DNA from: Hyphomicrobiaceae bacterium
GTDB taxonomy: Bacteria; Pseudomonadota; Alphaproteobacteria; Rhizobiales; Hyphomicrobiaceae
NCBI GenBank assembly: GCA_024281145.1
Contig: JAMXLN010000370.1
Coordinates: 1-51,137 of the forward strand
DNA length: 51,137 bases
Direction: 5' to 3'
Shown here in pieces: positions 1 through 51,137 of the stretch (the first letter of the stretch is position 1; every line of letters starts with the position of its first letter). The notes below the pieces were generated by a model that worked only from the letters and a program-made list of their open reading frames with translations, did not search any database and had not been told where the DNA came from. The position numbers and the translations under genes were made by a program.

Positions 1-985
1 CAAATTCGGCTCGACCGGCAGACAGATCAAATATCGCACCCTCGCAAACAAAGGGTTCTGCAACGGCCGGCAGAGCAAGCACCTCGTCGGCGACGTCTTG
101 CAATGTCGCTGGTACGACGCGCAAACCGGCCTTGTCGCAAGCGGACATCATTTCATCGAGCATCACGCAAAGACGGCGACGGACCGGATCAGCTGCGTCG
201 CGGTAAGCGTAGTGATTGTGCGTGATGCTGTTGAGGACTGGCACCGCCGGCTTGCGCTCACCGACTTGGCTCACGATGTTGGTCGCGATCGTTCGGTAGC
301 TCATGCCGTACTGGCCGGGCCAATCGACGTCCGGGCGAAAGTCGGCAAACATGCTGCGTCCAGCAGGACCCGCCAGGGGTTGCGAAACGTCCGCGGAAAG
401 CGGCATGTTTGCGAAATCGAGCTCACCCTGCGCCTGGCGAAAGACCGCGCTTGCCCGATGCGGATCTGGCTGGCATTTGCTCCATATTGCTTGCATCTCG
501 GGAATTAGCCGCCCCGGAGCGCTGCAAGAGCCACCTCGAAATCCTTGCGCCGCGAGCACCTGGAAGATCGCATCATTCGCAGAAAATGTGCCGGGACGGA
601 AATAGTGAGGACGATGACCGATTGCGTCTGCCCAGAGAGCCGAGGACTCCGCAAGGATCTCGCCCTGTTCGCGCGCCGACAGTCCACCATAGTGCGCAAG
701 GAACTTGCGCCCGTGATGGCGCCAAAGTGAGTACTTCCAGGGATGCATATGGAGCCCGAGGCAGGCGCCCCTCGTCTCGAGCTCTTGAAAGAGGGCCGAT
801 TGCGCAACGGCTGCCTCCGGATGCACAAATAACGTGACGGGCAAACCATACTGCGCTGCAATGCTCACGTAGCCCAAGACCGCGTCCTCGCCCGCGCCCC
901 AATCGACCGGTCCAGTAGCCTTGGGATGACTGGTAGCAAGGGTGGGTTCGCAGTCCATGGTCAGGACCACTTTGATTTCCTGCAC
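1..985 (-). CDS. polysaccharide deacetylase-like protein (partial, runs off left edge)
   Basis: This gene is missing from the ORF track because it has no stop inside the window. Reading the minus strand from GTG at 985 gives 328 uninterrupted codons to the edge. The start is chosen because GGAGG lies about 7 bases upstream of the GTG. The protein begins with a beta strand ending in TMDCEP, then has LFVHPEA, LGLHMHPW and HYFRPGTFSAND. These match the acid, HxH/HxxxH-type metal site and RPG loop of the NodB/polysaccharide deacetylase fold, though the usual TFDD is altered. The family removes acetyl or similar groups from sugars or cleaves amide bonds; the substrate here cannot be told. The gene is divergent from the UbiD gene. 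Fold assignment is fairly firm, exact function is not. Confidence 0.75.
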   Translation of the reverse strand, partial: MQEIKVVLTMDCEPTLATSHPKATGPVDWGAGEDAVLGYVSIAAQYGLPVTLFVHPEAAVAQSALFQELETRGACLGLHMHPWKYSLWRHHGRKFLAHYGGLSAREQGEILAESSALWADAIGHRPHYFRPGTFSANDAIFQVLAAQGFRGGSCSAPGRLIPEMQAIWSKCQPDPHRASAVFRQAQGELDFANMPLSADVSQPLAGPAGRSMFADFRPDVDWPGQYGMSYRTIATNIVSQVGERKPAVPVLNSITHNHYAYRDAADPVRRRLCVMLDEMMSACDKAGLRVVPATLQDVADEVLALPAVAEPFVCEGAIFDLSAGRAEF

Positions 986-1446
986 GGCGGCCCTCCGCAG
1001 CTGAAAGGCGTGGTCGTAACGGCAGCATCAGATGGGGATCGATAGGCTGCCACCAGGTGGATCAGACCGCTCACATGCCCGGCTGACCTCAGCGTCAGTA
1101 TCTCCCCGGGCGATGGCCGATTGGCCACCACCTTGACGATACTCCCATCGGCGGGAAATCCGTTCAAGACCGCGCAACACCCGCCTTGGCTCGGTCCGAC
1201 ACCTAGGCCATTCTCGTTGGGCACCTTTGGCGCTGGGCGCGCGCGACGCCAGTGAGGCCCCGCAAGGTGGCGGTCGAAAGCTCCCGTTCAGCTTGCGGTC
1301 CTGAGGACGAGCCCGTCATCGCGTCCTTGCACTCCTGGCCCAGGGACACGGGGTGCGCCCATAGCGGCACCGGCCGTCACTTGCGGCGCTCGTCTCGAGG
1401 CGTCGGGCAAGCTAGACTGTCGCCGGTTCATAGGCATGAGGGGCCG
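986..1446. other. divergent intergenic region, nothing recognised
   Basis: About 460 bases between the divergent deacetylase-like gene and the UbiD gene. It should hold both promoters, but I could not pick out convincing -35/-10 pairs. The track ORFs in it (961..1224 minus and the N-terminal extension of 1252..2853) have unlikely composition and no family resemblance. Confidence 0.5.
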
Positions 1447-2853
1447 ATGTCGCACGACTTGACGAATTTGGATCGCCAGAGCTTGCGCGGCTTTCTGCAA
1501 CTGGTGGAACGAGAATTTCCTGACGAGATCCTGCGCATCCGTGAGCCCGTTCGCACGCACCTCGATATCACCTCGATCGTTTTTGAGCTCGAACGCGCCG
1601 GCAAGAGCCCCGTCGTTGTCTATGAGAACGTCGAGGGAAGCTCGATGCCGATCGTGACCAATATCGCTGGAAACCGCAAACTGCTGGCGGCCTGCCTGGG
1701 TGTTTGCGTCGCTGATCTGCCGACCGCGTTTCGCGAGCGCTGTCAACGGTTCATTCCTTGTGAAACGGTCAGCAGTGCTCCCTGGCAGGAACTGACCATC
1801 GAAGGAGATGACGTCGATCTAACGGCGCTGCCTATTCCGCTACATTTTGCCATCGACGCCGCGCCCTATATTACTGCCGGACAGCTCGCCGCTCGCGATC
1901 CCATTACCGGCGTCGACACTACCGGCTTCCATCGTCTGATGCTGAAGGGCAAGAACCGGCTCGGGGTGTCGCTGCACTCCAGGCGGCGCATGTGGGAATT
2001 CCACCGCCGGGCCGAAGAGCGCGGGCAGAGTCTACCCGTGGCCGTTACGCTCGGGATTCACCCGCTCCACTACATGGGTTCGATGGTCTACGCCTACCCA
2101 CCCCAGGTACGAAAGTATGAGATAATTGGCGGCCTTTTCGGCGAACCCTATTTGCTCGCCAGGTGCGGCGTGCAGGACCTCGAGGTCCCCGTCGGCGCAG
2201 AAATCATCATCGAGGGTGAAATTCTCCCCCACGTAAAGGAACCAGAGGGACCGTTCAGCGAATTCACTGGCTACGCCTCCTATCGCAGCACCCAAAATGT
2301 ATTTATTGCTCATCGCATCCGCATGCGGCGCGACGCCATATATCATTCGGTCGCGTCTGGTATGTCCAAGGACCACATTCTCATATCCTGCGTAACGCGC
2401 GAAGGAGAGATCCTCAATAGCTTGAAGCGCAATCTCCCGAACGTGATTAGCGTGCACGTGCCACACACAACCTGCGGCGCCTTTATGGCGTTTATAAAAA
2501 TGAAGAAGACAGCGCAGGGCGAACCGCAACAGGCAATTCTCGCAGCTCTGGGTACTGAATTCTACACCAAGCATGTTGTCGTGGTTGACGAGGATATCGA
2601 CATTTTCGATTTGAACGACGTGATGTGGGCAGTTGCTACACGCGTGCGACCGGAGACCGACATCTTCTTCATTCCGGGGTGCAAGGGAGCCATCCTCGAT
2701 CCCACCTCTGATCCCGAAACATTCACGCTCACCAAGATGGGCATCGATGCCACGCGGCCGCAGGGCAAGGACTTTGCCGAACGCCTGATCATCTCTGAAG
2801 AGCAGCGCCGGCGGACCCGCGAGATCTTGCGGAAATCGGGAGTGGCTCTGTGA
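1447..2853 (+). CDS. UbiD family decarboxylase
   Basis: UbiD-family enzymes use prenylated FMN (made by UbiX-type prenyltransferases) to decarboxylate, reversibly, aromatic or alpha,beta-unsaturated acids. The 468-residue product has the usual family length. Residues 265-276 read EPEGPFSEFTGY, the signature carrying the two catalytic glutamates five residues apart (E267, E272), and GFHRLML near residue 163 supplies the likely catalytic arginine. The track ORF starts 195 bases earlier at a GTG, but that extension is arginine/serine-rich and unlike the family; ATG at 1447, preceded by GAGGGG, gives the normal N-terminus. No ubiX homologue is seen in the window. Neighbours are a flavin-dependent monooxygenase and a CmcJ-type oxygenase, so catabolism of a specific acid is more likely than ubiquinone synthesis. 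Substrate unknown. Confidence 0.88.
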   Translation: MSHDLTNLDRQSLRGFLQLVEREFPDEILRIREPVRTHLDITSIVFELERAGKSPVVVYENVEGSSMPIVTNIAGNRKLLAACLGVCVADLPTAFRERCQRFIPCETVSSAPWQELTIEGDDVDLTALPIPLHFAIDAAPYITAGQLAARDPITGVDTTGFHRLMLKGKNRLGVSLHSRRRMWEFHRRAEERGQSLPVAVTLGIHPLHYMGSMVYAYPPQVRKYEIIGGLFGEPYLLARCGVQDLEVPVGAEIIIEGEILPHVKEPEGPFSEFTGYASYRSTQNVFIAHRIRMRRDAIYHSVASGMSKDHILISCVTREGEILNSLKRNLPNVISVHVPHTTCGAFMAFIKMKKTAQGEPQQAILAALGTEFYTKHVVVVDEDIDIFDLNDVMWAVATRVRPETDIFFIPGCKGAILDPTSDPETFTLTKMGIDATRPQGKDFAERLIISEEQRRRTREILRKSGVAL

Positions 2854-2883
2854 TCGAGCACCCCCTGTTTTGATGCAGCGAGA

Positions 2884-2900
2884 CCTACCCATTAGGTAGG
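2884..2900. other. short inverted repeat between convergent genes
   Basis: CCTACC and GGTAGG form a 6-bp stem with a 5-base loop, 31 bases after the UbiD stop and before the convergent LLM gene. There is no T-run on either side, so it is at best a weak bidirectional terminator. Confidence 0.25.
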
Positions 2901-3056
2901 GCGATTGATGCTGTCTCAATCAGGTGCTGCAACTGCTGGCAACATTGACGCCTCAAGCAGATCGTGGCGACCCTTGGCCGCTTCAACGACATCCGTCAAA
3001 GCGCCTGGCACACCTCGGGGCTGTGTCATCCCGCCAGAAAACCCACGAAACTTCGG

Positions 3057-4388
3057 TCAGCGCGCGCTTGAGAAGAAGCGGTTTGCGCGATGCGGCAGAC
3101 CGAGAGTTTCTCGCAACGTCGACCCTGGATACTCGCGCCGGAACAGCCCGCGACGCTGCAATTCCGGTACGACGCGGTCGACGAAATCATCGAGGCCCTG
3201 GGGAACGTATGGAAACATGACGTTGAACCCATCGCTTGCCCGTTCTAGAAGCCACTGCTCCATCTCGTCGGCAATGCTGGCAGCGGTGCCAACAAACGCC
3301 AGCCCACCATAGCCGCCCAGCCGCTGCGCAAGTTGCCGGACGTTCAACCTCTCTCGTTTCGCCAGCTCGATCACCCGCTCACGCCCGCTCTTGCTCGCAT
3401 TCGATTCTGGGATCTGCGGCAGAGGTCCATCAGGATCAAAGCCTGAGGCATCCTGGCCTAGCGCAATCGAGAGCGAAGCGATGGCACTGTCATAGTGCAC
3501 AAGGCTGTCGAGTCGCGCTCTCCTCGCACGCGCTTCCTCCACCGTGTCGGCCACGATGACCAGTGCTCCCGGCAAAATCTTGACATGATCCGGATTGCGT
3601 CCCGCCCGCTCCGCGCGGCTCTTAATATCGGCATAGAGCCGTTGCGCTCCAAGCAGATTGGACCCAGCCGCAAACACAAGCTCCGCGGTTTCTGCCGCAA
3701 GCTGTCTGCCCGCGTCAGATGCCCCGGCCTGCACAATCACGGGCCAGCCCTGGACGGGCCTGGCAATGTTGAGCGGCCCACGCACTGACAGATACCTCCC
3801 CCTATGGTTGAGCGTGTGCAGCTTGTGCGGATCAAAAAAGATGCCGCTTTCGACGTCGCGAATGAAAGCGTCATCCGCCCAACTGTCCCACAGGCCCGTC
3901 ACCACATCGTAGAACTCGCGCGCACGAGCATAACGCTCGCCATGCTCCATATGATCCTCAAGTCCAAAATTCAGGGCCGCGTCTGGGTTGGACGTCGTGA
4001 CGATGTTCCAGCCCGCACGCCCACCACTGATATGGTCCAGCGAGGCGAACCTGCGCGCGATATGATAAGGCGCGTCGAAGGTCGTTGAAGCCGTCGCAAC
4101 AAGGCCGATGCGCTCGGTGACGACGGCCAGCGCCGAAAGCAAGGTAAATGGCTCAAACGACGTTACCGTATGGCTGCGCTTTAGCGCTTCGATCGGCATG
4201 TTGAGCACGGCCAGATGGTCTGCCATGAAGAAGGCATCGAACTTGCCGCGCTCCAGCGTCTGCACCATTCGTTGCAGGTGCTTTAGATTGAAGTTGGCGT
4301 CCGGGAATGCTCCGGGATAGCGCCACGCTCCGGTATGAATGCTGACGGGCCGCATGAATGCCCCAAGATGCAACTGTCGTGGGCTCAT
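3057..4388 (-). CDS. FMN-dependent LLM-class monooxygenase (NtaA/SnaA/DszA-like)
   Basis: Members of this luciferase-like group use reduced FMN, supplied by a separate flavin reductase, to oxygenate substrates such as nitrilotriacetate, sulfur heterocycles or pristinamycin precursors. From ATG 4388 the 443-residue protein starts MSPRQLHLGAFMRPV and has the group's typical N-terminus (GAWRYPGAF, KFDAFFMADH), the middle segment GRAGWNIVTTSNPDAALNFG, and VQAGASDAGRQLAAETAELVF. Length matches the family. The track start at 4496 adds 36 residues of unlikely sequence; AGGAAAGG lies before the chosen ATG. No flavin reductase gene is adjacent. The gene converges with the UbiD gene and diverges from the CmcJ-type gene. 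The substrate cannot be inferred. Confidence 0.87.
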   Translation of the reverse strand: MSPRQLHLGAFMRPVSIHTGAWRYPGAFPDANFNLKHLQRMVQTLERGKFDAFFMADHLAVLNMPIEALKRSHTVTSFEPFTLLSALAVVTERIGLVATASTTFDAPYHIARRFASLDHISGGRAGWNIVTTSNPDAALNFGLEDHMEHGERYARAREFYDVVTGLWDSWADDAFIRDVESGIFFDPHKLHTLNHRGRYLSVRGPLNIARPVQGWPVIVQAGASDAGRQLAAETAELVFAAGSNLLGAQRLYADIKSRAERAGRNPDHVKILPGALVIVADTVEEARARRARLDSLVHYDSAIASLSIALGQDASGFDPDGPLPQIPESNASKSGRERVIELAKRERLNVRQLAQRLGGYGGLAFVGTAASIADEMEQWLLERASDGFNVMFPYVPQGLDDFVDRVVPELQRRGLFRREYPGSTLRETLGLPHRANRFFSSAR

Positions 4389-4776
4389 TTTTGCCTTTCC
4401 TGTCGCCGCAAACCGAGCGCAATGCTCCCCGCTGCTGAGCGCGCGACCACCTCGCGAACGGCTCCTCTGGAGTGACATCTGCTGGTCTGCCACCATCGAG
4501 GAGGATGGGGGAGCCGCACCATTGATCCGAGCGCCTCGCCCGGACGCCTGACGATGCTACACGTGCCCGCACACATCCACATGAGATTTCCTCGCGATCT
4601 CGATGAAAACTTCTTGGTTGCGCGCCAACGCCTATTTCCTATGTCTGTCTTGGACGCAGCGTCAGCAATGCGCGCCGCGATACTGGACCTGAGCAGACGA
4701 CACCCGTGGGTCTTGCCACACAACCCGCGCCACGCACCACACACCGCGCCACACAAGGAACCCGAGGAGCCAAACC
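4389..4776. other. divergent intergenic region
   Basis: About 390 bases between the LLM monooxygenase and the CmcJ-like gene, presumably with both promoters. The last 60 bases are rich in repeated CCACAC / CGCGCCAC words. No clear promoter, operator or RNA is recognised. Confidence 0.4.
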
Positions 4777-5622
4777 ATGAACGTGCACACCCTACACAGC
4801 GACCTCCTGCGAGGGGTTAAGTCAGAGCTGAACTATCTTGTAGCCACGGGTGAGAGGCCGCGCACCTATACCTATGATCCTCCCGCTGGGGCGGCACGCA
4901 CAACGGTGGTGAGCGATCCGCATCAGGTCATCATCCGCGATGCACGCCCCCTTCTGTCACAGTTGTCGCTGGACGAGGAAGGTTTCGCTCTCGTCCAGCA
5001 AAAGAGCCAAACTCGCGACTTCTACGATGACGAGGAGGTGAGGCGGGTCTATTACCCCGAGGCCGTGCAGCTCTTGAAGGAGCTTACCGGCGCCGATCGA
5101 GTTCACATCTTCGACCATACGGTGCGGCGGCGCGTATCTGGTAGCGAGGATCGGCGTGCCAATGCACCGCGTCAGCCTGTCCCGCGCGTACACGTCGATC
5201 ACACTGCCAGATCGGGACCGCAGCGCGTGCGCGATCTGCTGCCTGAAGAAGCGGACGAATTGCTGAACGGTCGCGTACAGATCATCAACCTGTGGCGGCC
5301 GATTCGTGGACCACTGCGCGACGCGCCGCTTGCTGTCTGTGACGCGCGGACCGTCAAGCCGGAGCATCTGGTCCCATCCGACCTCATCTATCCCAACCGC
5401 GTCGGCGAAACCTACTCCGTCACCTTCGATCCGGGGCATCGCTGGTTCTATGTCCCCGACATGAACGTCGAAGAGGTGCTGTTGCTGAAGTGTTACGATT
5501 CAGAGATGGACGGGCGCGCCCGCTTCGCACCCCACACGGCATTTACCGATCCGAACACGCCGCCCAATGCAGCTCCGCGCGAGAGCATCGAGCTCAGAAC
5601 CCTGGTGTTTCACTCGCCTTGA
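4777..5622 (+). CDS. CmcJ/NvfI-type iron/2-oxoglutarate-like oxygenase
   Basis: The 281-residue product resembles the CmcJ/AsaB/NvfI family, which includes cephamycin methoxylation partner CmcJ and fungal desaturases or hydroxylases. It has RRVYYPEAVQLLKELTGA and HIFDHTVRR near residues 90-116, then VHVDHT (H139, D141), RVQIINLWRPIRGP, CDARTV, and a distal PHTAF (H253) followed by arginines. This fits an HxD...H iron facial triad. ATG 4777 has GAGG about 7 bases upstream (gaggagccaaacc). Such genes are often found in secondary metabolism or degradation of plant compounds. With the neighbouring UbiD and LLM enzymes it may form a degradation set, but this is inference. Family call is fairly sure, reaction unknown. 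Confidence 0.8.
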   Translation: MNVHTLHSDLLRGVKSELNYLVATGERPRTYTYDPPAGAARTTVVSDPHQVIIRDARPLLSQLSLDEEGFALVQQKSQTRDFYDDEEVRRVYYPEAVQLLKELTGADRVHIFDHTVRRRVSGSEDRRANAPRQPVPRVHVDHTARSGPQRVRDLLPEEADELLNGRVQIINLWRPIRGPLRDAPLAVCDARTVKPEHLVPSDLIYPNRVGETYSVTFDPGHRWFYVPDMNVEEVLLLKCYDSEMDGRARFAPHTAFTDPNTPPNAAPRESIELRTLVFHSP

Positions 5623-6071
5623 GCGCCCGACCCGGGGCAGTACAAGGGAGGGGCCTTATTCGCCAGTCCCAGCAGCGCTGGCCAGCGACGTCGACCGCTT
5701 CAACCCCAGATCGCAACATGGACGGCGCCATTGCGTTGCCGTCCATTTGCACTTCAGTGAACCCGGGCGTGTGGGGGGCATTTGCCCACTTCGATCGCGG
5801 TGCCGCCGGGCCCTTCGTTCAGCCCTGCGATGTTGCCGCTCAAGCCCCGGCTTGAGCCCCGGCAATGCGCGAGCGTGGACCAGGGCAATTGGCGGAACCT
5901 CGACAGATAACTGCCGTTTTCGAAGAGAAATCGTCAGGAGGTCGGCATGTGCCTGGGCCAACTTGTCTTGACGACGGGTCACCAAGGGCTGGCGCTGTTC
6001 CTTGCCGACAGCTGAGCCCCGCAGGTCTTCTTGGCGCCCTGGGGCTCCGAACCAAAAAGGACAGCACGGTC
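5623..6071. other. intergenic region with a 20-bp inverted repeat
   Basis: About 450 bases without a convincing gene. The only clear structure is the palindrome listed at 5838-5857. ORFs here are arginine-rich and look like chance frames. Confidence 0.4.
5838..5857. repeat. near-perfect palindrome, 9-bp arms
   Basis: GCTCAAGCC and GGCTTGAGC are separated by two bases. The spacing suits a dimeric DNA-binding protein better than an RNA hairpin, and no T-run follows. It lies about 215 bases after the CmcJ-type gene and about 215 before the small coiled-coil gene. Role unknown. Confidence 0.5.
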
Positions 6072-6257
6072 ATGACGGCAGACAAATTGAAAGGCAGGGT
6101 CGACGACCTTCGCTCTTGCATCGTTGCGAAATTGGCGGAGTTGGAAGGGGAACCAGAGTGGGGTGATCTAGATGCTCGTGAGCGGCTCAACGATGCGCTC
6201 AACGAACTCTCCTTGCAGATTGAGAATTTGCGCGAAGTGCTCGCAGAGAAGGAGTAG
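6072..6257 (+). CDS. small coiled-coil protein
   Basis: A 61-residue acidic protein beginning MTADKLKGRVDDL. It is almost entirely helical in pattern, with heptad-like leucine spacing in ERLNDALNELSLQIENLREVL. The track ORF starts at 5865, but the upstream part is proline/arginine-rich; ATG 6072 marks where composition becomes protein-like. The ribosome site is weak. No family is recognised and no operon partner is seen. Confidence 0.45.
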   Translation: MTADKLKGRVDDLRSCIVAKLAELEGEPEWGDLDARERLNDALNELSLQIENLREVLAEKE

Positions 6258-6324
6258 CAGAAGGTACGGGGTTGTGCCGATGGACACCGTTGCTGACGCG
6301 CGGGTCGACGCCGCGCCGGCCCTT

Positions 6325-6367
6325 GGGTTGGCGATTGGGGGTTGGCGATTGGGGGTTGGCGATTGGG
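6325..6367. repeat. 14-bp G-rich tandem repeat
   Basis: The unit GGGGGTTGGCGATT occurs twice in full, preceded by a copy lacking two bases and followed by GGG. This gives four G-runs of three or more within 43 bases on the plus strand, a layout that could fold as a G-quadruplex. It lies between the small coiled-coil gene and the DUF1488-like gene. Confidence 0.75.
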
Positions 6368-6423
6368 CTAGACCACCCTCAGCCGATGGCTGCGAGGCGA
6401 TCCCTCAAGAGGCTCGCGCGATC

Positions 6424-6738
6424 TCAAACGGTGGCGGGCGTGTCATCGGAAACGCCCAATTCCGAGCCACAGGCGGCGAGGTCGTGAACGTTGACCGTCA
6501 CACGGATGCATCGTCCGTGCTCCAACCGGTACTTCCGAGCGGCCGTACGCTCGATATCTTCGCGATATGTCCCAAACACCTTCGCGTAGTCCCGCTCGAG
6601 CAGAAAGCATCCCGCCAGAAATATCAACGCCGCACGCGTCACCATGCAATGGACTTTCTCCTCGCCGCACTCGAGACAAAAGGCGACGCCTTCAGGCTTG
6701 ATCACGGCCGGATCGTGGATGGCGCGAGCGGTGTGCAT
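6424..6738 (-). CDS. DUF1488-like small protein
   Basis: From ATG 6738 the product is 104 residues. It has a beta-rich start (EGVAFCLECGEEKVHCMVT) followed by a helical part with YREDIERTAARKYRLEHG. This order, including 'R..IE..A..KY', resembles DUF1488 proteins, small proteins of unknown function common in Proteobacteria. The track start at 6918 adds 60 residues of unlikely sequence. No good ribosome site precedes 6738, so the start is uncertain. It lies downstream of the cckA terminator on the same strand, so it needs its own promoter. The 15 residues after the domain are not typical. Confidence 0.5.
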   Translation of the reverse strand: MHTARAIHDPAVIKPEGVAFCLECGEEKVHCMVTRAALIFLAGCFLLERDYAKVFGTYREDIERTAARKYRLEHGRCIRVTVNVHDLAACGSELGVSDDTPATV

Positions 6739-6916
6739 AGCGACATAACTGTGGCACGGCGGCCAGGTTCCCAGACATACCCTTGACGTTGCTTTCGCGC
6801 GTTCGGGGTTTCCCGAGGGCATGCGAACGCGGCGGCGGATCCCGGCCTCGGCGGTTTGCGCCCCGCGCGAACGCGAAGGAATCCCCGATCGCCTCATTAC
6901 GAACAACCCCTTGGCC

Positions 6917-6951
6917 AAAGAAAAAGGCGCCTCGACGGGGGGCGAGGCGCC
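6917..6951 (-). terminator. Rho-independent terminator of cckA
   Basis: On the minus strand GGCGCCTCG and CGAGGCGCC form a perfect 9-bp stem with an 8-base loop, followed at once by TTTTTCTTT. It lies about 115 bases downstream of the cckA stop. The 3' untranslated stretch also has a 7-bp hairpin at 7043-7060 (CTGTTCC/GGAACAG). Confidence 0.88.
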
Positions 6952-7067
6952 AATGAGGCGCGGTGGGGGAGGGCCAGCGCACCAGTCACCGCCAGGGGGG
7001 AACCGACGGTGAGGTGATACTGCCCAACCCTTCTCTGTGCGTCTGTTCCACGGGGAACAGAAACCCT

Positions 7068-9707
7068 TTACTCCGCCAGCTGCTCCTTCACCTTGGCGGC
7101 AAGCTGGGGCAGCGTGAACGGCTTGGGCAGGAAGGTATAGGCCTCGTCATCATCAAGGCTCTTCTTGAAGGCATCGTCGGGATAGCCTGAGACAAAGATG
7201 AATTTGAGACTAGGATTGGTCTTGCGCAATTCCTTCAGCAGCGTCGGTCCATCCATCTCCGGCATGATGACGTCGCTCACCACGATGTCGACCTTACCCT
7301 TCTCACGCTCCATGACCTCCAGCGCCTCGATGCCCGTTCCAGCTTCCAAAACCTCATAGCCCTGGCGCGCCAAGGCGCGTGCGGCGAAGTTGCGCACGAC
7401 GTCCTCATCCTCGACCAGCAGCACGCGCCCCGAGCCAGTGAGATCGCGCGTTGCCTCCCGCTTCTTCTCCCGCGGTTGGGCGATCTCGTCCTCGTTCTCG
7501 ACGATGTGGCGCGGCAGGTAGACGCGGAAGGTGGTGCCCTTGGCCAGCTCGCTGTCGGCGAAGATGTAGCCGCCGGTCTGTTTGACAATGCCGTAGGCGG
7601 TCGACAGGCCGAGCCCCGTGCCCTTTCCCACCTCCTTCGTGGAGAAGAAGGGCTCGAAGATCTTGCCCATCACCTCCGGCGTCATACCGACACCCGTGTC
7701 CTCCACCTCAATCAGCACGTACTCGCCGGCCGCCATACCCGCGCCCGCATGCTTGAGGCTTTCGCGCTCGCTCACGTTGCGCGTGCGGATGGTAAGGCAA
7801 CCGCCGTCCGGCATGGCGTCGCGCGCGTTGACGGCGAGATTGATGATGACTTGCTCGAACTGGGTCTTGTCGGCTTTCACATACCACAGATCGCGGCCCG
7901 ACAAGATCTTGAGCTCGATCTTCTCGCCCATGGCGCGGTTGAGCAGAGCGGAGAGGTCGGTCAGCACCTCGCCCAACTCCAGAACCTCCGCCTGCATGGT
8001 CTGCCGTCGCGAAAAGGCCAGCAGCTGACGCACGAGACCGGCAGCCCGGTTGGCGCTGCTCTTAATATTCATGATGTCGCGGTAGGCGGGATCGGTCTGA
8101 CGGTGCGTTTGGAGCAGCAGATCGGAGAAGCCGATGATAGCCGTGAGCACGTTGTTGAAGTCGTGCGCCACGCCGCCCGCGAGCTTACCAACGGCCTCCA
8201 TTTTATGGCTTTGAGCAAATTTCTGCTCCAGAGCCTTCTGCTCGGTGGCGTCGATCGCATAAAGGACAGCGCCCTCGCGCGCTCGACCACTCGAGCCGAG
8301 CGCACTCACATAGACACGTCGCGCCAGCTCCCGCTGGGCTCCGAAGAATACCTCGATCGGCGCCCCGGCCGTGCGGCCGGACACCGCGCGCTCGAGCGCC
8401 TTGGCAAGCTCGCGGCCGGCCTCCTCTTCGCCATCGGGTACGAGGCCCGCAACCGTGGATGGGACGCCCCGACCCTCCACCGCGAACATCCGCATGAACG
8501 CGGCGTTGGCCGTTGCGATGCGACCTGAGGCATCGGCAGTCGCGATGCCGAAGGGCGCCGACTGGAAGACGCGCGTCAGACGCACTTCGGTGTGAGCCTG
8601 CGCCTCGGCGCGCGTCGGCTCGGCACTGCGATCGAGGACCAGTGCTGAGATGATGCCGCGGGGCCCATGTCCCCGACACACGAGCTCGGCGGGAAACACA
8701 CGGCCGTCCTCGCGGAGCAGGTCGAGCTCAAGGCGAGTTGCGCGCCCTTGGGAGCCGCGCGCCACGGCACGAATGAGGTCGGCACCATCGGCTGGCACGA
8801 TGTCGAGCAGGCTCAACGTGCGGCCGGGTTCGGTGCGCAGGCGCAGCCATTGCGACAACGTCGCGTTGACATGGGCGATGCGCCCCTCGGGGGTGACAGC
8901 AAACAGCCCCTGGGGCAAGCTGTCGTAGAACGCCAGCGTCGCCTCAAGACCGCTCACCGTCTCGATTTCGCGCGTGCGCTCGCGCGTGACGTCCATCACC
9001 TGCCAGAGCGTCAGCCGCTGACCCTCTCTCGCCTCGGCCAACGGGCCCGCAAAGGGCCGCACGCCGACCCGGAGCCAGCGCCCCGCGCGTGCACCACCAG
9101 GCCCCGAATCGGCATAGAACTCCTCGTCTCGGGGCTCACCGCGCTCGGCGGCGCGATTGAGTCGGAAGAAGGCCTGCGCCGAATCGGGCTCGCCGGCGAA
9201 GAGCTCCTCCAGCGTCGCGTGCCGGCCCACCCTCCGGCCCGTGAGGCGCTGCAAGGCGCGGTTGCGATAGAGCGCCACACCGTGTTGGTCGACGATCTCA
9301 AGGCCGTTGTCGAGGCCGTCAGCGACCGCCTTCACCATCTCGGCTTCCGCCACGCGCTCGCTCAGGCGCAGATAGCCAACCAGCAAGCCAAATAGGAGAA
9401 AGGCCCCGGCGATCGCCAGCAGGGCCAATAGGCCCTGCACAACAAGCTCTCCAGCGCCGGTGGTACTGAGCGCAATCAGGGCGAGGCCGCCGCTTGCAGA
9501 CAAGCCCAGGAGCAGCAGGGCACCAGCCGACCTTGGCAGGCGCGGCCAGCCGATCGCCGCCGCGGCCGGCCCCGGATCGTGGCGCGCCTGCATTTTTGCC
9601 ATGGCGGCAAGTCTTAGCTGATTCTGCGCCAGCAGCGTTGTTAGCGACTTCAGGTTGAACGGGTGGGGACTTGGCAGCGCCTGAATTGGGCCGGCATTTG
9701 GACGCAT
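7068..9707 (-). CDS. cckA: hybrid sensor histidine kinase CckA
   Basis: CckA is the membrane hybrid kinase that, through ChpT, sets phosphorylation of the cell-cycle regulator CtrA and of CpdR in alphaproteobacteria. The 879-residue product has two membrane segments (about 60-83 and 88-114), three PAS-like regions (about 125-490), a DHp helix with GGVAHDFNN (phospho-acceptor H515), a CA domain with NLAVNARDAMPDGG (N627), DTGVGM and GKGTGLGLS, and a C-terminal receiver with VSDVIMPEMDG (D812) and K862. The GVAHDFNNVLTAIIGFSDLLL type of H-box and the two-helix membrane anchor are CckA hallmarks. It is longer than the roughly 690-residue Caulobacter protein because of N-terminal PAS content. The start is uncertain: 9707 lacks a clear ribosome site and 9602 is an alternative. 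It ends in a strong terminator and diverges from the FliO-like gene. Confidence 0.92.
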   Translation of the reverse strand: MRPNAGPIQALPSPHPFNLKSLTTLLAQNQLRLAAMAKMQARHDPGPAAAAIGWPRLPRSAGALLLLGLSASGGLALIALSTTGAGELVVQGLLALLAIAGAFLLFGLLVGYLRLSERVAEAEMVKAVADGLDNGLEIVDQHGVALYRNRALQRLTGRRVGRHATLEELFAGEPDSAQAFFRLNRAAERGEPRDEEFYADSGPGGARAGRWLRVGVRPFAGPLAEAREGQRLTLWQVMDVTRERTREIETVSGLEATLAFYDSLPQGLFAVTPEGRIAHVNATLSQWLRLRTEPGRTLSLLDIVPADGADLIRAVARGSQGRATRLELDLLREDGRVFPAELVCRGHGPRGIISALVLDRSAEPTRAEAQAHTEVRLTRVFQSAPFGIATADASGRIATANAAFMRMFAVEGRGVPSTVAGLVPDGEEEAGRELAKALERAVSGRTAGAPIEVFFGAQRELARRVYVSALGSSGRAREGAVLYAIDATEQKALEQKFAQSHKMEAVGKLAGGVAHDFNNVLTAIIGFSDLLLQTHRQTDPAYRDIMNIKSSANRAAGLVRQLLAFSRRQTMQAEVLELGEVLTDLSALLNRAMGEKIELKILSGRDLWYVKADKTQFEQVIINLAVNARDAMPDGGCLTIRTRNVSERESLKHAGAGMAAGEYVLIEVEDTGVGMTPEVMGKIFEPFFSTKEVGKGTGLGLSTAYGIVKQTGGYIFADSELAKGTTFRVYLPRHIVENEDEIAQPREKKREATRDLTGSGRVLLVEDEDVVRNFAARALARQGYEVLEAGTGIEALEVMEREKGKVDIVVSDVIMPEMDGPTLLKELRKTNPSLKFIFVSGYPDDAFKKSLDDDEAYTFLPKPFTLPQLAAKVKEQLAE

Positions 9708-9982
9708 GAACGGACTCTACGATGAGGCAACGGGCCTTCGCTGGGGGTTGGCCCACTTGGCGCCTTCAAGAAAGCAGGCATTCAGGTTAAGATGCGATGA
9801 AGGAGCCAGCGACGAGGCTGGCGCGTCGGGGAGCGTTCCACGAGAACGGCTGTCGCCTCTGGGGCACTGGGGCGCGCAAATTGGGGGCGTCTGCATCTTC
9901 CCATCGAGCGATCGGCTCAACGTTCGGCGACGTTGGAGAAACGGCACCATCTGGCTCAACGATTCCAGAGGATTTTCGGGAC

Positions 9983-10351
9983 ATGTATTGGCTCTATTGG
10001 CTGTTCATCCTGATCTTGCTCGCCGCTGCCGCCGGCGCCGCGCTGTTGGCCTACCGCACCTATGTCATGGGCGAATCGAACGTCACTAACCTCAATTTCG
10101 GCGGCTGGTTGTTTCGACCCAGACCCGAGCCGCGCCTCGGCGTGATCGAGCAGGCCTCTGTCGATGCACGCCGCAAGCTGGTGCTCATCCGACGCGATGG
10201 CATCGAGCACCTCATCATGACGGGTGGACCCGTCGACGTCGTCATCGAGACCGGCATTCAGGCTCCGCCAGCCAGCAGAATACCGGCCGAGCCGTCAGCC
10301 CCCGTGTTCACGCGCCAACCGCGCAGTTTTGGCCAAGCCGTCAACGAATGA
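9983..10351 (+). CDS. FliO-like single-pass membrane protein
   Basis: The 122-residue protein begins MYWLYWLFILILLAAAAGAA, a single N-terminal membrane helix, followed by a small domain with LGVIEQASVDARRKLVLIRRD and HLIMTGGPVDVVIE. This 'D.rrkLvLirrdg.eHL.m.GG..dvvve' pattern is that of FliO, the flagellar export accessory protein. No flagellar genes are in the window. FliO-like genes beside cckA occur in non-flagellar contexts too, so a flagellar role is not assumed. The track start at 9797 adds 62 residues unlike the family. The stop overlaps the start of the mechanosensitive channel gene (ATGA), so the two are surely co-translated. Confidence 0.65.
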   Translation: MYWLYWLFILILLAAAAGAALLAYRTYVMGESNVTNLNFGGWLFRPRPEPRLGVIEQASVDARRKLVLIRRDGIEHLIMTGGPVDVVIETGIQAPPASRIPAEPSAPVFTRQPRSFGQAVNE

Positions 10352-12921
10352 AGAGCGTACCCCCTTTCACGCGGCGCCTCGTCCTGCAGGCCGCGCTGCT
10401 TATCGCGGCCTTTTCGCTCGGCCCTGTCGCGGCGCAAGCGCCAGCGCCCGATCAACCGCAATCCGCCGCCTCCGAAAGCGCGCAAGCGCCGCCAGGAAAG
10501 TCGGAATTGCCCGCCGAGGTCGCCGACAATGTCGCGCGGCTCACGGCCGCCATCGAGACCGCCGAAAAGACGATCCAGCACCTCACCGAAGTCGAGGACG
10601 AGCTGGGCGGGCTGCGGGTCGACGTGGAGACGATCCTCGATGATTCCTCCCAGACCGCCGAAACGCTGCGCCCCCAGCTTGCCGCCGTTCGGTCGCAGAT
10701 CGATAAACTCGGCGCACCGCCTGGCAAGGACGGTCCCGCCGAGGCGCCTGCCCTCGCCGCCGAGCGGGCGCGGCTCATGGCGCTCGCAGCCGGCCTTGAC
10801 GGTGCGATCAAATCGACCGAGCTCACTTGGGTACGGGCGCGCCAGCTGATCGAGAAGATCACGGTCCTGCGCCATTCGCTATTTGCCAAGAACCTAATGG
10901 AGCGGCGCCCAAGCCCGCTGTTGCCGGACTTGTGGCGCGACGTCATAAGCAAGGCGCCGCCGGTCGGCAACCGCATCGGTTACCTGACCTATGATTGGCT
11001 GCGCTGGGCGAGCATCAAGCAGTTCAAAATCGGTCTGTTGCTTGGCGCAGTGGTGATGCTCTTTGTCGCGCTGCGCATCGGGTTCGGTCGACTGACTGAC
11101 CGGCGCCAAAAGCGCAACGAGCCGCCGCCGCCCTCATTCTTCGAGCGCGCCATGTCCGTGGCATGGGTGGCTCCGCTGCGCGCCCTGCCAACCATCGCCG
11201 CCGCTCTCGTCCTCTACGCCGGACTGGATGCCATGGACCTCCTCTTCCCACCATGGGGGGTCACGGCGGCTGGTGTCTTGAAGGCGGTGGTCCTCTATGC
11301 GGCGGTTTCGGCCCTCATCTTTGCAATGCTCGCGCCGCGCGCGCCGCAGTGGCGCCTTGTCTCCCTCGCCGATGGGCCCACGCGCCGCGTCGCGGCGCTC
11401 TTGTGCGCCATCACCGCCCTTTATGCCCTCGACGGCGCCCTGACGGAGATCAGTCGGGTGTTCTTCGTGCCTCTGTCGCTCACCGTCGTGCAGACCTTTG
11501 ACACCAGCATCGCCTTCGCCGCCCTGCTCATCGGTCTGCTGCTCACGCCCTTCACCCCGCAGCCCGCCGAGACCGCCGCAGCGGCCGAGGTCGCCACGCC
11601 CGCAGCAGGCGCTGCCGAGCGCTATCCCCGCCATGCTCCGCGTTGGTTGAAAGTGCCGCTATGGCTGATCGCGCTCGCCATCCTCGGGCTGGCGCTGTTT
11701 GGCTATGTTGCGCTCGCGCGCTTTGTGGCGCAGCAATTGGTGCTCACCGGCATTGTTCTGGTGGTGAGCTGGCTTTTGTATCTCGCTATTCGTGCCGTTA
11801 CGCGCGAGCCCCAGCAGCGGCGCTATCCCGTCGGCGAACTCCTGGAAGCTCGCTTCGGCCTCGACGCGCCCCGGCGTAACCAGCTGGCCCGGCTCACCGA
11901 GATCGCGCTCACTTTCGCCCTGGTGATCTTCGCCTTGCCGTTTCTGATGATGCAATGGGGCTTTTCCGGCGCCGACATCCGCGATTGCTTCAAGTCGCTG
12001 TTCTTCGGTATCGAGATCGGACAGTTCCGCATCTCCCTCGCCCGCATCCTTATTGGGATCGTGCTGTTTATCGTTCTGTTGTTTGCCACCCGTCTGCTGC
12101 AGCGCTGGCTTCGGGAGAAGGCGCTACAGCAGACAAGGATGGACCCCGGCATCGCCAATTCCGTCGACACCGTGGTCGGCTACATCGGAGTTAGCCTCGC
12201 CGCGTTGCTCGCGGTATCCTACGCCGGGGTCGACATCACCAATCTGGCGATCGTCGCCGGTGCGCTCTCGGTTGGCATTGGCTTCGGGCTGCAGTCGATC
12301 GTCAACAATTTCGTGTCCGGCCTGATCTTGCTGGTCGAACGCCCGATCAAGGTCGGCGACCGCATCGTGGTTGGTGATCAGCAAGGCCTCGTGCGCCGCA
12401 TCAGCGTGCGCGCCACGGAGATCGAGACCTTCGACCGCGCCAGCCTGATCGTGCCAAATTCCGAGCTGATTACCGGACGCGTCCTCAACTGGACGCACCG
12501 CGATTTGCTCGGCGCTGTTAACGTGAAAGTGGGTGTGGGATATAATTCCGATCCCGAGCAAGTGCTCGCACTACTGAAGACGTGCGCGGACGAACACCCC
12601 GATGTCCTGCGCACACCAGCACCGATGGCCTTCTTCGACAACTTCGGGGACAGCGCACTGATATTTACCTTGCGCATCTCGCTGCCCGATATCGCCCAAG
12701 CCGGCAGGGTCCAATCCGACCTGCGGACCGCCATCCTGAAGGCCCTGCGCGCCGCCGGGATCGAGATCCCCTTCAATCAACTCGACGTCAATCTGCGCGA
12801 GCGCGACGGCGTGAAGCGCTATCTCACCAGCCACGCCCGGGACACCAACGCTGGCCAGGTGGTCGAACCTGAGACGGCCGGCGTGCGCAACGGCAAACGC
12901 TTACCGGGAGCAGCGGAGTAG
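10348..12921 (+). CDS. DUF3772-containing MscS-family mechanosensitive channel
   Basis: MscS-family channels release solutes when membrane tension rises on osmotic downshock. The 857-residue product has a signal peptide (1-30), a periplasmic helical DUF3772-like region (about 50-210), around ten membrane helices between 225 and 640, and a C-terminal MscS core. The pore helix is seen in AGALSVGIGFGLQSIVNNFVSG at about 637-658, then the beta domain ERPIKVGDRIVVGDQQG...IVPNSELITGRVLNW and the mixed alpha/beta end. This is the large MscK-like architecture. It starts with ATG inside the FliO-like stop codon. A small AAGGGG/CCCCTT hairpin at 12928-12946 follows, before the convergent dksA. Confidence 0.9.
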   Translation: MKSVPPFTRRLVLQAALLIAAFSLGPVAAQAPAPDQPQSAASESAQAPPGKSELPAEVADNVARLTAAIETAEKTIQHLTEVEDELGGLRVDVETILDDSSQTAETLRPQLAAVRSQIDKLGAPPGKDGPAEAPALAAERARLMALAAGLDGAIKSTELTWVRARQLIEKITVLRHSLFAKNLMERRPSPLLPDLWRDVISKAPPVGNRIGYLTYDWLRWASIKQFKIGLLLGAVVMLFVALRIGFGRLTDRRQKRNEPPPPSFFERAMSVAWVAPLRALPTIAAALVLYAGLDAMDLLFPPWGVTAAGVLKAVVLYAAVSALIFAMLAPRAPQWRLVSLADGPTRRVAALLCAITALYALDGALTEISRVFFVPLSLTVVQTFDTSIAFAALLIGLLLTPFTPQPAETAAAAEVATPAAGAAERYPRHAPRWLKVPLWLIALAILGLALFGYVALARFVAQQLVLTGIVLVVSWLLYLAIRAVTREPQQRRYPVGELLEARFGLDAPRRNQLARLTEIALTFALVIFALPFLMMQWGFSGADIRDCFKSLFFGIEIGQFRISLARILIGIVLFIVLLFATRLLQRWLREKALQQTRMDPGIANSVDTVVGYIGVSLAALLAVSYAGVDITNLAIVAGALSVGIGFGLQSIVNNFVSGLILLVERPIKVGDRIVVGDQQGLVRRISVRATEIETFDRASLIVPNSELITGRVLNWTHRDLLGAVNVKVGVGYNSDPEQVLALLKTCADEHPDVLRTPAPMAFFDNFGDSALIFTLRISLPDIAQAGRVQSDLRTAILKALRAAGIEIPFNQLDVNLRERDGVKRYLTSHARDTNAGQVVEPETAGVRNGKRLPGAAE

Positions 12922-12952
12922 GCCGGGAAGGGGGCGATGACCCCTTAGCGCT

Positions 12953-13519
12953 CTAGTCTTCCCGAAACACCTTCTCGCGACGTTCGTGACGCTCCTGCGC
13001 CTCGAGCGACAACGTTGCGATCGGTCGCGCATCGAGCCGCCTCAGCCCGATAGGCTCGCCGGTCTCCTCGCAGTAGCCATAGGTGCCCTCTTCGATTCGT
13101 GCCAGCGCAGCGTCGATCTTGGCGATCAACTTGCGTTGCCGATCGCGCGCCCTAAGCTCCAGAGCGCGGTCGGTCTCGGACGTGGCACGATCGGCAAGAT
13201 CAGCGTGCTGGGCGGAATCCTCGTGCAAGACGAGCAGGGTCTCGCGATTCTGGCGGATGATCTCTTCTTTCCAAGCCACCAGCTTGTTGCGGAAGTAGGC
13301 GCGGTGATGCTCGTTCATGAACGGCTCGTTCTCGGACGGGCGGTACCCATCGGGTAGAACGATGCTGCTGGCCTGCGAACGGCTCTTCTTTCCCGCCTTG
13401 ATGGCGGGATGCTTCGAAGTCAGCGTTGCGCGGGCCGCTTCCCCGTTCAAAGTCTCCTTTGTGCCCCCCTTGCGAGCGGGGTTCCGGACCACCAACTTCT
13501 CGTGATTGCTCTTGCTCAT
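12953..13519 (-). CDS. dksA: DksA-type transcription factor, single-cysteine form
   Basis: DksA binds RNA polymerase and works with ppGpp to reset transcription in starvation. The 188-residue product has the coiled-coil region (EHHRAYFRNKLVAWKEEIIRQ through LARIEEGTYGYCEETGEPI) and the zinc-finger fold region. Only one of the four zinc cysteines of E. coli DksA remains (YGYC); the later positions read ARPIATLSLEAQERHERREK. Low-cysteine DksA forms that work without zinc are known in alphaproteobacteria. The N-terminal 60 residues are a basic extension (KLVVRNPARKGG). Start at ATG 13519, with GGGAAG about 6 bases upstream, is preferred over the track start at 13576. It converges with the channel gene. 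Confidence 0.88.
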   Translation of the reverse strand: MSKSNHEKLVVRNPARKGGTKETLNGEAARATLTSKHPAIKAGKKSRSQASSIVLPDGYRPSENEPFMNEHHRAYFRNKLVAWKEEIIRQNRETLLVLHEDSAQHADLADRATSETDRALELRARDRQRKLIAKIDAALARIEEGTYGYCEETGEPIGLRRLDARPIATLSLEAQERHERREKVFRED

Positions 13520-14161
13520 CCACGCTTCCCAGTCACCCGTAGGAGTTGTATCGGCGCGGCGCGAGCCGAGCGGCACGATGCGCGCGCCCGTATTTAAGCC
13601 GCTGTTTTTTCAAGTCAAGCCATTGCCGTGCGGCGCAGCACAGAAGGCTTCCCTGCCGGCTCAGCCCAGCCCGAAGTCGCGCCTCAGCCGCAATAATTTT
13701 CGCGTCTTACAAAGTATGTAGGAGGCCATCCACGGCGGCTAAATCTATCAGGTACTTGCATGTTTGCGCCGCGTTCAGAGGTCAGGGAGCTTGAATACTT
13801 CACCAAACCATGCCCCCATGGGCTGGACCAGCGGTGACAGCCTGGCGGAAAAACGCGAAGACCGCTCCGCGACCAGCGTCCTTTTCCCAAGAGCCCAAGG
13901 CCGACGGCCCAAAAAGTGGCACAAAGTCGATGGTCGCTCGACCCCAACAGGGGCGCATCCCCCGCGTTTTCCCCCCGAGGTGCGTCCTGAGCGCCACTTT
14001 GAAGAGGCGGCGGCAAGGGGGGCCTGCAAGGGGAGGTACCGCCAAGAGGGGGTGGCAGGACCTGGCGCTCCTTTTTGCCCCCCTCGGCGCTTGAAGCGAC
14101 CCCGGAGCCCCCGTAAAGTCGCCCGTCGTTTTGCCGGGCCGGGGAGCAGTTGCGCAAGGTC
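13520..14161. other. 642-base divergent region, no gene recognised
   Basis: Region between dksA and moxR. It should hold promoters for both. There are several short GC-rich inverted words (such as GGCCGACGGCC) but no terminator, riboswitch or RNA family that I can recognise. ORFs crossing it (13764..14312, 13684..14181) have biased compositions and no family likeness. Confidence 0.4.
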
Positions 14162-15010
14162 ATGCAGTTCAAGGGCACCAAAGACTACGTCGCGACCGAT
14201 GATCTCAAGGTCGCGGTCAATGCCGCCATTACCCTGCAGCGGCCGCTGCTCGTCAAAGGAGAGCCCGGCACCGGCAAGACCGTGCTGGCCCAGGAAGTCG
14301 CCAAAGCCGTAGCCGCCCCGCTCATCGAGTGGCACATCAAATCGACTACCAAGGCCTTGCAGGGCCTCTACGAATACGATGCGGTGAGCCGCCTGCGCGA
14401 TAGCCAACTGGGTGACGCGAGGGTCGGTGACATCAAGAACTACATCCGCAAGGGCAAGCTTTGGGAAGCGTTCACGATGGACCAACGCCCCGTGCTGCTC
14501 ATCGATGAGATCGACAAGGCAGACATCGAGTTTCCGAACGACTTGTTGCAAGAACTCGATCGCATGGAGTTCTACGTCTACGAGACGCACGAAACCATCA
14601 AGGCCAAGCATCGCCCTGTCGTCATCATCACCTCCAATAACGAGAAGGAGCTGCCCGACGCCTTCCTGCGTCGATGCTTCTTCCATTACATCAAGTTTCC
14701 CGACGCGGACACGATGCGCTCGATCGTTGAGGTGCACTTCCCCAATCTCAAGGGACGGCTTGTCGGCGAAGCACTGAAGGTGTTCTACGACGTGCGCGAG
14801 GTGCCGGGCATCAAGAAAAAGCCGTCCACCTCGGAACTGCTCGACTGGATCAAGCTGCTGCTCAACGAGGATATTTCGCCCGAGACGCTGCGCGAGAGCG
14901 ACCCCAGGAAGCTGATCCCGCCCCTCCACGGGGCGCTCCTCAAGAACGAGCAGGACGTGCACTTGTTCGAGCGTCTGGCGTTTATCGCCAGGCGGCAAGG
15001 CGCGCAATAG
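14162..15010 (+). CDS. MoxR-family AAA+ ATPase
   Basis: MoxR ATPases act as chaperones that mature enzyme complexes, usually with a von Willebrand factor A (CoxE-like) protein. The 282-residue product starts MQFKGTKDYVATDDLKVAVN and has Walker A GEPGTGKT, Walker B VLLIDEIDKAD, sensor 1 ITSNNEKELPDAFLRR with its arginine finger, and the C-terminal lid. ATG 14162 matches the usual N-terminus of the alphaproteobacterial group; the TTG at 14150 is possible because GGGGAG precedes it. The VWA partner that normally follows is not present: the next gene is on the other strand. Confidence 0.88.
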   Translation: MQFKGTKDYVATDDLKVAVNAAITLQRPLLVKGEPGTGKTVLAQEVAKAVAAPLIEWHIKSTTKALQGLYEYDAVSRLRDSQLGDARVGDIKNYIRKGKLWEAFTMDQRPVLLIDEIDKADIEFPNDLLQELDRMEFYVYETHETIKAKHRPVVIITSNNEKELPDAFLRRCFFHYIKFPDADTMRSIVEVHFPNLKGRLVGEALKVFYDVREVPGIKKKPSTSELLDWIKLLLNEDISPETLRESDPRKLIPPLHGALLKNEQDVHLFERLAFIARRQGAQ

Positions 15011-15070
15011 CCGCCTTTAGGCAAAGGTGGCCCCGCCTCTTTGCCACCGCACGCGCCTATTTCAGGTCTG

Positions 15071-15334
15071 TCAGGCGATCAGCCGGGCCAGGATCACAAC
15101 AATGATGGCGCCGATGGCCGCGACCACGACCTGCTCGACCCACTCATTGCCGAGATTGAGCTTCCAGCCGGCCGCATTGAAGACAAAGCCGCCGACGAAG
15201 GCGCCGATGAGACCCGTGATCAGGTAGCGCAACAGGCCGCCGCCGCCCCCCACAACAACGCTGGCGAGCCAACCCGCGACGATGCCGATCACGGCCCAGA
15301 TCACGAGCTGCTGGGTTTGGGCGTTCCTGTTCAT
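15071..15334 (-). CDS. GlsB/YeaQ/YmgE-family stress membrane protein
   Basis: An 87-residue protein made of three membrane helices, with WAVIGIVAGWLASVVVGGGG, YLITGLIGAFVGGFV and VVVAAIGAIIVVILARLI. The glycine-rich helices and length match the transglycosylase-associated (GlsB/YeaQ) family of small inner-membrane proteins linked to stress. GGAGAAG lies about 5 bases before the ATG. It converges with moxR. Role in this organism is unknown. Confidence 0.88.
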   Translation of the reverse strand: MNRNAQTQQLVIWAVIGIVAGWLASVVVGGGGGLLRYLITGLIGAFVGGFVFNAAGWKLNLGNEWVEQVVVAAIGAIIVVILARLIA

Positions 15335-15631
15335 GGCTCTTCTCCGTCGTGAGCCGCCCGGTCACGCGCACGATACCGGGACCCTGCTGAACTCTGACCG
15401 ACTCGTCAGACCACGTCGAGGCTTTGCGCCCCGGCGCGGCGCTTTTCTGCGCCGCACAACGGCCGGCACACCCCACTCGCGGTCGGGGCCAACGACGGGA
15501 GCCCCAAACCGGTAGCCGATCGGACCCGGCCCGGGCGAGCAAGGACCTGCGAACCGATGCGGAGGATAGCCCGCGATAGGCCGCCCGGCCGCGACTGGTC
15601 CTTTGGATCCCATAAGGCGCTCTCGGTGCGC

Positions 15632-17053
15632 TCACATGTGGATCACGCGGCCGAATGCGTCGAGCACGCTCTCGTGCATCGTCTCCGACAGCGTGGGATG
15701 CGGGAAGACCGTGTGCATCAGATCCTCCTCGGTGGTCTCAAGCTGCATAGCAATGACAAAGCCTTGAATCAGCTCGGTCACCTCAGCACCCACCATATGG
15801 GCACCCAACAGCTGACCTGTTGCAGCGTCGAAGATGGTCTTGGTCAGCCCCTGATCTTCACCTAAGGCGATGGCCTTGCCGTTCCCGATAAAGGGAAAGC
15901 GACCAACCTTGACCTCGCGGCCTTGCGCCTTGGCCGCCGTCTCGGTCAGCCCCACACTCGCGATCTGCGGGGTGCAATAGGTGCAGCTTGGGATCTTGAG
16001 CTTGTCGAGGGCGTGCGGTTGCAGCCCTTTGATGGCTTCCACGCAGATGACCCCTTCGTGCTCGCCCTTGTGCGCCAGCATCGGCGGTCCGGCCACGTCG
16101 CCGATGGCATAGATGCCCGGCACGTTGGTGCGACCGTGACCATCGATGAGGATGGTCCCGCGCTCAATCTTGACCCCGAGCCGCTCCAGACCGAGGTTCT
16201 CGACGTTGCCGACCACGCCGACGGCAGAGATGACGCGCTCCACGGCGAGCGTGAGCGTGCCGCCCTTGCCGTCCTCAATGGTGGCCTTGACGTTGTCGCC
16301 ACCCTTGTCGAGCTTCGACACCCGAGCCCCGGTCATAATCTTGATGCCCTGCCGCTCAAAGCTCTTGCGGGCAAAGGCCGCGATCTCCGGATCTTCCACG
16401 GGCAAGATCTGCGGCAGCACCTCGACCACCGTGACCTCGGCACCCAAGGTACGAAAGAACGAGGCAAACTCGATGCCGATCGCTCCCGACCCGACCACGA
16501 GCAAGGATCTGGGGATGGCGGGTGGCACCATCGCCTCGAAATAGGTCCACACGAGCTTCTTGTCCGGCTCAAGACCGGGGAGGACGCGCGGCCGCGCGCC
16601 CGTGGCGAGAATGATGTGCTTTGCCTGGTAAGCGCCAGGGCCAAGGGCCCCCTTGGGTGCCGCACGTGTGGAGGCCCTGACGGTAACCTTGCCGGGCGCC
16701 TCGATGCTGGCTGCACCCCAGATCACTGCGATCTTGTTCTTTTTCATGAGATAGTCGACGCCGCTGTTGAGCCTGCCGGCGACCCGGCGTGAGCGTTCAA
16801 CCACCGCCTTGGCATCAAAGCCGATCGTCTCCGCGGTGAGGCCATAAGCCTTGGCGTTCTGCAGGTAGTGGAACACTTCTGCCGAGCGCAGCAGCGCTTT
16901 GGTCGGAATGCAGCCCCAGTTGAGACAGATGCCGCCGAGGTAGTCGCGCTCGACGATGGCCGTCTTGAAACCCAACTGGCTCGCGCGGATCGCGGCAACA
17001 TAGCCGCCGGGACCAGCACCGATGATGATAATGTCGTAGCTTTCATCCGCCAT
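15632..17053 (-). CDS. lpdA: dihydrolipoamide dehydrogenase (E3)
   Basis: E3 re-oxidises the dihydrolipoyl arms of 2-oxoacid dehydrogenase complexes with FAD and NAD+. The 473-residue product starts MADESYDIIIIGAGPGGYVA (FAD site), carries the redox disulfide in GGICLNWGCIPTKALL, an NAD fold VVGSGAIGIEFASFFRTLGA, the second FAD motif GIYAIGDVAGPPMLAHKGEHEG, and the catalytic HPTLSETMHE near the C-terminus. Start at ATG 17053 fits the family; the track start at 17107 adds an unlikely arginine/proline-rich leader. No strong ribosome site precedes it. It is the last gene of the minus-strand pyruvate dehydrogenase cluster, separated from pdhC by two lipoprotein genes. Confidence 0.96.
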   Translation of the reverse strand: MADESYDIIIIGAGPGGYVAAIRASQLGFKTAIVERDYLGGICLNWGCIPTKALLRSAEVFHYLQNAKAYGLTAETIGFDAKAVVERSRRVAGRLNSGVDYLMKKNKIAVIWGAASIEAPGKVTVRASTRAAPKGALGPGAYQAKHIILATGARPRVLPGLEPDKKLVWTYFEAMVPPAIPRSLLVVGSGAIGIEFASFFRTLGAEVTVVEVLPQILPVEDPEIAAFARKSFERQGIKIMTGARVSKLDKGGDNVKATIEDGKGGTLTLAVERVISAVGVVGNVENLGLERLGVKIERGTILIDGHGRTNVPGIYAIGDVAGPPMLAHKGEHEGVICVEAIKGLQPHALDKLKIPSCTYCTPQIASVGLTETAAKAQGREVKVGRFPFIGNGKAIALGEDQGLTKTIFDAATGQLLGAHMVGAEVTELIQGFVIAMQLETTEEDLMHTVFPHPTLSETMHESVLDAFGRVIHM

Positions 17054-17163
17054 GGGAGGAGGTGCTCTTGCCGCGGGGCATCGCCTGCGGAGGCCATGGC
17101 CTCCCATTCAACCGGTTTCGCGGCCTTTGCGCAAAGCGGATGGTGCGGCCTGGTGAGGACTGC

Positions 17164-17484
17164 TCAGACGTGGCAACGCGCGCCCAGGTATTGGTTGAGC
17201 AGCAAGTTGTAGCGATCAACATCGGTTTTGTCTTTAGGGGCGAGCTTCTTGCCAGCGCTAGCGGCCTCAACCTTGGCCTGGGTGCCCTTGCGATCGAGGG
17301 AGTCGAGCTCGGCTCGAATCGAGCCGCACGTTTGCCCCGGTGCCAGTGTCGTTGCACCCGGATCGCCGCTGAAATTGTCCCCCTCCGCGCACCCGGCGAG
17401 CGCGGCAATGGCCATCGCGGCGGCCACTGATAAGACCGTCCTCGATACCGTCCGGGTCACTGCTGCTCCCCTTGTTCCCTGCAT
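17164..17484 (-). CDS. small predicted lipoprotein
   Basis: From ATG 17484 the product is 106 residues: a basic N-terminus, a hydrophobic stretch (VLSVAAAMAIAALAGC) ending in a lipobox with the acylated cysteine, then a short helical domain with two further cysteines (QTCGSIRAELDSLDRKG and GARCHV). It resembles the next upstream gene's product (see 17711..18130), so the two may be paralogues. The function is unknown. It sits between pdhC and lpdA in the same orientation. Confidence 0.65.
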   Translation of the reverse strand: MQGTRGAAVTRTVSRTVLSVAAAMAIAALAGCAEGDNFSGDPGATTLAPGQTCGSIRAELDSLDRKGTQAKVEAASAGKKLAPKDKTDVDRYNLLLNQYLGARCHV

Positions 17485-17710
17485 GTGCCGCCAACCCTTA
17501 CGAAACACAATGCTTTGGCGTTTTCAACTGTTGTGCGCGGCAGTGTGACTGACTTGCAGCACAACAACCCCGCGCGCCCCTTCCGCGCGCCCGGCTGCGA
17601 ACGTTCGTTCCGCCCCTTGGCGCCCGCCATGCCGACACACCAGCCGATCGCGCACGCCAAGGGCGGCCTGCCCTCAGAGCACACGCTGAAACGCTCCCAC
17701 GTTGCAAGGG

Positions 17711-18130
17711 CTAGTTCGGTTGTGCAGTTGCCGCGCTCGCCGCCTTGGGCGACGCCTTCGCCTTAGGCGGTGGCGGCGGCGGTGGCTCGGGCGCCGCGTC
17801 GATCGTCGCCGATTTCGGCATAACCGTCGAGCACCGCAGCTGGAAGTCGGCGTTGGCCTTGGTGAGCTGGTCGGCCTTGTTCAGATCCGACTGCGTCATC
17901 TTGTATTTTTTGGCGGCCGCCTTTTCGATCTTTTCGGCGACGCCCTCCTTGCGCAATGCTTCTATGCGCGAGGCAAGCGTGACACACATCGGATCGAGTT
18001 TGGCCTCCGCGGAGGTGCCGAGCGCACCGGTAGTGAAAAAACTTTCGCCTTCGCCAGCGCATCCTACCAGCGCCACAGCCACGCCCGCGAGGGCCAGTGC
18101 CTTCGCGGTCGCACGATTTATGAAAGACAT
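17711..18130 (-). CDS. small predicted lipoprotein, related to its downstream neighbour
   Basis: A 139-residue product with signal peptide and lipobox (ALAGVAVALVGC), a charged helical domain (PMCVTLASRIEALRKEGVAEKIEKAA and NADFQLRC) and a proline/alanine-rich tail. The spacing of a cysteine, 'L..R...L...G', 'K.E.A' and a second RC motif matches the smaller lipoprotein just downstream, suggesting duplication. GGGGGTG lies before the ATG. Role unknown; probably an outer-membrane or periplasmic lipoprotein. Confidence 0.68.
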   Translation of the reverse strand: MSFINRATAKALALAGVAVALVGCAGEGESFFTTGALGTSAEAKLDPMCVTLASRIEALRKEGVAEKIEKAAAKKYKMTQSDLNKADQLTKANADFQLRCSTVMPKSATIDAAPEPPPPPPPKAKASPKAASAATAQPN

Positions 18131-18335
18131 GGCAACACCCCCGAATAGCGTTGTGGCGGTTGAGCGTACGCCTAGAGCTTTACATTTATTCTTCTACTTC
18201 CGACTCTTATTCCCGAATGTCAGCATCCGCAAGCTCAAGGCAAGCATTGCGCCGCAACTTCTCCAGCAATGGGGGCCCGAATCTGTGGACGAGGCCGGCA
18301 CGGTGGCCGGACAGCCACGCCGGCATGGTGCCGGC

Positions 18336-19757
18336 TTACGCCAGCATGCGCACGGGCTCCTCGATCAGCATCTTGAAAGCATTGAGCAGCTCGGCGCCCA
18401 CCGCCCCATCCACCACGCGATGGTCCCCAGACAGCGTGCACGACATCACGGTGGCCACCTCGACGCGGTCGTTTTCGGCGATGGGCCGCTTCTCCCCCGT
18501 CCCGATGGCGAGGATGGTGGCGTGCGGAGGGTTGATGACCGCCTCAAACGTCTTGATGCCATACATGCCAAGGTTGGAGATGGAGGTCGTACCCCCCTGA
18601 TACTCATGCGGCGCCAGCCGGCGCTTGCGAGCACGCTCGGCCAAGTCTTTCATTTCGTTGGATATTTCTGAAAGTGACTTGGCTTCGGCATGGCGCACGA
18701 TGGGCGTGAACAGTCCGCCCTCGATGGCCACCGCGACACCGACATCGGCGTATTTGTGACGCAGCGTGCCCCCCTCGGTCCACGTCACATTGGCAGCCGG
18801 CACCTGCATAAGGGCCAGCGCCAGCGCCTTGATCACGAAATCATTGACCGAGAGCTTGAACGCGCGCGGGCCCGATTTGGGTGCGGCGGCATTCATCTGG
18901 GCGCGGGCGTGCAACAGGTTGTCGATGCGGCATTCGATGGTCAGATAAAAGTGCGGGATCGTCTGCTTTGCTAGGGTAAGCCGTTGCGCGATCACCTTGC
19001 GCATGCCGTCATGGGGCACGACCTCGTAGGAGCCCTTGGCGTACAGTGCGAGGATCTTATCGTCAGGCATCGCTCGCGCCAGCGCCTGCGCCGGCACCGC
19101 CGCGACGGCGGTCCCAGGTTTCGCCTTCCCCAGCGTGGCTCCATCCCTCAGCGCGGCCTCCACATCGCGACGGATGATGCGCCCGCGCGGACCCGAGCCC
19201 TTGAGCGCGCCGACGTCCACCCCCAGCTCGCGCGCCAAGCGACGCGCAAGGGGGGATGCGAAAACGCGACCATGGCCGTTTGCCTCAGGGGGAAGGCCTG
19301 GCGATCCGCCGCCCCTGCGCGCTTGCTCCCGGGCCGGCGAAGGCGGCTGCGGCGCCGGCGCCGGCTCATTCATCGCCCTAGGTTGAGGCCCAGCCGCACG
19401 CCCCGCTGCGGCAGACGCATGCCCATCCCCTCCCCGTTGCGCCGACGGCGCCTTGGGGGCCGGCGCCTCGGGGGCCTTGGGCGGCGTGGGAGCGATGGCC
19501 GCGCCAGGGCGCTCGCCTTCGGCGAGCAGCGTGGCAATCGGTGTGTTCACCTTTACACCCTCGGTCCCTTCGGGCACGAGGATCTTGCCGAGCGTGCCCT
19601 CGTCGGCAGCCTCCACCTCCATGGTCGCCTTGTCGGTCTCAATTTCCGCAATGACGTCTCCGGCCTTGATGGTCTGGCCCTCTTTGACCAGCCACTTGGC
19701 GAGCTTGCCCTCCTCCATGGTGGGCGACAGCGCAGGCATCAGGATCTCGTTTGGCAT
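18336..19757 (-). CDS. pdhC: pyruvate dehydrogenase E2, dihydrolipoamide acetyltransferase
   Basis: E2 is the core of the pyruvate dehydrogenase complex and passes the acetyl group from lipoamide to CoA. The 473-residue product has one N-terminal lipoyl domain ([20 protein letters not shown], with lipoylated lysine in [11 protein letters not shown]), an alanine/proline-rich linker, a peripheral-subunit-binding domain ([29 protein letters not shown]) and the catalytic domain ending in [12 protein letters not shown], with the active histidine. Start ATG 19757 follows the family; the track start is 38 codons too early. The lipoyl domain is nearly identical to that of pdhB upstream. Confidence 0.96.
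19692..19741. repeat. direct repeat copy A (pdhC lipoyl-coding region)
   Basis: A 50-base stretch is identical to 21822-21871 in pdhB, inside a longer, less perfect match that covers both lipoyl domains. It points to duplication and possibly gene conversion between the two genes. Confidence 0.9.
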
Positions 19758-19822
19758 GCTGATCTCTCGGGCGTGCCCGAGGGGGCACCCACCCCCTCGC
19801 CTCTTCACGATGGGATTGCTTC

Positions 19823-20272
19823 TCAAAGCTCGGGAGCAACCCCCAGCCACACGATCTCCGTCGGCGTCCACTTGACCTTCCGACGCGCAATGCGCGCTTG
19901 GAGTGTCTCGCCATCATACACAACCGGTTCCCCTGAGCGGCCCCGCAACTCGGCAACGGCAAGGCCACGCACGTTGAGCGCGGACCACGTCTGGCCGCGG
20001 TCCTCCAGGATCACTCCAGCGTAGACCCCGCAGCAGGCGCAGATCAGGCTCGTGCCGCTGCGCGTGCCGAACTGGTACCGCGTCAGCGCCGCCCGTTGCA
20101 TGTGGAAGGTGGCGCTGCCTGCAGGATCGGACGCCGTCATGGCGCCGTGCCGCGTGCAGAAGGAACACTGGCAGGCCCGCACCTGCAACGCCTCGGGCGC
20201 CTGAGTGCTCCGCAGCGTGGCGCGGATCGCGCCACAATGGCAAGTGCCCCTAAGCGTCCACATCCCAGCCAC
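19823..20272 (-). CDS. GFA/CENP-V domain zinc protein
   Basis: The 149-residue product has the GFA (glutathione-dependent formaldehyde-activating) fold cysteine pattern: [20 protein letters not shown] and CACCGVYAG. These bind two zinc ions in the family, whose members are mostly of unknown activity despite the name. It lies between pdhB and pdhC, on the same strand, 65 bases before the pdhC start, so it is probably co-transcribed with the dehydrogenase genes. The start could also be the methionine at codon 4. A link with pyruvate dehydrogenase is suggested by position only. Confidence 0.85.
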
Positions 20273-20513
20273 CCTCTCAGCCTCGCGTGGTCCCAGTAGG
20301 CCTCAGGCTCGGCGCGTTCAGGTGGCGCACGTGATGGTGGTCCTCGAGCTCGCCCATGTCGCTCGGCCGGTCGATCCCGAGCGATGGCGGAGTGACCCGT
20401 AGGACCGCCGGTGCGCCGCGTTGCATATCTCCACCGGTGGCGCTGCTGTCTGCGGCTCGGGCCATCAAAACCTCGCTTCCAGTCCTGACCTGGTTTGCCT
20501 CACCCGGTTTGCC

Positions 20514-21887
20514 TCACCTTGCATAGCACACGGCCTTGACCGCCTCGACGACCAGCGCAGCGTTCGGCAGTGCGAGACGCTCCAGGTTGGCGGCGTAAGG
20601 CATGGGAACGTCCGCACCGGAGATTTTGGCCGGCGGCGCGTCCAAATAGTCAAAGGCCTCAATTGCCACCCGAGCACAAATTTCGGAGCCTACCGAGCAC
20701 ACCGGCCAGGCCTCCTCGACCGTCACGAGACGGTTGGTCCTCTTCACCGATTCCACGATCGTCGCAAGGTCAAGCGGGCGTAGCGAACGCAGATCGATCA
20801 CCTCAGCGTCGATACCCTCGCCCGAGAGCTGCTCGGCCGCTTCGAGCGCGTATACCATGCCGCGCGCGAAGGAAACGATGGTGGCGTGGCTACCCGCCCG
20901 CGCCACGCGCGCCTTGCCGATGGGCACAGTCCACTCCCCCTTCGGGACGGGGCCATGCGCGCCGTAGAGGATCTCGTTCTCAAGCACCAACACGGGATTG
21001 GGATCGCGTATGGCGGATTTGAGCAGGCCCTTGGCGTCGGCCGGGTTGGATGGCGCCACCACCTTGAGACCTGGCACATGCGCATACCAGGCCGAGTAGC
21101 ACTGGCTGTGCTGGGCGGCCACGCGCGCTGCGGCGCCGTTGGGGCCGCGAAACACGATGGGGCAGCCCATCTGCCCACCCGACATGTAGAGGGTCTTGGC
21201 CGCCGAGTTGACGATTTGGTCGATCGCTTGCATGGCGAAATTCCAGGTCATGAACTCGACAATGGGGCGCAAGCCGGCCATGGCGGCGCCGACGCCGATC
21301 CCGGCAAATCCCTGCTCCGTGATGGGCGTGTCGATCACGCGCTTGGGGCCAAATTCCTCGAGCAAGCCCTGGCTGATCTTGTAGGCACCCTGATACTGGG
21401 CCACCTCCTCGCCCATCAAGAACACATTGGCGTCGCGCCGCATCTCCTCCGCCATGGCATCACGCAAGGCCTCGCGCATGGTCTGCGTAATCATCTCCGC
21501 GCCGGGGGCGATCGCCGGCTCGGCCGCCGCCGGCTGCGCTGCGGGTGAAGCTGCCACGCGCGCGGCCGGCGCGGCGGGGGGCGCGCTTGGTGTCGATGCT
21601 TTGGGCGCCGCAGGCGGGGCCGGGGCTTTGGGCGGCGCGGCGCCACCTTCGCCGTCAAGCAGCGCAATCGGCGTGTTCACCTTCACGCCCTCGGTGCCTT
21701 CTGCCACCAGCAGCTTGGACACCTTGCCCTCGTCCGAGGCCTCAACCTCCATGGTCGCCTTGTCGGTCTCAATCTCAGCGATGACATCCCCGGCCTTGAC
21801 GGTCTGGCCTTCCGCGACCAACCACTTGGCGAGCTTGCCCTCCTCCATGGTGGGCGACAGCGCAGGCATCAAGATCTCGGTCGGCAT
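20514..21887 (-). CDS. pdhB: pyruvate dehydrogenase E1 beta with N-terminal lipoyl domain
   Basis: With PdhA it forms the thiamine-dependent E1 that decarboxylates pyruvate. The 457-residue product has an N-terminal lipoyl domain (residues 1-77, [11 protein letters not shown]), an alanine/proline linker to about 130, and the E1-beta domain ([66 protein letters not shown]). Lipoyl domains on E1-beta are a known feature of several alphaproteobacteria. GAGGAA abuts the ATG. Downstream come the GFA gene and pdhC. Confidence 0.96.
21822..21871. repeat. direct repeat copy B (pdhB lipoyl-coding region)
   Basis: Identical over 50 bases to 19692-19741 in pdhC. See copy A. Confidence 0.9.
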
Positions 21888-21921
21888 TTCCTCGGGTCTC
21901 TTCGTTGGAGGGGCAAACCCC

Positions 21922-22162
21922 TCAATCCATCCTTGAACTGATGCGCTCCTGCCAATTCGCTATGGCGGCGCGGGCGGCCTCCCGCCACGCCGGGTCGAGC
22001 AACCTTCCCCATGGAACCGGTCATCGTGCGCGGGCATACGCCTGCGCGATCGTGCGCGCCCACAGGCGCCCCCACTCTGGCTCGCAGGTGCCTCCACGTC
22101 GCGACGGCTCCTCGTCCTCCAGATTCGGCAGTCCCGCCTTAACGCAACAGCGCGCGCCGTCC
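21922..22162 (-). pseudogene. possible broken small ORF between pdhA and pdhB
   Basis: One minus-strand frame reads KAGLPNLEDEEPS...EPEWGRLWARTIAQAYARAR, stops at TGA (22021-22023), then continues in the same frame as PVPWGRLLDPAWREAARAAI...SSRMD and ends at 21922. Both halves have protein-like composition and GC-rich third positions. No good start codon is visible, since the frame runs back into the 3' end of pdhA. It may be a gene lost by a nonsense mutation, or just chance reading in GC-rich DNA. No family recognised. Confidence 0.3.
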
Positions 22163-23161
22163 TCAAGCCGGCACCAACACGTCCGTCCACAGCTCACCCG
22201 GGGCGGGCTCAACATCGTTTTGGGCGAACTCGGCGGCAGCGTTGATGATGGTGCGCACGTCCGCGTCAATGGCCTTCAGTTCCTCCTCCGACACGATCCC
22301 TGCCTCGAGCACGCGCCGACGCACCTGCTCGATGGGATCGTGCTCCTGGCGCATCTTCTGCACCTCCTCGCGGGTGCGGTATTTGGCCGGATCGGACATG
22401 GAGTGGCCGCGATATCGATAGGTGAGCATTTCCAGGATGTAGGGGCCAGCACCATCGCGCACCTGCTTCACCACGCGCGCCCCGGTCGCCTTGACGGCAC
22501 GCACGTCCATGCCGTCAACCTGTTCGCCGGGGATATCGAACGAGCGGCCACGCTGCGAGAAATCCGTGGTGGCCGCCGAGCGCTCCACCGATGTGCCCAT
22601 CGCGTACTTGTTGTTCTCAATGATGAACACGACCGGCAATTTCCACAGCTTCGCCATGTTGAAGCTTTCATAAACCTGGCCTTGGTTGGCGGCGCCGTCG
22701 CCGAAGTAGGTGAGACACACCCGCCCGTTGCCACGATAGCGGTTGGCAAAGGCGATACCCACGCCCAAGGGCACGTTGGCGCCGACGATCCCGTGACCTC
22801 CGTAGAAGTTCTTTTCCTTGGAGAACATGTGCATGGAACCGCCCTTGCCCTTCGAGTAGCCGCCCTGCCGGCCCGTGAGCTCCGCCATCACGCCCTTCGG
22901 GTCCATGCCGGTGGCAAGCATGTGGCCGTGATCGCGGTAGGTTGTAATCACCTCGTCGCCCTGCTCGATCGCCATTTGCATTCCCACCACCACGGCCTCC
23001 TGGCCGATGTAAAGGTGGCAGAACCCGCCGATCAGCCCCATCCCATAGAGCTGCGCGGCCCTCTCCTCGAAACGGCGGATGAGCAGCATCTGGCGATAGG
23101 CGGCAAGCTCCTCATCGCGGCTGAAGCTGGGAACCGTCTGCTGACCGTTGGGGCGGGACAT
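22163..23161 (-). CDS. pdhA: pyruvate dehydrogenase E1 alpha
   Basis: The 332-residue product has the family's landmarks: AAYRQMLLIRRFEERAAQLYG, FCHLYIGQEA, TYRDHGHMLATG, the thiamine diphosphate motif starting GDGAANQGQVYESFN and ending ENNKYAMGT, and the loop YRYRGHSMSDPAKYR, which in E1-alpha proteins carries a conserved serine/histidine pair. It binds thiamine diphosphate together with PdhB. It is the first pdh gene, following ftsB on the minus strand. About 275 bases separate it from pdhB, unusual for this operon and containing the possible broken ORF. Confidence 0.96.
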   Translation of the reverse strand: MSRPNGQQTVPSFSRDEELAAYRQMLLIRRFEERAAQLYGMGLIGGFCHLYIGQEAVVVGMQMAIEQGDEVITTYRDHGHMLATGMDPKGVMAELTGRQGGYSKGKGGSMHMFSKEKNFYGGHGIVGANVPLGVGIAFANRYRGNGRVCLTYFGDGAANQGQVYESFNMAKLWKLPVVFIIENNKYAMGTSVERSAATTDFSQRGRSFDIPGEQVDGMDVRAVKATGARVVKQVRDGAGPYILEMLTYRYRGHSMSDPAKYRTREEVQKMRQEHDPIEQVRRRVLEAGIVSEEELKAIDADVRTIINAAAEFAQNDVEPAPGELWTDVLVPA

Positions 23162-23262
23162 CAGGAGGTTGGCCCTTACAGAGATGGGGGGATGGTCTCA
23201 CGAACCCTATAGGAAACGCCGCGCCAAGGCCAGCTGGCGCCAAGCGCTGCCTGGGCACAGGC

Positions 23263-23592
23263 CTAACGGGGCGGCGCCGGCTTGGCGATCTCGCCTGGAA
23301 GGACCACGACCCGGTCCCCGGGGCGCGCAAACCCCAGGACCTCAATCGCCAGCTCCTCGACAATATCCGGGTCAGCGGCGTCGATAAGGTGCACCTCCTG
23401 CTCCAGGCTGGCGCGCTGGGCCTCGAGGCGCGCGATCTCCCGCTCCAGTTGGCGAGAGCGTTCGATCAACAGACTGCGCGCCTCAAGGCCACGCTTGCCG
23501 ACGATGGCGTGATAGGCGAAGTAGCCCAACCCACAGACACAGAAAAGCGACACCAGAATCTGCCGCGGCCGGCTCTTGCGCCGATCGTACAT
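23263..23592 (-). CDS. ftsB: FtsB/DivIC-type septum formation initiator
   Basis: FtsB joins FtsL and FtsQ in the divisome. From ATG 23592 the product is 109 residues: a short basic cytoplasmic end (MYDRRKSRPRQ), one membrane helix (ILVSLFCVCGLGYFAYHAIVG), and a periplasmic coiled coil (SRQLEREIARLEAQRASLEQEV) ending DIVEELAIEVLGFARPGD. This is the DivIC family layout. The track start (23661) adds 23 residues; neither start has a clear ribosome site. Position between eno and pdhA is the usual alphaproteobacterial arrangement, which supports the call. Confidence 0.88.
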   Translation of the reverse strand: MYDRRKSRPRQILVSLFCVCGLGYFAYHAIVGKRGLEARSLLIERSRQLEREIARLEAQRASLEQEVHLIDAADPDIVEELAIEVLGFARPGDRVVVLPGEIAKPAPPR

Positions 23593-23724
23593 GGAAATAC
23601 TTGGACGTACTTTGGGTGCGACGCGAGACCTCGTCAGGGTCCTACGGGACGCGGCAACCATATCGCTCAGCGGTTAAGCCCGCGTAAAGCTAGCCGGTCG
23701 GAGCCGGCCCCTAGCGGGTCGATG

Positions 23725-25065
<1,341 letters not shown>

Positions 25066-25315
25066 CTACGTGGTTTGGCTGCGTTCTAACCTGTATCATC
25101 GCGCCCCGAAAGCCGGGTTATACACGGGAAGAGAGCGCGCGTGGATGAGGCAAACCACAATGCGCACCAAGACGCGTTGTGGCGGCGGACCGGCGCACGC
25201 TGTTGCTGGCAACGTCGTTCGCCCTCCTTCTGTTCCTCATAGCTGTCACCGGCCTGCCGGAGCGGTGGCGATGGCAAGGTTCTTTCCCGAGCTCCGGCTG
25301 CGAGGCGGAGATCCC

Positions 25316-26020
25316 ATGGGCGCAACGACAAGCCTGGTATTATTCTCTGCGGGTCAGGACTCCACAGTGTGTCTGGCCTGGGCACTAGAGCGCTTTGCGC
25401 GTGTGGAAACCATTGGCTTCGCTTACGGCCAGCGCCACTCCGTCGAGATGGCGCAGCGTCCCCTGATCCGCGCGAAGTTGGCAGAAGGGTTCCCAACCTG
25501 GGCCGCGCGCCTCGGCGAGGACCACGTGCTGGAGCTTGCCGCCCTCAGCGCAATGAGCGACACGGCACTCACACGGCAAGCCGAGTTCCAGATGACGGCA
25601 ACAGGCCTGCCCAACACCTTCGTGCCCGGGCGCAATCTCCTGTTCTTCACCTATGCTGCCGCACTCGCCTACGGGCGTGGCATCCGCACGCTCGTCGGCG
25701 GCATGTGCGAGACCGACTTTTCAGGTTACCCCGACTGCCGCAACGACACGCTGCAGACGTTGGCCAAAGCCATCTCCCTGGGCATGGCCGCACAGTTCGC
25801 GATTGAGACGCCGTTGATGCGGACCGACAAGGCCGGCACTTGGGCGATGGCACAACGGCTCGGCGGCGCACCCCTCGTGGACCTCATCGTCGAGCACACG
25901 CATTCGTGCTACACCCCCGAGCGCACCACGCGTCGGGCCTGGGGCTATGGCTGCGGCCGGTGCCCGGCGTGCGCCCTGCGCCAAAAAGGATGGGAGAAAT
26001 GGCAAATCGGCAAGACCTGA
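25316..26020 (+). CDS. queC: 7-cyano-7-deazaguanine synthase QueC
   Basis: QueC makes preQ0 from 7-carboxy-7-deazaguanine with ATP and ammonia, on the path to the tRNA base queuosine. The 234-residue product starts [22 protein letters not shown] (PP-loop SAGQDST), followed by [26 protein letters not shown] and [15 protein letters not shown]. It ends with the zinc motif [22 protein letters not shown]. The track start at 24860 is antisense to eno and wrong; ATG 25316 has GGAG about 6 bases upstream. The next small gene overlaps its end by 22 bases. Other queuosine genes are not in the window. Confidence 0.95.
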
Positions 26021-26247
26021 TCCAAGCCGTGGACCTCGCCATCGCGGGCGACTGGAAGGCGGCGCACGCGATCGTGCAGCAAAGCGAGGACGACACCACG
26101 TCCTGCTGGATCCACGCCGTACTGCATAAGATCGAAGGCGATGCCGGCAACGCGCGCTATTGGTACCGCCGCGCTGGCCAGTCTTACGAGGCCTACGCGG
26201 AAACCGCGGCGGAGCTCGCCGCCATCAAGGCCGCACTGACCTACTGA
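25999..26247 (+). CDS. small conserved-looking helical protein
   Basis: An 82-residue protein starting [20 protein letters not shown], with [26 protein letters not shown] and [13 protein letters not shown]. The helical repeat-like pattern resembles a single TPR/Sel1-type unit, and I know similar short hypothetical proteins from rhizobia. GGGAG precedes the ATG inside the 3' end of queC, so translation is probably coupled. Function unknown. Confidence 0.75.
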
Positions 26248-26477
26248 TCGACGTGACACGGCCAACGTGCGGCTGGCCAAGCCTCAACCCGCCAATGGAG
26301 CGCACGCGCTGCGGCGCTTCGGGCGCCTGCTCATGGATCCGCTATAAGGCCGATCCGGTCGTTTGCTGGTCGTGGGTTCCGCGTGTGCCGGTCTCGCCTG
26401 CACCGCGGCACCCTCCGGTAGGGCGAATTGACCGCGCACGCACTGCATCGCCCGGCCCCAGCACCATGGCAAGGCGC

Positions 26478-27362
26478 TTACTCGGCGGCTGCAGCTTCCC
26501 CCCACAAAGAGTTGGCACCCCGTTCGCGCGTTTGCGATTCAGCGAGGCGGGCAAGCAGCTCATCGGCAAGGTCGCGCAGTACGCGTCCCAATCTCCCCGG
26601 ATATTTGGCGGCATAGGATCGGCGCCGGGTCGAAAAATATGCCGCCGTCTGCAGCGCCGTGGTGCGCGGGATGGCGTGCTTGAAGCAGCGACTCTTGACG
26701 TTCTGGCGCAGCCAGCGTGTGAACTGTTCGTCCTCAGGCGCGTGGGGATCCTTCATGCTGATGACGACCCCGAGGTTCTGTGCAAATCCCATGTCGGCGT
26801 CGCGCTCGCCGAACTGGTGCAGGAATTGCAGTCCACGGGTCGAGAGATAGTCGGGCTTGGCCGGCGACAAGCAGAAATCCGCCTCGCGTAACCAGCACTC
26901 TGTAAGCACCGATAGTCCCGGCGCGCTGTCGATAAAGATCAGGTCGTACGCCGCCGCCACGTCGGTGAGAAACGCGCGGATGTGATGGCGCAGATGGGCC
27001 TCTTGATAGCCCTTGGAGACCTCCCGCTCGAAGAGCGTCAGGTGACCTCCGCCGATCAACAGATCGATGCTGCGCGCATCGTCGACGTCGGAAACGCCAC
27101 TCACGGCGAACGCGCGCCAATCGACGGACGCCCCCCGCAGCACCTTGGCGATCAGGTAATCGACGAACGTCCGGTTCTGCTCCTGTATCGTCGCCAGCCA
27201 GGTCCCTGGCAGCAGCATGGTGCTGAGGCTCGCGTGGGCATCGGAATCGATGACCAGCACCTTTAGGTCGTGATGGACGGAGATAGTCTCCGCCATGGCA
27301 AGGACGAAGGTGGTCTTACCCACGCCCCCCTTGGCATTCATTACAGTGATGCTGTTGCCCAT
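26478..27362 (-). CDS. orphan ParA-family ATPase
   Basis: From ATG 27362 the 294-residue product begins GNSITVMNAKGGVGKTT, the deviant Walker A of ParA/MinD ATPases, with the A' motif VLVIDSDAHASLS and Walker B LIFIDSAPGLS. The middle and end (SPAKPDYLSTRGLQFLHQF, PRTTALQTAAYFSTRRRSYAAKYPG) are typical of single ParA proteins. These position plasmids, chromosome regions or protein clusters. No parB-like gene or parS-like repeats lie nearby, so this may be a cargo-positioning ParA. The track start at 27560 adds a membrane-like leader that is probably not translated. It diverges from a two-helix membrane protein. Confidence 0.87.
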   Translation of the reverse strand: MGNSITVMNAKGGVGKTTFVLAMAETISVHHDLKVLVIDSDAHASLSTMLLPGTWLATIQEQNRTFVDYLIAKVLRGASVDWRAFAVSGVSDVDDARSIDLLIGGGHLTLFEREVSKGYQEAHLRHHIRAFLTDVAAAYDLIFIDSAPGLSVLTECWLREADFCLSPAKPDYLSTRGLQFLHQFGERDADMGFAQNLGVVISMKDPHAPEDEQFTRWLRQNVKSRCFKHAIPRTTALQTAAYFSTRRRSYAAKYPGRLGRVLRDLADELLARLAESQTRERGANSLWGEAAAAE

Positions 27363-27686
27363 AGGGTGTTGCAACCCCCAATAGCCGAAGCAACGCCCGC
27401 ACCACCCATAGACAATGGCGCAACCAAGGAGAATTTGTGGCGCCCAGCCGAGACCTGCCTTGATCGCCAATATTCGCACGTATCTGCCACCGCGAAGCCG
27501 GCCTCGCTTCGTGGTGGTGTGGCGCGGGCGTCGGAAGTGTACTTCCAACCCCGCGCGCACGAATCAGCTAGTTTGCGCCCACACATCGCCTTGGGTTGCA
27601 CGTGCGAGGGTGCCGCAGCTGTGGAGAACCGCGGCGTCGGGGTCGACACAATCTGAGGCACAACAACAACAACTGAGGGGTGTCCC
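27363..27686. other. divergent intergenic region
   Basis: 324 bases between the ParA gene and the small membrane protein, presumably with both promoters. A repeated CAACAACAACAA stretch lies just before the ribosome site of the latter. Nothing else recognised. Confidence 0.4.
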
Positions 27687-27929
27687 ATGCCGCCAGTCCT
27701 GCGCAAGCTTGTCGAAGTCGCCATCGTCATCGGCCTGACCGCCGCGGTGGCCTTCCTGATCATCTTCGCCAACAGCTTCCTGACGGCGCGCGGGGGCACT
27801 GCCCACGGCTTCAACACCTGGTATGCCTTCATCATGCGGCCCGATATTCTGGGCACCATGATTTTGACCGCACTCGTCACCATCGGCTATAGCATGTGGC
27901 AGCAGGGCGGCGGGCGCCCGCGCGGGTGA
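27687..27929 (+). CDS. small two-helix membrane protein
   Basis: An 80-residue protein with two membrane helices (VEVAIVIGLTAAVAFLIIFA and DILGTMILTALVTIGYSMW) separated by a short loop. GAGGGG lies about 6 bases before the ATG and an intrinsic-terminator-like hairpin follows the gene, so it looks like a single-gene transcript. No family recognised; function unknown. Confidence 0.72.
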   Translation: MPPVLRKLVEVAIVIGLTAAVAFLIIFANSFLTARGGTAHGFNTWYAFIMRPDILGTMILTALVTIGYSMWQQGGGRPRG

Positions 27930-27953
27930 GGATACCGACACGCGATCCAATCA

Positions 27954-27992
27954 CTGAAGCGCGCGCCTTCGGCGTGCGCTTCAGCGTGTTTT
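27954..27992 (+). terminator. intrinsic-terminator-like hairpin
   Basis: CTGAAGCGCGCGC pairs with GCGTGCGCTTCAG (13 bp with one G-U) around a CTTCG loop, followed by CGTGTTTTG. The T-run is short but the stem is strong. It lies 25 bases after the small membrane protein gene. Confidence 0.7.
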
Positions 27993-28476
27993 GAGCGCGC
28001 GCTCGCGCCAAGGCACGGGCGCGACGTCGCTTGGGCCGAGTCCGTTCGCGGGTTTCTCCAGGGGTCGGCGCGGTTGGCCCTTGCGCTCGCACCACGAGCC
28101 CTCCAGCAACGTCCCCCAATTGCGCGGCATCCGGTGATCGCGCCCACGCCTGGGCGGGGCGCGCCAGTCGGCACGACAAGCTGCAGGCCGAGGGCACCCC
28201 CGTTAGGAGAGCAGACACCGCGCGCCACGCCAGCGCCAGCGGAAGTTCCAGTGCACGGATGGGCTCGGGCGAAACCCCATAGGGCCTTGGTCTCGCCGGG
28301 ATAGGTGCCGGCCGGCCACAGCGGTGGTTCTGCGCGTGGGCGTTTTGCCCCACGCCCACGTGCCCCCTTGGCCTTAGCGCTCAGCTCACAACTTTGCCCC
28401 ATCGCCAGGGTTGACCGCTAGGACAACCAACCTTGCCTAGGTGCGAAACTCGCAAGCAGGGCAAGGGCGGGCAGCT
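27993..28476. other. GC-rich intergenic region, no gene recognised
   Basis: About 480 bases. An 8-bp inverted repeat (CGTGGGCG/CGCCCACG, 28335-28360) is the only clear structure. Minus-strand ORFs 27877..28359 and 27887..28402 cross it and the terminator, with arginine/proline/alanine-rich products that do not look like real proteins. Confidence 0.4.
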
Positions 28477-28731
28477 TCAGTTGAGCTCAGTCAACCTCGC
28501 CGGGTCAGGCTTGCGGCCAGTGACGCGCTCCAGCGCAATGGCAGAGAGTACCTTCGATGCCAGGGTTTTTTTGCTGGGATCTGGATCGACCTCATTCGCC
28601 TGAGCTGGCGGCGCGAAGCCGGTTGATATCGGCGGGTTGTTGGCACAGCCGGCCAGCAATCCGGCCAAACCGACAAGCACACAACGCAAGATCGCAAAAC
28701 GCAGGTTCATGAGCACTGCGCGCAGCACCAT
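28477..28731 (-). CDS. small predicted lipoprotein
   Basis: The 84-residue product has a signal peptide with lipobox (RCVLVGLAGLLAGC) and a short tail containing KKTLASKVLSAIALERVTGRKPDPARL. ATG 28731 has GAGGGGG about 7 bases upstream; ATG 28710 is the alternative and gives 77 residues. The track start at 28866 is too early. The 'KVLSAIALERVTGRK' end looks like a conserved motif but I cannot name the family. Confidence 0.6.
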   Translation of the reverse strand: MVLRAVLMNLRFAILRCVLVGLAGLLAGCANNPPISTGFAPPAQANEVDPDPSKKTLASKVLSAIALERVTGRKPDPARLTELN

Positions 28732-29276
28732 GCCCCAGCCCCCTCGGTTTCCCCCGGTGATGGCCGCAACCCCTTGGCCATGGCCAAACCTTACCCACCC
28801 GAAGGTCGCTGGCAAGCGCAAAAAGCACATGCCGGCATTTGCCCACCGCGGCGGGGCTCCACGCACAAGCCCAAGGCCCGAGGAAAAAATGCCGCACGCT
28901 CCCCAGCCATCATCCTGGCCTATCAGCGCAACAATATTCCTCGCGCGGCTACGTTAATATTCCTCGCGCGGCTGCGTTGGAAAAATCGGCTACCATTGCA
29001 AGAGCACCGAGCCCATGTGCGAGCGGGGCGCAGCTGGCGTCCGCTGCAAGACTACGAGAATGGCGTCGATGGTTTCGCCCGCCACCGAACGTGTGGTCAA
29101 TCGCGCTCCTTGACACCTGGCTCGCTCCTCGCCGCATGGAGGCGAGCGCCCTCGGTGGCTCGCAAGCGATCTTGGATGCCTATCCCGCAGGCTCCTCCTT
29201 CCGCCGTTTCCCTGCAGGAAATCGATGCCGCAATTGCGCTTGCAGTCTCGTGCGCACCGTCCCATCACACGCCCAC
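28732..29276. other. intergenic region with a tandem duplication
   Basis: 545 bases between two minus-strand genes. It holds the 23-bp tandem repeat at 28933-28978. The plus-strand ORFs 28774..29715 and 28839..29726 cross it and run antisense to the next gene; they look like shadows. Confidence 0.4.
28933..28978. repeat. 23-bp tandem repeat, two copies
   Basis: AATATTCCTCGCGCGGCTACGTT is followed directly by the same sequence with one change (A to G at position 19). AT-rich AATATT ends each junction. It looks like a recent tandem duplication. Confidence 0.85.
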
Positions 29277-29813
29277 TCAGCAGCGCGTGAAGAGCGAGAC
29301 CACGCATTCCCATGTCTTCTTGGTCGCCTGCTTGACGCTCTCGCCCGCCTTCTTCACCTGCTCGACGGTTTTGTCGTTGGCCTGCTTGGCGAGATCCACC
29401 ATCGTCTGGGGCGGGGCATCCGGCGCCGGCGCGGCAGGAGCTGCAGCGGGCTTGGCGGGTGCGGCGGGAGCCTCGCGCGAGGTAGACACCTCCGGTTGCG
29501 ACAAAGGCTCCAATGCGGTCCAGGGAATGCGCTTCACAGCACCATCGCAGTCGAACACGGTGCCGCGCTTCACACTGCAGGTGGCATGCCCACCCTCCTT
29601 CGCCATGGCCGTGACGCACAGCATTTGCAGCGACTGCCCACCGCGCGGCTGCGCCCCGTCGACGACACAGCGATATGTTCCGGGGGGATCGCTGCAGGCG
29701 ACGCAAAATTCCTGACCTTCGGCTGAACCGGTCACCAATGCCAGCAGGAGGGCGAGGCCCGGACCGAACCGGCAACCGCTGCACCCCAACGCCGTTTCCA
29801 ACACCAGCTTCAT
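29277..29813 (-). CDS. cysteine-rich exported protein
   Basis: A 178-residue product with an N-terminal signal sequence (GPGLALLLALVTGSAEGQ), then a cysteine-rich domain (FCVACSDPPGTYRC, LQMLCVTAMAKEGGHATC, GTVFDCDG), an alanine/proline-rich linker and a C-terminal helix ending WECVVSLFTRC. The even spacing of cysteines suggests disulfides in the periplasm. GGAG lies 5 bases before the ATG. I do not recognise the family. Confidence 0.72.
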   Translation of the reverse strand: MKLVLETALGCSGCRFGPGLALLLALVTGSAEGQEFCVACSDPPGTYRCVVDGAQPRGGQSLQMLCVTAMAKEGGHATCSVKRGTVFDCDGAVKRIPWTALEPLSQPEVSTSREAPAAPAKPAAAPAAPAPDAPPQTMVDLAKQANDKTVEQVKKAGESVKQATKKTWECVVSLFTRC

Positions 29814-29871
29814 CTAGCTCCGGCTGCTCCCCGAATGCGACATTTCCGCGATCTTACGGCCCGCACCGCGC

Positions 29872-30489
29872 TCAGGGCGTGCCGTTCCGGCCGTGCGCGC
29901 GATAGCCCGGTCGCTCCGTCAACCGATCGTAATAGGCCGAGACGGCCTTGAACTCGGGCTTGTCAAAGCGGATGGCAAACCAGCGATTTACGACGAGGCC
30001 AACGGGAATGTCGCCGATACTGAAGGCCGTACCCATCACGTAGGGACCGCCAGCCGCCAGCTGCTGCTCGAGCACGCGCATCTGGGCCGACCAGTCCTTG
30101 ATCCCGCCGGCGACCATGTTGGCAAAGGCCGGGTTCTTGACGACGAGGCCGTGAAACACGGGGCGCATGCCGTTGGCGAAGTCGGTCGAGGCCCAATCCA
30201 TCCAGGCTTCGGTCCCCGCTCGTGCCTGCAGATCTGTCGGGTAAAGGTCGGCGCGGCCATGCTTGGCAGCCAAATAGCGCACGATGGTGTTGCTCTCGCG
30301 GAGCCTGAACGCGCCATCGTCGATCACAGGCACCACGCCCACGGGATTAATCTTTCGGAAGATTGGATCGTCCGTCGGCCGATAACCCCGTCCCCAGTCC
30401 TCGCGCTCGTACTTTTCGCCCACCTCCTCGAGCATCCACAGTACCTTGCGTACGTTGATGGAGTTGGCGCGCCCGTAGACCTTGAGCAT
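29872..30489 (-). CDS. glutathione S-transferase family protein
   Basis: The 205-residue product has the thioredoxin-like N-terminal domain (MLKVYGRANSINVRKVLWML, NPVGVVPVIDDG, LRESNTIVRYLA) with the glutathione-binding ES pair, then an all-helical C-terminal domain containing AFSIGDIPVGLVVNRW. This is the common bacterial GST layout. The substrate is unknown. GGAGA lies before the ATG. It stands alone, 58 bases upstream of the cysteine-rich protein gene on the same strand. Confidence 0.88.
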   Translation of the reverse strand: MLKVYGRANSINVRKVLWMLEEVGEKYEREDWGRGYRPTDDPIFRKINPVGVVPVIDDGAFRLRESNTIVRYLAAKHGRADLYPTDLQARAGTEAWMDWASTDFANGMRPVFHGLVVKNPAFANMVAGGIKDWSAQMRVLEQQLAAGGPYVMGTAFSIGDIPVGLVVNRWFAIRFDKPEFKAVSAYYDRLTERPGYRAHGRNGTP

Positions 30490-30743
30490 GACACGTCTCC
30501 GCCGATGTTTGCCGCCATCCTATAAAGAAACTAGCAAACGCGTGAGATGGAAAACATGACCGCGGCCACCGGCTTGATCGGCGCTTCGGTTGGCGTTGGC
30601 CACTGCGCCGTGCCAACTCCCGTTAGAGTTGATTGCTTGGGAAGGGCCGCTTGCGGGAGCGGGGCTGAGCCTTTTGATGCTTTGCGGTTGATCGCAGATG
30701 AGGATAGGGCCGGCCATCCGACGCGGGCCAGCGTTGTGCACGT

Positions 30744-31475
30744 TCATAGCCCCAGATAAAACTTCTTGATCAGATCGTTGTTGTTGAGCTCTTCCGCAGA
30801 GCGGCCTTCGACGGCGATCCTGCCGTGCACGATCACGTAGCCGCGGTCGGCGATGCGGACGGCCTGGGTGAAATTCTGCTCCGCCATCAATACGGTGAGC
30901 TGGAGTTTTTCCTTGAGCTCTTTGATCGCATCGATGGTGCGGCTGACCAGCAGCGGCGCCAGACCCACGGAAGGCTCGTCGACCAGCAGGATCTTCGGCG
31001 CCAACATCAGCGCGCGCCCCAGCGCCAGCATCTGTTGCTCGCCGCCGCTCATGCTCCCGGCGAGCTGGCCGCGCCGCTCAGCCAAACGCGGGAAGGTCGC
31101 AAAGCACCCCTCCAAATTCCGCCGCAATTCGGCGCGCGCTGCTCGTCGGAAGGCGCCGAGCAGCAAGTTCTCCTCCACAGTCAGCTTGGGAAAAAGCCGG
31201 CGCCCCTCCGGGACCAATGCAATGCCGAGATCCACGATCTGCTCGGTGCTAAGCTGCGTTAGGTCATGAGACCGGCCTTCGATCTGGGCGAGGATGCGTC
31301 CGGCAGCCGGCCGCACCAGCCCCATGATGCACTTCATGAGCGTGCTCTTGCCGTTGCCGTTGGTGCCAAGCAGGACAACGGTCTCCCCCGCACCGACGGC
31401 GACCGAAACGTCCTCGATCACGCGCACGGCCCCATAGCCGGCATGGATACCCTCAAGCAGGAGACTACTGGCCAA
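30744..31475 (-). CDS. livF: branched-chain amino acid-type ABC transporter ATPase LivF
   Basis: The 243-residue protein is the second ATPase of a LivFGHM-type importer. It has Walker A LLGTNGNGKST, the LivF-type 'LVPEGRRLFPKLTVEENLLLG', signature SMSGGEQQMLALGRALM and Walker B ILLVDEPSVGLAP. Translation starts at TTG 31475, overlapping the end of livG by 11 bases with GAGGG about 6 bases upstream. Last gene of the livHMGF operon. The cargo may be amino acids, amides, urea or aromatic acids; it cannot be told without the binding protein. Confidence 0.92.
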   Translation of the reverse strand: MASSLLLEGIHAGYGAVRVIEDVSVAVGAGETVVLLGTNGNGKSTLMKCIMGLVRPAAGRILAQIEGRSHDLTQLSTEQIVDLGIALVPEGRRLFPKLTVEENLLLGAFRRAARAELRRNLEGCFATFPRLAERRGQLAGSMSGGEQQMLALGRALMLAPKILLVDEPSVGLAPLLVSRTIDAIKELKEKLQLTVLMAEQNFTQAVRIADRGYVIVHGRIAVEGRSAEELNNNDLIKKFYLGL

Positions 31476-32202
31476 GGTAGGCCCTCACCACGTCGGGGTT
31501 GTTGACGACGTCCTCGGGCCTGCCATCGGCAACTTTACGGCCAGAGACCAAAACAGCCAACCGCTGCGAGAAGCGCATGACCGCCCGCATGATGTGCTCG
31601 ATCATGATGATGGTGATGCCCTGCGCGTTGAGACGCATGAGAAGGGCGATGATGTCCTCAATCTCGGAATGCGAAAGCCCGGCCATGGCTTCATCGGCAA
31701 TCAACAATTTCGGCTCTGCCGCCATTGCGCGGGCAAGCTCCAGCTTGCGCATTTCCACCTGAGTGAGATCACTTGGGCGGCGCCGGGCCTTGCCGTCGAG
31801 CCCGACCTGCCGCAATAGATCGAGGCAGCGCTCATCGAGCTCGGCGGGAGAGCTGATCAGCAAAGAGCGTCGCCTGACGGTATAGAGCAGCGGGACGCGC
31901 AGATTGTCGGCCACGGTGAGGCTGGTGAAAGGTCGTGGCAGCTGAAAGCTGCGCGCGAGCCCCATGTGAGTGCGCCGATGGGCCGGCAGACCATCGAGAA
32001 CCTCGCCCGCGAACCGCACCGTACCCGTTTCATTGTGGAGCGTGCCGCACACACAGTTGACAAGGGTGCTCTTACCGGATCCGTTCGGGCCGATGAGCCC
32101 GAGGCGCTCGCCGGGTGTCACGTCAAGGTCGATCCCCTCGAGTGCCACGAAGCCGCCGAAGCGCTTGGCAAGCCCCCTAACTTCGAGCAGCGGTGCGGTC
32201 AC
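31465..32202 (-). CDS. livG: branched-chain amino acid-type ABC transporter ATPase LivG
   Basis: The 245-residue protein has Walker A LIGPNGSGKST, the family's GLARSFQLPRPFTSLTVADNL, Walker B KLLIADEAMAGLS and IIMIEHIMRAVM. The track starts it at TTG 32226; GTG 32202 is better because GGAGGAA lies just upstream and the GTGA overlaps the livM stop. Its ABC signature region reads DLTQVEMRKLELARAMA, where the usual LSxGQ is replaced by LTQVE, a variation common in LivG-type proteins. Confidence 0.92.
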   Translation of the reverse strand: MTAPLLEVRGLAKRFGGFVALEGIDLDVTPGERLGLIGPNGSGKSTLVNCVCGTLHNETGTVRFAGEVLDGLPAHRRTHMGLARSFQLPRPFTSLTVADNLRVPLLYTVRRRSLLISSPAELDERCLDLLRQVGLDGKARRRPSDLTQVEMRKLELARAMAAEPKLLIADEAMAGLSHSEIEDIIALLMRLNAQGITIIMIEHIMRAVMRFSQRLAVLVSGRKVADGRPEDVVNNPDVVRAYLGQ

Positions 32203-33212
32203 GGCTTCCTCCGCGCGTGCTGCCAATCGAAGATGAGGCCCATGATGCCGTTGGGCGCGATGACGACGAACACGACGAGCAGCACACCTACGAGCAGGAG
32301 ATTGACCGCGGAGGAGATGGTCACAGTGGCGATTTGCTGCATGGAGCCCAACAGGATTGCGCCGATGAGGGGGCCTGCCCAGCTGGTCGTGCCACCGATC
32401 ATCGGCATGGCGATCGAATTGACCGCATACTGCAGGCCAAACGTACCCGCAGGCTCCACGTAACCGATATAGTAGGGGTAAGGCGCACCGGCCATGCCCA
32501 TTAAGGCGCCGGAGATGGCCGTGGCAATGAGCTTCAGTCGCAGCGTCGGAACTCCGGCCGCCTCTGCCGCCATCTCGTCATCGCGGATGGTGGCAAAGCC
32601 ATAACCCAGACGCGAGCGCTCGATCAGGCGCGCAACCGATAGCGCAACGGCCGCGAGCAGCAGCATGATCGCAAACAGGTACTGGACATAACCGAGTTTG
32701 AAGCCGACCATGGGAAGGCTCTCCTCCCGGATGATGTAGGCGCCGCGCGAGCCTCCGACGAACTCCCAATTGATGACGAGCGTCTGCAGCACGACGGCCA
32801 TCGCCAACGTGGCGATCGCGAAGAACACCCCGCGCAGCCGCAATGTGAGATAGCCCATACCGAGACCGATCACGCCCGCTACGGCACCACTCAGAATGAC
32901 AAGCGCGGGAACCGAGAGCGGGAAAAGCGGCTGCAGCAGTTCGCCTAGCGTGCCCGACAGGTAGCGGCCCGAGTTGGCTCCGATCTTGTGCAGGGCCACG
33001 GTGGTATAGGTGCCGATGGCGAAGAATGCAGCCGTGCCGAAGTTCACATAGCCGCAGTACCCGCCAAGGATATTCCAGGCGGTTGCGAGCACGATGAACT
33101 GAAGCACGACGTACCCGGCGAAGAACAGGTAATCGCTCCGGATGGCGAGAGCGAGAGCAAACACGCCGGCGCCAGCGGCCACCATGAGCAATGAGAATTT
33201 CCACGGCCGCAT
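32199..33212 (-). CDS. livM: branched-chain amino acid-type ABC transporter permease LivM
   Basis: A 337-residue permease with about ten membrane helices. It has the family's ATAWNILGGYCGYVNFGTAAFFAIG near the N-terminus and the cytoplasmic coupling segment GYGFATIRDDEMAAEAAGVP. It follows livH by 3 bases and overlaps livG by 4 (GTGA), so the operon is tightly packed. It should form the heterodimeric channel with LivH. Confidence 0.93.
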   Translation of the reverse strand: MRPWKFSLLMVAAGAGVFALALAIRSDYLFFAGYVVLQFIVLATAWNILGGYCGYVNFGTAAFFAIGTYTTVALHKIGANSGRYLSGTLGELLQPLFPLSVPALVILSGAVAGVIGLGMGYLTLRLRGVFFAIATLAMAVVLQTLVINWEFVGGSRGAYIIREESLPMVGFKLGYVQYLFAIMLLLAAVALSVARLIERSRLGYGFATIRDDEMAAEAAGVPTLRLKLIATAISGALMGMAGAPYPYYIGYVEPAGTFGLQYAVNSIAMPMIGGTTSWAGPLIGAILLGSMQQIATVTISSAVNLLLVGVLLVVFVVIAPNGIMGLIFDWQHARRKP

Positions 33213-33215
33213 GGA

Positions 33216-34091
33216 TTAGCGCCCCAAGATGCCGGCGGGCCGTACCGCCAGCGTGGCAAGCAGGAAACCAAAGGACACCGCCGGCGCCCACGATGGCCCG
33301 TAGAACGTAGCCGTGAAGCTTTCCACGACACCCAGCAGCATGGCGGCAATGACCGCGCCGGGTAGGCTGCCCATGCCGCCCAGCACGCAGATCGCGAATG
33401 CGCGACCGATGTACTCGCGCCCAACCGATGGCTCGACCGGCTGGATGATGATCAAAAAGGCACCTGCCAGCGCCGCCGTGGCTATGGAGACACCGAACGC
33501 CACCCGCTTGATGCGGGTCGGATTGGCAGCCAGCAGTTGCAGCGCCAGCTGATCTTGCGCCACCGCCTGGATGGCGCGGCCGATGAAGCTCTTCATCAGG
33601 AATAGTTGCAGGCCCAGGACCATCAGCAGCGACACCACGCATGGCACCAGCATGCGCAGCGGCAAATCGACGAAGCCGATGTGCCATGTCGGCCCGATGT
33701 AACGCGCCTCCACGTAACGGTAGTCGACCCCGAAGGCCAGGATCAGACCCACCTCCGTGATGAACAGCAAGCCGAAGAAGAAGGCGAGCCCGCGCAAGGC
33801 CTCCTGCCCGCGCCTCTCGAAAGCGGCGTAGTAAACGAGGTAGATGCCCATGCCTAGGAAATAGAACACCGGCAGCATGACGATGGCGGTTACCACCGGA
33901 TCGGCCCCCGTTGTCGAGTTGATGATGTAGACAATGTAGGAGCCAAGAATGATGAAGCCTGGATGGGCGATGTTGACGATGTCGAGCATGCCGAACGAAA
34001 TCGATATGCCGGCCGTCACGGAGGCGTAGAACCCGCCAATCAGGAGGCCAGCCACGACGGCGTTGATCAGAAGGTCCACAGGAATATCCAT
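33216..34091 (-). CDS. livH: branched-chain amino acid-type ABC transporter permease LivH
   Basis: From ATG 34091 the product is 291 residues with about eight membrane helices. Family features are GGFYASVTAGISISFGMLDIVNIAHPGFIILG and the coupling helix segment GRAIQAVAQDQLALQLLAANP. The track start at 34148 adds 19 unlikely residues; GAGGGATCACT directly precedes the chosen ATG. It is the first gene of the operon. No periplasmic binding-protein gene lies upstream or downstream. Confidence 0.92.
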   Translation of the reverse strand: MDIPVDLLINAVVAGLLIGGFYASVTAGISISFGMLDIVNIAHPGFIILGSYIVYIINSTTGADPVVTAIVMLPVFYFLGMGIYLVYYAAFERRGQEALRGLAFFFGLLFITEVGLILAFGVDYRYVEARYIGPTWHIGFVDLPLRMLVPCVVSLLMVLGLQLFLMKSFIGRAIQAVAQDQLALQLLAANPTRIKRVAFGVSIATAALAGAFLIIIQPVEPSVGREYIGRAFAICVLGGMGSLPGAVIAAMLLGVVESFTATFYGPSWAPAVSFGFLLATLAVRPAGILGR

Positions 34092-34565
34092 AGTGATCCC
34101 TCTTGCCCAGCATTGCGAGATCGCGCGTGCCCGGGGACGGCCTGCCATGGCCCGTTCCCATGGCGACCCGGCGCGGAAAATCGCTCAAGCAAGGGGCTCC
34201 TCCCGAAAATGAGCCGCTCTAGTGGCACGCGGCTGGCGGGCCATTTAGCAGCAACGCTTGGTGCTTGGCTATCCCGCAGCGAGGTGGCTCCGTCAGCGGA
34301 TTGTTGGTCGTGCTTTTTTAGCCGCCGCGGTTGGCCCATGAGCCGGCTCGAGCGCTCGCCGATGGCGCTCCCGGAACGCGCATTCGCGATGTCAGGTCGA
34401 TGCCCTAGGTGGTGGCGGGCAGGGAAGGCGTGGAACGTGCACAGGCCGCGTTCTACGCCGATCCCACCGCCTGCTGGCCGAAACCGCGCTCCTCCACTCC
34501 CGCGAACCGGCAGGTTAATCGCCTTGCCGAGCCTGCGATTGCCGCAGCGAAGCGTCCCCCAGCAG
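34092..34565. other. intergenic region upstream of livH
   Basis: 474 bases between the end of the EF-G-like gene and livH, all on the minus strand. It must contain the liv promoter. I find no binding-protein gene, remnant of one, or clear operator. Confidence 0.4.
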
Positions 34566-36617
34566 CTATTCGGCCGCGGCCTTGTGCGCAGACAGCACGT
34601 TGTCCGCCAGTCGCCCCGTCAGCTCGGCCAGGTGATGGAACTTGGACGAGAAGGTGCCTACGCCAGCGGTCGCTGAGCGCAGCTCCACGATCAAGTCGGC
34701 CATCTCCGACTCTGGGATCTGCGCGCGCACCACATCCCAGCCGGGCCACCCCTCGCGTGCGTCGAAGCCCAGGATCTGCCCGCGACGCTGGGGAATGATG
34801 CCGTTAATGCGGGCGGTGGCGTCGGTGGGAATGGCGATCTCCACTTCCATGATGGGCTCAAGCAATACAGGATTGCACTTGGGCATGCCCTCGGCCATGG
34901 CGATGCGGCCGGCCTGCCGGAACGCCATGTCGGAGGAATCCACCGAATGGTAGGAGCCATCGGTGAGCGTCACCGAGACATCGACCACCGGAAAACCGCC
35001 CAGTGGCCCGCGTTGCAGGTAGTCCGCCACGCCGATCTCGACCGAAGGAATAAACTGGCGCGGCACCACCCCGCCCGTGATCGTCTCGGCAAATTGGAAG
35101 CCAGTGCCGCGCACCAAGGGTTTGATCTCGAGCACCACATCACCAAACTGACCGTGCCCACCCGACTGCTTCTTGTGCCGACCTCGGATCTCGATACCCT
35201 TGCGGATGGTTTCCTTGTAAGGCAACTGGCGCGGCTTGGACACGGCGTCCACCCCATACTTGCGCTTGAGGCGTTCGAGCGCCACGCGCAGGTGCATCTC
35301 GCCCTGGCCCCATAACACCATCTGGTGCGTGTCCTTGGCATGCTGGAGCCGGAGCGAGGGATCCTCCTCCATCAGGCGCCCCAGTGCGCCCGTGAGCTTC
35401 ACCTCGTCCTTGCGGTCCTTCACACCGATCGCCATGCCGAACACCGGCTCCGGTGCATCCGGCACCTTCACTTGCGTGCCGCCGGCCCTCTCGGTCGACA
35501 GCGTTTCGCCCGAGTAGATCTTCTCAAGCCGTCCGAGCGCCACTGTCTCTCCGGCCCTGGCGGCGGCCCGCTTCTTGGCCTCCTGGCCCAGCATCCCGAA
35601 TGCCGCCGCAGCGCGCTCCTCGGACCTGGCGCCCTGCACAACCGTGCCTTCGCCAAATTCGCCCGACAGCACGCGTACCAGCGAGAGCTTGCCGCCATGC
35701 GGGGTATACATGGTCTTGAGCACGAGCCCAGCGGATTTGGCGTTCTCAAGCTTCAACCGCTTCGCGGTGCGGTCCACAAACGGCGCTTCGTGGCGCAGGG
35801 CCTTGAGCAGCCGCAGAATACCGTTGCCGTTCTCGGCCGAACCAAGCAACACCGGAACAATTAGACCCTCCTGCAAGTCCTTGATGAGGTCGGCGAACAC
35901 CTTGTCGCGGGGCGGTTGCGCATCCGACAGCAGCTGCTCCATCAATTCGTCATCGTAGTCGGCGAGCTGCTCGAGCATCTTGAAGCGCGCTTCGCTCTCG
36001 CGCTCCTTGATGGACGTCGGCATCTCAATTACCTCCGACTGGGCATGCGCGCGATAGACAAAGGCGCGCTCAAGCGCGAGGTCGACGAAGCCCGAGGCCG
36101 CGCCGTTCTCCCAGATCGGTATCTGACGCAGCACCAGCGGCCGCGAACTGGCTGGCTGCAGGATCGGGAGGATGTCACGCACACCAGTGTCGAAACTGTC
36201 GATCTTGTTCAGGAACAGAAATCGGGGAATGCCGCGGTCTTCGAGCTGCTTCAGGATCAGCTGCAGCGCCGGAACGCGCTTGGGATCGGGCTCGCAGACC
36301 ACGACAGCGGCATCGCAGCCGGTGAGCGCAAGCGCACCCTCGTGCTGAAATTCTATGGAACCGGGGGCGTCAATGAAGGTGAAGTTATCGCCGAGGAAGC
36401 TGACGTCGGCAACGTTGAGCTCGACGCTCATGCCATGGTCGCGAGCTTCTTGGCTGGCGTCACCCGCCGTGTTCCGATCAGCGACCCGACCTTGGCGTGT
36501 CACAACGCCGGTGCGTGCCAGGATTGCTTCCAGAAGTGTCGTCTTGCCCGAGAGATAAGGCCCAACGAGTGCGATGCAGCGGGAGCTGCGGCCGCCTGGG
36601 CCGGCGGATTGCCCCAT
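34566..36617 (-). CDS. elongation factor G-like GTPase (second-type EF-G)
   Basis: The 683-residue product has a GTPase domain with G1 GPYLSGKTTLLEA, G3 DAPGSIEF and G4 NKID, then EF-G domains II to V (VLSGEFGEGTVVQG; GEMHLRVALERLKRKYGVD; FQFAETITGGVVPRQFIPSVEIGV). The G1 and G3 sequences differ from canonical EF-G (AHIDAGKTT, DTPGH), and domain I is shortened. This fits the EF-G paralogue group found beside a normal fusA in many bacteria, whose role in translocation or ribosome recycling is unsettled. AAGGAGG lies 6 bases before the ATG, so it is probably well translated. It is a single gene. Confidence 0.88.
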   Translation of the reverse strand: MGQSAGPGGRSSRCIALVGPYLSGKTTLLEAILARTGVVTRQGRVADRNTAGDASQEARDHGMSVELNVADVSFLGDNFTFIDAPGSIEFQHEGALALTGCDAAVVVCEPDPKRVPALQLILKQLEDRGIPRFLFLNKIDSFDTGVRDILPILQPASSRPLVLRQIPIWENGAASGFVDLALERAFVYRAHAQSEVIEMPTSIKERESEARFKMLEQLADYDDELMEQLLSDAQPPRDKVFADLIKDLQEGLIVPVLLGSAENGNGILRLLKALRHEAPFVDRTAKRLKLENAKSAGLVLKTMYTPHGGKLSLVRVLSGEFGEGTVVQGARSEERAAAAFGMLGQEAKKRAAARAGETVALGRLEKIYSGETLSTERAGGTQVKVPDAPEPVFGMAIGVKDRKDEVKLTGALGRLMEEDPSLRLQHAKDTHQMVLWGQGEMHLRVALERLKRKYGVDAVSKPRQLPYKETIRKGIEIRGRHKKQSGGHGQFGDVVLEIKPLVRGTGFQFAETITGGVVPRQFIPSVEIGVADYLQRGPLGGFPVVDVSVTLTDGSYHSVDSSDMAFRQAGRIAMAEGMPKCNPVLLEPIMEVEIAIPTDATARINGIIPQRRGQILGFDAREGWPGWDVVRAQIPESEMADLIVELRSATAGVGTFSSKFHHLAELTGRLADNVLSAHKAAAE

Positions 36618-36766
36618 GGAGTCCTCCTTGAGATTGGCTCAGGCAACGGAACGCGACCCGCGCGCGCCCGCGCGCCTGAGCATCCGGGGCGCGTGACAGT
36701 ATCGTGAACCTGCCTCGACGCGAGCGCAAGCGCTAACGGCCTTGTGCCGGGCGGCAGCCATGAGGC

Positions 36767-36780
36767 CTCAAGCTTGAGGG
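36767..36780. repeat. perfect 14-bp palindrome
   Basis: CCTCAAGCTTGAGG, reading the same on both strands, about 150 bases upstream of the EF-G-like gene start. Its place suits an operator; no regulator is assigned. Confidence 0.5.
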
Positions 36781-37091
36781 ATGAGGAATCAGGAACTTGG
36801 CCTGAGGTACCAAGGCGTGCGAGCTTAGGCATAAGGTAGGGATAGGCAGCGCCTGGCATGGGAGTTTGGTGAGCCTCTCCATTCAGCACCGGCACACAAG
36901 ACCGCTGCTCAACCGCAACTCTCTCTTTCCGCCCAAATCCCTTTCGCCCAAGTCCCATGGCAACTCACGCAACAAACGCGGGGACCAGAACCCAAGAGCA
37001 CAGCGGCGCGCCTGGTCATAGGAGTCTCGCAGCGCAACATGAGTGCGCTTGCGCAGCAGCCCGTGCGCGAATGAGCTGATCACGCAATGTT

Positions 37092-37103
37092 GCAAAATTT
37101 TGC
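37092..37103. promoter_or_regulatory. palindrome abutting a TTGACG hexamer
   Basis: GCAAAATTTTGC is directly followed by TTGACG (37104-37109), a good -35 match on the plus strand. No -10 sits at 17 bases; TTTATA is about 25 bases away, so the promoter reading is uncertain. The AT-rich palindrome stands out in GC-rich DNA. The small ORF at 37276 lies downstream. Confidence 0.35.
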
Positions 37104-37275
37104 TTGACGGGCTGCACGAGCACGCGGCTTACTCTTTATAAGGCGTGATGCCGGCACGGCAGCGACGGTTGGTGGGACGGCGCACAGACGGCGAACGCTG
37201 CGCCCACAAAGGCAAGGTTGTCGAGCCCGGCTGTGAGTGAAGGAACGCCTAGCCGGGCTTGCGAGCTCTTGTACG

Positions 37276-37512
37276 ATGGGTATCGAGACCTTGAACACCG
37301 CCGTGCACGCCGCCGGCTTCGCCATGGCGACGTCGGACGAGCCTGCGGACGACCCCAGACCTGACAAGTTGTTGCAGAGCGAGGCGTGGCGTCCGGGCGA
37401 GGCCGCTCTGCTCAGTCCGGATGATGCGGCGGCGTCAAAAGCTTCCCCTCCCAGCATCGCCGAGCGGCTCAAAGGTGTCCTCGGTTTGCTGGGTCGTGGC
37501 GCACCAGCGTGA
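37276..37512 (+). CDS. possible small protein
   Basis: A 78-residue ORF from ATG 37276 (start MGIETLNTAVHAAGFAM) with GC-rich third positions, an acidic middle and an amphipathic end (PSIAERLKGVLGLLGRG). It has no family likeness and no clear ribosome site. An opposing ORF (37080..37472) overlaps it but looks less protein-like. Confidence 0.35.
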   Translation: MGIETLNTAVHAAGFAMATSDEPADDPRPDKLLQSEAWRPGEAALLSPDDAAASKASPPSIAERLKGVLGLLGRGAPA

Positions 37513-37711
37513 CGCGTGGGCTGATCCGATCAGCAGCACGACGCCCGTGCGTCCCACGATGCAAAGTTGGCATGCTGAGGAGTGGACCGCCACGCAGGTC
37601 CTAAGTGCTCGGCAGAATCTCTCCTGACAGCTCGATGATCGCACGTTGAGCGATCGGGTGCGAGCAGACGCGCGGCCGCCGTCGTGAGCCACCGGCCACC
37701 CCGGCGGGTGC

Positions 37712-38200
37712 TCATGAACCCTCTCCCAGGTCGCGCTCGAACAAGAGGACGCGTGGTCCAGTTGTCGTCTCGCCAATGTGCCGGAAGCCCAGCGCGCGAT
37801 AGAGGGCCTGGGCGGCCGTCATGCCGGGCAGCGTGTCAAGACAAATGCGCCGGTAGCCAAGCCGGCAAGCCTCGGCCATGACCGCCCGCGCCAGCGCGCC
37901 TCCGAGCCCGCTGCCCCGTTCCCCCGGGCGCACGTAGAGACGCTTCATCTCACAAACATCGGGCCTTCCCGGCACAGGCCGCAGGGCGACGCAGCCGAGG
38001 AACTCCTCGCCGCCAGCTCGGCGCGCCAGCAACATGGTACCCCTTGGCGGCGCGTAGTTGCCGGGCAAGCTGGCAACTTCCGCATCAAAGCCCTGGAAGC
38101 ATAGCGAAACTCCAGTGTCAGCCTGGTATTCGCGCAGCAGGTCCACGATCCGTTGCCGGTCGCGTTCGCTGAAGCCGTACTCGAGCACAACCTTTGACAT
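37712..38200 (-). CDS. GNAT-family N-acetyltransferase
   Basis: From ATG 38200 the product is 162 residues. It has the GNAT beta-sheet and acetyl-CoA loop: GCVALRPV, CEMKRLYVRPGERGSGLGGALARAVMAEA (R/Q-x-x-G-x-G/A-type P-loop) and YRRICLDTLPGMTAAQALYRALGF. The substrate is unknown. The track start at 38284 adds 28 residues unlike the family. Confidence 0.87.
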   Translation of the reverse strand: MSKVVLEYGFSERDRQRIVDLLREYQADTGVSLCFQGFDAEVASLPGNYAPPRGTMLLARRAGGEEFLGCVALRPVPGRPDVCEMKRLYVRPGERGSGLGGALARAVMAEACRLGYRRICLDTLPGMTAAQALYRALGFRHIGETTTGPRVLLFERDLGEGS

Positions 38201-38385
38201 GCCAATCACAGCAGCATCAGCGCGCAGGCCGCGGCGACAAGTAAGGCCAATGCGATCCGCCGATACCGACGGCACTGCAGGCACTCCCCAGCCAGCTGCA
38301 ATCTCCCCAGCTTGGTCATCAGTTGACCTTGAGCGCGAAAGATCGCTCTGGCAAGATCGTCAGGTTCGGTGTCGGGGGTTGCGAC

Positions 38386-38694
38386 ATGAATGTCATTCCA
38401 TTCCCGCGGGAACGGTCCCAGCGCGCGTTGACGGGCGCTGTCGAGCCGCCGGTGGCCCTGGGCCGGCCGATAGCGGACGCGAGGGCATCATCGCGCGAGG
38501 ACGAACTCGAGGAGTTCGAAGACCGCCGGCGCGTGCAGCAAAACCTCGCCGCCTGTCTGCTGGTCGTCGTCCTCGTCGTCACTGGGGCCTGGATCGTTGA
38601 GCGCCTCAAGATCTATTCGCGCACGCTTGCTTGCCTCGAATCCGGTCACCGTCATTGTATTGTCCTCGACCCGCGGCATCTTCCATCGCGCTGA
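38386..38694 (+). CDS. small single-pass membrane protein
   Basis: From ATG 38386 the 102-residue product begins MNVIPFPRERSQRAL, has an acidic stretch, one membrane helix (LAACLLVVVLVVTGAWIVERL) and a short tail with two cysteines (RTLACLESGHRHC). Small rhizobial membrane proteins with an 'IPFPR' start and a 'C..SGR.NC' end after one helix are familiar, but unnamed. GGGGG lies about 7 bases before the ATG. Confidence 0.7.
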   Translation: MNVIPFPRERSQRALTGAVEPPVALGRPIADARASSREDELEEFEDRRRVQQNLAACLLVVVLVVTGAWIVERLKIYSRTLACLESGHRHCIVLDPRHLPSR

Positions 38695-38776
38695 AACAAG
38701 AGCGCGCCGCGCCAGGCGAGCGCGCCGTCGTGCGCGAAGGCGCCGGGGTTTCGAAGCGGCAGTCAAACCAGCGGTT

Positions 38777-39568
38777 CTAGCGCTGCTCCAGCTGCGCATA
38801 AACCGCGCTCGCCAGTCCCATCAGCTCATCGCGGCCAAGCCGACCTGCGATCGCGTAGGCGAGCGGGCGGTCGACCCAGTAGAAGGCGCCAAAGCCGTCG
38901 CGCTCAGCGAATTGGAAGGCAGTGTTGTTGAGCCCCGTCTCCTTGCGCAGGTAGAGCGTGAGCCGCCGGCCGGCGCCGTCCTCGTACATGAATTGGGCTG
39001 CGGGAAGGCCGCGGTCCGGTAGGAGGCGGCCGCCCACCAGTTTCCAGCCCAGCGCCGACAGTGTTGGCGCCCGCACATTGGCGCCGAGGCGCTTGGTCAG
39101 CCACTGCACAAGATGGGTTTCCTCGGCCGCCCCCACCTCCACGGGATGGCGCACCTCCGGCACATAAACGCTGTGCGCACCGATGGCGGTAGCAACGAAT
39201 GCACTCTCCGGCCTGCGGGTCTCCACCGTCAGACCCCGGATGACGTAGCCCGCGGCGGCAGCCAATGCAGCGATCAACACCGCGACGAGCACTTCAATCC
39301 ATCGCCGTGTGGAATGGGAACGCTGACCGGCGACGCGCTCGGGCATGCCCGCCAAGACCTGCTTCATGCGCTCGGGCACAGGCGCGTCGAGCCGGCTCGC
39401 ATAGCGCTGCACGATCGCCTCGTTCAGATCGCGAAAGTCGCGCAGCAGGGCTAGCTCGACCGGACTAGCGGCCAGCAGTGCTTCCATCTCCGCCTGTTCC
39501 TCAGCGGCCAACTCACCGTCGAGGTAGGCATGCAGTTCGGCCTCGCCGATGTGGCGCTCGGGTGTCAT
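38777..39568 (-). CDS. membrane anti-sigma factor
   Basis: The 263-residue product begins with a short helical anti-sigma domain (IGEAELHAYLDGELAAEEQ), lacks the cysteines of zinc-binding anti-sigma domains, and then has one membrane helix (WIEVLVAVLIAALAAAAGYV) and a periplasmic domain (SALGWKLVGGRLLPDRGLPA, GFGAFYWVDRPLAYAIAG). This is a common design for alphaproteobacterial partners of ECF sigma factors. Its ATG overlaps the sigma stop (ATGA), so both are made together. It should hold the sigma factor at the membrane until a signal arrives. Confidence 0.88.
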   Translation of the reverse strand: MTPERHIGEAELHAYLDGELAAEEQAEMEALLAASPVELALLRDFRDLNEAIVQRYASRLDAPVPERMKQVLAGMPERVAGQRSHSTRRWIEVLVAVLIAALAAAAGYVIRGLTVETRRPESAFVATAIGAHSVYVPEVRHPVEVGAAEETHLVQWLTKRLGANVRAPTLSALGWKLVGGRLLPDRGLPAAQFMYEDGAGRRLTLYLRKETGLNNTAFQFAERDGFGAFYWVDRPLAYAIAGRLGRDELMGLASAVYAQLEQR

Positions 39569-40095
39569 TTCACCCTCCGCAGCGAAGCCTGGCCGCTCTT
39601 GCCACCACCCTCAAAGCCGCCTTCATAGCCAAGCAGCGTACGCAAGCGCCCTCGCCCGCGAGCTAAGCGCGACATCACTGTGCCGATGGGAATGGCGAGC
39701 ACCTCGGCCGCCTCGGCATAACTCAAGCCCTCAAGCCCAACCAACAGGACGACCTCGCGTTGTTCGCTCGCCAGCATTTGCAGCGCCCGGTCGAGATCGC
39801 GGCCGCTTGCTCCGTCGGCGGCCGGTGCCGACTGGTCGGCGCCGACGCTGTCAAGACCCACATGCGGCGGTCGGCGCGACTTACGCCTCAGCCCATCAAC
39901 ATGCAGGTTGTGCAGAATCGAAAACAGCCATTTGCGAGGGCTGTCGCCGTCGCGCCATTGCGCCAGCCGGGCCAGCGCCCGCTCCAGCGTATCCTGGATC
40001 AAATCGTCGGCCTCGCCATCATCTCCCGTAAGCGCACGCGCGTAGCGGCGAAGCCTCGGGATTTCGGCTGCAACGGCATCTCCGCGAGATGACAA
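39565..40095 (-). CDS. ECF RNA polymerase sigma factor
   Basis: The sigma-2 region (IPRLRRYARALTGDDGEADDLIQDTLERAL, RKWLFSILHNLHVDGLRR) and sigma-4 region (LASEQREVVLLVGLEGLSYAEAAEVLAIPIGTVMSRLARGRGRL) are clear. Length is 176 residues from TTG 40095, which has GGAAAGG about 8 bases upstream and gives the normal short N-terminus. The track start at ATG 40182 would add 29 unlikely residues. It forms an operon with the overlapping anti-sigma gene and diverges from a cytochrome c' gene. The intergenic region holds GGAATA words on both strands, possible ECF -35 elements, unproven. Confidence 0.9.
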   Translation of the reverse strand: MSSRGDAVAAEIPRLRRYARALTGDDGEADDLIQDTLERALARLAQWRDGDSPRKWLFSILHNLHVDGLRRKSRRPPHVGLDSVGADQSAPAADGASGRDLDRALQMLASEQREVVLLVGLEGLSYAEAAEVLAIPIGTVMSRLARGRGRLRTLLGYEGGFEGGGKSGQASLRRVK

Positions 40096-40359
40096 TGAGA
40101 AGCCTTTCCGCTGAGGACAGACCAAACGATCTGGAGACGACGCAGGGACGCAGTTTATTCCAGCGCGCCCAGGAAGACACACCTATCAGGGACTTTCAAA
40201 ATAAAGTGCACGTCGGAATATTTACAGCCCGGGGTCGCCTAGTATCTTTGCGAAGCGCGGTTTTGAACGCCGCATGATCGGGTGGGCACAGGCGGAGAGC
40301 TCCTTGACGAGCAACCGTCGGCGTGCACCGAAAGCAGATGCTTGACGAGGAGGAAACCC

Positions 40360-40794
40360 ATGCTTCGTGTCGTGGCGGCCATGGCGGCTCTTGCCATCGG
40401 TGCGACGGTCGTTCTGGCTCAGAACGCCGCTGTCATCGAGCAGCGCAAGCAGGCCATGAAGGCGTTTGGAGGGGCGGCCAAGGGACCTGGCGCCATGAGC
40501 AAGGGCGATGCACCCTTTGAGCTGCCCAAAGTCCAAGCCTCGCTCAAGACCATCCAGGAGACGGCCGTCAAGGCGAAAGGCCTATTCCCTGACGATTCCA
40601 AGGTAGGAGAGACCGACGCGTTGCCCGCGGCTTTCGAGAAGAAGGCCGACCTGCTCGCGCGTTTGGACAGTCTTGCTGCGGCCGCGAAGTCCGCAGAAGG
40701 TGCCATCAAGGACGAGGCCACCTTCAAGGCCGAGTGGCCCAAGGTCGTCTCTCAGTGTGGCGGTTGTCACAAGGAATATCGCAAGCCCAAATGA
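40360..40794 (+). CDS. cytochrome c' (class II c-type cytochrome)
   Basis: The 144-residue precursor has a signal peptide (MLRVVAAMAALAIGATVVLA), a four-helix-bundle pattern beginning VIEQRKQAMK and a single C-terminal haem site CGGCHKEYRK (C133, C136, H137). This is typical of class II cytochromes c, periplasmic proteins that bind nitric oxide or carry electrons. GAGGAGG lies 7 bases before the ATG, marking a strong start. It is divergent from the ECF sigma gene. Confidence 0.93.
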   Translation: MLRVVAAMAALAIGATVVLAQNAAVIEQRKQAMKAFGGAAKGPGAMSKGDAPFELPKVQASLKTIQETAVKAKGLFPDDSKVGETDALPAAFEKKADLLARLDSLAAAAKSAEGAIKDEATFKAEWPKVVSQCGGCHKEYRKPK

Positions 40795-40984
40795 GCCAAC
40801 GGGCCGCCAGAGCAGGGTCAGGCGGCACTCCACAAGCGATTGGCGGGCCCGCAACGGTAGCAACGGGTGCGCGGAGATATCTCAACGCGCCTCTCGCACT
40901 GTTTTGCTGGCCCGCATTCGTGCGCCAGGGCTGAAGCTGACGGCGTCGCGCACCGGTGGCAGCACTGGCTGCAAAGCTAGCGGG

Positions 40985-42073
40985 ATGCGGCTTGCCAAAA
41001 TCTGCGGCTTGCCTACCCTGCGTTGTGTGCTCCCTCAACCGCACATCCTCGCCTACGCGGGCATCGCGCCGAGCCTGGCCAGTCCGCTGCTTCACGCCGG
41101 AGCCGGAGCCGCGTTGCTCGGCCGCATCACGCTCGGGCGCAACGCCTGGATGGGCGCGCTGAGCGTCATCCGCGCCGACGGACATTTCATACGTGTCGGC
41201 GACGAATTCCGGCTGGGCACCCGCGCGACGCTCCACATCAACCACGAGATCTACCCCTGCGTTGTGGGAGACCGCGTCGCCGTCGGCGCCAATGCTTGCG
41301 TGCACGCCTGTACCGTTGGCAGCGACGTCGTGATCGGCGACGGCGCCGTGATCCTCGACGGCGCGGTCCTCGAGGACAACGTGGTCCTGGATCCCGGCGC
41401 CACGGTGTTTCCCAACAAGCGGGTACCGGGCGGCTCGCGCTACGCGGGCAGTCCGGCAAAGCCGGTCGCGCGTCTCGAGAGCGACGAGGTGGCCGCCCGA
41501 CGGAGGGCCATAATCGGCGCGCCCAGCACCGGCGACGAAGCCCTCTGGTTGCGACAGGTGCCGGCCGACGCCTCCAATATTCATCCCAGCGTCTTCATCG
41601 CCGCCACCGCGTCCGTGCGCGGTCGACTCCTTGCCGCCGAGGACGCCAGCATCTGGTACAGCAATGATTTCGATGCCAACAGCGCCACCATCTCGATCGG
41701 CGCGCGCACCAACATCCAGGACAACACGACGATCCGCTGCGCCACGCAACAGGGGGTCAGCATCGGCCACTCCTGTACCGTCGGCCACAACGTGACGATC
41801 CACGACTGTGTCATTGGTAATGAGACGCTGATCGGCATCGGTAGCTGGGTGGCGCCCGGCACCCGGGTCGGCAACCGCGTGTTGCTGGCAGCCGGGGCAC
41901 GCACCACGCCCGGTCAGGTGCTTGAGGACGGGTGGATGTATGCCGGGCGCCCCGCGCGCAAATTTGCCCTGCTCGACGATGCCAAGCTCGCCCTCACCGA
42001 GCTCATCGTTTCACAGTATTGCCAATACGCCCGCGACTTCACGGCGCTCGAGCGGGACGCGCTGGGTGCATAG
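40985..42073 (+). CDS. tandem gamma-carbonic-anhydrase-like protein (two left-handed beta-helix domains)
   Basis: The 362-residue product holds two full gamma-CA/YrdA-like hexapeptide domains: residues about 22-165 (from AYAGIAPSL to GSPAKPVARL) and about 198-331 (from NIHPSVFIA to GRPARKFALL). Ordinary family members are about 170-200 residues with one domain. In the family the metal is held by three histidines: one in 'LHVTH' and two in 'VGHxxxLHGC'. Domain 1 has LHINH (H84) and VHAC (H107) but VGANAC in place of VGH. Domain 2 has VGHNVTIHDC (H268, H273) but IRCAT in place of LH. Start ATG 40985 is chosen because the protein-like composition begins there. Carbonic anhydrase or acyl-related activity is possible; unproven. 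Confidence 0.85.
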   Translation: MRLAKICGLPTLRCVLPQPHILAYAGIAPSLASPLLHAGAGAALLGRITLGRNAWMGALSVIRADGHFIRVGDEFRLGTRATLHINHEIYPCVVGDRVAVGANACVHACTVGSDVVIGDGAVILDGAVLEDNVVLDPGATVFPNKRVPGGSRYAGSPAKPVARLESDEVAARRRAIIGAPSTGDEALWLRQVPADASNIHPSVFIAATASVRGRLLAAEDASIWYSNDFDANSATISIGARTNIQDNTTIRCATQQGVSIGHSCTVGHNVTIHDCVIGNETLIGIGSWVAPGTRVGNRVLLAAGARTTPGQVLEDGWMYAGRPARKFALLDDAKLALTELIVSQYCQYARDFTALERDALGA

Positions 42074-42116
42074 CGGCCGCTAGCTCGCGGGGCCGGCCGC
42101 TTGGCCACCTTCGTGC

Positions 42117-43022
42117 TCACACTTCAAGCACCGCTCGGAATTCGCTTGGCGTCATTCCCATTTCGCGTCCGAAAACAGCGGTGAAGCGGCCATGGGAGAG
42201 GCCGACGGCTTTGGCGATCTGCCCGATCGACAAGGTGGCGTCGTGCAACAACGACCGCGCATGCAACAGTCGACATTGGGTCAGGAACTGGTGCGGGCTG
42301 CGGCCCGTGGTGTCTTTGAAGGATTTGGCAAAGTGGAAGAGGCTCATGCCGGCAGCCGCGGCGATGTCCTTGAGCGACATATCAGCATTCAGGTTGGCAA
42401 CGATGAACTCCTGCGCACGTTTCAGTTTGCCCGGGGCCATTGCGGAGATGCGCTCGCTCGGCCGCGGTTGTTCGACGTTGGAATGCGCAACAATGAGATG
42501 CGACGCCAAGTCATGGGCGATCTCCTCGGTGAGCAGGCGACTGGCGTCGGGCTCGGCAATCGCCTTCAAAAGTCTGTGCGCGATGCGTTCCAGAACGAGG
42601 TCGCGGATAATGAAGCGAGGCACAACGTCGACACACGCGGGATCGCGGTCGGCCGCCGTCTCGACCGCTTGTTCGAACAGCTCGCGGTTGAGGAACACCA
42701 GCGCCACGTCACCAGGCTCGTCAAACACCCATCGGGTGGCCGCGTCGGGGGGCAGGATCGAAAGGTGTCCGGCGGCGCCGCGGCCGCTCACCCTCCGCCC
42801 ATGGATGGTGCGCTCCAGGCGCATCTCCTGGCCATAGTTGACCCCAAAGGTCGGCGCGCCGAGCGGCGGAAGGGAAATATCCAGCTTGCCCATCCGGAAA
42901 CGGGATGCGGCCACGCAGCTCCATTGACTTGACGGGCTGACGAGCGTCACCTGCGCCACAGCAAGCCTGTGGACGAGCTCCAACACTGCGTGTTCGGGGC
43001 GCCCCGCTTCGCTCACCGACAT
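42117..43022 (-). CDS. AraC-family transcriptional regulator
   Basis: The 301-residue product has an N-terminal sensing domain of about 190 residues without a recognised ligand motif, and a C-terminal double helix-turn-helix (MSLKDIAAAAGMSLFHFAKSFKDTTGRSPHQFL, LSIGQIAKAVGLSHGRFTAVFGREMGMTPSEFR). GGGGGG lies before the ATG. It resembles AraC regulators whose second helix-turn-helix lacks the usual 'F.d.s.Fsr.Fkr' variants but keeps the fold. Its upstream region carries an inverted repeat and a candidate divergent RNA, which are possible targets. Confidence 0.92.
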   Translation of the reverse strand: MSVSEAGRPEHAVLELVHRLAVAQVTLVSPSSQWSCVAASRFRMGKLDISLPPLGAPTFGVNYGQEMRLERTIHGRRVSGRGAAGHLSILPPDAATRWVFDEPGDVALVFLNRELFEQAVETAADRDPACVDVVPRFIIRDLVLERIAHRLLKAIAEPDASRLLTEEIAHDLASHLIVAHSNVEQPRPSERISAMAPGKLKRAQEFIVANLNADMSLKDIAAAAGMSLFHFAKSFKDTTGRSPHQFLTQCRLLHARSLLHDATLSIGQIAKAVGLSHGRFTAVFGREMGMTPSEFRAVLEV

Positions 43023-43120
43023 TTACCCCCCAAAAAGCCATGCGCCCAGCTGCAAGACCGAATAACGCGGTGGGCCCCGAGCCAGCGGATGCTCCCGGAA
43101 ATATTCCCAAGATCCAGACA

Positions 43121-43144
43121 GCCAACTGGCTGACGGCAGTTGGC
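43121..43144. promoter_or_regulatory. operator-like inverted repeat upstream of araC
   Basis: GCCAACTG and CAGTTGGC are separated by 8 bases, with an overlapping second palindrome CAGCCAACTGGCTG (43119-43132). It lies about 100 bases upstream of the AraC gene start, a usual place for a regulator's own site. Binding by that protein is inference. Confidence 0.45.
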
Positions 43145-43259
43145 AAATTGAGCACCATCAAAACGGTAATGTCTGGGCCGCGCAGGTTGAGGTCGGGGTT
43201 CCAAGTTCAGGTTCCGGTTCAGGCGCCAGTTCCAGGTCCCCGATGGCTGAGGCGATGGG

Positions 43260-43382
43260 CGCTCAGGTCCCGCCCCAACGGGGCCAAACGGGAGAATGTT
43301 CAGGCAGTCTCTTTACCCCGCACCGGAGAATGCCTGATCAGGAGGACGACAACGGCCAAGGCCGGGTCGTCCTCTTTTTCTT
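43260..43382 (+). ncRNA. candidate small RNA ending in an intrinsic terminator
   Basis: No coding gene is seen upstream on this strand, yet the segment ends in a strong plus-strand terminator. Before it lie a GCCCC/GGGGC hairpin (43272-43284) and a longer hairpin TCAGGCA-G-TCTC ... GAGA-A-TGCCTGA (43300-43337). The 5' end is not visible and is given only roughly. The family is unknown. It reads away from the divergent AraC gene. Confidence 0.45.
43342..43382 (+). terminator. strong Rho-independent terminator with no upstream gene
   Basis: GAGGACGAC pairs with GTCGTCCTC (9 bp), extended by an inner CGGCC/GGCCG stem with an AA loop, and followed directly by TTTTTCTT on the plus strand. On the minus strand the stem is followed by CTGATC, so it works in one direction only. 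Confidence 0.85.
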
Positions 43383-43474
43383 CATGCCGCAATGGATCGC
43401 AGCCAAACCATAGACCCACCCTTGGCCCCTGAGCCCGCCCCTCAAGCCCGGCAACTGCCTAATCCGACGCTGCC

Positions 43475-44581
43475 CTAGCCCGCCAACATCCCCGCCACCA
43501 TCTCGCCAATGGCGAGCGATGCCGTGAGCCCGGGGCTCTCGATGCCATAGAGGGCGACAAGGCCACTTTGCCCATGGACCTGTGGACCATGGATGGCAAA
43601 ATCAGGCACCGGGTCGCCCGCTCGGTAAAGCTTGGGACGAATGCCCGTGTAGTCGGGGTGTAGGCGCTCCATCTGCAGGCCGGGATAGTAGCTGCGGATG
43701 AGATTGAGGAATTGGCCAAGCTTCTGCGCCTCAAAGCCGTAATCGATGTCCGGGATCCACGCGATGTCAGGGCCGAACTTGCAGCGGCCGCCCACGTCCA
43801 CGGTGGCATGCAGCCCGAGCCAGGCGCCATCGGGCATGGGATAGATGTGGCGCTTGAAGGGCGACCGACCGGACAACGCATAATATTGCCCCTTGGCATA
43901 GTAGGTCTCCGGCGGCCGATATTGGGCACCGAAGGCGAACGTGCGAGCAAGCCTCGTGGCATGCAAGCCAGCACAGACAACAAGATGCCGGCAGGTGATG
44001 GTGCCACTGTCACCCGCGGTTGCCAGTCGAAAGCCGCCGCCGGCCGCCTGCTCGATCCGCTCGACCGGACAGCGCAAGACCACCAAGCCGCCGTTGGCCT
44101 CGATGTGTCCCTCAAGGGCCAGCATGAAAGCGTGGCTGTCGATGATGCCGGTTGAAGGGGACAGAAGTGCAGCCACACAGGCAATTTCCGGCTCCAGTGC
44201 GTGGGCCGCAGCGGCAGCCAGCGGCTCCAGATCCGTGACGCCGTTCTTGATGGCGGTCTCACGGATGGCCGCAAGCTTGGGCACCTGGCTCTCGTTGGTC
44301 GCCACCAGCAGCTTGCCGCAGCGTGCATGGGCCACGCCGTTGTCGGCACAAAAGGCATAGAGGAGCTCCTTGCCCCGCACACACAACTTTGCTCGCAGGC
44401 TGCCCGGCGGATAGTAGATCCCAGCATGGATCACCTCGCTGTTGCGCGAGGACGTCTCCGAGCCGATCAGCTCATGCTGCTCCAGCACCATCGTCTCATG
44501 ACCGGCAAGGCTCAGAGCCCGCGCGACCGCGAGCCCGACGACACCGGCACCCACCACAATGGTCTCTACGTCCGCTGACAT
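43475..44581 (-). CDS. FAD-dependent oxidoreductase, L-2-hydroxyglutarate oxidase (LhgO)-like
   Basis: The 368-residue product has the FAD-binding start IVVGAGVVGLAVARALSLAG, the DAO-family SSRNSEVIHAGIYYPPGSLRAKLC segment typical of LhgO-type enzymes, GIIDSHAFMLALEGHIEANGG, and the end HGQSGLVALYGIESPGLTASLAIGE. These oxidise 2-hydroxyacids or related compounds. The track gives the same start, with GGTGAG before it. The substrate is assigned only by resemblance. Confidence 0.85.
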   Translation of the reverse strand: MSADVETIVVGAGVVGLAVARALSLAGHETMVLEQHELIGSETSSRNSEVIHAGIYYPPGSLRAKLCVRGKELLYAFCADNGVAHARCGKLLVATNESQVPKLAAIRETAIKNGVTDLEPLAAAAAHALEPEIACVAALLSPSTGIIDSHAFMLALEGHIEANGGLVVLRCPVERIEQAAGGGFRLATAGDSGTITCRHLVVCAGLHATRLARTFAFGAQYRPPETYYAKGQYYALSGRSPFKRHIYPMPDGAWLGLHATVDVGGRCKFGPDIAWIPDIDYGFEAQKLGQFLNLIRSYYPGLQMERLHPDYTGIRPKLYRAGDPVPDFAIHGPQVHGQSGLVALYGIESPGLTASLAIGEMVAGMLAG

Positions 44582-44809
44582 GGGCTCACCCCGTGCGGGT
44601 CTTCTTCAGCTGGCGCCATCTCGCAATCCCCCCTGCCCCGGAACGCAGGCCGGACCCATGCCTCCGCCCGCCGGCCGCCGACGTCAAGGGGCTTGCCTTC
44701 GGGACAAACAAAGAACATACCATGCACAAACGTTCCGAGGCGACTCACGCTAAGTCTCGAGCGGAGCCGTTGGAGCAGACACAAAACAACCATCACAGGA
44801 GGGCCCATC

Positions 44810-45937
44810 ATGAGCGTGTTCCATCCCTCGCCGAGCCCGTTCAAAGCCCACAGGCACAGAGCGGACGATCTTTGCCCCTTGTGCGAACAACCCATCGCCC
44901 AAGACCTCGTCCGGCGCATCGAGCTGCGGCAACAGGAACAGCAGCGCGCGTCCCTTGCACAGGCCCGCGCCGAGGCCGAGGCCAAGGTTGAACCGCGCAT
45001 TGCAGCCGCCCTGGCCGAGGCCAACAAGGCAGCCGAAGCGGCGATGCTGAGCAAGCTCGCAGACTTCCAGGCCAAGCTTGTTGTGGCCGAACACGCTCAG
45101 ATCAGCGCGCAAAAGGAGATAGCCGCACTGAAGGCAGCGCATGACGCCGCGATCGAGCTGCGCGTTGAAGAGCGCGCCGCAACCCTCAAGGAGGAGAGGG
45201 ATGCGGCCGTTCTCGCTGAGCGGACGAGAGCATTTGAAGAAACGCAGGCCTTGCGCCAGAAGCTTGAAGATCTCACCCGCAAGCTCGAGGGCAAATCGGC
45301 CCATGAGCTGGGTGAGGGCTCCGAGATCGACCTCTTTGAGCAGCTGCGCGATGCCTTTCAGGCCGACCGCATCCAACGCGTTCCCAAGGGCGTCAACGGC
45401 GCGGACGTGATCCACGAGGTTGTGCACAACGGGCGCATCTGCGGCAAGATCATCTACGACGCTAAGAACCGCGATTCTTGGCAGAACGGGTTTGCGACCA
45501 AGCTCAGAGCCGACAAGCTCTCCCAGTCTGCGGATCACGCCATTCTCTCAAGCAACAAGTTCCCGAAGGACAAGAGTCAGATCCACACACAGGACGGCGT
45601 GATCGTCGCCAATCCTGCACGCGTGTTGGTCATTGCCGAGATCCTGCGCGAGCAGATCGTGCGCATGCATGCGCTGCGCGCCAGCAAGGAAGCGCGCGAG
45701 GAGAAGACCGTGGCCCTCTACGCCTTCGTCACCTCCGACCACTTCAAGCAGCTGGTTGAGCAGGTGGAGGCGCAAACGGGCAAGATGCTGGAGCTCGACA
45801 ATAAGGAACAGGAAGCGCACCGACGCGTTTGGGACCAGCGCGGCAAGCTGATCCGCACGATCCAGAATGCGCGCGCCGATCTTACCTTCGAGGTCGACCG
45901 CATCATCGGCACGGCCGGCAACGGGCCGCAGGCTTAG
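44810..45937 (+). CDS. DUF2130 protein, coiled coil plus nuclease-like domain
   Basis: The 375-residue product has an N-terminal CPLCEQPI half zinc knuckle, a long coiled coil (about 35-165) and a C-terminal domain with EIDLFEQLRDAF, GADVIHEVV, CGKIIYDAKN and KLRADKLSQSADHAILSSNKFPK. E177, D199 and D217-A-K219 are arranged like a PD-(D/E)xK nuclease core, and the layout recalls RmuC. DUF2130 proteins have no settled function. AGGAGGG lies about 8 bases before ATG 44810; the track start (44693) is too early. It is a single gene. Confidence 0.85.
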   Translation: MSVFHPSPSPFKAHRHRADDLCPLCEQPIAQDLVRRIELRQQEQQRASLAQARAEAEAKVEPRIAAALAEANKAAEAAMLSKLADFQAKLVVAEHAQISAQKEIAALKAAHDAAIELRVEERAATLKEERDAAVLAERTRAFEETQALRQKLEDLTRKLEGKSAHELGEGSEIDLFEQLRDAFQADRIQRVPKGVNGADVIHEVVHNGRICGKIIYDAKNRDSWQNGFATKLRADKLSQSADHAILSSNKFPKDKSQIHTQDGVIVANPARVLVIAEILREQIVRMHALRASKEAREEKTVALYAFVTSDHFKQLVEQVEAQTGKMLELDNKEQEAHRRVWDQRGKLIRTIQNARADLTFEVDRIIGTAGNGPQA

Positions 45938-45982
45938 TCGTCATCCCCGTTTTGTGCCCTCGCGCACTTGTGCAGGGCGCGT

Positions 45983-46004
45983 AAACTGCGCCCCGCTGGC
46001 GCAG
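45983..46004 (-). terminator. possible terminator after rpe
   Basis: On the minus strand CTGCGCC/GGCGCAG (7 bp, 5-base loop) is followed by TTT, 23 bases after the rpe stop. The T-run is short, so efficiency is doubtful. Confidence 0.4.
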
Positions 46005-46026
46005 TCCCAAGAAACAACCGAGGACG

Positions 46027-46689
<663 letters not shown>

Positions 46690-46695
46690 GTCGTC

Positions 46696-47358
46696 TCACT
46701 CGCGTTGGCGTGACGCAGTGGGTTCGTGGGGCAGCATCTCTTGATCCCGTTTGGGGATCAGGTCGTAGGGCAAAGCGAAACCCGGCATGGCCGCAAGCCG
46801 ACGCGACCAAGCCTGCACGTTGGGCCAGCGCGCGATTTCCATCCCGCCCTCGGCCATGAACACCATGCGTCCCCAGCAGCCGATGTCGGCAATGGTACAG
46901 GATTCGCCCACCACCCACGCGCGGTTCTCCAACCAACGGTCCATGAAGTCGAGCGCCGCCTCGGCAAGCGGGCGCACGTGCGCCATGATCGCCGGGTCAA
47001 CCGCGCGGAAGCGGCTGAAGTGACGCACACGAGCAATATTTTGGATGGCGTCTGCCTCCCAGGAGAGCCATTCCCGCGCCTGCCAGCGATCCGCCTCACT
47101 GCCGCCATCGAACCTGCCGGTGACACGGGCAAGGTAGTCAAGGATCACGTTCGACTGCACGATCGTGAGCCCGCGGTGGCACAGCGCTGGCACCTGCCCG
47201 TAGCGATTGACCGCCAAGTAACCTGGCATCCTCTGAGCACCGATCTTGAGGTTCACGCTCTTGAACGCATAGGGGATGCGCGCCAGCGCCAGGAATAGCA
47301 TCGGCTTGTAGCTCGAACTCGAAGTGAAGCTGCCGTAGACCGTGAAGCGATCGTCCAT
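46696..47358 (-). CDS. glutathione S-transferase family protein
   Basis: From ATG 47358 the product is 220 residues. It has a thioredoxin-like domain (FTVYGSFTSSSSYKPMLFLALARIPY, NRYGQVPALCHRGLTIVQSNVILDYLA) and a helical C-terminal domain with VVGESCTIADIGCWG. GGAGGTGAGG directly precedes the ATG; the track start (47388) is 10 codons early and overlaps the SCO gene. The substrate is unknown. It lies between the SCO gene and rpe in one direction. Confidence 0.86.
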   Translation of the reverse strand: MDDRFTVYGSFTSSSSYKPMLFLALARIPYAFKSVNLKIGAQRMPGYLAVNRYGQVPALCHRGLTIVQSNVILDYLARVTGRFDGGSEADRWQAREWLSWEADAIQNIARVRHFSRFRAVDPAIMAHVRPLAEAALDFMDRWLENRAWVVGESCTIADIGCWGRMVFMAEGGMEIARWPNVQAWSRRLAAMPGFALPYDLIPKRDQEMLPHEPTASRQRE

Positions 47359-47384
47359 CCTCACCTCCGCGGGACCGGTGGCCC

Positions 47385-48035
47385 TCAACGTTCGCGGGCA
47401 GCAGGTTGCGACCCAGCGCCCTCTTGGCGTCCGCTGCCTTCGAGCAAGCTCCTGAGCTTTGCCGCCTGCTCTTCCTCGCTGTCCTGAAAGCCCATGGTGC
47501 CGACAAGCCGGTTCGCGGGGTCCATCAGATAGACGTAGGCCGAGTGCACGATGGTGTAGCTGCCATCCTCCTCAGGGATCTTGTTATGAAAGACCTTCCA
47601 GTCCTTCGCCGCAGACGCGATCTGCGCCTCAGTGCCCGTGAGGCCGATGATGCGCGAGTCGAACGCAGCAAGATATTGGCGCAGCTGCTCGGGCGTGTCG
47701 TGCTCCGGGTCAAGGCTCACGAACAGGATGCGCAAGCGATCGGCATCCACACCGAGGCGCTGCAGCGTGTTGCTGAGGGTCATTAAGGTTGTCGGGCACA
47801 CGTCTGGGCAGTGGGTGTAGCCAAAGAAGATCGCGTAGGGGCGACCCGCCAGCGCCGCCCCTGAGAAGGGCCTGCCGCTCTGGTCGATCAGTTCCAAACT
47901 TGGCTCGACTTTGCCGTCCGACTGAGCCAGCCCCGGGGTGCACAAAACGCCGAGCCACGCGGCCAGCAGAAGGCATGCTCCAAGCTCGGCGCGAGAAACC
48001 CTCCGCCCAACTGATTGCGCCGTGCCCGCGTACAT
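47385..48035 (-). CDS. SCO1/SenC-family copper chaperone
   Basis: SCO proteins deliver copper to, or reduce, the CuA site of cytochrome c oxidase. The 216-residue product has an N-terminal signal or anchor helix, a thioredoxin fold with FFGYTHCPDVCPTTLMTL (copper cysteines CxxxC) and the distal histidine in YTIVHSAYVYLMDP. It is followed by the GST gene and preceded by the PCu(A)C gene, a usual pairing for oxidase copper supply. No oxidase genes are in the window. Confidence 0.93.
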   Translation of the reverse strand: MYAGTAQSVGRRVSRAELGACLLLAAWLGVLCTPGLAQSDGKVEPSLELIDQSGRPFSGAALAGRPYAIFFGYTHCPDVCPTTLMTLSNTLQRLGVDADRLRILFVSLDPEHDTPEQLRQYLAAFDSRIIGLTGTEAQIASAAKDWKVFHNKIPEEDGSYTIVHSAYVYLMDPANRLVGTMGFQDSEEEQAAKLRSLLEGSGRQEGAGSQPAARER

Positions 48036-48098
48036 GGCTCTTCCCAGTCTCCTGCCTTGCCAGAGGCGTCGCCCTCCCCGCGCGGGTCAATGCATGGG

Positions 48099-48647
48099 CT
48101 ACTCCTTCTTCCCGCCCTCTCCCGCGCGCGCCCCGATGGGCTCCACACGATACTCGACCTCGATCGAACCCGCCTTCTCGAACTGCAGCGTGCCCTTGAC
48201 GCTCTGCCCCTGTTGTAAGGCTTGGCTGAGCCCCGTGAACATCAGGTGATAACCACCAGGCTTGAGCTCCACCGTCTGTCCTGGCTTGATCTCCAAGCCC
48301 GCCTCGAGCTTGCGCATCTTCATGACGCCGTCGCTCATGCTCATCTGGTGCACCTCCACTGCGGTCGCGCTCGGTAGCGACCCGCCGACGAGACGATCGC
48401 TCTCGGTACCGGTGTTGGTAATCTTGAGGTAAGCACCACCGACCCGGGCGCCGCCGGGAGTGGCGCGGGTCCACGGCGCCTCGATGACAAGCCCGCCGAC
48501 TTTATAGACCGTGTCGGCGGCCGGCTCGGCCAAGGTTCCCGCCGCATGGAAAGTATCCCCCAAGCCCGAGGCGGCCTGAAGCGGCAAAGTTTGGGTGAGC
48601 AAGCTCACAGCGGCGGCCGCGGTGAGCAGGATGGTTATGGCCGTCAT
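48099..48647 (-). CDS. periplasmic copper chaperone PCu(A)C
   Basis: From ATG 48647 the product is 182 residues with a signal peptide (MTAITILLTAAAAVSLLTQ) and the PCu(A)C domain: VEVHQMSMSDGVMKMRKLE and LKPGGYHLMF supply the methionine/histidine copper site. The family hands Cu(I) to CuA oxidase assembly with SCO. The track start at 48806 adds 53 arginine/serine-rich residues. A tail of about 15 charged residues follows the domain. It lies just upstream of the SCO gene. Confidence 0.92.
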   Translation of the reverse strand: MTAITILLTAAAAVSLLTQTLPLQAASGLGDTFHAAGTLAEPAADTVYKVGGLVIEAPWTRATPGGARVGGAYLKITNTGTESDRLVGGSLPSATAVEVHQMSMSDGVMKMRKLEAGLEIKPGQTVELKPGGYHLMFTGLSQALQQGQSVKGTLQFEKAGSIEVEYRVEPIGARAGEGGKKE

Positions 48648-48765
48648 GACGATGGATACCGGTTGGGTGTGCGATGATGTCGCCGAACTGCTGGCCGATG
48701 CCGCCTCGCGTGCGGCGGCCGGCCTTGGCCTTTGGATGCGCGAGCGCAAGCTTCTGATACGGCAA

Positions 48766-49065
48766 TCAAGCGCCAATTGGCGGTCCTCGGGCGGGCGGAT
48801 GCGCAACCTGCAATGGCAACACCCGCTGAGCTTCGCTCTCAGCAGAGCCGACCGCAGGTGGGGCAGGCGTGGGCAGGGTCCGGCACTGCGAGGTTAGCAA
48901 AACGGCGCCCAGGAGGCCGGCGCAAACGAGAGCATCGTCGGGCCGAGATGCGGTCGCTGGCTGGTGCCGCTGGGCCTCTGCCGTGGTCACGCTTGGGCGC
49001 ACCAGCAGGACCCCCTGCCAGTACACGGCCATCGCCGCCACAATGCCAATGGCGCGCAGGCGCAT
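48766..49065 (-). CDS. small exported protein, possibly DUF2946-like
   Basis: From ATG 49065 the 99-residue product has an N-terminal hydrophobic segment (IGIVAAMAVYWQGVLLV), two cysteines (ALVCAGLL, TSQC) and an end QVAHPPARGPPIGA. The size, signal and 'AHP.ARGPP' ending resemble DUF2946-type proteins that often sit beside PCu(A)C genes, but the likeness is weak. Another frame here reads DPAHACPTCGRLC, which also recalls the family, so a sequencing or real frameshift is possible. The track start is too early. Confidence 0.45.
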   Translation of the reverse strand: MRLRAIGIVAAMAVYWQGVLLVRPSVTTAEAQRHQPATASRPDDALVCAGLLGAVLLTSQCRTLPTPAPPAVGSAESEAQRVLPLQVAHPPARGPPIGA

Positions 49066-49221
49066 CACACACCTCATCCCTAACAATGCGATGCGCGCCC
49101 GCGGCGCGCAATGAGGCAATGCGCTCACTGCAAGTGTCACCCCGTCGCCTTGGGGCGCGATTTGTGCCACAAAAGACGGCGAAGGAAGGAGATCATTGGG
49201 AGCGAAGCAGGGAGCGTTGCA

Positions 49222-49647
49222 ATGCAGTTCGTGTGCGAAGCCCCGCCGAAGACCTGGTTCCGCATCGAGACTGAGGGAGAAGCCGCACTTGAATCGCGTG
49301 CCATGAATCACGCGGTGGAGAAATACTTCAAACAGGCCTACGCGCAGGCCGCCAAGACTTACGTGCCACCCAAGAGTGGCCTCTACATCGAGCAGAACAT
49401 CGGGTTAAAGGCCCACATCCAGCGCGTGATGCCCCGCTTCCTGACCCTCCGGGACGGAGAGGGCAACGGGCTCGTTACGGCGATGCTACCACCGGCCGGC
49501 CAGGACGAGCGCGCGTTTCGGCCGATCATCGTTGGCGCCAGCAATAGCGATCCCTACCCCGATCACGCCGAGGCCATCCGCGCGCTCGCCCAGCACTACG
49601 GTCTTACCCTCGATGGTGCGCGCTGCTACCCCTATCGGCGTGGTTGA
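49222..49647 (+). CDS. conserved-looking protein of unknown function
   Basis: From ATG 49222 the 141-residue product begins MQFVCEAPPKTWFRIETEGEA, with MNHAVEKYFKQAYAQAAKTYVPPK, RVMPRFLTLRDGEGNGLVTAMLPP and ALAQHYGLTLDGARCYPY. I know similar proteins from rhizobia as hypothetical. It looks soluble and cytoplasmic. AGGGAG lies about 9 bases before the ATG. It converges with leuD. The function is unknown. Confidence 0.72.
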   Translation: MQFVCEAPPKTWFRIETEGEAALESRAMNHAVEKYFKQAYAQAAKTYVPPKSGLYIEQNIGLKAHIQRVMPRFLTLRDGEGNGLVTAMLPPAGQDERAFRPIIVGASNSDPYPDHAEAIRALAQHYGLTLDGARCYPYRRG

Positions 49648-49819
49648 GCCGGCGCTGACCAACTCGACCAGGTTTGCGTGGCTGGCGCCCGACGCCAGCG
49701 CCTGCGACGCGTCCAGATGGGCCTGCGAGGAGATGTGGCGCGCACGGAACGTCGCCTCCCAAGCCCGCTTGGTTTGCAACGTCCTGCCCGAGCATGGCGA
49801 GGGCGCCTAGTCGACGGGT

Positions 49820-50440
49820 CTAGGGCAACGGGTAGAGCCACGGACGGCGCTCGCGATCGCGGGCCTGGAAAGCCCGGATCTGCGGCTCGCGGGCGCGCGT
49901 CAGCTCGATCTGGTCAAGGCCCTTGAGCATGCCCTCGCGCAGCAGCGCATCAATTGTGAAGGGCGTCTCCTTACCGCTGGGGGAAACGACAACACAGCGC
50001 GCAAGGTCGACCACAACCTTGCCCTCGCCCTGCGTGGCCTCCACCTCGGCGGCAAGGTCCACGACCACCTTTGCGGGCACGACCACAGGGAGCACGCCGT
50101 TCTGGAAGCAATTGTTGTAAAAAATGGGCCCGAAGCTCGGCGCAATAACGCAGCGGATGCCAAAGCTCTGCAGCGCCCACACGGCGGCCTCACGCGAGCT
50201 GCCACAGGCAAAGTTGTCGCCGGCGATCATGATGCGGGCCTCGCGGTAGGGGCGCCTGTTGAGGACGAACGCCGGATCCTCCGACCCGTCGCCGCGGTAG
50301 CGCCAGGATTCGAACGCGTAGCGCCCAAGATCGCCCTTTTCGAGGTCGCGCAAACGTTCGATGCGAATGATGACATCAGTGTTGATGTTGGCTCGCAGCA
50401 GCGGCGCGGCCACGCCCTTCAGAACGGTGAACGCTTCCAT
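49820..50440 (-). CDS. leuD: 3-isopropylmalate dehydratase small subunit
   Basis: LeuD pairs with LeuC to isomerise 2-isopropylmalate in leucine synthesis. The 206-residue product has VAAPLLRANINTDVIIR, MIAGDNFACGSSREAAVWALQ and GIRCVIAPSFGPIFYNNCFQNGVLPV, all standard. ATG 50440 fits the family; the track start at 50647 lies inside leuC. It follows leuC by 26 bases on the minus strand. This is the short aconitase-swivel subunit that closes over the active site. Confidence 0.96.
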   Translation of the reverse strand: MEAFTVLKGVAAPLLRANINTDVIIRIERLRDLEKGDLGRYAFESWRYRGDGSEDPAFVLNRRPYREARIMIAGDNFACGSSREAAVWALQSFGIRCVIAPSFGPIFYNNCFQNGVLPVVVPAKVVVDLAAEVEATQGEGKVVVDLARCVVVSPSGKETPFTIDALLREGMLKGLDQIELTRAREPQIRAFQARDRERRPWLYPLP

Positions 50441-50466
50441 TCGATGCTCCCTCGCCCGAGGCTCCT

Positions 50467-51137
50467 TCACATGCCCCGCACGTCGACAATGCACCCGGCG
50501 AGCGCGGCGGCGGCAGCCATGGCGGGGCTCGCAAGATGCGTGCGCGCACCCGGCCCTTGACGGCCCACGAAGTTGCGGTTGGAGGTCGAAACGCTGCGCT
50601 GACCCGGCGGAACGGTCTCGTTGTTCATGGCAAGGCACATGGAGCAACCGGGCTCACGCCACTCAAAACCCGCCGACTTGAACACCTCATCTAGGCCCTC
50701 CGCCTCGGCCTGCCGCTTGACGTTTTCAGAACCCGGTACGACCCAGGCCCGCACCGTGGCGGCAACCCGCCGCCCTTTGGCCACCGAGGCTGCCGCCCGC
50801 AGATCGGAAATGCGGCTGTTGGTGCAAGAGCCGATGAACACCCAGTCGACCGGCGTGCCGGCGATCGGCGCACCGGCTGTGAGGCCCATGTAGTCGAGCG
50901 CCGCCTCAAGCGCGTTGCGCCGTTCGGTATCCCCGACCGTCTTCGGGTCGGGGATGTGCCCGTCCACTCCGACAACGTGCTCGGGGCTGGTGCCCCAGGT
51001 GATTTGCGGGGCTATCTTGCCGACGTCGATGGCAACCTCCCGGTCGAAGACGGCGTCGGGATCGCTGGGCAGTGTGCGCCAATCGGCGACGGCTGCCTCC
51101 CACGCCGAACCCTTGGGAGCGAACGCACGATCCTTGA
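50467..51137 (-). CDS. leuC: 3-isopropylmalate dehydratase large subunit (C-terminal part, runs off right edge)
   Basis: The open frame continues past the track's internal methionine (50967) to the window edge, giving 222 C-terminal residues. Visible landmarks are [34 protein letters not shown] and [11 protein letters not shown], with the three cysteines that hold the 4Fe-4S cluster, and [29 protein letters not shown]. The N-terminal half lies outside. It is in an operon with leuD. Confidence 0.96.

Follow-up and report, generated by a model that had tools for sequence, protein, structure and literature searches.

The 51,137-nucleotide stretch of Hyphomicrobiaceae DNA analysed here (the window) encodes a 362-residue protein, P0001, in which two gamma-carbonic-anhydrase (gamma-CA)-like domains are joined in one chain and the active-site residues of the family are divided between them. 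Based on this pattern of residue retention, we consider it highly probable that P0001 is a gamma-CA-fold metalloenzyme that arose by duplication and fusion of one ancestral subunit and a later division of its active site, leaving one composite site per chain between domain 1 (D1) and domain 2 (D2). The division of one active site would be completed inside one chain and, if this is true, only the mixed interface can work. On this reading, a gamma-CA pared down to two helices and a single site should exist, and it would offer a clean test of what each subunit contributes and of the need for a trimer.

The fused protein and its divided active site

The features of the gene are as follows, with equivalent residues in Cam numbering and counts among the fused proteins compared.

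40985..42073 (+): P0001, double gamma-CA-like protein, 362 aa; open frame, each half matched in Pfam and in the PDB, AF2 model
41045..41473 (+): D1, residues ~21-163, left-handed beta-helix; defined by alignment with 30 single-domain controls and 45 fused proteins
41171..41179 (+): R63-A64-D65, equivalent to Cam R59 and D61, retained by D1 (each 45/45)
41234..41236 (+): H84, equivalent to Cam H81, putative first metal ligand, from D1 (45/45)
41288..41290 (+): A102 at the Cam H117 position, second ligand lost from D1 (His in 1/45)
41303..41305 (+): H107, equivalent to Cam H122, putative third metal ligand, from D1 (45/45)
41474..41575 (+): linker, residues ~164-197, with a short helix at 168-178 and low confidence at ~184-186 (AF2)
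41576..42070 (+): D2, residues ~198-362, left-handed beta-helix with a C-terminal helix at 332-359; alignments and AF2
41711..41725 (+): N243-I-Q245-D246-N247, of which N243, Q245 and D246 are equivalent to Cam N73, Q75 and D76, retained by D2 (each 45/45)
41786..41788 (+): H268, equivalent to Cam H117, putative second metal ligand, from D2 (45/45)
41801..41803 (+): H273, D2 residue at the Cam H122 position, redundant in P0001 (His in 4/45)
42017..42019 (+): Y345, Tyr of the C-terminal helix, retained by D2 alone (D2 44/44; D1 0/27)

The two gamma-CA-like beta-helix domains proposed in a sequence-only reading of this DNA are borne out by Pfam, which finds hexapeptide repeats in each half, and by separate PDB matches of the halves. 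In phmmer searches, residues 21-165 matched 3r1w (E 5e-26) and residues 202-351 matched 4n27 (E 4e-24), with YrdA also among the matches, and the left-handed parallel beta-helix of gamma-class carbonic anhydrases was found by AF2, Foldseek and phmmer. P0001 did not reach the curated cut-offs of the NCBIfam gamma-class CA model NF050158 (165.5 bits vs 250), of PaaY TIGR02287 (89.5 bits vs 319.6) or of the NCBIfam model for CaiE (74.5 vs 305). The start of P0001 is uncertain, because residues 1-14 are predicted to be disordered in the AF2 model and are missing from most homologs; the frame may plausibly begin at GTG 41027 instead of 40985.

The same reading had assigned the first and third family histidines to D1 and the second and third to D2, and the alignment confirms this: D1 has H84 and H107 with A102 at the H117 position, and D2 has H268 and H273 with R251 at the H81 position. 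The split is wider than the histidines, covering R59, D61, N73, Q75, D76 and the Tyr as well. In P0001, R76, G78 and T79 of D1 stand at Cam N73, Q75 and D76, and D230 and N232 of D2 stand at R59 and D61. Neither domain alone carries the full three-His set, and a site of the family type, with two His from one partner and one from its neighbour, would be complete only across D1 (H84, H107) and D2 (H268). N247 is also invariant in alignment A1 (27 members).

These residues were followed through 45 distinct fused proteins (P0001 and 44 relatives), with a mean pairwise identity of 0.41 and a minimum of 0.19. Nine of the 24 invariant columns in this set are the retained active-site residues. At the complementary positions, the canonical residue was kept in D1 at N73 in 0/45, at Q75 in 0/45 and at H117 in 1/45, and in D2 at R59 in 7/44, at D61 in 0/44, at H81 in 1/45 and at H122 in 4/45; at the D76 position of D1, counted on 53 unreduced rows outside the 45-protein count, Asp was found in 7. 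Reduction to 23 sequences below 60% identity left the picture unchanged. All split positions were kept in the 30 single-domain gamma-CA controls, except that one control had Ser at N73 and seven had Glu at D76. The split is therefore not a chance pattern, since nine retained residues are invariant in 45 proteins and the complementary positions are almost always lost. The sequence-only reading had suggested looking for other fusions with conserved complementary losses, and across this set they are conserved; no fused homolog has lost the same His from both halves, all of them keeping H81 and H122 in D1 and H117 in D2. Its central proposal, a mixed interface at which the first and third ligands come from D1 and the second from D2, gains support from this retention in every homolog. 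The D2 residue H273 appears dispensable, with His kept at its position in only four proteins, as the composite-site model predicts. The single fused homolog with His at the H117 position of D1 is L096, from genome G1200 (VGHYALVHGC).

Distribution and origin of the fusion

Genome searches placed the fusion in G002 (73% identical), G065, a Pseudorhodoplanes MAG and about 20 more genomes of the window's order. In a second order of the same class (L108-L118, the order of G839), it was present in 10/10 near-complete genomes, some of only 1.5-1.7 Mb. Plasmid-borne copies occur in Xanthobacter autotrophicus Py2 (Xaut_5022), Agrobacterium deltaense and Methylobacterium bullatum, and in the betaproteobacterium Methylibium petroleiphilum PM1. 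Taken together, these relatives point to a place for the window in the Alphaproteobacteria. Chance or an assembly artefact is ruled out, since the fusion is found again in tens of genomes as well as on complete plasmids. Two partial matches that resembled lone D1 halves (G1190, G1179) sit at contig ends and thus provide no evidence of separate halves. An additional N-terminal domain of ~100 aa is present in some of the fusions (L065, 8698-9090; L011; L052; L053), and in Methylibium (L067, 6337-6591) a similar-looking 84-aa protein is encoded by a separate gene in the same cluster; the two of these that were tested gave no Pfam match.

In a maximum-likelihood tree, D1 formed a single clade (100/100), as did D2 (98/87), and both clades were unchanged when the catalytic columns were removed (100/99 and 99/87, respectively); L063_D1 is a very long branch. 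Independent fusions are unnecessary as an explanation, as each domain forms one clade even without the catalytic columns. The simplest history is a single ancient duplication and fusion, after which the active site was divided, and the tree agrees with one origin of the fusion. Our literature searches, which covered few subscription papers, returned no paper apparently describing the fusion, and within the limited scope of the literature and solved structures searched we found no description of a single-chain gamma-CA with a strict two-sided division of its active site.

Interface geometry and packing of the two domains

In gamma-CAs, the metal is bound by H81 and H122 of one subunit together with H117 of the adjacent one (PMC4519908; PMC7447434), as in CA_D, where the ligands are His64 of chain A, His89 of chain B and His94 of chain A (PMC7199487). 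In our reading of the hexapeptide register in the alignment, R59, D61, H81 and H122 would lie on one face of the helix (face k), and N73, Q75, D76 and H117 on face k+2. D1 retains face k and D2 face k+2, and these two faces would therefore be expected to meet at one subunit interface. Conservation of the surrounding surface follows the same division. Among outward-pointing columns of the fused set, with catalytic columns excluded, mean entropy in D1 was 1.07 on face k, 1.84 on face k+2 and 1.91 on the outer face (k vs k+2, permutation p 0.004), and in D2 it was 0.68 on face k+2 and 2.07 on both face k and the outer face (p 5e-5), the p values serving only as guides since columns were permuted with no account taken of relatedness. 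In the single-domain controls, faces k and k+2 are both conserved and k+1 is more variable. The two other interface faces of the trimer (D1 face k+2, D2 face k) are, as judged from these alignments, freed of constraint.

An AF2 model of P0001, computed from its sequence and 22 homologs with four rows from annotated records left out, gave a pLDDT of 90.6 and a pTM of 0.89; for the distant homolog L060 the pTM was 0.82, with lower confidence in D2. By our own estimate, two unplaced domains of such size would give a pTM near 0.5, and the relative placement of D1 and D2 is therefore confidently predicted; the predicted packing inside one chain rests on this pTM. Nearly all Foldseek matches of the model were single gamma-CA chains, with a query TM of ~0.4, corresponding to one domain, and target TM values mostly of 0.8-0.9. 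None of the 50 Foldseek matches listed is a solved structure in which two domains are arranged in the same way. The longest alignment among the matches listed (428 columns) was to PDB 3c8v, a putative acetyltransferase from Desulfovibrio, which differs from P0001 in its arrangement (rmsd 10.1 Angstrom, 13% identity).

In the proposed mechanism, D1 would supply the face with H84, H107, R63 and D65, and D2 the opposing face with H268, N243, Q245, D246 and Y345. The two would dock like neighbouring Cam subunits to give one three-histidine metal site per chain, any pairing other than D1-D2 would leave the site incomplete, and the bound metal, probably Zn2+, would activate water. On balance, D1 more likely packs on D2 of its own chain and forms no canonical trimer; a swapped dimer or a mixed trimer is possible. 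The mixed assembly need not be trimeric, and the evidence is tilted towards a unit of two domains that share a single site.

In the mixed-trimer alternative, domains of different chains would form canonical three-helix trimers, the only complete sites being those between a D1 and a D2; three chains could give D1-D1-D2 plus D2-D2-D1, or D1-D2 could combine with an ordinary gamma-CA. Characterised gamma-CAs are trimers (PMC4519908), the plant complex I heterotrimer has one complete site only (PMC7567890), and the genome itself encodes an ordinary gamma-CA-like protein (L004). The unused face of D2 is also not fully polar: its charge is 0.27, less than the 0.39 of the outer face, so that a third partner could bind there. 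However, the unused faces of both domains vary as much as the outer face, and AF2 packed a single chain confidently on its own, which makes such trimers unlikely in our view. Another alternative, also raised by the sequence-only reading, is that both halves are dead, with no metal site in either domain and a structural or binding role only. Each half does lack the full active-site set, and plant CAL subunits persist despite lost ligands (PMC7447434), but in dead domains the loss of active-site residues should follow no pattern, whereas here all nine are invariant down to 19% identity and are split by interface face. We regard a dead scaffold as highly improbable.

The composite site has parallels in known systems. 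In the literature cited here, gamma-CA sites lie between identical or separately encoded trimer subunits. Like the Cam/CamH and YrdA-type homotrimers, P0001 has the left-handed beta-helix (Foldseek) and, when D1 and D2 are read together, the same three His, R59, D61, N73, Q75, D76 and Tyr; unlike them, it has two domains per chain with half a site each and one possible site per chain, and its trimer-forming faces are unconserved. In CA1/CA2/CAL of plant complex I, paralogous domains have likewise lost ligands, and zinc is bound at one of three interfaces (PMC7447434, PMC7567890), with acyl-CoA at another (PMC9873573). This heterotrimer is a precedent for the division of ligands between D1 and D2, but it consists of separate subunits forming a trimer on complex I, whereas the fusion is bacterial and single-chain and shows strict complementary loss on both sides.

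Gene neighbourhoods and the possible reaction

The 2-hydroxyisobutyryl-CoA mutase pathway degrades fuel-ether metabolites. An hcmB-hcl-meaB-hcmA cluster accompanies the fusion gene in Xanthobacter, Agrobacterium, Methylibium and several other genomes. At six loci (L064, L065, L067, L069, L078 and L122), the gene lies inside an hcm-type cluster (GntR, hcmB, CoA ligase, meaB, hcmA), with an adenosyltransferase in 5/6 and a TPP enzyme also in L067, L078 and L122; a related, rearranged set beside the fusion at L077 brings the hcm-type loci to seven. One paper on such clusters does not mention a carbonic anhydrase (PMC7176365). The association is limited to these seven loci: the window's gene is outside such clusters, and the neighbours in other lineages differ. 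Next to the gene there is no hcmA, hcmB, hcl or meaB, there is no hcm match elsewhere in the window, and none of the genome's own mutases exceeds 44% identity to HcmA. No operon is conserved in all fusion members, the seven hcm-type loci being joined by a GGT-PhyH-DRL context in L115-L118 and different neighbours elsewhere; in L115-L118 the fusion adjoins the GGT, PhyH and DRL-type genes.

The fusion recurs within or next to 2-hydroxyisobutyryl-CoA mutase clusters, suggesting that an accessory step is missing from the pathway as described. PaaY, which shares the gamma-CA fold, is a thioesterase that requires Zn to hydrolyse acyl-CoA and releases CoA that has become trapped; some orthologs also show carbonic anhydrase activity (PMC11110157; PMC467105). 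In addition, butyryl- or crotonyl-CoA has been found at a gamma-CA interface of Arabidopsis complex I (PMC9873573). Acyl-CoA hydrolysis is therefore plausible in the hcm-type setting by analogy, with CO2 hydration about as likely. PaaY acts on CoA esters, and its gene belongs to a catabolic cluster that depends on CoA. The PaaY and CaiE models, which share the fold, match every one of the 27 members of alignment A1, but PaaY, unlike the fusion, is a single-domain homotrimer. For the reaction itself, we tentatively put forward a PaaY-like acyl-CoA thioesterase that would recover CoA; CO2 hydration is a somewhat weaker candidate, and another hydrolysis seems rather unlikely.

It could also be that the composite site serves as a carbonic anhydrase only, converting CO2 to bicarbonate with no role in acyl-CoA metabolism, the hcm-type clusters being incidental. 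The varying gene context of the fusion fits such a role, as do R59 (in D1), N73 and Q75 (in D2) and the Tyr, which are kept across both halves, with R59, N73 and Q75 all present and invariant in the fused proteins; these residues line the site in active gamma-CAs (PMC4519908; PMC9873573). The repeated location in or beside genes for 2-hydroxyacyl-CoA mutase, ligase and TPP enzymes speaks against it, which leaves a carbonic anhydrase role alone doubtful. To our knowledge, no step in these clusters requires bicarbonate. The full picture we propose, a gamma-CA-fold enzyme that has given up trimerisation, with one composite site in a chain of two unlike beta-helices, with its other trimer faces exposed to solvent and, in some lineages, with a part in a B12-dependent 2-hydroxyacyl-CoA pathway, has in our judgement an even chance of being right.

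In the window, an AraC-type regulator (Pfam) lies downstream of P0001 on the opposite strand, and the genome's ordinary gamma-CA-like gene (L004) is a separate gene. A cytochrome c' gene (40282-40794, +) lies directly upstream on the same strand. The region 42117-46689 holds the AraC regulator, an FAD-dependent (DAO) oxidoreductase, the 44810 frame and a ribulose-phosphate epimerase-like gene, an order that, by reading only, looks retained next to the fusion in G002 (L068). Further upstream, 38777-40182 (-) holds an ECF-type sigma factor (39565-40182) and a likely anti-sigma factor (38777-39568), the latter with a zf-HC2 match just below cut-off.
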